Shown in pieces: positions 1-64,000 of a DNA stretch of 64,000 nt. A model generated the notes under the pieces. The model saw only the letters and a list, made by a program, of their open reading frames with translations, did no database searches and had not been told where the DNA came from. The DNA lies in the NCBI GenBank assembly GCA_022264855.1, contig JABYQU010000059.1, forward strand, positions 1 to 64,000, in the 5' to 3' direction. Within the stretch, counting starts at the first letter, position 1, and every line of letters starts with the position of its first letter. Made by a program: the position numbers and the translations under genes. The stretch comes from Lenzites betulinus. Taxonomy: Eukaryota > Basidiomycota > Agaricomycetes > Polyporales > Polyporaceae.

Positions 1-189
1 TTTACAAGTCTGAACGGGCTCCGATTGTCCTACATCTTTGTGTACGCATAGCGATTGCCAACACTGATATATTGGAGGAAACAGAATGTCATTTGAAGAG
101 TTATACATGATTATATCGCTACAACATGTTATTACACTGTATGGAACACAGGATGCCGTATTACGAGGGTTTGTGCGGTCGTATCGTCG

Positions 190-246
190 CGCAAAAGGCA
201 CCGACAGAAAGCAGCATTTCGCCGCTTTCTTGCGGTGCCTTTTGCG
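190..246. repeat. Inverted repeat, 23-bp arms
   Basis: Arms 190-212 and 224-246 pair with two adjacent mismatches around an 11-nt loop. The left arm begins CGCAAAAGGCACCG. The arms would form a strong hairpin or cruciform. Confidence 0.85.
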
Positions 247-281
247 TGGCGATCCGCGCCGATGTCACGGAGATATGCGTC

Positions 282-322
282 GAGGAAGGTGGGTAGTAGT
301 CCAGCTACTACCCACCCTCCTC
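282..322. repeat. Inverted repeat, 18-bp arms
   Basis: Arms 282-299 and 305-322 pair with one mismatch around a 5-nt loop. The core is GGTGGGTAGTAG paired with CTACTACCCACC. Confidence 0.85.
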
Positions 323-435
323 AACGTGTCTGTGGGCTGTAGTTTGCTCAGAGGACGTTGTAACTGTAAGGTAGAATGTATTAGTCACTGAATATAACGA
401 TTGAGAGCAAAAACGAATGATACATGCGCAGAGGA

Positions 436-480
436 GGTGGAGCTGCACTCTGCCCGGGGTGGGCGGAGCGCAGCTCCACC
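436..480. repeat. Inverted repeat, 11-bp arms
   Basis: The perfect arms GGTGGAGCTGC and GCAGCTCCACC lie at 436-446 and 470-480. The 23-nt loop is G+C rich. Confidence 0.8.
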
Positions 481-562
481 GTCCGTGGGCCAAATCACGC
501 GCGTGCGAGCTCGTTCGAACGCGCTGAGCTCCGTCTTCATGGGGAAATAGTTTGCGCGTCAA

Positions 563-604
563 GGCGACAAAGAACGGACGAGATATCGCCCGTTCTTTGT
601 CGCC
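563..604. repeat. Inverted repeat, perfect 15-bp arms
   Basis: GGCGACAAAGAACGG at 563-577 pairs perfectly with 590-604 around a 12-nt loop. Confidence 0.85.
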
Positions 605-893
605 CATTTTACCCTGTTACTGTATCTACTGTAGAGCGGTCAGTACTTACTGTATTCCCGTTCTGTTTGCGCGCGATTGTAGCGTAATCAAATGCGAGTA
701 AAACGCGCTAACTTTGAAGCGAATCGGCCGGGATTCGAGCGAGGTAGAAGGGGTGCAAGCAGGCAGAGGTGGGTGGCTGAGGCAGACCTGCCTAATCGGG
801 ATGTGGCTGCGAGAGAGGCACAGGCGCGCGCGGGAGAGCCCCGGGGAGATGAGATAACACCTTATCTATTGAGAGATAAGAGATTAGAGACCC

Positions 894-970
894 CCGGGGG
901 CGCCAGCGCTGTCCCCCGGGCCTGCCTACCATATTAGGCAGGTCCCGGAGGGCAGCGCTGGCGCCCCCGG
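894..970. repeat. Nested palindrome, perfect 18-bp outer arms
   Basis: The outer arms 894-911 and 953-970 are perfect reverse complements (CCGGGGGCGCCAGCGCTG). Inside lies a second pair of arms, about 917-929 and 935-948, containing CCTGCCTA and TAGGCAGG. The whole 77 bp could fold into one long hairpin. A weak 7-bp palindrome (861-880) lies just before it. Confidence 0.85.
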
Positions 971-980
971 CCGCCCGTGA

Positions 981-1010
981 TACATCAGGAACCTTCCTGT
1001 TCCTGATGTA
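981..1010. repeat. Inverted repeat, perfect 12-bp arms
   Basis: TACATCAGGAAC at 981-992 pairs with 999-1010. The same word family recurs at about 1033-1049 (TTCCTGATACATCAGGA), so this may be a short dispersed motif. Confidence 0.8.
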
Positions 1011-1163
1011 AAGCGGCGCGGAGTCACAAACGGTTCCTGATACATCAGGAGTACATCAGCTGGTGGAGTGTTCCCTTGATTAATGTCTGTGTCCGCTGCG
1101 TTGCGTGCCTTGAACACCTCGACATCTACCTCATCAAACTTCGCCGTCACCTGCTCATTGTGA

Positions 1164-2760
1164 TCAGTTATCCAGCACATCCCCATCGCCTATGCATAGG
1201 TGAGTACTCACTGCTTGCGGACGGTATGCTGGTGCGCGCTGACGCCACGGACGTGTCCTTGCAGGTCCCTTGGTGCCGAGTGAGTTCAATCCGTGGCCCT
1301 CATCTTCAGTGTCTGGGTCGAGCGCTGTGGCAGTCACTGGGTCGCTGTCGGATTCGTCCGTTGACTGATACTGCCATTGAAACATCCAGTCGTGTTCAAG
1401 GCCTATCAGCGACGGTATCTTGTCGCGTACCGCTGAGCGCTCCGAAGCTTTCTGCACCGCGACTGTAAGTGAGCTGGCAGGCCGTGTTATGTAATTAATG
1501 CTTACCATGACCTTTCGACGACGACGTCTGTTCTGGATACGGGTTTCCTCCTGCGCTCCCTTGGACTTGTCCCGTGCCTCGCGATGACGCTTTGCAAGGG
1601 TTCCGAAGCAGGTCTCCAACCCATCCTCAACCACGTCATCCGGCAGGACGTTCAGCATCTCCTGGGCCAGCGACGTCGACCACTTCCGACCATCCCGCTT
1701 CACCTTTTGTACAACCTCTCCAACCCACCCCGCACGGTTCACTGGCCATCCGTCATCCCATCGTGGGCGCAACAGGCGTTTAGGGTCCATCACATCCTCC
1801 GAGGACCAGAACCCTCGGCGCATCACCTCTGGCAGCATGTCCTTCTTGCGGATGCCCATCAAGCCCAAGAGCACCGCGCGAATGCATGCCTAGTAGTCTG
1901 TAAGTCATGTACCACACCCACAGAGAGCCAACTCACGAAAAATGCCCGTGTTTTAAGCTCGCTCTTGCTCGCTGATGCTACAATCGCGTCTTCACCCACC
2001 AGTGCACCACCCACAGCCTCCGCGTCCCTTCCCTCTTGCTCACCGTCATCCATCGACAGGTTCTCGAGGTAGAGAATGCGGCCTTCCACGTCCCGGACAC
2101 GCTCGACCGTCTCATCTCCCAACTCGCGCTGTTCCTCATTCGTGGTCTGCATCTCTGCGACTCCCACCGACAGACGCGAGTTTTCACGGGTGAGTTTTTT
2201 GACTTGATCTTCCATGATCTGTAGCCTCGACTGAAGTGACTCCACGGTATTTTCTAGCTCCCTGAGAGTGTCCACCTCAAGCCATCCCATACCTTTGAAG
2301 GTCAGTCATTCATATGTACATACAACCGGACTACCATTGCTGACATACCCGTATTGGCAGCGACCTGGCTGGCTCGACCCTTCCCCTTGTCAGCAAGACC
2401 ATCCTGGGCCTGCCGTGCGCTAGAGGACACCGCGCGACGACGTCCTGCACCTGAGTGCGAAGTCCCAGCACCTGCTGTCGGAGAGGAGGGGCTTGCATCG
2501 CGACGGCTGCTTGTCGCTGTCCGCGCTGGCGAGTGTGCCCTGCTGGGAGCCGTGGACGGGGCTGCAGACGGAGCTGGAGTACTGCGCACTGAACTAGCTG
2601 CTGGGCGTGCATTGTCGCCAGTCTTGCGCATGGAGGTAAAGCCAGGCGGCAGTAGAAGTCTACCTCGTCCTGCCAGCGGATGATTCTGGGCTTGGCGCTT
2701 GGACGGCCGCTCGTTTCCAGGCGACGGTGGCTCCGAGGGGCGGGTTACTCCAGTCGGCAT
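1164..2760 (-). CDS. Hypothetical coiled-coil protein (accessory region)
   Basis: I do not recognise a named family. The start is taken as the ATG at 2758-2760 (MPTGVTRPSEPPSPG), which opens a Ser/Pro/Ala-rich disordered first exon ending near 2349 at a GTATGT donor. The second exon (about 2290-1930) carries a heptad-like coiled coil (LRELENTVESLQSRLQIMED). The third exon (about 1874-1164) continues with LLGLMGIRKKDMLP, a Trp-rich segment around DDGWPVNRAGW and a basic run RRRRRK, then an acidic tail with QSTDESDSD. The coiled coil and basic stretch suggest a nuclear or DNA-associated protein, but that is inference. A small intron near 1490-1540 may change the C-terminus, so the last ~110 residues are uncertain. 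It is transcribed in the same direction as the DUF6589 gene but lies outside the inverted repeat that brackets that gene. Confidence 0.5.
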
Positions 2761-3368
2761 GCTCGCGAGGTGCAGTGTCAGAGGTGAAGCTTGACGGCGG
2801 GCTCTGGGGATACGACAACGTTTCAGCCAGGTGCGCACTCGCAACGGCCATATATACACAAGCCCCCGAGGTCACTGACTGCTACCTCTGGGCCTGTCAT
2901 CACAGGTTGGGCATGAAAGCGGGCTACGGCCTACCGCCATCCCGCGAGCACACCAGCAAGTTTCTCACCTGTCATGGAGGGGAGAGCTCGCCGGACGACC
3001 TGTTTGATGCGGGTACGGTGTTCCGACCTTGCACGCTTCGTACATCACTACAGATGGAATATAACATATATTATGAGGTCTCATGGGTGCTATGTATGTG
3101 TGTGTATCATCAGGGCTCGTGTACAGGGCGGTAACAGGAGCGGGAGGGGTATCTGAAAGCGGCGGGTGCGCACGCCAGGGAGCATCAAATCTGGGCTGGA
3201 TTGGGAAGACATGTCGGGTTTGACATCGATCGCCATGCGATGTGGCGGGGCGCAGATCGTCCGCAGATATATATCTTATTCAGAATGTCTTCTCGATTTG
3301 TTCTCAACCGATCTGGCTGGATCTGCAGTGCAAAGGGGGCAGGGAGGAGGCGCGAGCTTGCGAGCGGA
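2761..3368. other. Intergenic, no gene seen
   Basis: About 600 bp upstream of the coiled-coil gene and downstream of the DUF6589 gene. Only short, unconvincing open frames are present. An AT-rich patch lies near 3057-3076. Confidence 0.5.
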
Positions 3369-3422
3369 CTGGGCTAACTGGTCGCCCCTTTGGCAGGGGC
3401 CACGAAGCGCCCACCGTGGGAA
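3369..3422. repeat. Left copy of a ~54-bp inverted repeat
   Basis: Its reverse complement matches 13501-13554 at about 49 of 55 aligned positions, with two 1-base gaps. The outermost words are CTGGGCTAACTGGTCGCC on the left and GGCGACCAGTTAGCCCAG on the right. It sits about 120 bp beyond the DUF6589 stop codon. I see no target-site duplication next to it. Confidence 0.75.
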
Positions 3423-3539
3423 TTAATACTTGTGAATATTTCGTATCGTGCTCTTGGAGAAATGGGAGGGGCCGTCATTAGACGTACGCGCAGGCGCCGG
3501 AACCACTCAAATCACACTCGGAAGCACATTGGAATGCAT

Positions 3540-6500
3540 TCAGAACCCGTCCATGTCTAAATCAACATCTTCCGCGCTGTCCAGCGTGAAGAATGTGTCT
3601 CCAAAGGCATTCCCCGCCGTCTCATCGTTACCCGCTGCCGCCCCATTCTCCGGATCGGAAGTGTCGCTGCTCTCAGTGCTGCTCGAGGAGGATTCGGAGG
3701 ATGGGCTTGTACTGCGGAATTCCGCTGCAAGACGACCAGGAGGTGTGCCAGAAGCCGAGGGCGACTCGGGCTCAGAAAAGCTAAAGCTTTGGGCCCGGCG
3801 TGCCACCCCAAATGTATCGAGGGCAGAGCTGCCGACCATGGGTTTCATCCTTCGGCGATCTTGCATCTTGATGAACGTGGTATTGTACTCCGCTAGTGGC
3901 CCAGCAAGCGCATGGATGCCTGCGCTGTAGACATTCGGTACAAGCTTGATCGAGTCGCCATCAGGCCGGCGGCTCTCTGCGACGTAAACCGAGTGTTTGC
4001 GTAGTGAAGCCATGAGCTCGTGGACATCCTTCGAAAGATCCGGTGAGTGATGCTTCACGCCTTGCTTGGCTCCGAGTTCGGCACTGATCTGCCTAGCGAG
4101 ACGGCGTAGAACCTCGATGCACGGGGAAATGGTTTCGAGCCATTCCCATGAGGCATTGCTTCCATGGGCCTTGTATATCACCTGAGCGAGCGTATCCCGC
4201 ATGCTATGGTTAGTAGATATTTTCACATATGTGACTGGACTGTACCTTGATCGAGAAATTTAGATGCTCTTGTAGCAGATCAACCGGTATAAAACCGTCG
4301 GCGTTGCCTGTTGTATTCACCAGCCAGTTGTTCATGATAATCTCCCTGCATGAAGCATTAGACAGCACAGATGGAGAACGTATAATGAGCTCACATACCG
4401 AAGTTCCCGGGGCCAAACATATGTAAGGTTATGCACAAGATGCAGGAGCTCGTGAGCATACTTCACACGACCCATAGCACGGAAACCAAGAGCCCATAGC
4501 TTCAGCACAGTAACTAGATGATCGGAGGATCCACTCTTGATAGCATCGGCAAAGTGGCGAAGGATGAGTGCATCACGGAAGAAGAGGATGGCATTATGGA
4601 GGACCGGGTCCTGAGCGCTGCGCTGTGGCTGTGATCCTGGGACGGCGGCAGTAGCATCGGCTGGCAGCCCGTTCTCACCAGTGTTCGCTGCTGTCTCCAC
4701 CCCACCATCGTGCAACGACACTGCCTGCGCTGGATTGGCGTACTTGTCAACTACGGCAGCGATATGTGCCTGAAATTGCTCGAACGACGATTGCGCCGGG
4801 TAGTCGGCGATGTTGTGCCCCGATACGAGCTCGAGACAGTGGAGGACCCGCGCGTAGAGAGAAACGAAGGTGAGATCTCGGCATGTTCTGTACGGAGGTA
4901 AAGATGAAAGCACTATAGGTTTGCGCTGCAAAACTGAGTTGTGGAAGGACAAGGACCCAGGGTCCCGAGCACTGAGTGAAGGATCTCCCCAGTGGGTCTC
5001 AAGTACTCCATGGGTAGCCGCCATCTGGTAGTGGAAGAAGCCTGGGGCAAAGACGACATTGAGGTAAGACTGGGACGCATCACCGTGGCCGACACGGGTG
5101 TTTGTGACCGCACGTACGCGTGCCATGGAGAGCTGGTCGCCAAAGACAATCTTGATTGTCTCATTGAACTCAGGTGAGCGGACGTCGTGTCCCATCTCGG
5201 TAAACATAGTGTCCAAGACCTTGACATTCCCTAGCGTGCTTGACTCATCGATCTCCATTGACGGCATCGGGAAGACAGTTGTTTTGTGGAGTGGAATACG
5301 ATGGGTGCTGGAGGGTGCAACGGCAGTGAGTTGCTCCCTGTATCGCTGGAATGAGGGGCCACCATGCTGAACCGTGATGTTCATAACAGTCCAGATGAGG
5401 TGGTCGCGCATAGCCTTGGTCTCATCCTGGGTGAGTCGGATGTCTTTGAATGTCAGCGGAGGTGCTGAGCTGAATGAACGGACCAGGTCGGCGGTCCTCA
5501 TGTACTCGCGTGGGGCCTTGTAGAGTGAGAACGCGGTCGCGCAGGTACCATTCTCCTGTGAGTCCGTCCGCCCGAGGATCTGCTCTGCTGCTCGGAACAT
5601 GAAGTTGATGTTGTCGTAAACGTTTCCTAGGCTGTCATCCCCAGGCTGCCTCGGGGACTGAGCACGTGTTCTGAGCTCGGTGCGACATGAGTCGGACAGC
5701 GTGTCTAGTATGCCCACTCGTGGTCTTGGTCTCCCCGTCGTGGCTGCAGGGATGACATGTTGACCGGGAGGTGCAAAGACTGTGGAGTGTAAGCGAGAGG
5801 AGTTGCCGTCAGGAATGAGTCCAGGGAGGGGATTGGCGTCTCTTGCCCGGGTTGGTGTGCTTGGCAGCGATGTCTCAGACTCCTCGAAGTCGGTGTCCTC
5901 CCAGCTTGAGTCTGAAGATTGACTCCATGATGGATTCTCCTCAGGTTTGTACTCGGAATCGGAAGAGGTGTCATCCGACTCCATAGCACATGGTGTTCGT
6001 TCTACCTCACCTGTGCCAGTAGGTCTTGAACTGCGCCGACGTGTGCCTGCTAGCATTTGGTAGCTGCTTGAGAGCCCTACATGGGACATCACACTGATGA
6101 CTTGACGTGACGAACCAGTTGCGTAGAGGTATAAACCCATGATCTGGGCTGCATAGCTATTTCGCTGGCTACGTGCTCGGAGGAGAATTGTCATGGCGCT
6201 ACCAATCAGCTGGGGGAATGCGAGGTGACATGGTGAGCACTACGAACCGATAATTGTGGATATCAGATAATGATACTGACCTTGCTCCGCCATTCCTCAT
6301 ATCTGTTTGCATTCGTCTGTGTATCAGAGCTCCTCAAGACGTTGAGCTTCTTGGCCTGCCGTGTGGTTGTTGAGAAGGCGACCAGAAGAGCTAGCGTGTG
6401 TGGGCAAAGCTTGTACAGGTTATCATAGAGCTGAGTGAACTTGAAGCTGCCTGCGAAGCTCTCGTTTATCGGCCGCCTGAAAGCCTGTAGTGCTTGGGAG

Positions 6501-7225
6501 CGCGTCACTGCATTGCCTTCCCCGTGCACCAGTGAGCTGACATACTCCACAGCCCAGCCTCTGACAGCGGCGCGACCAGTTCTGCTGTTGGAGGAAGAAA
6601 CCCAGTTGGCAAGAACTTCTTGTACCCGTCCAGGCACTCCAAAGAGGCCCCAGTAGCGGTCATCACCGTATCCTGCCGACACGGTCTTGTCTGATATGAA
6701 GAGAAGAAGGTCGCCGTAGGTAACTTGCTTTCCTTTCATGTACGACAGGACGTCTCTGATACGGGCACGTTGATCTTCAGCTGCGGCATGCTCCAGAGCA
6801 TCCTTCTCGGCTTCTTCACGAAGCGCCTTTGCATGCATGGCCTCCGCATGCGCAGCTGAAGCTTGCACTTGAACTTCTGCCATCTGCTTCTTCTTCTTCT
6901 CCCTTTGTTTTGCTGCTTTGCGACGACGGCCTACAGAGCGTTCTGCACGGTTACGCCCTGTGATAGGGGAGCTTGGATTGACATGGTCGCTAGAGTAGTC
7001 GCCCTCGCCGCATCCCTCGACCATCGTCCCAGGGAGCTCAGGTGCGGTGTCTCTTTCGGTGAAGGCTAGCTGCTCATGGTGTTCGAGCTCCTCCAGCAGG
7101 ACTAGGTCTTGTTGACAATCGTCCCCCAGGTCGTCTGAGCCACTGAGCAGTTCTGTCAGGGGCGAGGGGGGTGCAGAAGAGGGTGGTAACGGTGACAAGG
7201 GACGAGCCACTGAGCACGGAGTCAT
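3540..7225 (-). CDS. DUF6589-domain protein (probable mobile-element or accessory gene)
   Basis: Several exons read as one protein. The N-terminal exon (7225 to about 6290) starts at an ATG (MTPCSV), carries a basic coiled stretch (RRRKAAKQREKKKKQ) and ends near YEEWRSK. The main exon (about 6215-4405) runs from LIGSAMTILLRARSQRNSY through a Ser-rich insert to FGDQLSMARVRAVTNTR and HGVLETHWGD. A short exon (about 4347-4245) encodes NNWLVNTTGNADGFIPVDLL. The last exon (about 4210-3540) encodes VIYKAHGSNASWEWLETISP and an acidic tail. The order of these blocks matches the DUF6589 family of Agaricomycetes as I know it; its function is unproven. Introns have clear GT/AG ends (for example GTATGT near 4398). 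The gene is divergent from the RecQ-like gene and looks intact. Association with a mobile element is inferred from the flanking inverted repeat. Confidence 0.8.
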
Positions 7226-7449
7226 GATTTCAGGTCGGTTCACCGGTGTTGTCCTCAGTAATCCTGTACTCACTATCTCATTAGTGAGGGCGTAGTATAC
7301 TACACGTATAAAGAATACAAGCTTACCTCTCGAGAAGAGAGAACTTGCCGATCAGCGTCTGAGGAAAGCAAGGTGGTGGTGGCGCAGACTTTCTACGTCT
7401 CTCTTTGAACCTCATCCTCAGTGCTCGCCATTCTCCCACTTGTGCTTAT
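7226..7449. promoter_or_regulatory. Shared divergent promoter region
   Basis: The 224 bp between the inferred ATG codons of the DUF6589 gene (minus) and the helicase gene (plus) must hold both promoters or short 5' leaders. It includes AT-rich sequence around 7285-7325 (GTATACTACACGTATAAAG). Compact divergent spacing suggests co-expression, which is inference. Confidence 0.45.
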
Positions 7450-10119
7450 ATGGCCCGCTCATCCCACCTTCGCCGAAGACGCAGTCCCCGGCCTTTACCT
7501 GTCATCAGTGCTCCCAGACACAAACTCACGCCTGAAGATGTGCAGCTGCTATCACAAAAACTTCGTGACACCTGTGGATGGCACGCTGATCCTAAGCCAT
7601 TCCAGCTTGCAGGAATCAAAGCTCAGCTCGACGGTGACGACATGATCATTCAAGCGTCGACTGGTGCTGGGAAGACTGCTATAGCTGCTGGGCCGCACCT
7701 TTGGCAGACGAGTGCAGGCAAAACGACTATCATGGTGTGCCCGCTACTCTCCCTTGAGGACGAAATGGTGAGTACAGTGCTTGATATCATGTACATGGCA
7801 GTTGACTATGCTGACAAGCTTCTATTCGATTCATTCCGTGTTTCGTATAATTGGCAGGTTCGTACCTTTGAGTTAGAATTTGGCCTCAATGCCGTCGCTC
7901 TTAATAGTACGAATGGCGCATGCTCACCTTTGACTATCAAGGCATGTATTCTTCATATAATCACAGCCATTGTCGACGTTTTAACACCCATATTTATAGA
8001 GAATCATCTCCGGAGCATATCATATCATTTTGATATCCCCGGAGATGCTACAGTCACGAACATTTGTCAACCGCGTCCTCCGCAACCCACGCTTTGCTCG
8101 CCGGGTACTCTCTGTTGTGGTTGATGAAGCCCACTGCATCTCACACTGGGGAGCTGAATTCCGAAAGAAGTATAGTTCTATCGGTGTCGTCAGAGCTTTC
8201 CTTTCCCGTGGAACACCAATCGTAGCCCTTTCAGCTACGTTAACGCCACGGGTTCGCCGTGATGTCACGAGCAAGCTACATTTTCCAAAGGGAGGGGATC
8301 ACTTCCTCAATGTCAGCAATGATCGCTCCAACGTCTCGCTAGTTGTACGTGCTTGCGAGCATCCGATGAACACGTATGCAGATCTCGACTTTGTGGTTCC
8401 AGGCTCTATCAGCTCCATCGAGGACATTCCCAAGGCATACATCTATGCCGACAACATCCACATGGGCTCTGAGATCGTCGACTATCTCAAGGGACTTGTA
8501 GTCTCTCGTATGGGAGCATCTGACTCGTCCGAAGAGCACGCAACAGGTGCTATACGCCCTTTCAATGCCATTATGTCAAACTCCTACCGCGAAGAGTCCA
8601 TGGATGCTTTCCGACGTGGTACTGTGCGCATCCTCGTCTGCACAGATGCTGCGGGAATGGTGAGTGACGCTAGAACTATGACCTCCACATTTCGATGTAA
8701 CTTATAAAACTGGCACCACAGGGCTGCAACATCCGAGATGTAGATCTGGTGGTACAATGGAAGCTCCCTGCGACACTGTCAAACTTCATACAGCGCGCCG
8801 GCCGCGCTGCATGGGCATCCTCGCGGCAAGGCTTGGCAGTGCTCTTGGTTGAACGCTCGGCCTTCTCTACTCCTGATGCAAAGTCTGCACGACAGCCTCA
8901 CAAAACGCAGGGAGGACGCCGAGGGGCTGTCACCACAAGGCCCAGTCCAGCCGGATCCAAGTCCATCCCTCAGGCTGGCCACTCTTTTCCGACCATGTTG
9001 CATGCCAGTGAGAGCCTCCTCCAGCAAGAACCTCCTGAAGCGAACACTGCTGACTGTCGGCTTATAGCTGACCGCCGGAAACAGTCTAAGATGTACGCAG
9101 AAGCGCATGGATTAAAGCGGGGCTCCCATTCTGGTAACGACGACGAGCAACCAAGCGGAGAGGAGCCACAGCTCGACCCGGATGCTGCAGACGAAGGCTT
9201 GTTGGCTTTCGTGCAGAGCGTTCACTGCCGTCGAGATGTATGGTCGATGGTTTACGAGTCTACTCATCAAGGTTAGTGTTGCACAGATGAAGTTATCGGT
9301 CAGGTATTGATTATTTACCCTCTATAGACTCTACAACACCCTGCTGCGACTTGTGCTGCCCATCTTTGCTCGATAGGACACGACCAGGTCCCCATCCACG
9401 TCTGAAGCGCACGAAGAAAGTGAAAAAAGGCCTACCAGTTGTCGAATACCAAGGACGACTACGCGATTGGTGCAAGACCGTATTCGAGCGCGACCACAGC
9501 GGTGCGCAATGGGACCATACGGGCCTTCTCAGTCACATGCAGGTCGAACACTTAACCTCAGTCGGACGCCTCAACAGGGTCAAGCTCGCCTCCATTCTGG
9601 GAGCATCTTGGGTATGGTGGGATGAGTACTCCGACGAGCTTCTTGCATTCACGGAAGAATGGCTCATACCGTTTGTTCCTACCCCACGCACTCGGAAAGC
9701 CGGCGCTGCACCACGGACGTCCAAGTCGAAGCGCTCTCGCGAGCTGGAAGATGCTTCGGACCACCCAAACAACACATCCTCCCCTGCCAAACGCCGTCGG
9801 AGGAGAAACCGTGGCTCCGCGCTGGATACTACAGGTTAGTGTGTCATTTTAGAGACTACGCTGCGTGTACACGCTCATCCGCACAGAAACCGATGCACAT
9901 GGAGCACCACTGTTACAATGGCAGTCTCCTGAGACGCCTGACACGTATGCTGCTGTAGATAGCACCTGTCAGCGTGCCATCTATCCGTGTGCTGTCCGCT
10001 GGGAGCACGATGCTCCTGCAGTGGACAATGCCCCCGAGTTCGAGCTTGGCCTCAACCTGCCGCCTATTGCCCAGTATGTCGCTGTGCTACACGACGCCGG
10101 TAGTTCCAGTTTAATCTAA
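7450..10119 (+). CDS. RecQ-like superfamily 2 DNA helicase (divergent, accessory type)
   Basis: The start is taken at the first ATG (MARSSHLRRRR). Exons are about 7450-7767, 7858-7938, 7999-8658, 8722-9271, 9329-9836 and possibly beyond. Helicase motifs appear in order: motif 0/I FQLAGIKAQL...QASTGAGKT (about 7600-7680), a Ia-like CPLLSLEDEM, ISPEML (about 8040), motif II VVVDEAHCISHWG (about 8120), motif III ALSATL (about 8226), motif V LVCTDAAGM/GCNIRDVDLVV (8632-8755) and motif VI FIQRAGRAAW (about 8790-8820). The DEAH plus CISHWG signature is typical of RecQ. The final Arg usual in motif VI is Trp here. The C-terminal part is rich in charged residues, has a CxxC pair (CCDLCC) and a basic tail (AKRRRRRNR). 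Where the gene ends is unclear: open reading continues in pieces to about 10119 and perhaps into the tandem array. Confidence 0.75.
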
Positions 10120-10138
10120 CCCAACCTTAGATGTCAGG

Positions 10139-10442
10139 CGCCTTCTACTTCACACATAGAAGGTGCTATTGCGAGCACTCCACGGCGAGCAGTTCAGCGC
10201 GTACATGGCCTTCCCTCGCATCACAACCATGCAGACTGGCCTTCGAATTCGCAATCCCCTCTTCTTCAGCAAGTCGAGCAGGTTCACAATCACTTTGCAG
10301 GGTACTCAGATACATACCATCCGTCACTTTGGGGTGTATTTAGAGGCAACCACGCTCACCCGCCTTCTCCTCTCTCAGCTGTTAACTTTAGCGCCCGTTG
10401 GTATCAAGCGCCTCCGCTCGGTCCGAACAGCGATCGATAGAT
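10139..10442 (+). CDS. Possible downstream exon running into the tandem array
   Basis: One frame starting at the TGT at 10133 is open to the TAG in the first 912-bp unit (GATCGATAG, about 10440). It encodes a Gln/His/Pro-rich stretch including SHHNHADWPSNSQSP, YSDTYHPSLWGVFRGNHAH and, inside the repeat, SARWYQAPPLGP. It could be a C-terminal exon of the helicase gene or of a separate small gene. I recognise no domain. If real, the array has expanded inside a gene. Confidence 0.3.
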
Positions 10443-13322
10443 TAGATCGAGTTCCCTTATATACATGGCTCTGAAATGTATGTACGGTACGCGTTTGCAA
10501 TGAGACCCCCATCCCCATCGCTCTCTCTGTCGGTCTCAAGCCAAGCGCGCCGCTCAACGTCCCTGCGGCAGCCCCGAAACTTCACACAAACGCGTCTCCT
10601 CTGCACGAAGGATAATTCGCGCATGCCCGGTGGGGCCGAAGCCACCCGCGCCCGGCACGCTGAACTCGCCCAACCCCGCGCAGACTCGTTTACTCGTGTC
10701 TAGCCGCCGCCGCCGCTGCCGCCGCTGTTCCCGTCCCCCCCCCTCCTGCACGCCGTCGTCCCCCGCACGCGTCCGAACCCGCTGCCGTCCGTGGTGTGCC
10801 TGCCCCCTCTCTGCCGCGTAGCTGGCACTGCCGCATGCCTGAGCCCCAGTGTACGTCCTCCGTCGACCCACGCCTCGCACCCCGAATCCCGTACGTCCCC
10901 CGTCGACCCGCACTTCGCACCCCGAACCCTTGCGTGCCCGCAGCCCCGCACCTCGACCCGTGCATTCGATCCTCGTATCCGATCCTTGTATTCGATCCTC
11001 GACCCCGATCCGCGTATTCGACCCTTGTTTGCCCTCGATCCTCGATTCGATTCTTGACCCTCGACCCACGTTTCCTCGCCCCCGGTTCACGACCCACACC
11101 CCATCTCGATTCCTGCGCCTCACGTGTCCCGACACCGTCCTCGATCACTGTTGGAGTATCGGACTGGTTTTGGTATGATCCTGTTGATGTTGCTGTTGAC
11201 GTTGAGTGTCCCTTTTCTCTGAAATTGGTATGTTTGCTTTTGCCGCCCCCCCTTCTCATTGCTCCCCCTCGCTACATCGCTTGTAGGGGTGTGTTAACTT
11301 TAGCGCCCGTTGGTATCAAGCGCCTCCGCTCGGTCCGAACAGCGATCGATAGATTAGATCGAGTTCCCTTATATACATGGCTCTGAAATGTATGTACGGT
11401 ACGCGTTTGCAATGAGACCCCCATCCCCATCGCTCTCTCTGTCGGTCTCAAGCCAAGCGCGCCGCTCAACGTCCCTGCGGCAGCCCCGAAACTTCACACA
11501 AACGCGTCTCCTCTGCACGAAGGATAATTCGCGCATGCCCGGTGGGGCCGAAGCCACCCGCGCCCGGCACGCTGAACTCGCCCAACCCCGCGCAGACTCG
11601 TTTACTCGTGTCTAGCCGCCGCCGCCGCTGCCGCCGCTGTTCCCGTCCCCCCCCCTCCTGCACGCCGTCGTCCCCCGCACGCGTCCGAACCCGCTGCCGT
11701 CCGTGGTGTGCCTGCCCCCTCTCTGCCGCGTAGCTGGCACTGCCGCATGCCTGAGCCCCAGTGTACGTCCTCCGTCGACCCACGCCTCGCACCCCGAATC
11801 CCGTACGTCCCCCGTCGACCCGCACTTCGCACCCCGAACCCTTGCGTGCCCGCAGCCCCGCACCTCGACCCGTGCATTCGATCCTCGTATCCGATCCTTG
11901 TATTCGATCCTCGACCCCGATCCGCGTATTCGACCCTTGTTTGCCCTCGATCCTCGATTCGATTCTTGACCCTCGACCCACGTTTCCTCGCCCCCGGTTC
12001 ACGACCCACACCCCATCTCGATTCCTGCGCCTCACGTGTCCCGACACCGTCCTCGATCACTGTTGGAGTATCGGACTGGTTTTGGTATGATCCTGTTGAT
12101 GTTGCTGTTGACGTTGAGTGTCCCTTTTCTCTGAAATTGGTATGTTTGCTTTTGCCGCCCCCCCTTCTCATTGCTCCCCCTCGCTACATCGCTTGTAGGG
12201 GTGTGTTAACTTTAGCGCCCGTTGGTATCAAGCGCCTCCGCTCGGTCCGAACAGCGATCGATAGATTAGATCGAGTTCCCTTATATACATGGCTCTGAAA
12301 TGTATGTACGGTACGCGTTTGCAATGAGACCCCCATCCCCATCGCTCTCTCTGTCGGTCTCAAGCCAAGCGCGCCGCTCAACGTCCCTGCGGCAGCCCCG
12401 AAACTTCACACAAACGCGTCTCCTCTGCACGAAGGATAATTCGCGCATGCCCGGTGGGGCCGAAGCCACCCGCGCCCGGCACGCTGAACTCGCCCAACCC
12501 CGCGCAGACTCGTTTACTCGTGTCTAGCCGCCGCCGCCGCTGCCGCCGCTGTTCCCGTCCCCCCCCCTCCTGCACGCCGTCGTCCCCCGCACGCGTCCGA
12601 ACCCGCTGCCGTCCGTGGTGTGCCTGCCCCCTCTCTGCCGCGTAGCTGGCACTGCCGCATGCCTGAGCCCCAGTGTACGTCCTCCGTCGACCCACGCCTC
12701 GCACCCCGAATCCCGTACGTCCCCCGTCGACCCGCACTTCGCACCCCGAACCCTTGCGTGCCCGCAGCCCCGCACCTCGACCCGTGCATTCGATCCTCGT
12801 ATCCGATCCTTGTATTCGATCCTCGACCCCGATCCGCGTATTCGACCCTTGTTTGCCCTCGATCCTCGATTCGATTCTTGACCCTCGACCCACGTTTCCT
12901 CGCCCCCGGTTCACGACCCACACCCCATCTCGATTCCTGCGCCTCACGTGTCCCGACACCGTCCTCGATCACTGTTGGAGTATCGGACTGGTTTTGGTAT
13001 GATCCTGTTGATGTTGCTGTTGACGTTGAGTGTCCCTTTTCTCTGAAATTGGTATGTTTGCTTTTGCCGCCCCCCCTTCTCATTGCTCCCCCTCGCTACA
13101 TCGCTTGTAGGGGTGTGTTAACTTTAGCGCCCGTTGGTATCAAGCGCCTCCGCTCGGTCCGAACAGCGATCGATAGATTAGATCGAGTTCCCTTATATAC
13201 ATGGCTCTGAAATGTATGTACGGTACGCGTTTGCAACGAGACCCCCATCCCCATCGCTCTCTCTGTCGGTCTCAAGCCAAGCGCGCCACTCAACGTCCCT
13301 GCGGCAGCCCCGAAACTTCACA
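10380..13322. repeat. Tandem array of a 912-bp unit (3 full + 1 partial copy)
   Basis: Copies lie at 10380-11291, 11292-12203, 12204-13115 and 13116-13322 (partial, ~207 bp). The three full copies appear identical. The partial one has at least two substitutions and then joins unrelated sequence after AACTTCACA. Each unit starts with GTTAACTTTAGCGCCCGTTG and carries a TATA-like CTTATATACATGG. It also has a (CCG)n-like run, a long pyrimidine-rich plus strand, and degenerate 13-14-nt subrepeats of the type TATTCGATCCTCG. Long open frames exist on both strands but are repeat artefacts of the G+C-rich composition. Confidence 0.95.
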
Positions 13323-13404
13323 TCAGCTTCACGGCCGCCTACGAGGATGGGGGACCATTTCTATCGATAACTCACTTATAATACGTTATGCTTCTCTATA
13401 AAAC

Positions 13405-13513
13405 TATCCCAGGTTGCTCGAAACGACCCCAGCCAGAGATGACCGTGATGTTTGCGTGGAGTACGCCGGTAAGGAGGAGGACGACTTTACCAAGTTCATT
13501 CTCCCACGGTGAG
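13405..13513 (+). CDS. C-terminal exon fragment of an unidentified gene
   Basis: After a possible acceptor (CTATCCCAG, about 13411) an open frame reads LLETTPARDDRDVCVEYAGK, then an acidic EEDDF and FTKFILPR with TGA at 13511-13513. It sounds coding but I recognise no family. Its stop codon lies inside the right copy of the inverted repeat. It may be the displaced 3' end of the gene broken by the 912-bp array. Confidence 0.35.
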
Positions 13514-13554
13514 CGCTACGTTGGCCCCGCCAAAGAGGCGACCAGTTAGCCCAG
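13501..13554. repeat. Right copy of the ~54-bp inverted repeat
   Basis: Reverse complement of 3369-3422 at about 90% identity. A related 11-nt word, CTAACTGGTCG, recurs near 13699-13709 in the orientation of the left copy. Confidence 0.75.
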
Positions 13555-14440
13555 CCGTTTCGGTACCCTCAACTCGTTGACGCCCGAAACGGATGGGGAC
13601 GAGCCTACCTGGCGAGTAACAACCATCTCTACTCACTCCCTCCACGAACACCCATACTTACTAGCGTATCTATCTGGCTCCTAGCGTCTGGCGTCTAGAC
13701 TAACTGGTCGAACCTAGACCAAACCAGACGCCGACTGCTGCCGACCGGCGTACGGTAGCAGTGCACCGCCACAGTGTATTGCCGGGTAGCTGCGAGGCTG
13801 CGAGACTGCCCCGGTACGATGGTGCGCCGGTGGACCTACAAGTGCGTGTCATGGTGTAGAACTATATATATGCGTCGTGCACTCGACTCAGATATATGGC
13901 GCTGACACGCAATTAATGGGGTTCGGACGATCGTGCTTCTGTTGGCCCGGCAGAGAAGCGCGGATTGTGGATTCAACGTTCAACGTTCAACACTACATAC
14001 TTCGCTTGTAATTAGTTACAAGCCTTCCAATCGAGTCGGAACCTTCGGGTTATTTTCCACGCGAGAAGCACGGTATACCCCTAGACCTCCAGATCCCGTC
14101 CCCGGGTCTTCCGCGCGGTCCGCAGGTACCCCTGTCCCTCTGCCCGCACCCGTCCCCCCACTGGCGCCACATATTCCCTTCCGCCCTCCGCCTTCCAAGG
14201 CTCCCGCCCATCACGCATAAACATGGGTATACGCATCGACATCGATTGACACAGCAGTACAAGCCCGAGGCAACATCACCGCCTCGAGCAGTGGCACCTC
14301 TGGAGGGGTGGCCGACTACGTACAATCGTCCGGGACTATAGGATGCTAAACGTTAGACGCTAGCTAATAGTAGCAACGAGTGGTATACGGCCCTAGCGGG
14401 CGCGGATCGGAATCGTTCATGAATTGGGTGGGGCGGTATG
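13555..14440. other. Intergenic with short palindromes, no gene seen
   Basis: A 9-bp palindrome (CCGTTTCGG at 13555-13563 with 13584-13592) and a nested palindrome at about 13684-13731 (GCGTCTGG/CCAGACGC around GTCTAG/CTAGAC) echo the palindrome cluster at the left end of the window. No convincing open frame is present. Confidence 0.5.
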
Positions 14441-14565
14441 GGATGGGATGGTTGGGTCGAGTCATGTTGGGGTCGGGGTAAGGGTCAGGTCGGGGTAAGG
14501 GATAAGGCCTAAGGGATAAGACCTTAAGGGGTCGTCGAGGTAAGGGGGTAAGGGGTAAGGGGAAC
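14441..14565 (+). repeat. G-rich TAAGGG-type tract (G-quadruplex candidate)
   Basis: The plus strand carries repeated GGGGTAAGGG/GGGATAAGG words, ending in G-runs spaced by TAA near 14543-14562. The word resembles but is not the TTAGGG telomere repeat. It lies just beyond the 3' end of the channel gene. Confidence 0.7.
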
Positions 14566-14722
14566 ACGGGAATATACGAGCGAACAAACACTACTGTAAC
14601 TAGTAATACACGTGCGGATGGCGGTAGTAGTCAAGACACGAGCACTGGCGAACATAACACCTTCGTAACACAGACAACCCCGCTCTCTTCTCTCCAGCAG
14701 CGCAAGTTGGATCAACACCTCC

Positions 14723-17700
14723 TCACGCGATGATAACGTCCGGCGGCGGGCCCGCGATGTCCACATGGCCCTTCCCGTCCATATGCGCGTCCCTTGTCGA
14801 CACCTTGATCCCCGCCGCCGCGAGCGACCGCTCCTCCGCCTCGCCGAGCCCGAGCGGGTCGCGCGGCAGCCAGATCGTCGGCTGCGGCTCGACGCTCGCC
14901 GGGTGGTAGAAGTCCTTCGGGCCCACGTCCTCGTCCACGCCCCGGATCGAGCTCACCTGGCGCTCGACACCCGGGCGCTCGCCGTTCGCGCTGTCCCGGC
15001 TGTCCCGCCGCACGGGCTCGGTGAGCTCGAAGGACGCGGGGCCCTTCGCGTTCCGGCCCGTGGCAGAGGTGTCTGAGTCGACCGTGCCAGCGGGGCTGAT
15101 GCGCTTCCGCGCGGAGCCTGTGCTCGCGCGCTTCTCGGGGTTGCCGGTCTTGCCGTCCTTGAACGACGCGTCGTCCTCGAGCTCGCGCGCGGCCGCGGCG
15201 ACGTTCGGGTCGGGCGCCACGCCGTGCGTCATGTCGGAGAGCGTGAGCGGGAGGTAGTGCGTGAGAGGGCCGTAGGAGTTGTTGATGACGATGTGGAAGA
15301 ATGCCTGTGCGCACGATGCTGTCAGAAGTGTGCTCACAGATGTGCGCGGATAGAATGGGCACTCACGGTGAACACGATGAGGACGATCATGAGAGCGCCC
15401 TCGGGGATCGCGCTCGGCTTCTTGTTCTCATCCTGCGCCAGGAAGAAGAGCGCCGCGAGGCAGATCTGTTGGAGATACATGCCGACGAACAGCTGCTGGA
15501 TCGCACGGGGGAAGAACAAGCCGCCAGTCTCGCCGGTCTTCTGTCCGTCGAGCTGCCAGATGAAGAGGTACTTGTACATCATGTAGAAGAAGAAGAAGGT
15601 GACGGCGGAGAGACCGTTGATGATGGGGGAGATGATACCATATGCGATGGCTGTCGAAGTGGTCAGCGAATGAGCCGCATACAAGAATTGGAGACTTACT
15701 GATAACGACGAGCAGGGTGATGGTGGGGAAGAGGGTACCCCACGCGACCGAGCGAAGCGTGTACTTGATGCCGTAGATGGAGCGGGGAGTAGATCCCAGA
15801 ATAAATAGTTTAACGTAGTAGAGCACGAGAGGCACGACTTGCAAGAAGCCCCCGGCAGTGCCAGACAGACCCTGCAGAATAATATACCTGTAGCGTTGCG
15901 TCAGCATGTGAGTATGCATTTCATAGTTTTACACATACGTGAGGAAGAAGTTCGACGCTTTGGGAAGATTCTTCGCAAGAAGGGAGGGGATTGAGGCCGG
16001 GTTGTTGACCAGATCGGGGAGCGCTGCGATGATACCCGACGAGAGGGTAACGACAAGGAACGAGTTCTGTGACGTTGTCATCAATTGGAAGCTCATGACG
16101 GACAGGTTTGACACGTACGATCACTTGGAAGAGGAAGTACCGCGACATGAGGCTCAATTCGATCTTAGTCCGCTGCGTGACACCTTCGAAGCGCGCGAGG
16201 AGGCGTAAAATGATCGGAAGCAGCATGTTGAGGACCGCGAGCAACGCCGGGGGAAGGATACCGGAGATAATGCCGACAATAACCGGCGGCAGCTTGCAGA
16301 GCCACGCGAGCCACGAGTAGGTAGCGCACAGCGAGTGAACGTTCGAGACCACACCAATGAACGCAACTGCAAACGCTGGTCAACAAACGCACATACTGCG
16401 GACATGTGTGACACATACCAGGAATCGCCCAGACAATGATCAAACCGATGGTGATAGCCCAGCTGACGGCTGTGCGAACGCGCGCCTCGTACGGGTTCAT
16501 GTTGAGGTTGCTCCACACCACGTCCTCGGGCGCGACACCAACGCTCTTCGTCGCCATGCGGTAGGGCATGTGATGAGTGAGGACCTGCGCCGCCATATGC
16601 GCCGCAATCTGCTTGTTAAACAACACGAATGCGGAGTTCAAGGGGGGGTACATCTGAGAGGTGCCCGCGTCAGCCTTGAAGGCATCGGGGTGGTTAGAGT
16701 TGGCCTCCGGGAGGTTCGACGTGGCCATGACATCACGGGAAAGCTGGCGACGGGCCTCGCGGAGTGCTTGGTTTGTCTCGGTGAGCTCCTGGCGTGCCCA
16801 TTCGATGGTGTCAACTTTCTGGCCCATGAGCGGGAGCGAGAAAGGCATCCAGGAGGCGACAGGCAGGCGATGGCTGGGGCGCTTGTTCTTCGGGACGAGC
16901 TTCTCTGCGAGCGTGACGTCGCCCTGCTCAGCATCGACAATGCTGGGCTCCGTCAGCGGACGTCCATCATTGTTCACGCTGTCAGTGGAGGGACGCTTGT
17001 TGGACGTGCCCGACTTCTTAGCGGCCTTTCCTTCTGCCTTGAGCTTCTTGTTGTGCAGCTTCACTGCCGTGTTCAAAAGGTTCGTCTCAGCTGACTCGAG
17101 CTTCTTCGCGGCTTTCAAGCGGCGCTCGTGTACATCCGGCATATCCTTCAGGTCGCTGCCGAATGTTCAGCTGACGACGAATAGAAAGTAACGAAACATG
17201 TCATACCGGTTCAGCCACACTTTGCGGACACCGCCGGGGAGGTGGGAGAAAAGGTTGGTCAAGGCGGCCTCAGTGAGATAGTGGCGCGGAACACCGGTGA
17301 TGAGCACGGTGCTCGCCATGGCTGAGCCTGCGTTCTCAGGCTCGATAAGCCATTTCTGCCTAGTGGTCACGAAGTGCTTCATTTCGTAGCGAATATTCCA
17401 CCAAATCCATACTACGTAAGGTATGAGCAAAATAATTGTCAATTCGGCGAGTGGACTCACCGGTGAAGAACCAGGCGAGGATGATGTGAGCGGCGTAGCG
17501 AGACTGCTGGTTGGCCGCAACATTGCCGAATGTGAACCTGTCGAGACCATCAAGACCGTTGGGGCCGGGGTTGACAGAGGTGACGGGGAGTAGGACGGCC
17601 CAGGAGATGAGCCAGATGGGGACCAAAATCCGGGTCATCATGCGGAGGAAACGGACGAAGAAGTACGCGTCCATTCCGGTTTTGGTCCGGATGTCATGAT

Positions 17701-18402
17701 GGTCGGCATTGAACACCGCCAGAGGCCATAGGAAGGCACTCTTGGTTAAGTCTGCGGCGCGACGGCTGTACGTCGAATGCTGGTCAGCGATCCGACGTCA
17801 AGTGGATAGGCACATGAATGGAATGGTGGTGAGCGACGTCGACCGCCGCCTTGGATACATCTTGGTGGCAGAGGCGGGAGCGGTGCGGATGCACTTCGCG
17901 AGATAGGGAAGGCGACGGGCGGATACGGTGCCACGGGAAAAAGAATCCGAACCTTCGCCCTCGTCGCGGTAACCCAGCTACTGCAGTGGACGGGTTACGA
18001 GGGCGAAATCGTGCGCACCACGGTTTAGAGTTCCCAAAGGTGGTTGAGAGGGGAATGTTGATGGCCCCGTGGTGAACGTGCGACACTCCCAACCTCCACG
18101 TCGCCGCACCTCGCGTTGCCCCAGCTCCTCGCTCCGTCGCCACGCCCAAACTCGTGCGAGCGAGAGGAAATGAAAGCACGACTCACCCTTTGGCAGGGAT
18201 ATACGTCCGCGGCTGGTATATTGCGGGGAAGAAGGGACGGACGAGGGTGAAGATCCCGAGCTCGATACCAAAGACTGCAGCGTTGAAGACGAGCGCGGTG
18301 ACGAAGGTGGAGGTCGACGCGCTGGTCGCGTCGGCGACACCGGACGTAGCCCTGGGCGGGGTGAGAAGGGCGCATATAGGGGGCTGCGGAGGAGACTCAC
18401 AT
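14723..18402 (-). CDS. CSC1/OSCA/TMEM63-type cation channel (RSN1-like 7TM) protein
   Basis: Multi-exon membrane protein. The N-terminal TM region (TFVTALVFNAAVFGIELGIF) is followed after a long intron by NGMDAYFF-like FVRFLRMMTRILVPIW (about 17620-17720), then IILLIPYVVWIWWNIRYEM. The cytosolic segment has VLITGVPRHYLTEAALTNLF and a Lys-rich coiled part (ERRLKAAKKLESAETN). Then come the channel-domain helices, including LPPVIVGIISGILPPALLA (about 16270), FFLTYIILQGLSGTAGG (about 15860-15940) and YGIISPIINGLSAVTFFFFY. The C-terminal PHM7-like tail has PQPTIWLPRDPLGLGEAEER (about 14820-14890). This matches the calcium-permeable osmosensitive channel family of the plasma membrane; gating is inferred from the family. 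The start codon seems to be formed by splicing AT (18402-18401) to G (18351). Stop TGA at 14723-14725. Confidence 0.9.
17954..18007. repeat. Hairpin inside the first long intron of the channel gene
   Basis: TTCGCCCTCG plus TAACCC on the left pair with GGGTTA plus CGAGGGCGAA on the right, with a 6-nt bulge. It lies in an intron of ~420 nt (about 17766-18187), which is long for this window. Confidence 0.6.
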
Positions 18403-19237
18403 GAGGGTCGTTAGATGAGGGTACGGTAGACGGGAGTGCGGGAAAGGAGCGACGAGGGCGAGAAGATATGAGCGGTGAAGAAAAGGTTGACGTCGCGTCT
18501 GGCAGCCACGATCGATCGAAGACGCCGTCACAAAGTGTGCCTGCACAAGGGACTCCATGCTCTCCGCCCCCGTGCTTTATGTATCCCTCCCCGCCTGCGC
18601 ACGCCGGCCTCCGTGCGACTGATCAGCAGGCTGTGATCCCGCCTATCTTCGCTGTGCACTGATCCTTTTTTGTGCTCATTCTCGACGCCGTGCAGGAGAT
18701 ATTGCGCGCGGAGAAGTGTACAGAGCCCGGTGCTCTGTGCGACGGCCGTGTGCTCGGAAGCGAAAACGAATGCGGCCGCTCCATGCGCTCCACCATGACG
18801 TCACTCCAGCGTCCATTCTGGGCACCGGAACAGCGCGACACACCAGATCCGGATCTGAGCTCGCCCGGGCTAGCCTGTCTGGGAATTTCTCCACGCGCTG
18901 CGCGTTCCCCGAGCGCGTCGTCATCGTCTTTGCACAGGGCCCATCACGAAGTCGTCCCTGCTGTACAGGTACATAGAGGTGCATGCCTCTTATTTCTCTC
19001 ATCGTGCTCGCGGCACGTTTTTGATAACACACACGCCTTGTCGACGCTCCACAGTGACACTACACCGGATCACCATGCCTCGATCGTTGACAGGATCCAC
19101 GTTCCACGACTTTCGCAGCAACCCACCTCACGTCAAAGTTCAAACTCACGTTACCGTATTTCTCTTCTTTCAAATTCCAGCCGGCGCCCCGGTCCGCTCC
19201 TAAGAAGTATATATGCTTGCACGCCGCTTACCCGTAC
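18403..19237. other. Intergenic, upstream of channel gene and tRNA-Met
   Basis: About 830 bp with no convincing gene. It must contain the promoter of the minus-strand channel gene. Confidence 0.5.
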
Positions 19238-19309
19238 AGCAACTTGACGCAGTGGAAGCGTGCAGGGCTCATAACCCTGAAGTCCCTGGATCGAAACCAG
19301 GAGTTGCTA
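19238..19309 (+). tRNA. tRNA-Met (CAT)
   Basis: Cloverleaf readable by eye: acceptor stem AGCAACT/AGTTGCT, anticodon stem CAGGG/CCCTG with loop CTCATAA (anticodon CAT), T arm CCTGG/CCAGG with loop ATCGAAA. It has no intron, and a TTTT run follows at about 19332. An identical copy lies at 52453-52524. The anticodon is certain; elongator rather than initiator type is inferred from the A1:T72 pair not being decisive and the two-copy context. Confidence 0.9.
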
Positions 19310-20681
19310 TCATATGCTGTTCGCAGTCGAGACTTTTAACGCTCAGCGCTCATGCTCAATATTGTCGTATTGCGGGTGAGTGACCCTGGAGTGACCGAAC
19401 GCCTACATGGTGGCGCTTCCCAAGCTGCTGGCCGTTTTCTCTGAGTCTCAGCGCACGCACCCCCTCCTTGACTGGGCTCTATGACCGGAACCCGCCCTCC
19501 CGGCTCATCTAGGTCATATCGCGCGGACAGCGATGGAGCGTTGGTCTTCGATGGGCCGTTCTGGTGAGCAAATCTTAGTATCAGTTAGCTTCCTATTTTG
19601 ATCAAGCAGGGTTTCCGCCGGCGCAGCCGGCATTTCCGAGTACATACATGCGCGTAAAACTATGTACAAGCTCCTGTCGTCTACTAACACAACAAGCAGC
19701 TCAGTGTACATAGGTGAGGAAGCGTCGTCGAAGCCTGAATGGTCTTCTGGCGCTAAAGCGCTAACTCCCGACCACCGCTAGACGCTACTATTAGAGTGAG
19801 TGAGGGCCATCGGTGAGGCCTTGAGGAGCCATACACATCTGCCAAAATGGCTCACATCGGGCGCTAGTGGAAGAAGTACACTGGAGCTACTCGAGAAGTG
19901 TACTCTGTCCTGGTTCGCCCCCCAGTAGCCTAATATACGAAGGTCTAATTTACATCTCATTCACCGTGAATCACAGCTGCTAATTAGACCAGGGTTAATT
20001 AGCTCGGACAGATTCACTGCACCCTACCCAAGCTTTCAAGTACTACACAGTCGAGGCTCGCCGCCGCTCTGCCTCACGCTGGAGGCAAGATTTCATCGAA
20101 CCCACAAACCTTTATAAACAGGCAGGGCTATTTTGGCTGAGTCGCTTGGCTAAGAATCTCCCTTCCGTGAGTAGCGGACAAGCATGAAACTGGCCACCAA
20201 CTCTGCTCACACATCTAGACATTTGCTCCACCAAGTCTGTTCCGGCCGAATGGAAACCGCCAATTATCCCCGTTCACCGGGGTTTTTCGATTGCGGCTGT
20301 TCAATGTGGATGTTTGATCATGAATTTTAGGCATGGACAATATCGCTAAACCTCTTGAGCGGTCACAATCTGAACCCAATGCTGGTAAGTATGCAGTTCC
20401 GAAACCCCTTCGCAAGGAGAGATGCGTGTCGTTGATCAGACTGGGCGCTGTGATCAGGGAAGGATTCCCATATCTTGACGCAATTCATATGTCAGCCTTG
20501 CGGCGATTCAAAAACTGCCGAAAGGCACACGCACCGGCGGCGACCCTCCAGACGAGTATACCACATCACTATGCTGCGACACAGCCTGGGAATGCCCGTC
20601 GACAAACGACATCCGCAATCTCCTCCGTGAACTCCCCGTGCCACCGCCAGTCGTTCTGCTTGAGCTTTCAAGATCCAGGCT
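19310..20681. other. Intergenic, no gene seen
   Basis: About 1.37 kb between tRNA-Met and the first P450. A long open frame that starts near 20333 runs through the P450 exons and introns in the wrong frame and is not real. A small palindrome (GCCGGCGCAGCCGGC) lies near 19618. Confidence 0.5.
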
Positions 20682-23078
20682 ATGCTCGACCTCTCCCGGG
20701 CCCTTGTCCCGCTCGTCGTCATCGTTCTCTGCTATGTCCTCAAGAAATACACCGGCTTCCGCCAAATCGTGCGCGACATAAAGTACGCCGTACCCCACGC
20801 GATTCTCATCGACGAACTACGACTCACGTCAAGGCTACACTTGTAGTGACTGGCCGGGATTCCGCACGGTCCTTAGCGATCGCTTCCTGTTCTTTCCCTT
20901 CCGGGTGCGCGGAATCTCGCCGGGGAGCACGGAATGGCCATTCTACAGCAAGTTCGGCGAGTTTGAGGGTGCTGGGTGGGATGTCATCACCGCTGTACGC
21001 CGGTTTCCTCTACGACCTCACGGATGTCAAGCTAACGACCTTTCCGCAATCCCAACGCTTAGGTGAATGCGTTGCCCACCCCAGGTCTCACCATATACGT
21101 TGCGGACCCCGCCATCGCAAAAGTACGTATGCGCGTTGCCCAGTGCCGCGGCGTTCCGTTGAGACCGCGCTGAGACTGTCTCGGCAGGAAGTCATCGGCG
21201 CGCGGGCGCGCTTTCCGAAACCCTTGGAGACATACGCGCTGCTCGCGGTCTTTGGCACGAACATCCTGGTCACGGAGGGCGACGAATGGAAGCGGCAGCG
21301 GAAGACCGCCGCGCCCGCGTTCTCGGAGGTGCGTGCACGGCCCCATCCGCTCCCGTTGCGCCCGCCTAGATGTGGGCACACGGCATGCACAAGACGACAA
21401 ACTCACTGCACGGTAGAAAAACAACAGGCTCGTGTGGGACGAGTCCGTGCGCATCGTCGAGGATATGTTCGAGAGCGCGTGGGAGCACAAGGACGTGGTC
21501 GAGGTCGACCATGTCATGGACGTCACTGTCCCCGTACGTCCCTCCTCTCCTCCCTCCCCCATACGTCCTCTCACACACCCTCGACGATCCCCGGCGCGTC
21601 TCTCACCGCTGGCCACAAATCCCATATGCGCCCACCTAGATCACGCTCCTGGTCATCGGCGCGGCGAGCTTCGGGCGGCGCATGTCCTGGAACGAGGACA
21701 GCGTCGCGCCCGCGGGCCACTCGCTCACGTTCAAAGACGCGCTGCACGAGGTCTCGCACCGCCTCTTCTTCTGCATCGTCTTCCCGCAGTGGATGCTGCG
21801 CCTCGGCACGCCGAAGATGCGCTATTTCGCGCGCGCGTATGATGAGCTCGGGGTGCGTCTGTGCACGTGTCAGGTACTGGTTGCGCGGCTGACGAGCGCG
21901 GCGGGCCGCGGAATGTAGCGGTATCTGAAGGAGATGGTGCAGGAACGCCGGGTGGCCGCGGCCGGGGAGGGGGAGAGGGAGGAGCACCATGATTTGTTCA
22001 ACAGTTTGCTGGACGCGAACGAGGGCGAGACTGAGAGCGATTCCAAACTGTCGGATAGCGCACTTCTTGGTACGTGGCGGCACTTGGTTTGAAAGGCGAT
22101 GCTCATGCCGCGCTGGTAGGGAATGTGTTTGTGTTTCTCGTCGCAGGCTACGAGGTACGCTATCCCTCCCATATTTCACGCCGAAGCGCGACTGGATTGG
22201 CAACGAGAGCAGACGACCTCGCATACACTCGCGTATGCGTTCATTTTCCTGGCACTCTACCAGGACGAGCAGGAGAAGTACTACCAGAATCTCAAGAGTC
22301 TCATGCCAACAGACCGGAGACCAGTCAGTGGCCCTTACATCCTCGCTCAGCTGGCTGGCTCACCCCACCGATCTTCCAGTCGTATGAAGAGTTCGGCACA
22401 TTCGCATACTCGCTCGCGTGCGTAGCTAGTAGTGATTTCCCGGCCCAGCATGCGCCCTCTCCACCGCTGACCCTCACCCCGCACCCCACAGCGTCTTCAA
22501 CGAGACCCTCCGGCACTTCCCGCCCGTGATCAACATCCCCAAGCAGAGCGCAGACGACACAGTCTTCACGCTGACTAACGCCGCGGGCGAGAAGCGCAGC
22601 ATCCCCGTCCCGCGCGGCGCATACATCTCCATCTGCACGACCGCGCTGCACCACAACCGTACGCCCCTTCTCCCCTCCCGCGCTCGCCATGTACCCGAAG
22701 CTCGATCTAATGGAAAAGTTGTGTCGACTTGGCAGCGCGTTACTGGGATGACCCTGAGGCGTTTAGGCCCGAGCGATTCCTGGGGAACTACCCGCGCGAC
22801 GCGTTCCTGCCCTTCAGTGGCGGTCCGCGCGGCTGCATCGGACGCGGGTGCGTTCCGTCTCTTCCGCCCGCTTCCTGCCCCGTCATCCGCCCCCTTTCGC
22901 TGCTGACGCAGATATGCGATCAATGTCTAGCTTCGCAGAGACGGAGGCTGTCGCGGTGCTCACGATGGTGCTCTCGCGGTACAAGGTCGAGGTCCGGGAG
23001 GATCCCCGCTTCGCCGGCGAGTCTTTTGCCCAGCGCAAGGCGCGCTTGCTGAAGAGCCAGCACAGCCTTACTGTGTAG
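20682..23078 (+). CDS. Cytochrome P450 monooxygenase (P450-1)
   Basis: Membrane-anchored heme monooxygenase. The ATG at 20682 opens a TM anchor (ALVPLVVIVLCYVLKKY). The first intron ends near 20848, giving DWPGFRTVLSDRFLFFPF. Further landmarks: helix C EGDEWKRQRKTAAPAFSE (about 21270-21330), I-helix FLVAGYETTSHT (about 22130-22230, split by an intron), ExxR as NETLR (about 22500), FRPERFLGNYP (about 22760), heme loop FSGGPRGCIGR (22812-22847), and the C-terminus SQHSLTV with TAG at 23076-23078. All key motifs are present and about ten short introns have plausible ends, so it looks functional. It is convergent with P450-2 but not closely related to it. Substrate unknown. Confidence 0.88.
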
Positions 23079-23571
23079 TGCGTCCCTTGTTCGCTCCTCC
23101 TCCGAAGCGGGTGCTGACGATACTTGGTGCAGCCCGGAACATGCGCCGCTCGTCTTCCGGCGGCGGTGAACATCGAAGTGGCGAACTTCGAATTTATTCT
23201 TATTTGGAATTCATGCACTCGGAGTACTGCACGATACCTCATTGTCGGACGCCGTTATGTATCCTTGCGTTGTGTGGGTCTGGCCACCGCTTCCTCGAAG
23301 TTGACAGGGGCTAACGTAAATTGTGTATGGTCGCCGGAGAGCGTCCGGGTGACAGCGTGAGTCCATCGCGGTGAATTGCATGAACGCCGCGGTGGTACAC
23401 GCTAGTCATGGCCGTTTGAGCAGTCAGCCAACTGGAAGTAGTACTACAGACCCACCAGCTCCCCTTATGTTGTGATAAACGTAAGGGCGCTGACACATCT
23501 ACAAACCGAGTGAGATCGTCCTTCAATTACTGTAGTCAAACATGCAGCACTCGCACATAGTCTACAGCCTA
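23079..23571. other. Convergent 3' region between P450-1 and P450-2
   Basis: About 490 bp holding the 3' ends of two convergent genes. No gene seen. Confidence 0.5.
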
Positions 23572-25934
23572 CTAATCTTTGCGGAACCGCCGCACCCTGA
23601 GCCACAATTCGGGCTTCGTGCTTTCCTTGTTGGGCGTAGGGAACGAAATGCCACTCATGTTCCACACAACCGGCGTTTCGGAGAGCTCGAACGCGAAGTT
23701 GGCGATGAGCTCGTAGAGGACGATCTCTGCATTGTCGTCAGATCCTGGGTGGAGGGACACGAGGAAGAGAATCTGAGGCGACACTCACTCATCTCGAGCT
23801 GAAAGAAAGTGAAACCTCTGTATGTACCCGTCAGCATGGATGCTCCCACATAGAAGATGTCAAAAGGACTCACATGCAAGACCGCGGACCGCCTAGGAAT
23901 GTCATCCTATCACAACCCTACCTCAGCTCCCAGCCAACAGCAACATTACAGTGCGCAGACTCACAAGTTCTTATACACCCCAGGTAGGCACGCATCCTCT
24001 ACCGCGGCCGGGAGCTGTCCGAGCCAGCGCTCCGGCCTCCACTCGTGCGCGTCGGGTCCCCAGAGCGCCTCGGAGCGGTTGCTTGCCATCATGGCGACAG
24101 AGATGTTTGTCCCGCGCGGCACGGCGAGTTCGCGCAGGAGCGTCCCGTCTGTGCCGTGAATGGGTTGGGAGAGGGGGAGGACTGCGTCTTTCGTCGTGCT
24201 GGATTGTAAATCTCAGGCGCGCCATCGGGCTATGTGAATGGGGGAGGACACGTACAAACGGAACGTCTGAATGCCTGGCGGGTGTCTAGCAGCAGCGCAG
24301 GTGTTGAGCATATGCAAATCACCCTGAGGATGACGACTTACAGCCGTAAGGTCTCCCGGCACACAGCGTCCATGTACGGCAACGCGTGCAGCCCATCGTA
24401 ATCCAGTCTGTTGCCGTCACTTTTCGCCTCGAGGATCTCGTGGCGAAGCTTGTTTTGCACTTCCGGATGTTCCGCGAGGAGATGAAAGGCGCGTGCCATG
24501 GCGATGGCCGAGGTGTCCGTGCCGGCAAAGATCATGACTCTGCAGCAATTAGATGAGCACCGTATCCGCGCAGCACTGGCACACGTGGGAGGTTCCGTGC
24601 AAGGTAAGATACGCACGACATCTGGGCCAGGATCTGGTCCTCAGGGAGACGATCTTCTTGTGACGCGGCCATGTTAGCTCGGACTATGACGACTCATACA
24701 CGTCAATAGAAGTGGATAATGTAAGGTACGCCGCACGTACGCAGTACACTCATAATGTCGGTCCCTTCTACCTCTTCCCCGGCCGCGATTGCAGCCCTTT
24801 TTTCTTCGAGAATCTCGCAGGAGCGCTGGTGAAGGATGTCCGATATTTTAATGAGACGCTGGAGGTTGTGTATGGGAAGCCTCCGTAGGAGCCAACGACG
24901 AAGCCACAGCGGGCCAAGGTTCTTCACGTAAGGCAGTACCTGTCGGAGAAGGATCATATCTGGTGCAGTAAGTAGTCGACTGCAAGAAATTGGTTAGAAG
25001 TTTGCAAGTATTCGCGCTAGGGAGACATCGACTGACGCGACGTTCTTGATCGCTTCTGTGTAGGCGTCGGGCACATCCTCAGTTAGGGGGTCGAATGAGT
25101 ATCCTATCCCGCCTTGGCCCATGAGTTCGAGCGCCGCACGGCTTGTCCATCCGAGGATGTCGACATCGATCGCGGCATGTTCGTTTTGTGGGATACGCAA
25201 CGATATAGCTGCTACAAGCTAGGAGGTCGCTGTTGCATCTAGCTCAAGGGATAGGTGGCAGTGCGAGGAAACTCACCTTGTCAACGACTCGGTAGAACAC
25301 CGGTACCAGTGTTCGCAGTTGTTTTGCAGCGAATACCGGGGTCAGCATCTTGCGCTGCTTGCGATGCATGTCCCCTGGCTCATGGTATTAGAGGTCTGTG
25401 AGGCACGGGGCACTGTAGCATGAACCTTACCTGTTACTGCAAGGACTCCTGGACCGAACAAAGTGCGATTACCACTATCTTGACAGGTCAACAACTATAA
25501 GCACGTGGAAAAGGAGATCGTCGCTTACTCCATATACCACGCAGGCTCCTCGAAGGTCTCGATGTCCTTCACGATGGTATGCATCGCCAAAGGGTCGGAT
25601 ACATAGAGCATTGGAGCCTGCAAGGACCAGCACTCAGTGTCAAGCTCCCGCACTCCAATGAATAACCTACCCTGAACAGCCAGTGCAACTTGACCACGCC
25701 GCCGTACTTCTGCGCGATGTGCTTGTGAAAACCCCAGCCCTCTAGATCCATTAACTGGCCGATATTTCCTGAGCAAGAAGTCAGTAGCTGCTTCTACAAG
25801 GACACGTTATGGGACGTACCGGTCAGGAAGGAGGTCGGTGGAGGTCCTGGCACATGCTGTAAAGACGATCGGCTTTTTTGCAGCAATCTCCATAAGAGCA
25901 AGGTGCCGCAGAGAAGCAAAACGTAGAGGAGCAT
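23572..25934 (-). CDS. Cytochrome P450 monooxygenase (P450-2)
   Basis: The ATG at 25932-25934 opens an N-terminal anchor (MLLYVLLLCGTLLLWRLLQK) followed by the Pro hinge HVPGPPPTSFLTGNIGQL. Then come YGGVVKLHWLFR, FEEPAWYME, I-helix IFAGTDTSAIAMARAF (about 24490-24540), ExxR as CRETLRL (about 24340-24365), WRPERWLGQLP (about 24010-24045) and heme loop TFLGGPRSCM (about 23875-23905). The C-terminus ends ...RVRRFRKD with TAG at 23572-23574. It belongs with P450-5 and P450-6 by hinge style, heme loop (FxGGxRSCM) and C-terminus (KPE-WLRV-R). Such proteins are often annotated as PAH-inducible P450s in white-rot fungi; substrate is unknown here. A TATA-like TTATAA lies about 78 bp upstream of the ATG, near 26011-26016. 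Confidence 0.87.
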
Positions 25935-26682
25935 GGTGGCTTAGCTATCAAGGCCTGAGATGTGGGGTAAGTAACGGATGGGCCGTTTAGTCTGGACTTC
26001 TGCGTAGTACTTATAACTCACAACGGGGAGCATCGCACGCGTCGCTCAAACTTAAAGCTTAAGCACCAATGCGGCGTGCATCATACACACGGCCGCGTCT
26101 TCCCTTCAAGTTGCCATGCCGCAGGGAACTTCACCATGGACGTCCGAAAAGAGACCTGGCTATGTCTCCATCATCAAGACCGCCTTCGGAGCTACTGGGA
26201 CATTTGCCAGACATACCTAGATGTCTTGATGACGATAACGGTTATGGCCCCGGCGCTGTGTATCGCGGTCTAATAGCTCAGGGCCACCCGCCGGGGGAGG
26301 TTGAGATGTCTATCACAGACCGGCGCCCATCGACATCGTGCATGTGGGCTGGAGTTACGCAAACTCGGGCGGCAGGTTGAGGACCTTGAGGTTCTACTAT
26401 ATCGATGTACGACAATGTAAGCAGTACAACCCAAGCAGTGGCCATGATATACAAGCCCAACTTTAAAGCTTTACTAACGGCTGGTGATCTCCCAAGAGTC
26501 GGCCTCGGCCCCCGGGGACGACCTGATGCTTCCAATATTATAGCTCGAAAAGACAGGCTACTACTCACTATACTGGATGATTTTGCGACTTCTGTCCTCG
26601 TGCTCGCTATATTATTTAAACAGACGGATATGACATGAACCGAATCTATGCGACCACGAGATGCTCTACGACGCCACGACGC
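25935..26682. other. Intergenic, no gene seen
   Basis: About 750 bp between P450-2 and the 3' end of the PIG-L gene. Only short unsupported frames are present. Confidence 0.5.
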
Positions 26683-27940
26683 CTAAGACACAGTCTCGGC
26701 GTCGCGCAAGGTCGCGCCCGAAGCCCGAACCTCCACCCACTTGTTCACCCACATATAACGCGAGAAGGAGACATAGAGCCAGCGGAACCACACCAGCTGT
26801 GATCGATGCTGCATCATCGCCTGAAGCGCACGCGCGTAGCCCGCCCAGCTCGATATCGCGACCGGTGTCGTGCCCACCATCGCGTCAGGGTTCGCGCTCC
26901 TCGACCCGAGCGTAACTGAGACCTTGGCGACGATAGGCGCGACCGGGCCGAGGTATTTTGCATAGAGGGGCACGGTGATGAGTGAAAACACGCGCGGGGC
27001 AAGTCTCTTGGCGGCGGGGTCGTCGGAGAGCGTGCTGAGGAGACGGGCGGCGCCCTTCGGGAGGGAGATGTGGTTCGGGTGCGAGGAGATGCCTTGGTGG
27101 TCAAAGGTGAGGATCTGGACGGATGGGTGAGGACCTGGCGCGTTGATGCACGCGAGCGAGCGCGATGAGAGACAACTCACGGTGGATATGTGATTCTCGA
27201 GCACGTATGACCGGAGGACGTCTGAGACCGTCTTGGGATCCCATTCGGCGGTGAAGTTGTCTTGCAGGTCCCTGCGAATCAAGGACCATCAGCCCAAAAA
27301 ATCACTCTGCGTGAGCGCCGTACTTTCGAGACAGGGCACATGGTTAGCGAGGTCGATAGGCGAGCTGGAGAAGATTTCTGGGCTCTCATACCTGGCGGGC
27401 TAGTGTAGGGTAATCACACGGTGCGAATGACGAAAGAAACGTCTGGTGTAACTGAGTGGTGGAGGTGATATCGGGGGAGGGCCAGGGAAAGTAAGAATAA
27501 TATTCTTCACTCCAATCCCATTCCCAGCCTCCTCCCCACAGCCGACTTCACAGTACCAGGTCATGCACCTGGACAAAGGACACTCACGGTCTGTCAACAA
27601 CCCATCTTCGGCCGTTCTCGACGCCCAATATGTCCAGGCTTCGTTCCAACTCGTGGCGACGTACGTCGCCCAAGCCGTCCGCGTTGCCTACAGACAAGCA
27701 CAGAGAGTAAAGCTTTGGCTCATTGTCATGAGCTGCAGTTCCAAGCAACGCGAGCAGGGTGGGGGCGAAGAACATGCATTCGTCGTCGGGATGGGCCGTC
27801 AAGAGCAAGATATGCGGAGCTCCATTTGTTGCGGACACTTCGGTGAGCACAGCGAGATCTTTCTGAGCGGGCTGTGAGAGGAATCCGCAGACTACAGAAA
27901 GTAAGAGTGTTGAGAGCCAGAAGCGAGCAGCTTGGATCAT
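26683..27940 (-). CDS. GPI12: PIG-L/GPI12: N-acetylglucosaminyl-phosphatidylinositol de-N-acetylase
   Basis: Removes the N-acetyl group from GlcNAc-PI in step 2 of GPI-anchor synthesis at the ER membrane. The start is taken as the ATG at 27938-27940 (MIQAARFW), giving an N-terminal membrane helix (FWLSTLLLSVVCGFLS). The zinc-binding signature TAHPDDECMFFAPT lies at about 27770-27810, followed by LYSLCLSVGNADGLG and RRHELERSLDILGV. A short middle exon around 27320-27385 (YESPEIFSSSPIDLANHV) and the exon from about 27270 (LQDNFTAEWDPKTVSDVL) complete the fold, including FDHQGISSHPNHISLPKGA (about 27045-27105). The C-terminal part FRWLYVSFSRYMWVNKW is typical. Stop TAG at 26683-26685. The segment DLANHVPCLE suggests an insertion relative to the usual family, or a retained intron. 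Single housekeeping gene in an otherwise P450-rich region. Confidence 0.88.
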
Positions 27941-30272
27941 TCCGATGGCGAGGAGCAAAGTCCGTCGCGACTTGGGGACGTTCGGGGTCCTGAGCGTGGC
28001 AGACCGTGAGGCGCCGGGAGGACCCCGGAGGACTGGTCACTGAGCATCGCCATCGCGAGTGAACACAGGTAAGCACGGCCTCTCTCGCAAATAACTCATC
28101 CGGACGAATCCTGAGATGGTTACAAACCCTTGAAGCATACTATATGCATGTGAATCCAAACAACCCACAGGGGAGAATCACAGGTAGGGCCTTACCTGCC
28201 CTTACTCGTGCGGTGACGAGCAAGCCGACGCATGCAAATGCTGAGCCTCCTCCGTTTACACAGTAGGCCCACAAGTACATCTCCCAGTCGAAGTACTGCG
28301 GTTACCGTATGCTCCCTAAACTCAGAACATCGGATGGGCCTTCACCGGGACCAGTATTGGTCAGATGTAGCGCAACATGAGGCCATACCGGAGGTGTGAT
28401 AGATTCCGGGCGGCGAAAGCGCGTCGCTGCGCTATACTCTTGACAAAAAAGAGGGGCTTGAGAGCTTGAGAGGCGGAGAATCGAGATCAATCATTTTGCA
28501 GTTCAAAGTTTTTGTGCCGGGTGCGCGTGTCTCAGATCGTCCACCGCCTTCCCGCCTTGCAAATGCCCGCCACTGACCTAACGTGGTCTGCTATTGGCCA
28601 CGGCCCGCCGCCACGCCGAAGGTGCGCAGTGCCCTAAGGCGCTGTATGCCGTATATGCAATACTGACTAGAGGCTGGTCGTGCTCACCCCGGGGAACATA
28701 GGATGAGACCACGCACATGGCCGTGAAACCGCTGATCACACATTCCTATACACTGATACCTGTGGACTCTTGTATAGGCTGAAGCCCTGAGGCCTGAAGC
28801 CTGAAGGATAGTGACCGTCCCGGATACATGCCGGCAGTTGTCCGACGGCTGTACAGCGCTCACCATTGCTTTGTTTTTGTCTCCGTATCTTCTCCGGAAA
28901 CCCCGTTGTTCTGCACTGCGTCGCCCCATCGGCTGAGTTTCGACGTGAGCTCTCCTCTCAGCGCCCCCGCTGAGCGCTGATCACCTATTCAGCCAAGCTA
29001 ATTCCTGGACTACGAAGTAGAACAGGTCTTAGGGCAAGAAATCACGCTAAACGTTACGGTCACATCACGCCAATTCGATGTAACAGAACGTCACGGACAC
29101 CTTCGCCCAACTTGTCTCCGGCCAAATTTGCCCTGTCAGTCAGTCTTGTCTTGCAATCCTTGTTTCGTTTTTCTTTCCTTTCCTTGGCCGTACACTTGGC
29201 CGTAGTCCAGGTTTGCCCGGAGGGCCTTGTAATTGAATTTGCAACAGGTCTCATCAGTTGAAGTCTTCTCGGATTGGCCCACGCCTACAAAGTACTGCGT
29301 GCCTCGATGTGATCGCTGTGCACCCGATCGGACTCGAGTATGCAGGAGTCTGCAGTCGGGGGTGCTCAATATTATTCTGGCCGGCCACGGACATGGGCCA
29401 CGGAGGACACGCAAAAGCTCATTTGATGGCGAGTGTGTACAAAATCCCGAGTGCAATAAATCAGTTTATCCCTTCAAGTTCTATCGCACGTCCTGTCGGA
29501 GTCTGAAGGTATATGGGCTACCTCTCCAAGGGGACTTCGCGTTTGCGCGTTATGGGATACTCGACGGCTCGCTCGATGTCTGGTGGGCCTTCGTACACTT
29601 CTCTAAGCTATAGCTAGTCGTTGTGACGCTAAAACAGGTGCCGCGAACTCACCTAGTCCTCCCTGCCCACTTCGCGCGTCGCCGGTGCAGTCAGGCGGGC
29701 TTCTAATATATTACCGTTTTCGATCAACTCCAACAATATCATTTCACAAAAAAACGATGTCGCTTAGCCCGAATACTCCCATCAAACACTCTTTGGCATG
29801 TCCAGCGTGCGTCCGTAGCCGGCCACGACTCGGACCACCAACCACGCAAGACACAGCGAAAGCTCGTTTTATGGGCTGCAATTCCCCCTGTGCGTCAGTG
29901 TTTTGTGTGGCTAGTGGCCGGCCAGAATTGAGCGCTGAGCACCCCTAGTATGCGTAGGTATGCGTGCGTGCTATATTGCTAGACGCGCTCAGTTGATATT
30001 ACAGAATCGCTGATCGGATGAGGTCGGCCACGACGATTCAAACCGGTGCCTCGGGACCTAAAACGCGAAGGAACCGAGCTACTGCCCCGTATTATCGTAT
30101 ATCACATATGTCAGCGCCGCGTACGCACCCGTAGCGATATAAGAGGCGCATCGTGGCCGCCTCGGTCATCCAGCTTTCTGCTCTTTTTCCTCGTGTCCGT
30201 ATCCCCTTCTGTTCTGTTCTTTTTTTCTCGGCCAAGTCCCCCTCTACAACACCTCCTCCCCATCCATCCGCA
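27941..30272. other. Long intergenic region, no gene seen
   Basis: About 2.3 kb without a convincing gene. It includes short direct repeats of CTGAAGCC/CCTGAGG type near 28778-28802 and a small palindrome TCAGCGCCCCCGCTGAGCGCTGA near 28956. The right end carries the promoter of the DUF3455 gene. Confidence 0.5.
30138..30143 (+). promoter_or_regulatory. TATA-box candidate of the DUF3455 gene
   Basis: TATAAG in GCGATATAAGAGGCG, about 135 bp upstream of the ATG, followed by a C/T-rich leader that is common before highly expressed fungal genes. Confidence 0.5.
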
Positions 30273-31204
30273 ATGGTTGCCATTCTGAACGCCCTCTTTG
30301 AGGCGGCGATCCTCCAGCTCGTCGCAACATGGACATACCTCGCTCCGGCGCCCACGTTCCAGCTCGCGGGATGCTCAATAAGCGACTTCCGTCCCTCCTT
30401 CCCCGCCGGGCAGATGCAGCTCGTGGTGCCCCAGACCCCGCCCAATTTCATCGGGCTCGCGTTCGGTGTGCAGAACTACACGTGCTCCAGTTCGAACAAC
30501 TATACGTAAGTCCCCTGTCAGCTTACAGCCAGGTCAAATACTAATTCGGCTTTTGCGTCTCCAGGAGCACGGGAGCCGTCGCGCAGCTCATTGACGTCTC
30601 GTGCATGGTATCGAGCCCCGCGTTCACGACGATCCAGACGGACCTCTTCAACGCGTGGAGCTACCTCATCCCGTACCCCATCCAGGCGATCATCAACATC
30701 CTCCACCTCCTGAACCCGCCGGAGGTGCTCGCGCAGCACTACTTCGTGACGAACCCGCTCACGGGCCAGGGCCTCAGCCCGAAGTGGGACTTCACGTCAT
30801 CGGGCGCGTTCCTGGGCAAGGACGACGCGTTCATCGTCGCGAAGGCGAAGGGCAACCTTCCCGCGCCGACCGACCCTAAGCGCGACGTTGCGTGGTTGGA
30901 CGTCACGGGCGTGCAGGGCGACATTGCGAACGAGGTCTTCCGCTTCGACACCGTCGGCGGCCAGCCCCCTGCTTCGGTGAGTCGGGCGGAGTTTGGACGC
31001 AGCGCCCAGGGCCGTTAACTAATCAATTGTATCTTCAGTGCACTTTCGGCCAGTCCCCTGACATTTCCGTCAAGTACACCTCGAAGTACAGTGAGTGTCA
31101 CTTCGTATATTGATGCACCGGGAACACCGTTAACGAATAACTGTCTAGTCTTCTACGGTGGAAGCCTCCCTGCGCCTCAGCAGCACGGACAATCCTCATG
31201 GTGA
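30273..31204 (+). CDS. DUF3455-family protein, probably secreted
   Basis: Four exons with clean borders: 30273-30505, 30565-30976, 31039-31090 and 31149-31204, giving 250 residues. Landmarks are a hydrophobic start (MVAILNALFEAAILQLVAT), FPAGQMQLVVPQTPPNFIGL, FGVQNYTCSSSNNYT, CMVSSPAF, HYFVTNPLTGQGLSPKWDF, AWLDVTGVQGDIANEVFRFD, CTFGQSPDISVKYTSKY and FYGGS. This block order matches the fungal DUF3455 proteins, sometimes mislabelled malate dehydrogenase; biochemical function is unknown. The signal peptide is weak, with a cut expected near residues 17-25. It ends QQHGQSSW then TGA. It stands alone, 750 bp before a protease pseudogene. Confidence 0.85.
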
Positions 31205-31954
31205 TTGTGAATGCCACCGCGCATAGGACCATTTCCTGGGGGGAGGATGTTGTCTGAGTCTGTTCACGCTAGGGTCGCCCTAATTTTTCATACATTCTCG
31301 TCTGCTGTGGTTTGGGACTTTGGACTTTTATAGCTGTAGCATTTGCCCTGTATACACTCATTAATGATATGATGTCTCGTCTTTATAGCTACAATATTGT
31401 GTACAGAGCAGCGAGGATGTTTTCTGTAGGCTCGGCCCCGACCCCCTGACCAGAGCATGTCTTGTTCGCGTTTCATAGTTTAGAACATAGATTAGTATTG
31501 CATCAGCCCTACTAAGTCAAACTAAGTCCCGGTGTCAGAATGTGAATACCGTAGGCGCTGGCGCAACTTAGTTCCGGCTAACTGCCACTTGAAACTTCTT
31601 AAGATGTGAGACATGGTTGTATGCGTCCTGATCGACGGGTGTCATGCTTAACTCCGCACTCACCTCCACTTCTGAGTCGATTGAGAGTCGGTCGCACTCC
31701 CAGTGAACTATGAGCCAGGGCAGATCGCTATAGGGGGGCCGGTATGTTCGCCATAGTAACGTAGTATACTGTATGCAAAAAACTGATATCTATCGTAGTA
31801 CGCTCTCTTACCTCCTCTTTCAGAGCTCTCCCTGTTCGCTCTCGAGTGTATTAACCTCAAGTGCCAGCAAGGCATCGGCCTCGAGTCTCCTACTCTGTCC
31901 GCGTCTCCGACGCTCAGCGACCGCTCCCTCTCGTCCAACTTCTCTGCCCTCACT
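31205..31954. other. Intergenic, no gene seen
   Basis: About 750 bp between the DUF3455 gene and the protease relic. Low-complexity AT-rich stretches but no gene. Confidence 0.5.
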
Positions 31955-33215
31955 ATGGCCAGCGACTCGACCGTTGTGTCCGAGTACGCTCCCAGCCCAT
32001 ACGAAAGAATGTCGTACTACAACGGCATCACTGGGGACGGCGACCATCCCGAACTCATTTATCGCTCCGACTTCCTCACTACGCCCTTCGCCAAGCCCGC
32101 CGGCACACACGCCCAACTCCCCGTCAAGTCGGTCCGCGGATTCCATGGCACGACTTTGAACAAGGTCTGGAAAGACGTCGAGTCTCAGATCCGAGACCTT
32201 TTCATGACTCGGGAGATCGACTGGTCGGCCATCGGTCCCGCTCTTTTCTTCACCCACGGACCGCCTGGGGAGGAGGAGAAGGGCAGTCAGTATGCGGCGC
32301 TTCCAGCGCCTCCTCGACGACACCAAGCAGGCCATCGCGGACCACGGCCTTCTCGCCGACCTTTATGCCCGCGAGATCGCCCGTCTCGAGGAGAAGGATG
32401 AGCAGGACCGGGAGACGAGGGGGATTCAGCCAGCTCGAACCGAACTGAGCAACAAGAAGGAAGATATCGAGGACCTCGAGCAGTTCCACGCCGACGCGAC
32501 GAAGTACTGGTCCGACATGAAGCTTCGGCCACGTTACGTATGCACCACCCATCACGGTCGACAATGGCGAGGGCGGCACGCAATTCACCTCGGACTGGGC
32601 CGTGTTCGAGGCAGCGGAGGCGAAAGTCAAGGCTTCGTTCGAGGGAAACGTCGTTGACCTTGGTGCGCTTCATTTTGCCCTCTCGTATGTCTTGTATTGA
32701 CGAACGCTCCCGCTCTTCAGGCTCCAAGTTCACCCCTCAAGAGCTTGTGGCGATGTTGCGGTCCGACGACATTCAAGTACCCGGAAGAGCGCAAGCTGCG
32801 CATCGAGGGCTGCCTCACGGAGCAAGAGCTCGCCAACCCCGTCGAATTCGACAGCGAAGGCGAACGCTGACTCATAGTCGGCAAAGACGGCAACACGACC
32901 GACCTCACTGTCGGATGCTACGCCGGGTTGACCACATTCGTGCGTCACGACGGCGTCGTCTCGAGGGAGCTGGCCATCTACAGTGCCGGCCTTAAGACTG
33001 CCGACGTCTTCTCTGCCAAAGGCGATTCGGGCGCGCTCGTCTGGCACGTTCATCAAGGTAAAGCTCGCATCGTCGGCCAGCTCCACTCGGGCGAAAACAA
33101 AGGCGGTTCGACAAGCAACCACGTCACGTACTGCACCCCCGGCTATCACCTCGTACGCCAGATCAAGAACAAGTACAAGCACGTGAATTTGTACCCCGTC
33201 GCCTGGCCCGCTTGA
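31955..33215 (+). pseudogene. Trypsin-like (S1-fold) serine protease-like pseudogene
   Basis: The protein can be followed only by changing frame. MASDSTVVSEYAPSPYERMS up to about 32287 is in one frame; RRFQRLLDDTKQAIADHGLL is in the next. ITVDNGEGGTQFTSDW (from about 32542) shifts again. SKFTPQELVAMLRS follows an apparent intron. FKYPEERKLRIEGCL (about 32770) is shifted once more. The segment ...FDSEGER meets an in-frame TGA at about 32869 before LIVGKDGNTTDLTVG. The last part is intact, with the serine-protease signature AKGDSGALVWH (about 33020-33050), GQLHSGENKGG and a C-terminal NLYPVAWPA. This resembles a basidiomycete family of uncharacterised trypsin-like proteins with a GDSG serine. 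At least three frame breaks plus a nonsense codon argue for decay rather than missed introns. Confidence 0.7.
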
Positions 33216-33950
33216 AACAGCATTGGCGGCTGCAAAGGTGCGTTTCCTCGTGCGCTTCCTGTGTTTTTCACGCAGCTGACGAACATCTTAGCCTGCGTTC
33301 TGGCGAGCAGCCCTACGCGGTCCCTCTCCTTCCACTATCCCAATTCCTTCTTATCCCGTCGAATGCAATCGCTTCCCTGTTACCCTCACTGTCTTTATAC
33401 TCATCTGTTGGCTCCCGGCTATGTTTTCGTTGTTGGTGTGCGTGCGTGTCTTGCTCGCGGGATCGCCATTCAAGTTCGTTCATCCATCTCTCTCCACGCT
33501 GCTTAATGATGACCCCTTCTTCTAGATTATGGCGAGCCTTGACACCTCGTTGCTCTCTCGACGTTGCCTCGGTTTTCGGCTCGTTATTTATCGGTTGGAT
33601 GTTAGTGACGACGGATGCTTGGTCGTGGAGTCGTCGCCTTGGTACGTTTGGCTTCGCTGCACCGTCTTTGCAATAAGTTGTCGACTGTGCATTAGGCAGC
33701 TGAGCTTCTGCTCGGGGTTTTGTACAGTACACCCACGCTGAGCGTCCGTTCCGACGCTTGGCGTCCGCCTTAAATCCATGATACACCACACGCGGCAGGT
33801 CATCGGGTAGGCTCTGAGCCTTTTTGGGGCACGAAGCTGACTTCTTTTAACTTAATCTCAAGGTTCTAACGCCTGACAAGACATACATAATGCGCCGATA
33901 GTACGACCGAGAGGCGCGAAGGTCGCAAGATTCCTCTCAAAGTCCTCACC
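33216..33950. other. Intergenic, pyrimidine-rich in part
   Basis: About 730 bp upstream of the P450 pair. C/T-rich plus strand at about 33300-33480. No gene seen. Confidence 0.45.
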
Positions 33951-35983
33951 ATGATCTCCGCCGCGATCCTAGCAGCTGTAATTGTGCTTTCGATCCTATT
34001 TTTGAGGCGGAGAGGCCCTCCGAGGCTCCCCTTACCGCCAGGACCTCGTCCGCTTCCTATCATAGGCAACCTAATGGACATGCCTACAAAGCGATTGGCG
34101 CCAGCTTTACGAGACCTGGGCTCGAAGTATGGTGGGTGCCGTTGTGCTACGTCGATGGGTAGACCTTGAACGATTGCACATAACATAGGGGAATTGACCT
34201 ACATGAACATGCTCGGACAGCCTATGGTCATCCTCAACTCGTACGACGCCGCCATCAAACTTTTAGAAGGGCGATCTGCAAACACGTCCGACCGGCCGCG
34301 AATGGTCATGGCAGAACTGTGCGTCAGGCCATCCGCCACCTCAAGCTGTCTGACTGATCATCGGGCGGTTTATAGCACTGGATACATGCGGGAATTCGCA
34401 ATACAGGGTTATACGCCAGGGTGGAGGCTGCGTCGCCGTACCTTTCATGGGTTCTTCCAACAAAGTGTGGTCCCCAACTATTATCCAGTGCACTTGCGAG
34501 AGTGCCATCGCGTCCTCAACCGGCTTCTCGACACACCTGAAGACTTCATCGCTTTCGTTCGCCAGTACGCAATCTCCCATCAGCATACCATGTAGGGTAG
34601 CACGGTCTGACAGATCCTCAGCATGTTTGCTGCCACGATCATGGACATCGTGTACGGGATCGAAGTCGCGGAACAAAACGATCCCTACGTTGCGCTCGCC
34701 GAGAGGGCTACGAAGATCTTCAGCGACATGGTGATCCCCGGCCAATATATTGTCGAACTCCTGCCCTTTTTGAAACACGTTCCGTCGTGGCTCCCTGGCG
34801 CCGGGTTCAAACGGGACGCGGAAAGATGGTCCAAGGATATTCATAGGGTCTGGAACGAGCCATACGAGGCCTCAGTGGACGCTCTCGTATGTAATTTTGA
34901 TTTGTGGCCTACGAAGTTGGCATTGGCGCTGAGCTTGCATCATAGGCTCAAGGTACTGCTCGTCCCTGCGTAGTGACATCATTGGTAGAGGAAGCGATGC
35001 AGAGGGATGGCAAGATTTCTCCGGAGGATGATGAATGTTTCAGAGATGTGACCGGATTGGCATACCTCAGTTCGTCCCTCTTCATACTCTTCAGCCTGCG
35101 TTTTCTGACGCATCTTTGCAGCCGGAGCAGATACGGTAGGTTTCAACTTCAATCAACTCAAGGGACTGCTGACCACAAGAACTGCAGACTCTTTCTGCCG
35201 TACAAGCCTTCTTCCTAGCGATGGTCCAATATCCTGAAGTGCGAAAGAAAGCGCAACAGGAACTGGACACCGTTGTGGGCCCTGATCGTCTTCCGGACTT
35301 TTCGGACAGAGAGTCTCTTCCATACATCAATGCTGTGCTGAAAGAAGTCACGCGATGGCACAGCGTCGTACCCCTCGGCGTGTCTCACCGCGTAATGGAA
35401 GAGGATGAGTATAATGGCTTTCGAATCCCTGCGGGCTCCATCCTCGTCCCGAATGCGTGGTATGCTTACTCTCGCAGCACATAGAGCTGCGGCACTTTCT
35501 GATAAACGCTCGCGTAGGGCGATGTCGCGAGATACACTGATGTATGATTCCCCCGACGACTTCATACCGGAACGGTTCTTGAAGCAGGGGCTTGACGGTA
35601 TGCAAGTTACGGACCCGGAGAGGTACCAGTTCGGATTTGGACGCAGGTAGGTTCAATGAGGTTGCAGATATCACCCGGCCGTCAACTCACGGCAGGTCTG
35701 CTTGACAGGATCTGTCCCGGACGACACTTCGCGAACAACTCGTTGTTTATCATTGTAGCGTCGCTGTTGCATGTCTTCGACATCGAAGCGCCGCTCGGGG
35801 AAGACGGTCAGCCAACGCGGGTTGCCCCGAACATCGTGCTGGATTACTTCCTCGCGTACGGATGCCGTTCTCACCGAGAAACTTGTGCTGATGCGCGTTC
35901 TGTTTAGGTACCCGGAGACGTTTCAGTGTAGGATTATTCCGCGAACGAAGAAGGCGGCAGCGCTGATCAGGAACTCTATATGA
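33951..35983 (+). CDS. Cytochrome P450 (P450-3), first of a tandem pair
   Basis: The ATG at 33951 opens a TM anchor (ILAAVIVLSILFLRRRG) and Pro hinge (LPLPPGPRPLPIIGNLMDM). Then follow LGQPMVILNSYDAAIKLLEG, TPGWRLRRRTFHGFF (helix C region), I-helix LAGADT/TLSAVQAFFLAM split by an intron near 35135-35190, KEVTRWHSVVPLG (ExxR), EDEYNGFRIPAGSI, FIPERFL and heme loop FGFGRR/ICPGRHFA split by an intron near 35646-35708. The final intron (about 35855-35908) joins FLA to YPETFQC. Stop TGA at 35981-35983. All introns restore the frame, so the gene looks functional. Proteins of this type are usually annotated as O-methylsterigmatocystin oxidoreductase-like P450s; the substrate here is unknown. It lies 434 bp before its paralogue. 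Confidence 0.9.
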
Positions 35984-36417
35984 GCCGAGGAAACCCTTCA
36001 AGCTTCAAGCTTCAATGACACGGCCGATATCGTGTACACTGTATGCACACATACTGTGCCATCATTTCAGAACCAGATATTTGCAATGCCACATTATTGC
36101 ATCCACCGGTGCAAGTCCCAGGCCGTATGTTGGTGGAGTCATATCCAATAGATGGACGTAGCGCCCCGGCAGTCGAAGTCTGGATAGCTTCCGGTTTTGG
36201 CAATAGTAGTAGTAGGTTCGGAGATGCGAATCAAGCTGGCGTTGTCTCGTACAGATTCGGGGTTCGCACCACCCGTATGAAGGTGAGCATCAATGCGCAG
36301 ACAGTCCGATGCATGCCTAATCTCCACCACCGGGCTCAAGGTTCCATCACGTGTCTTCCAATATCGCTCATAAGTATCGGCGTCGCGAGCACAGCTCTCC
36401 CCCGCCCCATCCTCGAT
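35984..36417. other. Spacer between the paired P450 genes
   Basis: 434 bp containing the 3' end of P450-3 and the promoter of P450-4. No gene seen. Confidence 0.5.
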
Positions 36418-38509
36418 ATGGAGCTGAACATCCACTTCCCTGCAGTCTTACTCAGCTTCCTCGTCTTCACGGCGATCTTGTTATGGAGGCGCACTTCACG
36501 TTCTCGGCGGCTTCCTCTTCCCCCTGGTCCCAACCCTATGCCCATCATAGGCAACGTCCTCGACATACCCACGAAACGGATGGCTCCGAGTTTGAGAGAC
36601 ATGTCAGCTAAGTATGGTAGGTAAACACACGCATTCTCCCTCTCGTATCTACCCTGACTGCCAGTCGAATCTGCTTATAGGAGACATCGTGTATTTGAAT
36701 GCCCTCGGGCAGCCCATGGTAGTCCTCAATTCTTACGAAGCAGCTATCGCTGTGCTCGAGGGTCACTCGGCGACCACCTCAAGCCGACCTCAGAGCATCA
36801 TGGCGGACTTGTACATCATACCCCTTTTCGTGATTATGGAACTTAGCACTGACGACAATATGTGCTAGATGTGGCTTCTCGTGGCAATTCGGGCTGCACG
36901 GGTATAATCAGTCATGGCGCGAGCGACGCAAAGATTTCCACAGCGCCTTCCAGGCGCATATGATGGAGCAATACCAACCTGTTCACCTGCGGGAATGCCG
37001 CAAGTTTCTCCAGCGACTTTTGAAGACTCCCGAAGACTTCATGTCCCTTACTCGCACGTGAGTTATTTCACTGTGATTCGCCATCGTGTTTATACCGACC
37101 GCTCGGATTACTAGTGTCTTCGCCGCAACAATCATGGATGCAGTTTATGCAATCAAAGTAGCTGAACGGGACGACCCTTACATCACCCTTACGGAAAGGC
37201 TGGCATCCATTTTCAACGATCTGGCCGTACCAGGACGGTACCTGGTTGAAGTGTTCCCATTCCTTAGGTTCCTCCCCTCATGGTTTCCGGGCGCAGCGTT
37301 CAAGAAGACGGCCCGCACATGGCGCCCGCATGTCACCGCTGCGATCGATGTTCCGTATGCCGCTGCTTTGGAAAATATGGTGCGTTCATTGTGTCGTATG
37401 ATTCGACACCCGCCGCGGCTTATTCTGGATGGATGGTGAAAGGCAAACGGGCGTGAATCCATTGTTTCAGGGCTCATAGAGAGGAAGCTGCAGAAGGATG
37501 AGAGTGTCTCCCAGGAAGATCATCTTCGGTTTCGAGATGTCGCAGGCATAGCACACTTGGGTATGTACTGTTTCTTTTTTGTTTCAAAATCGCGACCGCG
37601 CAGTGTTAAGCCAACGCTTCCGTATATTTATAGCTGGTGGAGACACAGTAAGTGGAGGCGGATGTGTCTCTGTCTGACAACCACCGCTCACCCTCAGATC
37701 TGCCACAGACGATGTACTCCATGCAAGTGTTCTTCCTCGCCATGGTTCGATTCCCCGAGGTACAGCGTAAGGCACAGCAAGAGCTAGATGCGATCATAGG
37801 CCCCGACAGACTTCCAGAGTTCGCCGACAAAGAAGCACTTCCATATATCAACGCAGTCATGAAGGAGGTCATTCGTTGGCACAGTGTTGTCCCTCTTGGA
37901 GTCTCTCATTACACGACTGAGGAGGACGAGTACAACGGGTATCGAATCCCAGCTGGCACGATCATAATGCCGAATGCTTGGTGAGCGGCTTTTCTACGTC
38001 CACATTCGACGCCAATGGTACTCAGCAGCAACAGGGCGATGTCAAGAGATCCTGTGGTATACCCCGACCCTGAGCGGTTCATGCCTGAACGATTCCTAGA
38101 AGATGGCGGGAAATACTACGAAGAAGCCCGCGACCCCGAGAAGTTCCAGTTCGGCTTTGGGCGCAGGCACGTTGTCTTCGTACCACCTCATACTACGTGC
38201 CCAGGCTGAAGCCTGACTTGCAGAATCTGTCCGGGGCGGCATTTTGCACTTGAAGGGCTGTTCATCGTCATTGCGTCCGTGCTGCATGTGTTCGACATTG
38301 GTGCCCCCCTAGACGAAGAGGGTAAACCTGTCGAAGTCAAGCCCGAGATGGTCCTAGATTACTTCTTGTCGTGAGCAGTCTTGACTTTATACATACCTGA
38401 TAAAGGCGACTGACCAGTATCTTGTAGTGGCCCCGCCCCGTTTCAATGCAGAATTACTCCAAGGTCTGCGCGCGCAGAAGCACTCATAGGCCAATCGGCC
38501 AGAGCGTAG
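36418..38509 (+). CDS. Cytochrome P450 (P450-4), second of a tandem pair
   Basis: Close paralogue of P450-3 with the same exon layout. The ATG at 36418-36420 starts MELNIHFPAVLLSFLVFTAI, then the hinge RRLPLPPGPNPMPIIGNVLD, LGQPMVVLNSYEAAIAVLEG, helix C region SWRERRKDFHSAFQ and ATIMDAVYAIKVAERDDPY. I-helix is HLAGGDT/TMYSMQVFFLAM, ExxR is KEVIRWHSVVPLG, followed by EEDEYNGYRIPAGT, FMPERFLEDGG and heme loop FGFGRR/ICPGRHFA, where ICPG follows the intron at about 38167-38222. C-terminus GPAPFQCRITPRSARAEA, stop TAG at 38507-38509. The pair arose by tandem duplication (same intron positions, many shared blocks). No lesion is seen. It is convergent with the peroxidase gene. Confidence 0.9.
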
Positions 38510-38716
38510 ATGCAGGAGTGGTGGAAGTTTCAGCCTATGATGCACGCAGACGTACGAAAAGACACAATAAACAACCATGTTGCTATTCAACTTCCAAGGT
38601 ACACCAATAACAAACTCGATCTAAGAGCCGACCCGTATAACAAGATAACTGTTTGCGCGAATACTTAAGAGGGTTATCTACAACCCTTTCAGATTGACTC
38701 CGAGTCCCATGGTCAT

Positions 38717-40115
<1,399 letters not shown>

Positions 40116-40192
40116 TGCCGTTGTCTGTTGAGGGATGCCGAAGAGGAGAAGAACTCGATGTCCTGAAGACTCTTCGCATTTTCCTGCCTGCC

Positions 40193-40198
40193 TTTATA
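40193..40198 (-). promoter_or_regulatory. TATA box of the peroxidase gene
   Basis: TATAAA on the minus strand within GGTATAAAGG, about 78 bp upstream of the ATG. The same GGGTATAAAGG context occurs before the repeat-precursor gene (50882-50887). Confidence 0.65.
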
Positions 40199-42089
40199 CC
40201 TCCTGGCCCCGTAGCCATCGCGCCCGAGGCCAATATCCGCCGCCACCTGGGCGCGAGGGAACCACGGTCGTTCTCTGAAGGCGAACTTGCGTACATACCC
40301 CTCCCAGCCAATCGCAAAGCGTGAATATCGCTATTCAAACAAAGGCAGGCGTGCATGGGAGCCGTCCGCAACGTCGGTGAGATGCGCCCTCACCCGTGAA
40401 TGACCAATAGGCGGGGGCCTCCAGCCTAAACGACATAGCGGGTTCCCCCAGAGGATCCGGGCCCGGGGGCGCGTGCGGAGGGTGCGTAACAGGCGTTTCG
40501 TCTACGCATGAGAACATCAGCGCACGGACTGTATGAGCTCGGGCGTCCCGGGAACGGAGGGCGGGGGCATCACAGGCCTCTTGTTCCTGAATGCACCAGG
40601 GACACCTGCAGCCTGTGAACGAAAACAACACGGGGCTGTGGTAGGCATTGACGCACCAGAGAAAAAATGGAGGCCGGCTGTGAGTTACCGAGCCGAGATA
40701 TTCGTACCCGTGCGAAGAAGCGTGTCACTATGTGTGAGCGCACCAATCGTTTACGGTGTTGCTCCGGAGCCGTGGACGTTGTATTCACAAAGTCTGTTTG
40801 TGTGCTCCTGCGTGTTGAAGACAGCTGTCGTGATCGGGGCAACGGACCCGCAGTGGTGTGATGGGCTGTGCTGACTAGGTGGTTGGTAGGGTCATAACGC
40901 GCATCTACAGTCCCAAATCGGATATCTATCCTACTGCGTCTCTCTAGCACGCAGATGAGCATGTAAGGGATTGGAGAAGCCTGATAAGTGTCCGCCTCGC
41001 TACGCAACAAAGATGGAAGCGCGGAGGCCAACTGGTACCATGGTGGAAGAACATCTTAGTCATGACTTATTTCGGTGACACATCCATGGTAAGGAGCCTC
41101 GCACGTACCACCGGCTTGGCACTGCCCGCTTCAGAAAGTTTGAGGGTTCCTGTGCAGCTTTGGGAAACCCACAAAAACTCCTCCCATGGGTTGGAGTCGG
41201 CCACGCGGCCAGCAAGCTCTGTGGCACCGACCGCCACCAAGTTGGAATGCGACAACAACGTCAAAGTTGAAACAGGGCCTCTGTTGTTCCGTCCGTGCCT
41301 GTTCATCCTACACGAACGTAACGGCAAAAAACGCATGACAAGCTACGTTGCTGATAGGTGGAGATTTGTGTGAATATCAACTACATATGAGGATTTCTAC
41401 CGCACCTGTTATGCTTGACAGGTGTCAGCGTTCGGCTAGACACTGCGGCGTCCTACGCTGAAATTTTTTCGGCTCCTCTCATCTGCACAAACGTGGAACA
41501 GTGAGGCGGCCGACAATAGGCATTCATCTAACATGTCACGTAGGCAGTGAGCTCCCAGGATCAAAGGACGCGCAGGTTCGTACGGGAACGCCAAGCGAGG
41601 TAGCGTGAAAATCCTATGCCCGTCGACATCAACGGCCACCCCGCCCATCTCCGTCGACGTCACGCAAAATGCCGCTGTGAAAAGAAAGCACTAGAATCAA
41701 TCTATATACAGTGCACTTCGCAGGAGATGACATACCTTGCTTACACCGCTCAACTCGGCCTTAGGTCCATGGGGAGATCAAGAGTCTTACTGTGTGAATA
41801 AACACGCGCGTTCAGTTGGACAGCACGGACGCGCTCGTATGGCGTTGGCACAGTGCTACAATGGCTGAGTTCGCGCCGCGTCCGTCATCCTGTGCTCTTC
41901 AAGTGCCAAGCATTACCGCGCGGGGTATGGTATGTCAAGAAGGTCTAGCACTGAGTATAGCAGACTTGCACCAATACAGATGAGCTATAAATACAAGATG
42001 GACAGGTCTTCAAACCGCTGTTAGCAACTTGTCGATATTAGTAAGTAAGACACGCACAAGGAATGCGCAGAGATCACGAAACAGCCTTC
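40199..42089. other. Intergenic, no gene seen beyond the mnp promoter
   Basis: About 1.9 kb between two minus-strand genes. It contains the peroxidase promoter with CCAAT-type words near 40307 and 40402. The remaining open frames (longest about 153 codons) show no domain, no splice logic and a composition like non-coding DNA. Confidence 0.5.
40349..40355 (-). promoter_or_regulatory. Possible metal-response element of the peroxidase gene
   Basis: TGCACGC on the minus strand fits the MRE consensus TGCRCNC described upstream of mnp genes in other white-rot fungi. It is a single site about 235 bp before the ATG, so chance occurrence is possible. Confidence 0.3.
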
Positions 42090-42571
42090 CTAGAACATAC
42101 TGGCAAACTTGGGGTCGTGCCATACCTCGACGACGTCGTTCGCGAGTTTCATGTCTGCAGCTTCACTGAGGATGATCCGTGAGCGCTGTGAACCGTGTGT
42201 TGCTCACCAACGTCATTCCCAAGCTGTATACACCCCATCATCTTGATTGTCCGTTCGTCCACAACCTGCCCGATGACCTCGATATAGGCTGCCTCGATTT
42301 TGACATCCTATGAGACAGTCAAACGTCGTTTTCGCTACACACAAAACCAAGAAACCTACCTTCAAGAGTTTTACTTCCACCTCACTATTGTCAGATGCCT
42401 CCACGATCGCAACATCGTCGCGGAACTGCTCAGCCACACTGAGCATTCGACTGTGCCAGAGCGCAGGAGACCACCACTCACGCTTAGTATTTTGGCAATG
42501 AGACGGACAGTTTGGCCCTTATAGTCCGCCATGCGAGCCTTGTTGACACGGGGTGAACGGTGGTCAGACAT
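42090..42571 (-). CDS. RFA3: Replication protein A subunit 3 (RPA14-like)
   Basis: Smallest subunit of the heterotrimeric single-strand DNA-binding complex RPA, nuclear. Four exons can be joined. MSDHRSPRVNKARMADYKG to AKILS starts at ATG 42569-42571. Exon 2 is FRDDVAIVEASDNSEVEVKL. Exon 3 is DVKIEAAYIEVIGQVVDERT to GCIQLGND. Exon 4 is MKLANDVVEVWHDPKFASMF, with stop TAG at 42090-42092. About 107 residues, the usual family length, a single OB fold. The ending DLDMKLxND...HDP.F..MF is the fungal Rfa3 hallmark. Introns are 40-60 nt. The upstream leader contains short GGCCTCAA repeats (about 42704-42735). Confidence 0.88.
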
Positions 42572-43744
42572 AGCGGTAGTGGTAGTGCTCGTGTACGCGA
42601 CGGTCGCAGTCGAGCTCAAGTCGCCCCGACGCGTCGGCTGACGACGCGTGACGTCACAGTCACACAGACGATGCACGACGCGCGTATATAGTCACGCACG
42701 CGTCCTCAAGGCCTCAGGCCTCAAGGCCTCAAGGCTGATTCGAACACTCAGCCTACCCTTGGTTTTGTGCCCCAACACAAACCTGAGGTGGCCCATACAA
42801 CTAGCTAATGATTACATACCTATGACGAACATATAGGTGTCCCGCCATTTTTGAGGGAAAGCCTCCGAAGAGCGCACGTTAGTATGTGATTTCTCGCACC
42901 AACCACCACTGGTGTACATGTTCGCATCCTCTTTTGCTCTTGGCTTACGAGCCCGGTCCCAAATAAAAATATAGCATGCGGTGAGCCCGAGCACGACGCT
43001 TTGAAGCCCAGACCCGAGAAGGCGTCGGGGACGAGACCGACGGCAACCCACGACTTCCCATCCGTGAGAGTCCAACGAAACACTGGGTTGGCGCCGCCTA
43101 TCCCGGGGGCCAAGGTTAGGCCATAGCATCTGGTCATATAGCGTCCGGGACCTCAAGCGGAACCGTGTACCGGGCAGGAGGACTGCACCATATGGTAGAG
43201 CTGGGCGGGCTTGAATCTTGGTATAGCACGCACCTCGACCGATCTCTTTCCTGAGAGCCGGGTTCCGGAGACCGAGTGCATTGCGTCCTTGCCGGTGAAG
43301 ATCGATGCTAATCCAACTGAACGTGGTACTGAGGGGACACACCCGTTATGTGGGGGCGTCCGGGATGCGAACTCGGTCGAATAGGGCAAGGCGTTCCTGT
43401 GGGCGACACGCAACCGGAATGATCCCAATGACATGTCCATGCGGGATGCGTGAGTACGAGCCTTCGTGAAGGGCGGTACCTTGTGAACATGCCGCGGATC
43501 CCACCCGGATCCTTACTCTCGGTCGACAGGGAACCGGCGAGGCGTATGCTCGAGGGCCACTGGAGTGGTACGACACCCCAGTATTGGTGCAGAAGAGTGC
43601 CCGCAGGCTTTCACGTTTCCAGCCGCGTAAGATACGTTGATGACTAAATAAGCCAGCTTGTCCCTGCAAGCATTGAACTAGCAATCCGACCATCAGTATA
43701 TTGACGTTTTGTTTGAGATGACTTCACCTACGGTATTGATCAAG
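42572..43744. other. Intergenic; possible decayed or unrecognised gene on the minus strand
   Basis: Two minus-strand frames between 42812 and 43440 contain stretches that sound coding: TLYDQMLWPN, FRWTLTDGKSWVAVGLVPDA and a membrane-like VVLGLTACYIFIWDRARKPR followed by FPQKWRDTYMF. I could not join them into one credible gene with a start and stop. They may be a relic or a gene with introns I misread. Near 42704-42735 are GGCCTCAA-type short repeats. Confidence 0.3.
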
Positions 43745-44797
43745 TCATCCTGTCGCATACAATTGGAACTCCCAAGGCAAGCGCTGCTTAGGTCCGCCAT
43801 CGCTGAACCATATCCTCCGCAAACGACAGTTCGCGTACACCTTCACATACGAAACATGTGAATAGGAGCCACTGGGAACTTGCTGGATGACACGGTGCCC
43901 ATGCGGCGCAGAGCCAGAATACTGGTCTCCTTGGTCATCCCCAGTGAGAGCAGCGGACGAAAAGTGAGGAAGGATCGAAGGGAGGTTGATAGCGATAGTG
44001 CACCATGAGGTGAGCGGACGAGATGAGGGTGGGGGGAAGGAGAGCGGGAGAAGAAGCAAAGACCGGGTTCCGAGTTTCAGTTTCGGTTGCTTCTGCAGAG
44101 AAGAGATCCATATGTCAGCACTTGCCCGCACCAGGAGAGCGGGACAGAGTGGGATGGCGACGGGGAACCGAAACGACGTACCAACGATAAGAATATGCTA
44201 AACAAATCAAGAAAGCAGCCTCGTTCCGATGTGCACACCTCATACGCAGTTTTACTTGGCTATTTTGCTCAAGCTCATTGCATTATATGTGGACACCAAT
44301 CGTCGACGCCTTGAGAGCTTCCGAGATCACGTTCACTATGAGAAGATGCATACCTGAAATGTAGCGCAGCGCACGACGCCCTCTCTCCCGGACTGATCGA
44401 CGAGCCCCACCTCGAATGCCCATTCTCTGTGCACATTTCGCACCTGAAAGTGGATCCATGGATGCTTGAGTCCGAGGTGGGCTGCGTCGGAAGACGTTCC
44501 TGAAGTGCTCCTTGTGGGCGGAGAGCGTATCCATGTCGTGCGGATAGTTGGCGACTGTATGTGCAGAACACTCTGCCCTAGCGCATAATCCGGAGAAGAT
44601 TCGTCCGTAGTGTCATCTAAGTCTATGAGTTTCTGTGGAGATGGGGGTGTCGGCTGCGAGGTAGCGTCATTCAGCACGCAGATGAAGGAGTCTGAAGGCA
44701 AGGCGGGGTCCGTGTGCGAGGCAAAAAGGCTTAGAGACTCGCTCCCGGTAGAAGAAAACAAGGAGACGACACTGGGTTGGATGGCCGTCGGGAACAT
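43745..44797 (-). CDS. CFA20-domain (DUF667, Bug22/CFAP20-like) protein
   Basis: The start is chosen at ATG 44795-44797 (MFPTAIQPSVVSLFSSTGSE), the customary N-terminus for this family. Exon 1 includes FICVLNDATSQPTPPSP, an acidic linker (LIDLDDTTDESSPDYALGQS), IQSPTIRTTWIRSPP and HPWIHFQVRNVHREWAFEVG. The last exon encodes WCTIAINLPSILPHFS, YSHVSYVKVYANCRLRRIWF and LPWEFQLYATG with TGA at 43745-43747. The CANCRLRRI(W/Y)FSD block is diagnostic of the CFA20 domain. In animals and protists the domain belongs to an axonemal protein, yet basidiomycetes have no cilia, so its role here is unknown. A possible intron near 44097-44350 separates the two parts. No damage seen. Confidence 0.8.
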
Positions 44798-45888
44798 GGT
44801 GATGGCGTGCACTCGACGCTTGTCCGGGATTGTCGGAGATGGATGGGGCAGCCACGTTTTCGAGATCCTTGGCAAACTTTATCCGACTCAGCAACTAAAC
44901 CGACGCTGTGCCAGCGACTCTGCACTCAACTTTCGACATATACGAGGCGTATCGCCTTGAAAATTGAATCATCTGACGGTCTTCTTTTCGACAACGTTAA
45001 CTATGTGCCAGGTGACAAGCTTATGCCTCCTACATCGCGTTTCGTGGATGCGTTTGACTTCAGTCACTTGAACGGAACCTCAAGTTTCGCAACATCGGCA
45101 TCTGACTGGCATAGTGAAGTGGCAACATGCTCTTTAAAGTGGAGCAGGACTCTTACTGAGTTGACTACAAACTGCATAAGGTACTCGGTAAGCACTACTT
45201 CATGCTACTTTCGCTGTGTAGCTGTGTGATCGGATTCCGACCACGAATCTCGTACTAATTCTCCCTCCCTAGATAGCTAGCGGCTTCTCTACTGATACGT
45301 ACAGTTTTCGATGTCTCATAGCCGTCATGACGCAAGTTTGTGGTCGCTAGAAAGACTTCGGGAGTTGCGCCTCTTATCACGTGGGCAGGATAAAGGTAGC
45401 TGAATCCGTCCACAATAGTCAAGGCTCAAGCGCAACACCTTCGCGTTCGGGCCATGCGGGACAGCGCGTCGCCGGTCGAGCGGGTCTACCAACAGTCTCG
45501 CTTGTTGAGGTCAAAGCGGTAAGTGGCGCGCTTGGGCCACACTTGGTCGTGCTGAAGCCCATGTGCCACAGGTCCAAGCGTGTAGCGCGCAGCGCTTTGG
45601 CCTCGAGGCATGCGGTCAGTGCATATGTATTCGCTTTGTGATGCGGACGGCCGAATAACATTCCATTTTGGGTAACAGACGCTCGATATTCACCTCCGCG
45701 ACACCAGTTCAAAAGACTAGCCGAGAGATCTCATCTGTGGCAACTTACTATTGTGCCCCTGCAAAGCGTGCGGGGAGGCCCTTATAAGCGGCAGCTGCGT
45801 GCGTTGTTGCAGCATCCTTCTCTTGAGCTGCAACCATCACCTACCAGTCTACTCCTCTCCTCCCAGCACCCTCTACAACCTGAACACT
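44798..45888. other. Intergenic between divergent genes
   Basis: About 1.1 kb with no gene seen. A TATA-like CCTTATAAGCGG lies at about 45779-45790, about 105 bp before the ATG of the next gene. Confidence 0.5.
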
Positions 45889-47848
45889 ATGTCTCTGCCC
45901 GACAGGGCAGGTACGAGCAATACTCGCCCCAAGGCTAAGGCTTCAGGTATGTGGCACTCGCAATGGTTCTAGCCACACCTGAGCCTAACTTCCTCTCCTA
46001 TCAGCCTTGGGGTTTCTAAGCCGTGGCATACAGTCGGTATCGAGCTTTGTAGGCAACATCTCGACCATCTTCGGCTCCTCATCGGTCTCCCCGTACGTCC
46101 CTTGCGTTCGCTGTACCTTCTCACTTCCGGAGCTCATTAATTACAGAGCACTGGTAACTAGCGCACACGAGGAAGACGTGACACCGGCGACCCCGCGCGA
46201 TTCGGAATCCCAGGCATCGGACGAAGGTCGTTCCCCATCCGGATCGTCATCGTCTGAGGACGGCACTACTGGCCACTCGACCCCCGCCCTCGACACCTCC
46301 GGCTCTAGCGATGATGGATCTTCGGCACCAGGTACATCGGCTCTGGCTTCTACGTCTTCGGAATCCCAACCTGGCCTGGCTACTGCGACACCCGAGGCTG
46401 GCCCCTCATCGACCCGTCTGCGCAACCCCCCTCTGCGTCGCGCCGGTCAACCTGACGCCACGCTCGCAACACAATCCACCCCCGATCAGGCTCCTCGTCG
46501 CCGCGGGGTGCTCCGGCGTGAACCGGTATGGATTGACGGACAGGACCCTCGGGACGTCACCCCGGCAAGCGAACTGCGGGGCAGAGATCCGCGCACAATT
46601 CGGGAGAACAGTGCGTATATACATCTGGCTGACCCCCTTGAGCATACAACTAACAAAACCGTAGGGTACTGGCTTGACGCATGGGGCCCGCTTCCCACCC
46701 TGTGGGACATCCATCCTGGCACGGGACGACCCACCGTCCCCATGATCATCGAATGGCTAGGACGGCGCTATGGACGCCTCTCCGAACCTTTCTGGCAGGC
46801 CGCGGACCACATATTCCCGCTCCCGGATGGCACGGAGTTCCAGCCGCGCTTCACGCGCATCCTCCGGACGAGTATATGGCGCAACCAAGACGGCGACTGG
46901 GAAGGCGGTATCACACCGGTAGAACGCGTGTACGAGCCTGCGCGCGCGGACGACGCTGCCGACTCTGGTGCTGAAGAGGAAAGCGTTGGGTACGTGAGCG
47001 ACAGCGACATGGACATGGACACGGATACCCCAGAGCCGGCAGGACCATCTTCGACGGCGCTAGTACCGGTCTCGGGCAGGACGTCCTCTTCGCACAGCTC
47101 GACGGGCTCCTCGGCACTGCCCTCATCCTCTCCAGGTGCCGGACCTTCCAGGCGGCCACTCCCCTCGCGGAAGCGCAGGCACGAGTCGTCTTCAGACGCA
47201 GAGGACTCGACGACATCCACCCCGGAGAGGCCTACGACACGTCGCCGACTCAATTCTGGACCCGCCGCGACGACCACACCTAGGACCCGCCGCCCCCGCC
47301 CCGGTTCACACACGCCCCGCCTCGCGCCGCGCAATGCGACGTTCGTTCCTCACCCGCGGCCAATGGAACCTGGTCGAACTCCCCGCGCGCGCGATGCGAA
47401 CGCAGTAGCCGGGCCTAGTGTGCAAAGGCCCAGCCCCCAGCCGGATCCCCAGGCGTCGACGGTCGCATCGACGTCTTCGTCGTCGGTATGCCCTTGCCCC
47501 TCCCCCTCTACCCGGGCGCCCGCCGCTGTCGACCATCCTTCGACACCACCTCAGAGGCCTCGTAGGTCGTCCAGGCGGTCGTCTCCGCGGCGGCAGCCTG
47601 GCGCAACCTCGGCAAGCATGGTCTCTGAGGGGCAGCGACTGTGCCCCCTCCCGGAAACACCCTCGCGCCCTTCCTCGCGCCCTTCCTCGCGCCCTTCGGT
47701 GCCACCTTCTGATCGCGTACTTCGGCCTCGGAAACGCCAACGCGCGGACGATCAGGAGGAAGAGGGAGCGAGTGGATCCCGCAATGGCGACAAGCGTTCG
47801 CCGGGAGGCGACGAGGCTCGTGGCCGGAAGCGTTCGAGAAAGCATTGA
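45889..47848 (+). CDS. Ser/Pro-rich hypothetical protein with a short conserved-looking core
   Basis: The ATG at 45889 opens a 58-nt first exon (MSLPDRAGTSNTRPKAKAS). A GTATGT...TATCAG intron leads to 46005 (LGFLSRGIQSVSSFVGNIS). Two further candidate introns, about 46093-46146 and about 46611-46664, are each 54 nt. They therefore keep the frame if retained, which leaves the protein at 630 residues or about 36 shorter. The middle holds the only globular-looking part: YWLDAWGPLPTLWDIHPGTG, IIEWLGRRYGRLSEPFWQAA, FPLPDGTEFQPRFTRILRTS and a Trp-rich end. The rest is low complexity: Ser/acidic tracts, RPSSRPSSRPS repeats from the 12-bp unit CTCGCGCCCTTC (about 47665-47700), and a basic tail (KRSPGGDEARGRKRSRKH) that could be a nuclear signal. 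Family not recognised. Confidence 0.6.
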
Positions 47849-48213
47849 CCCTTATTGTTAGGGTGGTTGCCTGTGTCGTGGTAAATCCGCGTCTTTGTAT
47901 GGGCCGTCGTTCGGATGTTTGGATACCCGGCGGACTCCAGCGTATTTTAGACTATTTGTGTTCTTGTTCTTAAACTAAATCCTGTGGCGTGTGCAGTTTG
48001 TAATAAAAATGGCTGCTCTGTGTCTCTTCGAGTTCCTGGTCCGACCGATCATTGCGTTATGCTGCACACGGGCTACGGCCATCTTCACATATAACGTGGG
48101 AGTTGTAAATTAAGATGCTAGTACGATGCCGGATTCTATGTTCTACGCTATGTCGCTGCGCAGAGCTTTACTGACTTCGGCTACTGCGTGATGTAACAGT
48201 CCGAGCCGATGAT
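47849..48213. other. Convergent 3' region
   Basis: 365 bp holding the 3' ends of the Ser-rich gene and of the repeat-precursor gene. No gene seen. AATAAAAATGG near 48003 may be a polyadenylation signal of the plus-strand gene. Confidence 0.45.
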
Positions 48214-49945
48214 CTATTTCTTGAGCAGCCAGTTTCCCCCAATGCAACGAAGGCACCACCCTTGCGCGGCGTCAGGCTCGGGAGCCACCTCGGGGACAGC
48301 CTGACGTTGATAAGTCAATTGGGCTCGCAGTTCAGGGAGATATCGAAGACTCACTTCGACCTCAGCTACGGCTGCCTCGGGTTCGCGCTTCAGCAGCCAG
48401 TTGCCGCCAATGCAGCGCAGACACCAGCCTTGCGCCGCGTCAGGCTGCGGGGTCACTTCGGCAACAGCCTATATTGTAAACAGTCAGACCGGGATCCCGT
48501 TAGGAGCGGCATGTCTCAGAAACTCACTTCTACCTCAGCGACGTCCGCCTCAGGCTCAGGCTCGCGTTTGAGGAGCCAGTTACCACCGATGCAGCGCAGA
48601 CACCATCCCTGTGCGGCGTCAGGCCCGGGAGTCACTTCGGTTGCAGCCTGATCCGAACGTGGGTCAGCTGAGCCTATCAAAGATTTCGTAGTGAATCAAT
48701 GCACCTCAGCCTCGACAACGTCAGTCTCGGGCTCGGGCTCGCGTTTGAGCAGCCAGTTGCCACCGATGCAACGCAAGCACCAGCCTTGTGCCGCGTCGGG
48801 CTGCGGGGTCACTTCAGTGACGGCCTATATTGTCATCAGTTAGATCTCAGTCCGGGTAGGAACGGCGATGTCTCAGAGACGCACTTCTACTTCAGCAACG
48901 TCCGCCTCGGGTTCAGGCTCGCGCTTTAGCAGCCAGTTGCCGCCGATGCAGCGCAGGCACCATCCCTGTGCGGCGTCAGGCCCGGGAGTGACTTCAGTCA
49001 CAGCAGGCTGATACAAACACTAGTCAGTTGAGCCTACAAAATATTTCTTAAGCGATTGAATTCACCTCAGGCTCGGCCTCGACAACGTCCGTCTCAGGCC
49101 CAGGCTCGCGTTTGAGCAGCCAGTTTCCTCCCTCGCAGCCGCGGTTGCACCACCCTTGCGCCTGGTCCGGCTGGGGGACCACCTCAGGGACAGCCTGTAA
49201 AGTCGACGACAGTGAGTTGAGCCCACACTGTCTGATCGTAGCGATTGCGAACTTGCCTCCGCTTCGACTTCAGTGACAGACTCCGAGTCGACGGCGTCAG
49301 ACTCGGGCTCGCGCTTGAGTAGCCAGTTGCCGCCGATGCAACGCAGACACCATCCCTGCGCGGCGTCAGGCCCGGGAGTTACTGCGGTTGCAGCCTGATA
49401 CAAATGTCAGTCAGCTGAACTTGCCAAGAGTTTTGTAGCGATATAATTTACCTCAGTCTCGACGACTTCCGTCTCCGTCTCCGGCTCGGGCTCACGCTTG
49501 AGCAGCCAGTTACCACCAATGCAACGCAAGCACCAGCCTTGTGCCGCGTCAGGCTCCGGGGTCACTTCTGTGACGGCCTGTAGTGTCACCAGTCAGATCG
49601 CGGTTCGGTTAGGGGCGGTATCTTCCAGAGACTTACTTCAACTTCAGCTACATCTGCCTCGGGCTCAGGCTCGCGCTTCAGGAGCCAATTGCCGCCAATG
49701 CAGCGCAGACACCATCCCTGTGCGGCGTCAGACCCGGGAGTCACCTCCGAAGTTACAGCCTGGTTCAAACACCAGTCAGCTGAGCCTGCAAAAGATTTCA
49801 TAGCGATATAACTCACCTCAGGCTCAGCCTCGACGACATCCGCCTCCGGCTCAGGCTCACGCTTAAGCAGCCAGTTCCCTCCCTCGCAGCCGCGGTTACA
49901 CCAGCCTTGCGCCTGGTCCGGCTGGGGGACCACTTCAGGAACAGC
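48214..49945 (-). repeat. Array of ten exon-intron repeat units (~178 bp period)
   Basis: Each unit is one exon of 87-138 bp plus one intron of about 50-70 bp; every repeat intron is phase 0. The first and fifth exons are of the WCNRGCEGGNW class, and exons 1-4 match exons 5-8 in order. This implies duplication of a four-exon block of about 750 bp on top of single-unit duplication. Confidence 0.85.
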
Positions 49946-50782
49946 CTGATTCGCTGCGAGTCAGCCAGGTTCGCTCCGAAGGATGACGGACCACCCGGGG
50001 CTCACCTCCACTTCGCCTACCTCCGACTCGGGCTCGGCCTCGCGCTTCCAGTAGTTGCCATTGCCAGTGAAGTACTTCGCGAAGGTCTTCGTGACGCGGT
50101 CATACGGCTACAAAGCGCGGGGAGACGTCAGAGACCTGTTCGACGGCTATGCACAGCGTATGGGCATTTGGGACCCAGCTTACCGGGGAGAATTCGATGT
50201 CCTTCGCGCCGCCCTCGTTCCCGGAGTGGTCGTGGAACGCGGTGAGGTGTCCGCAGCGCGAGCAGTAGACGTCGTGGTGCACGCCCTTCGGGGTGTGCCC
50301 CGCCTTGAGCGACTCGACGAGGAACTCGCGCGAGTGCACGCCGCGCGCGAGCGCCGTATACACCCTACGCGTCAACGCCTTCCCGTCAGCTTCAAGTGAT
50401 TCGTTTGAACGCGGGGAGAGGACGCGCACCAGTCGATGAACTCGGTCTCTTTGCCGCAGCGCGAGCACGTCTGCGGCGGCATCGTGACGTATGTCCCGGC
50501 GACGCCAGTGGACGCAAAATTCTGCCCGAGGAGCGCGGTGAGCCGGTTCTCCTCGTCCGGGCTGATCAGCCACGAGTACACGGGCCGGTCGAGGTCGTCG
50601 CGGGACGAGGTGAGCTCGACGACCTGGCCGGTGCGGGTGGTCCACGCCGATGCCTGCAGGTCAGTGTTCTGGTGAGCAACGGGACAATGTGGATCAGGAT
50701 AGGGAGAGGGGCGTACGGAGGCGGTCACGGAGAGGACCGTGAGGGCGACGAAGGCGCAGATGGAGGCGAGTTTGAACGCCAT
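48214..50782 (-). CDS. Secreted precursor with ten Kex2-type Cys-core repeats (candidate repeat-peptide/RiPP or pheromone-like precursor)
   Basis: About 592 residues in 14 exons. Exon 1 (50782-50717) is a signal peptide (MAFKLASICAFVALTVLSVT). Exons 2-3 (50653-50430, 50364-50184) encode a domain with two CSRCG knuckles (QTCSRCGKETEFIDW and DVYCSRCGHLTAFHDH). Exon 4 (50107-50006) ends GNYWKREAEPE. Ten repeat exons follow at about 49945-49817, 49759-49637, 49577-49452, 49394-49257, 49194-49066, then five more to 48300-48214. Each has the form A(V/A)..VTP.PDAAQGW, a two-Cys core CLRCIGGNWLL (eight copies) or CNRGCEGGNWLL (first and fifth), then KR followed by EPEPE and an acidic tail. The last copy ends KK and TAG. 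KR sites suggest Golgi Kex2 cleavage, and the Glu-Pro/Glu-Ala steps suggest dipeptidyl trimming, as in yeast alpha-factor; both are inference. Family not known to me. Confidence 0.85.
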
Positions 50783-50881
50783 TGCGCGGTGTGGCGGGGG
50801 CTGTCTGGGTGGATGTGTAGCTGTCGAGTGCGTTCTCGCAGTGCACTGCGAGCTGCCCTGGCTGTTTGACGGTTGAGGGCC

Positions 50882-50887
50882 TTTATA
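50882..50887 (-). promoter_or_regulatory. TATA box of the repeat-precursor gene
   Basis: TATAAA on the minus strand (GGGTATAAAGG), about 100 bp upstream of the ATG at 50782. The surrounding bases match the peroxidase TATA context. Confidence 0.6.
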
Positions 50888-52452
50888 CCCGCCTGGTGTA
50901 TCTTGTCTGCTGCGCACCCTCCTTTTCGTCTTGTCATACCATCCTCGATTCGGATGTCTGCAACACTCGAGTGTCGCGGCCGTCGGCCAGGGCAATCATC
51001 ACGCGGCGCATCGTCCGCCTCCATCGGCGCTGTCGCGACAAAGAAAATAAGCCCCAGAGCCCCATCCCGCACGCAGGCTAACTAGAGCGACGTCAATAAA
51101 CGGAGCTGTGCCGGAAAATGAAGATAACCAGCGCGCTATCGCAACGTACCTGGCCGCCCGAGGACAGGCGCATGCAGTGCAGAGAATATGCAATCCGAGC
51201 TGAAGTTATCCAACAGCACACCGCCGCCACCGTCGTCGCGGCGGATGTTTGATCTTCGTGTGATTGTGGACCCGGCAGGGAAGGATCGAGCTCGCCGCGC
51301 CGACGCGTACTCGTGACGCGGAACGTCTGCGCTATCTTCGAGGTGGTGCCTCCGCTCGTGGGCACTCTCGGGTTGCGTGGGCATCTGCACCCGACGCAGT
51401 TTAGCTAGCTCGTCGGGCATCGCGCCCATTCCGCCATATCGAGTAGTTTGCAGTTCCGATGGTCAAGATGGGAATCGGGAACTTGTGGGGTTCCTGTCAT
51501 GTCTCTTCAACCCAGCGGGATTACGGCAACCTTGTTTACCTAGCATGAAACATGAGATGGACAGAATGGCACGGTTCATAAGTTATGACGTCTTACGCGT
51601 CGCGAACTTCTCACAACGGCTAAAAAGAGAAATGGAGTCAAGACGCGAGGCCTGTTTCAGCGCAGACATGTGGGCTCACCTGGGCTGGACCACGACCTCG
51701 GGATCAATCTGTCAAGTTCGCCAACAGGTTTGCGGGATCGTCATGCTCCAGGGACGTCATTTCCGCCAGCTAGCTCTTGGCAGCACCGTCACCTCCGCGC
51801 CGTTACCTGAGGCCAGAAAGCACCCGCACACCAGAGTCGACCTCGCATAAACATGTTCGGCCCCCATTGGCCCCCATTGGCAATCACAAGCCACCAAAGC
51901 GGTCAGCCCTTGTGCACCGGAAGGAAACAAACGAGGAAAGCGCAGATGCGGTGCAGATAGCAGTGTCCCAGCAGGGACCGAGGGCGGCGTGCACCCACCG
52001 AACTTTCAACAATGTGCCTGATGCGTGTTGACTCAGTGAGATCTTCGCTTTACGCAATATAGTTGAATAGTGAATATTGAATACTGAGGAGCAATATCCG
52101 TGCGCCGGCGTTCCACGGCTTGGATGTGCGCGGAGGCGCACCTCGGGGCCGAAGATCTTCCAGTACGGCGAGGCCTGAGTTCGGGTGTTTTTGACGGTGC
52201 TCGTGTCAGCACTAGCTTAGTCCTGGCAGTTCCGCAACCGAGATGCACTAGTGCGAAACAATTGCATCGTCTTCCGAGATGAGGAGTCGCGTGCATCCTG
52301 GATCGGTGTGAGGTGATATCCATGCCGACGCGATATGTCCAAGACGCTGTTAAAGTCAGTGGGCGTCTACTGTACATTTCTACGGCGCACCTGCATAAGG
52401 TGAACAGGCAAACTATGACTGTGAGTTAGGCCTGCTTAGCTTCTACTTGCAC
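50888..52452. other. Intergenic, no gene seen
   Basis: About 1.55 kb upstream of the repeat-precursor gene. The longest frame (51377-51850, plus) has no recognisable domain. The tandem word TTGGCCCCCA occurs twice near 51857-51880. Confidence 0.5.
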
Positions 52453-52524
52453 AGCAACTTGACGCAGTGGAAGCGTGCAGGGCTCATAACCCTGAAGTCC
52501 CTGGATCGAAACCAGGAGTTGCTA
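52453..52524 (+). tRNA. tRNA-Met (CAT), second copy
   Basis: All 72 bases are identical to 19238-19309: same acceptor stem AGCAACT/AGTTGCT, anticodon CAT in loop CTCATAA, same T arm. A TTTTT terminator run follows at about 52531-52535. Flanking sequences differ, so the copies are old in position but kept identical, or one moved recently. Confidence 0.9.
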
Positions 52525-52664
52525 AGTTGTGTTTTTGCCTCTAGATCCTCTACTAACATACACGCACCTTGCAAGCCACCAAGCTCCACGCGTTGCCGGA
52601 ACCCGGCAGTCATTATTATTCATCATACATTCACGTAGTGGGTGCCACACAAACCCTCCCACTC

Positions 52665-54413
52665 TCAAACCCTCCTCCCCGCCTCCTTCTCCGGCGTCCA
52701 CTCATACATCGGCAGCTCCAGCAACACCGTGCGCTTCACCCACCTGGGCAGCGCGCGGTACAGCGCCGGCGGCAGCGGGAAGAGCACGGACGTCTGCGCG
52801 CGGTACGCCCGGTAGTTGTCCCACGCCGCGGAGCCGGCGTGACCACCGGGTTGCGCGTCGTCGGGGTAAGACATCTTGTAGAACTTCTGCGCGACGGGGA
52901 CTTCGGCTGTGGGCACGCCCGAGGCGAAGAGGAGGAGGCTGTGCGCGGGAATGAGGGAGTACGGGATGAGATGGGGTTAGATGGGGAATGTAGTTAAATG
53001 GGGAATGTGGGAGGGGAAAGGGAAGGGGAAAGGTTAGGCGATCGCGGGAGAAGTGGAGGGGGGCGGGTACGTACACCATGGTGAAGAGGGGCGCGACGAG
53101 CCCGGCGAGCTGCGCGGAGCGGGTGCCGCCGTGCGTGCGCCCGGTGACTGTCGGCGCGATCGAGAGGCACCAGATGCCCCAGTGGATGACGATCCTACAT
53201 ATGCACATCGTCAGCCAGGGCCGCAGCGCGACGACAACGTAAACAAGCGCGGAAGGAGACTTACTCTCCGAAGTAGGGCGGGTGACGCGACCAGCCCCAC
53301 AAGCCGACCTTAAAAATACAAGGTGTGAGGATGTTCAATTATACACAGGGTGTATATGGAGCAACTTACGTTGATGTGTCTATCCTTGGGCTTGCCCGAG
53401 TTGCGCCAGTTGTATTTCTGGATGTCAGAGACGGCCTCTATGGCGAGCCCAGCGGCCCAGAGGACGATGCCGATTATGTCGCTGGCGGTGCCAAACCGGG
53501 GCTGGCCGCTTGCCGTCACCGCGGGCGAGTTTAGCACGGTGATGGGAATGGAGACGAGCCACACCTGGTGGGTGGGTATGATTGTGTGGGTGTATGCGCA
53601 GATGCAGCACTAGGGGCCGGACGTACCCAGACGATTTGCCCTGGGTGCCGGAGAATGTGATTAGTATATGGCGTTCTTCATATCTACTTGCGTAATATAC
53701 GCACCGACCCAAAACCCTACATGGTACACTTTGTCAGCCCGTTGTCGCACATTCTGAAGCTCAAGCTCACCGAGAAACTTGAGGAAGTGATTGCGAATTT
53801 GATCAAACCGTTCATCACGCCCGGTTTTCAAGACGCGGAACAGCAGAAATCCTGGAAACACGCTTAGCCGATATATACTGGAAGCAGAAAGGCTGATTGA
53901 TACTCACCTCCGAGGCGCGCAGCCCATATCATGGTGAACACGCTGATAATGATGTTCCTCGCACTGAACTCTTGGCCTAGCAAGAGAGTGAGGAGTGCTA
54001 TGGGACAAGTCAGCTTCGCTCCTACAACTTTGATCTACCGTCGTAGCTCAGTAACCGAATGGACCGCGGCGCAGTGGCGGGGGCGCAGCGATGGCCAGCG
54101 AAGCGGCGACTCGGAGGCCCCGCGAAGTTGCAGCAGTCGTGGCCATATTACTCACCTAGGATGAAGAAGTTCAATCCTGGAAAAGTTATACAAGTGAGCA
54201 TTTTGGTCCAGGAAAGTTCGAGGATCACCGACCCCCAGTGAAATCCGTAATCTTGTCAAACTACGAACGTATAAATTAAGCACTCGCGGCGACAATGACT
54301 CAGCTTACCTTGAAGGTCCAAGCTATCACGAAGCCTAGAGCCTGGCATGCTACCGTTACGAGGATGGTGATAGCGAGATAGTATTGGTCCAGAACATGAG
54401 CGGGGTGTCCCAT
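52665..54413 (-). CDS. DUF1295 (steroid 5-alpha-reductase-like) membrane protein
   Basis: Multi-exon polytopic membrane protein. The start ATG at 54411-54413 gives MGHPAHVLDQYYLAITILVT and a first helix (VTVACQALGFVIAWTFK). Middle exons encode LLLGQEFSARNIIISVFTMI, WAARLGGFLLFRVLKTGRDE, RFDQIRNHFLKFLG and LVSIPITVLNSPAVTASGQP. Then come SDIIGIVLWAAGLAIEAVSD and QKYNWRNSGKPKDRHIN followed by GLWGWSRHPPYFGEI, the signature of the family. The C-terminus has VLLELPMYEWTPEKEAGRRV with TAG at 52665-52667. The fold resembles isoprenylcysteine methyltransferases and steroid reductases; the true reaction is unknown. About eight small introns. It is divergent from the hydrolase gene, with 477 bp between start codons. 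Confidence 0.82.
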
Positions 54414-54890
54414 GATGATGTCGTTAAGCTGAAGAGGATCCTAATATGAGGAGGGGCTCGAACCGGTGGTTCGCTAGGAATTCCATACCTATATATATAT
54501 AGTGGGGGTGCAGCAAGGCCCAAACCGGCGAAACTCGATGTTGTGCAGCCTGCTGCAGGATCAGATCAAGGAAATTAATGACGGGAGGAAAGCTTCTGAG
54601 AGCGTCTTGGTGACCGCCGCGAACCTTCGACCGAAGACGCGATCGAGCAGTGATCGAGCAGCTCGTCACAGCCACACATCCCGTGGGGAAATGGACTGGA
54701 AATGGAAGGGACGCGCTATTGACGCCTGTTGACGTTGTGGCGGCCCCACTCGGCCTGACGTCAAGCTGGGCCTTGCCCCAAGCCTCGAATATACCTTTCG
54801 GCTCACCGACGCCATGCTCGTCTTTCTCACCTCTCCCAATCACCTCTCTCTCTTCTCTACCACCACCATCCTAACTCCCCTCGCGACACC
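54414..54890. promoter_or_regulatory. Divergent promoter region, DUF1295 / alpha-beta hydrolase
   Basis: 477 bp between two ATG codons. It contains a TATATATATA run near 54492-54501 and a C/T-rich leader just before the hydrolase start. No gene seen. Confidence 0.5.
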
Positions 54891-56761
54891 ATGTTGCCAA
54901 AGAAGAAGTATGCGTACCAGGCGGACATGCCGTACGCCCGACAACCTTTGAAGGCCATCTACGTCGGCCAACGGATGTTCACCACACTATTCATGGTCCT
55001 CTGGTGGGCATTCTACTACTCCGTCATGCCCCGGAAGTACCGCCCCCGACCCTCTTGGACCGTGAAATGCTGCATCTCAGTCAACTTCACCCGCCGCATA
55101 TACCGAGTAACCGAGCTCGCCGGCGTCACCTGGGGCACCCGGAACCCTGACAAGCCCTGCAAGGCGTCCGAGCTCAAGCATACGCGCTTCGAGTGGGTGG
55201 ACCCGCTCCCGGAGGATCTGCGCTCGGGCATTATCGCGGACGAGCAGGTCCCTTTTAAGCGGGTGGGGTGCTTCGTATGGCCAAAGGACAGGCCAAAGAG
55301 TGAGTCGGGTCTCATTCCTGTTCTTCTCTTGGCACATCCTTATGAAGTCGCTCGAACTGACCCGTAGACCCTCCAGTCATCCCCGCATGCTCTACCGACA
55401 AACCCCCGCACTCTAACGACAACCTCATGGACAGCGGGGAGTTGGAGGCTGCCGCCGGCGACGTGCCGCTCATTGGTATCTTCCTTCACGGCGGCGGGTA
55501 CTGTCACATGTCGGCACACGAGAAGGCACCTACCTCTCAAATCCCAGCACGGCTCATCAAGGTTAGTTTGTATACCCGTCTTTGGGATATCGATATCGAT
55601 GCTGATATCGCGAGCAGGACAAGGCGTTCACCGAGATCCACGCTGTCGAGTACCGCTTACTCCAGCACGCGCCCTTCCCCGCCGCTGTCCAGGATGCAGC
55701 TGCCGTCTACGCACACATCGTCCGACGACACCAGCGCCAGCGTACAGGCAAAGGCACCTCGTCTCGGGGCACCTCGAGCACCAACACCGCCGCCGACGAT
55801 GATACCAAGCGCAAGGGTGCAGAGATCTCTGACTACCTCACTGCGGAGAACTCCGACTACCTAGCGCAGTCGCGCAACAAGAAGGAAAACGACGCTATTC
55901 GCGCGCGCGTTACTGAGGTGTCCGCGAACACCAATTGCAAAATCATCCTGATTGGCGATAGCGCGGGCGGAAACCTCGTCCTCGCGCTTGCGCGCTGGAT
56001 TCGAGACGAAGGTGTGCTTCCTCCGCCCGACGGCCTCCTCCTGCTCTCTCCATCCTGTGACCCATGTAAGTCATTCGTATTTGACAGGCGCTGCGTCTTA
56101 CTGACTTATCGCTATAGCGCACGCGTTCCCCGACACACCGTCCTCGTACGTCCCGCGCCCGCACGCGGACACCGACTACCTCGTCGACACGCCCGAGCCC
56201 CGCGCGCTCCTCCAACGCACCTTCCTCGGGCACAACCCCGTCGAGACAATGCACAGCCCGTACGTCAGCCCCGCATCGTCGCGCGTCCTGCGCGCGTTCT
56301 ACGGCGACGCCTTCGCCGAGAGCGTCGCAGACCTCACCATCGCGCAGCTCGACGACACGCAGCGCCAGTACCTGCGCAACATGTCCTCCGCGCCCGCCAC
56401 CCCAGTGCCCTCGACCCCACTCGCGTCCGCCGCCGTCCCCCGGCTGATCACCGGGCCCCCGGAGGCGGCGGGCCCCGAGCAGGAACGCAGCCCGACGTCG
56501 CTCGCGCGCCCGGTGATCGCGTCGCCGCGCGGGCTGAGCCTGTTCAGCGAGTTCCCGCGCGCGTGCGTCGTGCTGGGCGACGCGGAGCGCCTGGAGCGCG
56601 AGGTGATGCGGCTCGTGGGCGCGATGGAGCGCGATGGGGTGGACGTGCATACGGTGTGGGTGCGCGACGCGCCGCATGATGTGCTGATGATGGGCTGGTG
56701 GGACGAGCGCGTGCGCGACACGGTGTGGGGCCAGGTCGAGGAGTGGGTGCGGCGGGTGTGA
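54891..56761 (+). CDS. Alpha/beta-hydrolase fold-3 (HSL-type) esterase/lipase
   Basis: Start ATG 54891, followed by a membrane-anchor-like helix (MFTTLFMVLWWAFYYSVMP). The oxyanion motif HGGGYCHMSAHEK lies at about 55488-55530. Strand/helix part AFTEIHAVEYRLLQHAPFPA follows the intron near 55562-55620. The nucleophile elbow ILIGDSAGGNLVLALARW is at about 55945-56000. A long low-complexity insertion (Ser/Thr/Pro-rich, about 56340-56500) interrupts the C-terminal half. The catalytic His is probably in VRDAPHDVLMMGW (about 56665-56700). Stop TGA at 56759-56761. HGGG plus GDSAGGN places it in the hormone-sensitive-lipase group, whose members in fungi act on esters of medium chain length; the substrate here is unknown. 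Introns near 55300-55370, 55562-55620 and 56068-56117 restore the frame. Confidence 0.87.
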
Positions 56762-57452
56762 TGCGTCCGCCTCGACCCGCGAGGCAGATTCATGCTGGAT
56801 GTCTCCCGCCGGGATCATCGTGTCGGTCGTTCGAATGGAGGTTTGGATTGGTTGGTGCGGACGATCCTGGTGAGCTGCTCGGAACACATCCTAAACATAC
56901 GACGTAGAATGTTGTTGTAAATCTACGTACGCTCTTTGTATACACTATCTCTTGCTTGTATCTGAGGCCTATAATACTTGAGCCGGGCGGTAGGGCCCGT
57001 TGCCGCGGGTGATGTATCTATCATCCCCATCTTTGGAGGGTACCGGTCCATTCTGATATATACACCTTAGAGGGCTGTAGCAGACGAGCAGGAGCGAGAT
57101 GATAGGGAGCGGTATGGTTCTCGAGTTCGATGCCGGCTGCAGCTGGAGTGGGCGCAATTGCGCTGGATGATTCCAGATTTTGTTGCTTTGATCAACCCAT
57201 ATCTGTCTAGAGTTCTATCTATCTGACTTGCACCCCAAGTGGATATCATCTTGTGTAACGGTTACTGAGGGAACTTGAAGCTATGAATCAACGAGGTACC
57301 AAACATTTCAAGGGTGCTGATACTGCGTACCGATAGCTTATACGCAGTACTTCACTCTTTATTTACAGGTCGTACTAGATAGAACGCGGTGATCGATATT
57401 GAATGCAAATGGGGAGGAGGTCCGGCGCAAAAACAGTACTGCCGGCAAGCGA
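56762..57452. other. Intergenic, no gene seen
   Basis: About 690 bp between the hydrolase stop and tRNA-Gly. AT-rich in part. Confidence 0.5.
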
Positions 57453-57523
57453 TGCATTAAGGGGGAATCGAACCCCCGGCGGGTCGATGGCAACGACCCA
57501 GGTTACCACTACCCCATTAATGC
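57453..57523 (-). tRNA. tRNA-Gly (GCC)
   Basis: Read on the minus strand: acceptor stem GCATTAA/TTAATGC, anticodon stem GGTCG/CGACC with loop TTGCCAT (anticodon GCC), T arm GGGGG/CCCCC with loop TTCGATT, discriminator A. 71 bases, no intron. A TTTTT terminator follows on the minus strand (57429-57433). The acceptor stem has several A-T pairs, unlike the usual GCATTGG start, but all stems pair. Confidence 0.88.
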
Positions 57524-57992
57524 CTTGGTAGAAGTGCAAGTACTACGGCTATGTCGTCAGCTCCCGTAGATGATATGGGTGTTTGTGGGCGTTGTCGGAT
57601 GACTCAGCAGCCGCTTGCATGGCCACCTTGAACTTGCGCTCGACGTTCATCATTGTGACTGTCCCTCTCTGGAGATACTACCACTAGACCTCGTCTCATC
57701 TTTCTGTGCCACAGACATACTAAGGCAGTGCTGCCTGGACGTCAGCGAAGACCCTGCGTGTCTCCGAGCGGACGCGCTCCGCCCTGCTCTGTCTGGACCT
57801 CTACAGCTCCAAGACGGGCCGCGGCGCGCAGGAAAAGCTGCTTCAACATTGCAATCCGGGCGACCTTGAATGTAAGGCTGCATATATAAGAATCTCTCAT
57901 CATCGACGCGTAGACGGTTAAATCAAGCAACAGTTTGGTATGTTATTAGCCCATTCATTGCGAACTTGAAGGATGTCGTAACCTGTCCTAGC
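57524..57992. other. Intergenic with promoter of the F-box gene
   Basis: About 470 bp. TATATAAG lies at about 57883-57890, about 105 bp upstream of the chosen ATG of the F-box gene. No other feature seen. Confidence 0.5.
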
Positions 57993-59645
57993 ATGGAAGT
58001 TGTAACCACATCGCGTAGTAAACACAGAATGCAACTCACAGACGATGAACTGCGCCAATACCGCCTCGATCCCACCCCTGAGGTCGTACAGGCCGCCTGG
58101 GACACGATTCACACCCACGAATCATCCATCGCGGACCTCGAGGCGCGTATCCAGGGCCTGCTCAACGACGTGCGCGACCTGCGCTACGACCAGGCGAAGC
58201 ACCGCGCGGCGATCGAGCGCAGCATCGGCCTCATCACGCTCGCCCGCCGCCTCCCCGAGGAGCTCCTCATCCGCATCTTCACGCTCGCCATCGCGGACGG
58301 CTGGACGCGCGGGCCCGTCGTCGTGTCGCACGTGTGCGCAGGCTGGCGCAAGGCCGCGCTCGCCCCGCAGGTGTGGACGCATGTCTATGCGGAGTGCGAC
58401 GATCCGCGTGTGCTCGGGAGGACGCGCTTCTGGCTCGGGCGCGCGCGCAGCGCGGGGCTGCATCCCACGATTGTGGCGTCCTGTCGCGCCACAGATAAGC
58501 AGGTAGCGCAGCTGATGGCGCTGCTCGTGGAGAGGAGCGCACAGTGGAAGTCGCTACGGGTGGAAACAGACACGCTGAGCCTCGGACTCAACAGCCTCGT
58601 CGGCGTGCTCTACCTCTGCCGCCACCTCTGCCGCCATTCGTTTCCGGAGCTGCGCGAAGTTGAGGTGAAGACCGCGGCCCTCGACGCGGGGAGCATCCTG
58701 AATGGGGCGACAGCCCGCGTGGAGCTACTAAAGAGCACGTTCGCAGCACACAGGGCCCCCTTGCTCTCGTCCATATCTTACATCTCCACCGCCGTCCCCT
58801 TGCAGCCCATCTTCCCCGCCCACATCGCCAACCTCGTCCTCGAGATCAAGGAGAGCACCCATTCCAGCCCGCTCTCCGCCGAGAGCCTGCTTACCATCCT
58901 CGAGGCCCTCCCGCACCTGCGCGCGCTCACGCTCTCCATGCCCTGCGACTACGCGAGCGAGTACATCCCCACGCCCACCGAGGACCTCGGCGAGCGCGCG
59001 GCGCTGCTCCCCGCGCTCGAGGCGCTCACGCTGTACGGTCCGACGGACATGAACGGGTTCCTCCTGCACCTGCGCCCGCCGGCGCTGCGCGCGCTCCGCC
59101 TGCGGTCCCTCGGCGACCTCGGGCTCTGCCGGCACTCGATCGCACCGACCCTGATATGCTTCCTGTGCTTTTGGGCGCCGCCGCTGCGCCTGCTCGAGCT
59201 GCACGACATCGACCTCACGCCGAAGGAAATGGCGGACATGCTCAGGGTACTGCCGGACCTGCGCGAGCTAAGGCTGCACGAGTGCGCGATTGGGGACGCG
59301 ACGGTGCGGCTGTTGCACGGGCCGGAGGGGCTGTGCCCGAGGCTGGCGAGGGTGGACTTTAGGTGGTGTGGGCATTTGCGCGGACGTGCGCTCGTGGACC
59401 TTGTGAGGAGTCGGAGGCATGATGCGGGGGAGGGCGCGCAGGATGTGCGAGAGGAAACGGCGGCGGACCCGATCGAGGAGGTGGGCGTTATCAATTGCTG
59501 TTTCGTCACTGAGGAGGACGTGTTGGACCTGGCACGGATGACGGTGTGCAGGCTCGTCATGCGCGAGCAGGATGACTATTGTCGTGAGTGTCTTTTTCTC
59601 TGTGACAATCCGTCGGCCGGTAACGCTGACGAAATGGCTGGTTGA
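57993..59645 (+). CDS. F-box/LRR-like protein (SCF substrate adaptor candidate)
   Basis: Single-exon gene. The start is taken at ATG 57993 (MEVVTTSRSKHRMQ); another ATG lies at 58029. A short coiled part (HESSIADLEARIQGLLND) precedes the F-box-like region LARRLPEELLIRIFTLAI...VVSHVCAGWRKAALAPQVWTH (about 58236-58380). LRR-like hydrophobic repeats follow, such as LPHLRALTLSMP, LPALEALTLYGP, ALRALRLRSLGDLGL, LRLLELHDIDLTP and LPDLRELRLHECAI, then FRWCGHLRGRALVDL. This is the standard layout of the large agaricomycete F-box families, which recruit proteins to SCF ubiquitin ligases; the target is unknown. Stop TGA at 59643-59645. Its 3' end is duplicated as a relic at 62911-63283. Confidence 0.83.
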   Translation: MEVVTTSRSKHRMQLTDDELRQYRLDPTPEVVQAAWDTIHTHESSIADLEARIQGLLNDVRDLRYDQAKHRAAIERSIGLITLARRLPEELLIRIFTLAIADGWTRGPVVVSHVCAGWRKAALAPQVWTHVYAECDDPRVLGRTRFWLGRARSAGLHPTIVASCRATDKQVAQLMALLVERSAQWKSLRVETDTLSLGLNSLVGVLYLCRHLCRHSFPELREVEVKTAALDAGSILNGATARVELLKSTFAAHRAPLLSSISYISTAVPLQPIFPAHIANLVLEIKESTHSSPLSAESLLTILEALPHLRALTLSMPCDYASEYIPTPTEDLGERAALLPALEALTLYGPTDMNGFLLHLRPPALRALRLRSLGDLGLCRHSIAPTLICFLCFWAPPLRLLELHDIDLTPKEMADMLRVLPDLRELRLHECAIGDATVRLLHGPEGLCPRLARVDFRWCGHLRGRALVDLVRSRRHDAGEGAQDVREETAADPIEEVGVINCCFVTEEDVLDLARMTVCRLVMREQDDYCRECLFLCDNPSAGNADEMAG

Positions 59646-60002
59646 CTACCAGGCACGTGCGGATGCTGCGAAAACCAGAGGTACCGGACGAGGCTGCGGC
59701 TTCGGCATATGTCCGAACTTATAGAGGAGGGCAGCAACATAAAGCTCGTGTTGTAGAACGTGTGCGCAGCCCTACAGAGCAGCTAGATTCCTCCTTGTCA
59801 AGACCCGTCATTGGAGCCCGTTCACGCCACCCTCGTTGGATGAATATATTTCGTTGACCATCTTCGGTCAGTCCCCAGATATACATATTAGAAGCCAACT
59901 AACGAGAATTCGGATCACTCGCTTCGTCGCAATACATCGGTACAGTATGTACTATCATATGGCTACATTGAAAATAAACACCTATGAAAGCCACTCCTCC
60001 AT
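59646..60002. other. Convergent 3' region of F-box gene and P450-5
   Basis: About 357 bp. Parts of it recur at about 63190-63427, for example CAGCGTACCG near the P450 stop. No gene seen. Confidence 0.5.
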
Positions 60003-62401
60003 TCACGGCTGGGCTCCGTCACCAGCGTACCGCCCCACCCTGAGCCACATCTCCGGCTTCAGGCTCTCCTTGCTCGCGCTTGGGAATGCGACGGCGGAGA
60101 TGTGCCAATGGATCGGTGTCGCGCAGCGCTCGAAGGTGAAGTGCGCGAGCAGGCTGGACAACACAACCTCTGCAAGGAAATCTTCAGAACACTGGTACAT
60201 GGAAGAAGACGTCGGGCACGATACGCACTCATCTCCAGTTGAGAGAATGTGAAGCCACTGCATCGCGCTGATAAGTATCTCGGCCATTCGTTCCAGATGT
60301 TCAGGACTTACATGCATGAACGGTTCCCTCCAACGAACGTCATCCTACACGTGTCAATCGATCGCATAAGCACTATGGCGACGAGGGGGGGTATGTGTAA
60401 CATGACAACGTACAGGTGGGAGTAGACGCCGGGTATCTCCGCATCTTCGACAGCCTTCGGGAGCGGCGCAAGCCAGCGCTCCGGCTTCCACTCTTCAGCG
60501 TCCTCACCCCAGAGCGCCTTGTTGCGGTTGCACGCCCTGACGCCGACGAGCACGTTCGTGCCTTTGGGGACGGCGATGCGGGTCAGCATGGATCCGTCCT
60601 CACCGGGCATAGGTCGGGACAGCGGGAGGGTTGTGTCGCGGAATGCCCTGCGCTGACGCTCGTCATGTAGGCCAGAAGCAGTGTGTAGGGTGGTGCTTAC
60701 TGGCGGAGGGCAAGTGGCGCCGGCGGGAACCTGTAAATCTACTGATTGGCGCGACGTGCTCGACACGCGGCGGGAGGACTTACAATCGTAGAGTCTCTTT
60801 GCAGATCGCGTCGAGGTACGGTAACGAGTTCAGCGTATCATACGGGAGATTGCCATCCCCCGCTTCAAGGATCTCTTGCCGGACCTTGGCCTGGGCTTCG
60901 GGGTGCTCGGAGAGAAGCTGTAGGATGTGTGACATGAGGTGCGAGGTTGTATCTGTGGCCGCAAAAAGGAGTGCGCTAGAAGAAAGCGTCAGTTATCGAG
61001 CGTTCCACTTACGACACATTGGCATCAATACGGCGACGTACTTGATCTGTCCGACGATCTGGTCGTCTGGAAGCCGCTCGGCCTCGTCAGTAGCCATGTT
61101 CGCCTTCACTAATTCCAGATTCACCGTCAGCACCAGCCTCCGTGCGCAGGCCGGAAAGGACGAGCTCACGTAGAATACTCATGATATCCTTCCCCGTGGC
61201 GTATTCGCCCTTCCGCATAGCGGCCTTCTTCTCTTCGACGATCTTGACCGAGGTCTGGTGCAAGACGTGCACGACGCGCTTAAGCTTCTGCGCGCGCACG
61301 ATAGGGATGTGGTCGACGATCCAACGGCGGAGCCACGCGGGCCCGAGCTGGGTGAAGATGGGGGGGATTTGTCGGATGACCATCATTTCCGGGGAGAATG
61401 TGAGAGGCCTGTCGGCCTGTGAGTTATCGACCCGATGTGGTGAAGCACTCGCCGACGACTTACAGGAAGTCCATCGCTGCCATGGTGAATGGGTCGGTTG
61501 CATCGTCCGATGTGAGGGGGTCGAAGGAATACCCTATCCCCGCTTGGCCGATGATCTCAAGCGCGGTACGTCCCATCCATTCGAGCATGTCGAGGTCTCG
61601 TGGTGCGCCTTCGACGCGTTGTGAGATAGCATCGACGAGCTGTATATACTGTTAGTGGTCGCGATGGACCAAATGGAAACGGAAGCGAGACGCACCCTGT
61701 TAGTGACTTCATAGAAGACGGGAGTCAGGGCACGAAGGTGTGCAGCCGAGAACACCGGCGTGAGCATCTTGCGCTGCCTGCGATGCGTGTCACCTATCCC
61801 AGAGGAGGGTCAGTCACTCTATAGGATGTTCACCATAATATGGACGCAGTCACGTACCATGTACGCTGAGAAGTCCTGGACCCAGCAACAGATTGGTAGA
61901 GCTATCATGGGAGACCCGGGTGAGTATAGGCGCTGAAATCTTTTGAAGTATGCAGATCCGACTGACAGACTGGCCCATTCCATCATGTCATATGTGCCTG
62001 GTTCCTTGAGGCAAATACTTTGCAGCGCAGCAGGATCGAATGCATAGAGCCATTTGCGCTACGAGATAAGCCATTGAACTGAGCACAAACTGACTGCGAA
62101 TGGAGAAAAAGAACATACCCCCAACACCGCATTAATCTTCACAACACCGCCATACTGGGTGGCGACCTTGTCGTGAAACCCCCAAGCATCCGCGTCGAAC
62201 AAATCAGCTAGATTTCCTACAAACAAACGCGGTGAGATTAGCGATGTATCGTAATGGAGTTGCGCCCGTTTGCTGACCAGATATGATCGAGCTCGACGGC
62301 GGGCCGGCCACAACGTCTAAGGGCGACTTCACAAACAGCGGGCGTACCAGAGTCCATATGCCCCAGAGAAACACAACCAAGACGACGATATATAGAATCA
62401 T
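60003..62401 (-). CDS. Cytochrome P450 monooxygenase (P450-5)
   Basis: Start ATG 62399-62401 with anchor MILYIVVLVVFLWGIWTLVR and hinge SPLDVVAGPPSSSIISG. Then GNLADLFDADAWGFHDKVAT, YGGVVKINAVLG, DPAALQSICLKEPGTYDMME, FSAAHLRALTPVFYEVTN, I-helix LLFAATDTTSHLMSHILQLL (about 60900-60980), YLDAICKETLRL (ExxR, about 60785-60820), WGEDAEEWKPERWLAPLP (about 60460-60515) and heme loop TFVGGNRSCM (about 60310-60340). The last exon ends MWLRVGRYAGDGAQP with TGA at 60003-60005. About twelve introns. The I-helix reads AATDTT instead of the common AGxDT, but acid and Thr are kept. Close paralogue of the cut-off P450-6 and more distant relative of P450-2. Looks functional. Confidence 0.88.
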
Positions 62402-62910
62402 AGAGCCTTATCTTGAGGGAAGCTATTCACCCCGCTGTGAACAGTGAGGGATGTCGGAGCAGCAGTGGACGGAAACGCTTTGCTAACATCCCCTTGGCTT
62501 TTAAAGTACGATCCGGTGCATGCACATGTCATGGGCGCGACATGGTAAGCAAGACCATCGATACAATCCATCACTGAACTCTCCTGTATCATTATGTAGT
62601 CGGGCACAGAGGGGGATGGCAGTGGCACTGCGCCTTACCTTACAACGTCCGAAGACTCACCACTGCCTCCAAACCTTTCAGCGGACCTGGCCTGGCGTGT
62701 GCAGCGCGCTGATACAAGCAGGGAAACATCGCCACGCCTGCCACAGCCGACCCCTAGATCTATCTTCATGCAAACGCGGAAAAGGGGAGGACGGAAGACC
62801 GCGTGGGCGGTTGAACGTACCTGCGTTTTTCGGTGAACATTCCTTAGTGGTGTGGGCGTTTGCGATCATCTACACTACAGTCCGCTCGCGCCATGGAAGT
62901 TGGAGACTAG
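62402..62910. other. Intergenic, no gene seen
   Basis: About 510 bp upstream of P450-5. A TTTAAAAG word near 62499-62506 could serve as a TATA-like element. Confidence 0.45.
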
Positions 62911-63283
62911 CATTTGCGCGGGCGTGCGCTTCCGAATCGTTGTGGACAAGTTGTACGGAGACCCGGAGGCGCCGGGCGCCGGCGCGCACGACGTGCGAGG
63001 GAGTCGTCCGATCGAGTCGGAGGTTGGCAATTCAAGCTGTACATGTTTCGTTTCGGAGGAGAACATGTTGGACCTGGCGCGGGTGACGAGGTGCGGGCTC
63101 AGCATGTGCCACTCGGAGGACTGTTATCGTGAGTATCTCTTGCTTGGTGATAATGTGTCGGTGGACGACGCTGACGGGTTCGTCGGTTTGATATCCGGTT
63201 CGGGCGGAGGCTGCGATAAACAGAGATACCGGACGAGCTCCGAGCCTATAGAGAAGGGCAACAAGATGAAGCTCGTATTGTGA
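62911..63283 (+). pseudogene. Relic of the F-box gene 3' end
   Basis: Starting at CATTTGCGCGGGCGTGCGCT it matches the 3' coding end of the F-box gene from about 59390. The first part (HLRGRAL) is in one frame. The second (SEENMLDLARVTRCGLSM and CHSEDCYREYLLLGDN) is in another, matching TEEDVLDLARMTVCRLVM and DDYCRECLFLCDN of the intact gene. No F-box or LRR part and no start remain. It is followed, as in the parent locus, by a minus-strand P450. Confidence 0.8.
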
Positions 63284-63427
63284 GCATGTATGCGCAGTCT
63301 GGGGAGAATTTAGATGGCTCGTTTTCGCGAGACATCATTACAGTATGTACTATCACTGGCACGCCGTAGCTACATTGATGATTGATGACACGTGGATGAC
63401 ACACCTATGAAAGCGACCCTCCTCCAT

Positions 63428-64000
63428 TCATGGCTTGACCCCGTCGCCAGCGTACCGACCTACCCTAAGCCACATCTCTGGTTTCATGCTATCTTTACTC
63501 GCACTCGGGAATGTGATGGCGGAGATGCGCCAGTGGATGGGCGTCGCAGAGCGCTCGAAGGTGAAGTGGGCGAGCAGGCTGGACAGCACGACCTCTGCCA
63601 GTGAAGGTTTAGAATACAATCGCACGGGGAGGTATCGTGGGGACGACACGCACTCATCTCTAGTTGGGAGAATGTGAAGCCGCTGCACCGCCGTGCGGGT
63701 TAGCATCTCGGCATTCGTTTCAGATTCGCGGGACTTACATGCATGAGCGGCCTCCCCCCACGAACGTCATCCTATACGTATCGATCCCATCAGCACAGGA
63801 CCGAGAGAGGAGTATAAGAGGATACAACGCACAAGTTAGAGTAAACTCCGGGTATTGATGCCTCCTCGACGGCCTTCGGGAGCGGCGCGAGCCAGCGCTC
63901 CGGCTTCCACTCTTCAGCGTCCTCACCCCAGAGCGCCTTGTTACGGTTGCACGCCCTGACGCCGACGAGCACGTTCGTGCCTTTGGGAATAATGACGCGA
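63428..64000 (-). CDS. Cytochrome P450 (P450-6), partial, continues beyond the window
   Basis: Only the C-terminal third is inside the window. From the right edge: VIIPKGTNVLVGVRACNRNK, ALWGEDAEEWKPERW, LAPLPKAVEEASIPGVYSNL (about 63842-63985), heme loop TFVGGGRSCM (about 63735-63765), VVLSSLLAHFTFERSATPIH (about 63530-63600) and the end MWLRVGRYAGDGVKP with TGA at 63428-63430. Nearly identical in layout to P450-5 (60003-62401), including the intron after SCM. It is the second half of a tandem [F-box, P450] duplication. Whether the gene is whole cannot be told. Confidence 0.85.

Follow-up and report, generated by a model that had tools for sequence, protein, structure and literature searches.

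A Polyporaceae family of putative Kex2-processed repeat proteins with a conserved CxxCG domain and changing cores, probably including a ten-repeat signal precursor of Lenzites betulinus

The window analysed here is a whole stretch of 64,000 nucleotides of Lenzites betulinus DNA on contig C64. Its minus strand carries, at 50782..48214, a gene with a reading frame that is open throughout 14 exons and encodes a protein of 593 aa. The ATG start codon occupies 50782-50780 (-), and the stop codon ends at 48214. The predicted precursor starts with MAFKLASICAFVALTVLSVTASASAW and continues with a domain bearing two CSRCG knuckles (residues 85-89 and 131-135), the linker YWKREAEPE and ten repeats. Each repeat consists of an acidic linker and a core and is encoded by one exon of its own (exons 5-14). 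The features of the gene are given below, with the evidence for each in brackets.

50717..50782, minus strand: exon 1 (66 nt), signal-peptide-like hydrophobic start (hydropathy; equal 66-nt exon in paralogues B and C)
50184..50653, minus strand: exons 2-3 with the intron 50429-50365, CxxCG...CxxCG domain (PF26731 label precomputed on most relatives)
50006..50107, minus strand: exon 4, end of the domain (PYDR...) and first Kex2-type site, ...NYWKR/EAEPE (gene model)
49817..49945, minus strand: exon 5, repeat 1, core WCNRGCEGGNWLL and KR (gene model)
49637..49759, minus strand: exon 6, repeat 2, core WCLRCIGGNWLL and KR (gene model and core DNA pattern)
49452..49577, minus strand: exon 7, repeat 3, core WCLRCIGGNWLL and KR (gene model and core DNA pattern)
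49257..49394, minus strand: exon 8, repeat 4, core WCLRCIGGNWLL and KR, followed by the GC-AG intron 49256-49195 (gene model and core DNA pattern)
49066..49194, minus strand: exon 9, repeat 5, core WCNRGCEGGNWLL and KR (gene model)
48885..49007, minus strand: exon 10, repeat 6, core WCLRCIGGNWLL and KR (gene model and core DNA pattern)
48705..48824, minus strand: exon 11, repeat 7, core WCLRCIGGNWLL and KR (gene model and core DNA pattern)
48528..48647, minus strand: exon 12, repeat 8, core WCLRCIGGNWLL and KR (gene model and core DNA pattern)
48355..48468, minus strand: exon 13, repeat 9, core WCLRCIGGNWLL and KR (gene model and core DNA pattern)
48214..48300, minus strand: exon 14, repeat 10, core WCLRCIGGNWLL and KK, stop (gene model and core DNA pattern)

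Exons 4-14 all start in phase 0. The 14-exon reading was preferred because two paralogues on contig C28, B and C, share the intron site after the 66-nt exon 1, and because the model of paralogue C is identical at every residue to the deposited protein P0004. An automatic 13-exon model, which read through intron 1 and used another splice site in the fifth repeat, was rejected. Within the repeat array, the intron 49256-49195 has a GCAAGT donor, the sole non-GT donor of the gene, and was chosen because the repeat fits that way. The DNA pattern of the CLRC core, searched with 0 mismatches, gave eight matches in the 37.4-Mb genome, all of them inside this gene, while its reversed control gave none in the same genome.

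Eight of the ten cores are WCLRCIGGNWLL and two are WCNRGCEGGNWLL. KR and EP come next in nine of them; the last is followed by KK and the stop codon. The first-pass annotation, which had described two CSRCG knuckles and ten two-Cys, Trp-rich repeats, nine of them with KR, is thus borne out by the 14-exon model, and the linker WKREAEPE that it placed before repeat 1 is present as YWKREAEPE. The signal peptide that it proposed corresponds to a signal-like hydrophobic start, with a best 12-residue hydropathy mean of 2.68 (hydropathy only). By all signs in its sequence, the protein appears to be secreted.

Seventeen ORFs of the window were scanned against domain profiles, with matches to peroxidase, P450, hydrolase, F-box, transporter, helicase and DUF6589 domains, none of which seems to explain the peptide. 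Among the other features, three identical-looking 240-aa ORFs spaced by exactly 912 bases form a tandem repeat at 10664-13210, with a period that exceeds the 500-base limit of the repeat finder. At 4335-8704, a DUF6589 ORF (E 3.9e-94) adjoins DEAD/Helicase_C ORFs, possibly as part of a mobile or subtelomeric element; there is no obvious telomere repeat in the first 240 bases of the contig. Peroxidase (below its own cut-off) and fungal peroxidase extension matches at 38784-40011 (-) probably mark a class II (lignin-type) peroxidase gene, and pieces of cytochrome P450 lie at 37652-37981 (+) and 60311-60829 (-).

A domain search retrieved three precursors, in Lentinus tigrinus, Earliella scabrosa and Cubamyces menziesii, and an alignment of these with the window protein and the two paralogues, used as query, gave 36 matches. 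Cores were found in twelve species besides L. betulinus, namely L. tigrinus, E. scabrosa, C. menziesii, C. lactineus, Cubamyces sp. BRFM 1775, T. polyzona, T. gibbosa, T. cubensis, T. elegans, P. arcularius, F. fomentarius and D. nitida, all of whose genera belong to Polyporaceae, as does L. betulinus (one species per genus was looked up). In the domain, identity to the window protein is 76.5% for L. tigrinus, 78.9% for T. gibbosa and 59.1% for paralogue B. The latter (C28:382276-383998, +) has 493 aa, with the same domain and thirteen copies of LPPVWKTLWT with RKR, all encoded in one exon, whereas the window gene has one exon per repeat. Paralogue C (C28:439488-437930, -), which is the deposited L. 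betulinus P0004, joins the same domain to several different W..W cores. The window protein and paralogue B were not among the deposited proteins matched in these searches, which were limited in protein length and number of candidates.

Under this one domain the cores differ widely. The WC-x-RC...GNW(L/I) type of core is shared by L. betulinus A (the window gene), T. gibbosa, L. tigrinus, P. arcularius and D. nitida, and in E. scabrosa the last core resembles it. Cores of the PPVWRPLWT-, PPRWQPYWT- and PPVWKTLWT- types are found in C. menziesii, T. polyzona and paralogue B; Earliella has WPRNWL and WPGNWI cores, and C. lactineus has a TYGWDTISCLT core with one Trp. Even very different cores mostly keep two Trp ahead of the dibasic site. 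The CSRCG domain, for which the first-pass annotation had suggested a search, defines a family that has other cores in twelve other Polyporaceae and in the two paralogues. As a family of predicted precursors, it has so far been found in Polyporaceae.

By its architecture, the window gene is that of a Kex2-processed repeat protein (KEP). EP or EA stands directly behind KR in all ten segments of the protein, which is a Ste13 signature, and the genome has one match to the kexin P-domain (56 of 86 positions) and one to DPPIV_N. We infer that, once the precursor enters the secretory pathway, a Kex2-type protease would cut after each KR, Kex1 would take off the basic residues and a Ste13/DPPIV-type peptidase would trim at least the first EP/EA dipeptides. 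The result would be the release of as many as ten peptide copies, each with WCLRCIGGNWLL or WCNRGCEGGNWLL at its end and probably closed by a disulfide. Since none of the ten linkers of the window gene contains K or R, its sequence does not fix the N-terminus of the peptide. The length of the linker up to GWC is odd in eight repeats and even in two (repeats 2 and 6), so that dipeptide trimming alone cannot yield one common N-terminus, and the Ste13-type dipeptides (EP/EA) reach only the first few steps of each linker. Because these steps are few and the parity is mixed, the predicted products range from a 12-mer up to the whole 36-45-residue Kex2 fragment and are not of one form. In L. tigrinus, KK directly precedes AAWC in 7/7 cores, as it does in two of the three P. 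arcularius cores (the third has RK); in L. tigrinus and those P. arcularius cores a 14-mer would therefore be framed on both sides.

Loss of KR in orthologues would, according to the first-pass annotation, refute its reading; in the nearest relatives, dibasic sites do persist after the cores. KR or KK follows similar cores in Trametes gibbosa (2/2), Polyporus arcularius (3/3), Daedaleopsis nitida (1/1) and Lentinus tigrinus (6/7), the exception being ER in one of the seven Lentinus cores.

All eight CLRC cores have one and the same protein sequence, yet 3-10 of their 42 nt differ in every pair, all silently. Summed over 28 pairs, the 12-codon CLRC core shows 142 synonymous differences; the 2 that count nominally as nonsynonymous are an artefact of the Leu codon path. 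For GGNWLLK across all ten copies, the pairwise differences are 150 synonymous and 0 nonsynonymous, and the linkers of the gene have a dN/dS of 0.12. The 13 copies of LPPVWKTLWTRKR in paralogue B give 499 synonymous against 0 nonsynonymous differences, with a dN/dS of 0.23 in the linkers. Because the cores are identical as protein and yet silently diverged, selection keeps the peptide itself; the repeats are not alike merely through youth, since their silent sites would then match too. On these counts the core is under extreme purifying selection, the selected part being the core and, in paralogue B, also its dibasic site, and the window gene is to be regarded as a real, strongly selected precursor. 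Seven of the nine introns between repeats fall into two types that nearly alternate, a pattern that points to growth of the array through duplication of pairs of exons.

Constraint on the cores could come from any repeat function, including that of an uncut Trp/Cys repeat protein whose repeats are not released and whose KR pairs are incidental. We regard this as very improbable, given that KR, RR or KK also stands behind the cores of relatives whose cores are otherwise different, and that acidic EP/EA steps follow KR directly in the window gene. Released cores rich in W and L might also serve as structural or surface peptides that cover hyphae or assemble into fibrils, in the manner of the Ustilago maydis repellent Rep1, whose peptides are KEP-derived and form amyloid-like fibrils (PMC9769878). 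The cores studied here are hydrophobic at their C-terminal end, multi-copy and nearly identical, as this role would have it, but they differ strongly between paralogues and species, while the exact sequence is kept within one gene at high silent divergence. Such a role is unlikely, because a coat should rather keep its bulk properties than an exact sequence.

The diversity of cores under a conserved leader, between paralogues as well as between species, is a pattern of defence peptides. An effector or antimicrobial peptide acting on competitors, bacteria or other organisms in wood would be processed by the same route as the signal that we favour and would differ in its role, and roles of such peptides in biotic interaction have been suggested (PMC9769878). 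However, the eight copies of the core in the window gene are identical and the cores of five species closely similar, as would equally suit a ligand that binds a receptor, and the linker that Kex2 would leave on it is acidic, with a net charge of -7 to -10. We therefore consider a defensive or effector role rather unlikely, while granting it a real chance.

KEPs were surveyed, and Ste13-type KEPs noted in Basidiomycota, by Le Marquer et al. 2019 (PMC6339444) and Umemura 2020 (PMC7329392), and such peptides were detected in mushrooms by Vogt et al. 2022 (PMC9769878), where a Pleurotus KEP with Ste13 motifs is reported to give trimmed peptides in fruiting bodies. Basidiomycota KEPs such as Pleurotus KEP 1091723 and C. 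cinerea KEP 490115 (PMC6339444, PMC9769878) are the known system nearest to the window gene, from which the present family differs by the conserved CxxCG domain in front and by cores with C-x2/3-C and a second Trp. The text of the KEP papers, in the parts consulted, does not mention such a leading domain, although the published KEP lists may contain members. The family, its conserved domain and its likely origin were likewise not found in the titles and abstract openings searched, nor was any paper found under PF26731. What appears to be new is the family, with its conserved domain and changing cores, and not the KEP class.

The first-pass annotation had further named a RiPP as one possibility, with ustiloxin-type dikaritins among its precedents. 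On a dikaritin-like reading, UstYa-type enzymes would cross-link or cyclise the cores after Kex2 release. Dikaritin precursors do share the design of a signal, Kex2 repeats and KR sites (PMC9769878), and the genome has at least ten UstYa matches. However, none of the matches listed lies on C64 or C28, the two precursor contigs, the core lacks Tyr and the 17 scanned ORFs of the window gave no UstYa match; in addition, UstYa neighbours were reported for only 103 of 1680 basidiomycete KEPs (PMC7329392). Dikaritin-type modification is not supported, and we give this explanation little credence. The proposal of a multi-copy Kex2 precursor with X-Pro/X-Ala steps holds, as far as sequence can tell, for the secreted precursor, the KR sites and the EP/EA steps, and is not supported for the RiPP reading. 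The UstYa-domain matches, on C23, C31 and C61, may belong to dikaritin-type clusters away from the window gene.

Basidiomycete mating pheromones are a-type lipopeptides. The window protein does not fit the short, CaaX-ended precursor of this type, as it has 593 aa and ends in WLLKK. The 18 STE3 receptor matches lie on C65, with none on C64 or C28. The different system that the first-pass annotation proposed was already known as a class, alpha-factor-like Kex2/Ste13 precursors in Basidiomycota having been reported in 2019, 2020 and 2022. A search for an STE2-type receptor gave no match in the genome, and control genomes were silent too in the same search. A Pfam scan of the first 364 residues of the window protein gave nothing over the cut-off. 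Alpha-pheromone leaders appear to belong to another family than the leader domain of the window protein. In ascomycete alpha-pheromone precursors the precursor logic is the same, with short two-Cys Trp-rich cores in many filamentous Ascomycota (PMC6339444). In our judgement, the window protein is probably a KEP of a Polyporaceae family whose released peptide is most likely a signal that acts externally, on the same or on other organisms, and that is used like alpha-pheromones but is not one itself. Since six C. cinerea kep knockouts were reported to have no phenotype (PMC9769878), the signal role is a guess from the class.

Most relatives carry a precomputed PF26731 label, and the window domain aligns with them. 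Structure models are confident over the domain. In that of the relative P0006, the block-mean pLDDT is 88-96 over residues 41-120, against 71.7 for the whole, with a disordered repeat part; the model of P0031 has a mean pLDDT of 82.7 over the whole protein. Comparison of the domain models with solved structures gave no match at E <= 0.001. With four Cys in two CxxCG pairs, the domain may bind zinc in the signal-less forms, and may have either zinc or disulfides in those that are secreted.

When four short relatives served as seeds, a search gave 84 matches, many of them in Agaricomycetes that by their names are not Polyporaceae (Gloeophyllum, Collybiopsis, Serendipita, Rhizoctonia, Peniophora, Boletus, Tricholoma and Pleurotus). 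These proteins are mostly of ~200 aa and, by hydropathy, have no signal-like start. Such PF26731 proteins (Gloeophyllum P0031, Serendipita P0040, Boletus P0056 and others) share with the window gene the domain, both CxxCG knuckles and a W-x3-W-L tail, but they lack the signal-like start and the dibasic repeat array and have a single copy of the tail. The CSRCG region, described in the first-pass annotation as part of a secreted precursor, has a wider distribution. In the window protein it would act as a pro-domain, common to and probably derived from the family without a signal-like start.

The 69 proteins from P0030 upward comprise 7 without the domain motif, 24 with tails of under 30 residues, too short to judge, 29 with W..WW[LM] and 9 others, so that most of the tails long enough to judge have WGKWWLD or something close to it. 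Exact WGKWWLD is present in 17 of the 29 W..WW[LM] proteins, and the best hydropathy is <=1.78 in all 29. Among the nine other tails, P0034 (Cubamyces lactineus) is a precursor of the Polyporaceae kind, as P0036 probably is, and P0054, P0077, P0081 and P0088 are uninformative on the tail. The set is not purely signal-less, because it includes P0082, with a hydrophobic start (2.5), and P0083, a Dichomitus squalens fragment. P0065 of Panus rudis, a PF26731 protein without a signal-like start, has W-IPS-x-PW three times and is a possible intermediate between one tail and an array of repeats. Meripilus lineatus has W-IPS-x-PW once, and Gloeopeniophorella has two W..W boxes; together with Panus rudis, they resemble stages on the way to repetition. 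Both Panus and Meripilus belong to Polyporales but not to Polyporaceae.

In a tree of 49 chosen domain rows, one branch (support 100/99) splits the 27 Polyporaceae from the 22 others, two groups that had been named by kinship before the tree was made; the branch by itself gives no direction. Hydropathy is >=2.15 in 24 of the 27 Polyporaceae rows, the remaining three (P0007, P0017 and P0024) being deposited models without the N-terminus, and <=1.78 in all 22 others, where Meripilus P0074 (1.73) and Peniophora P0046 (1.78) are borderline. Eight of the 27 Polyporaceae rows show no clear cores in the deposited model, probably because these gene models end too soon. Judging by its wider spread, the signal-less form seems to be the older of the two.

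We also compared the tails with 93 repeat ends (the last 20 residues up to the dibasic site) from 20 secreted proteins. At least two Trp occur in 68 of them and W-x3-W-[LIVTM] in 40, whereas 1000 shuffles gave 1.6 on average and 6 at most; these ends are not independent, as the copies of each protein were counted singly, 13 come from paralogue B and a few are non-cores. By our own reading, the motif is present in 7 of the 20 proteins, and the window cores have a spacing of W-x8-W or W-x9-W. The tail was not seen packed on the domain in the structure model of P0031. Place, spacing and composition lead us to infer that the cores descend from the signal-less tail. As a tentative scenario, which we do not hold to be the likelier outcome, a signal-less PF26731 protein of Agaricomycetes with a conserved WGKWWLD-type tail may have been converted a single time, within Polyporaceae, to a secreted source of many peptides, through the addition of a signal exon and the tandem copying of the tail, with Kex2 sites, into diversifying W..W peptides.

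Earlier publications did not settle the role or the origin of the alpha-pheromone-like precursors of Basidiomycota. The CxxCG domain offers a conserved handle for finding precursors that ordinary searches miss because their cores are short and variable, and it brings together three precursors with different cores in one species and a possible path from a non-secreted protein to a secreted multi-peptide precursor. If the scenario is true, these peptides would constitute a new ligand family of basidiomycetes with its origin in an internal docking tail, and a search for the receptor should then start from the partner that this tail binds.
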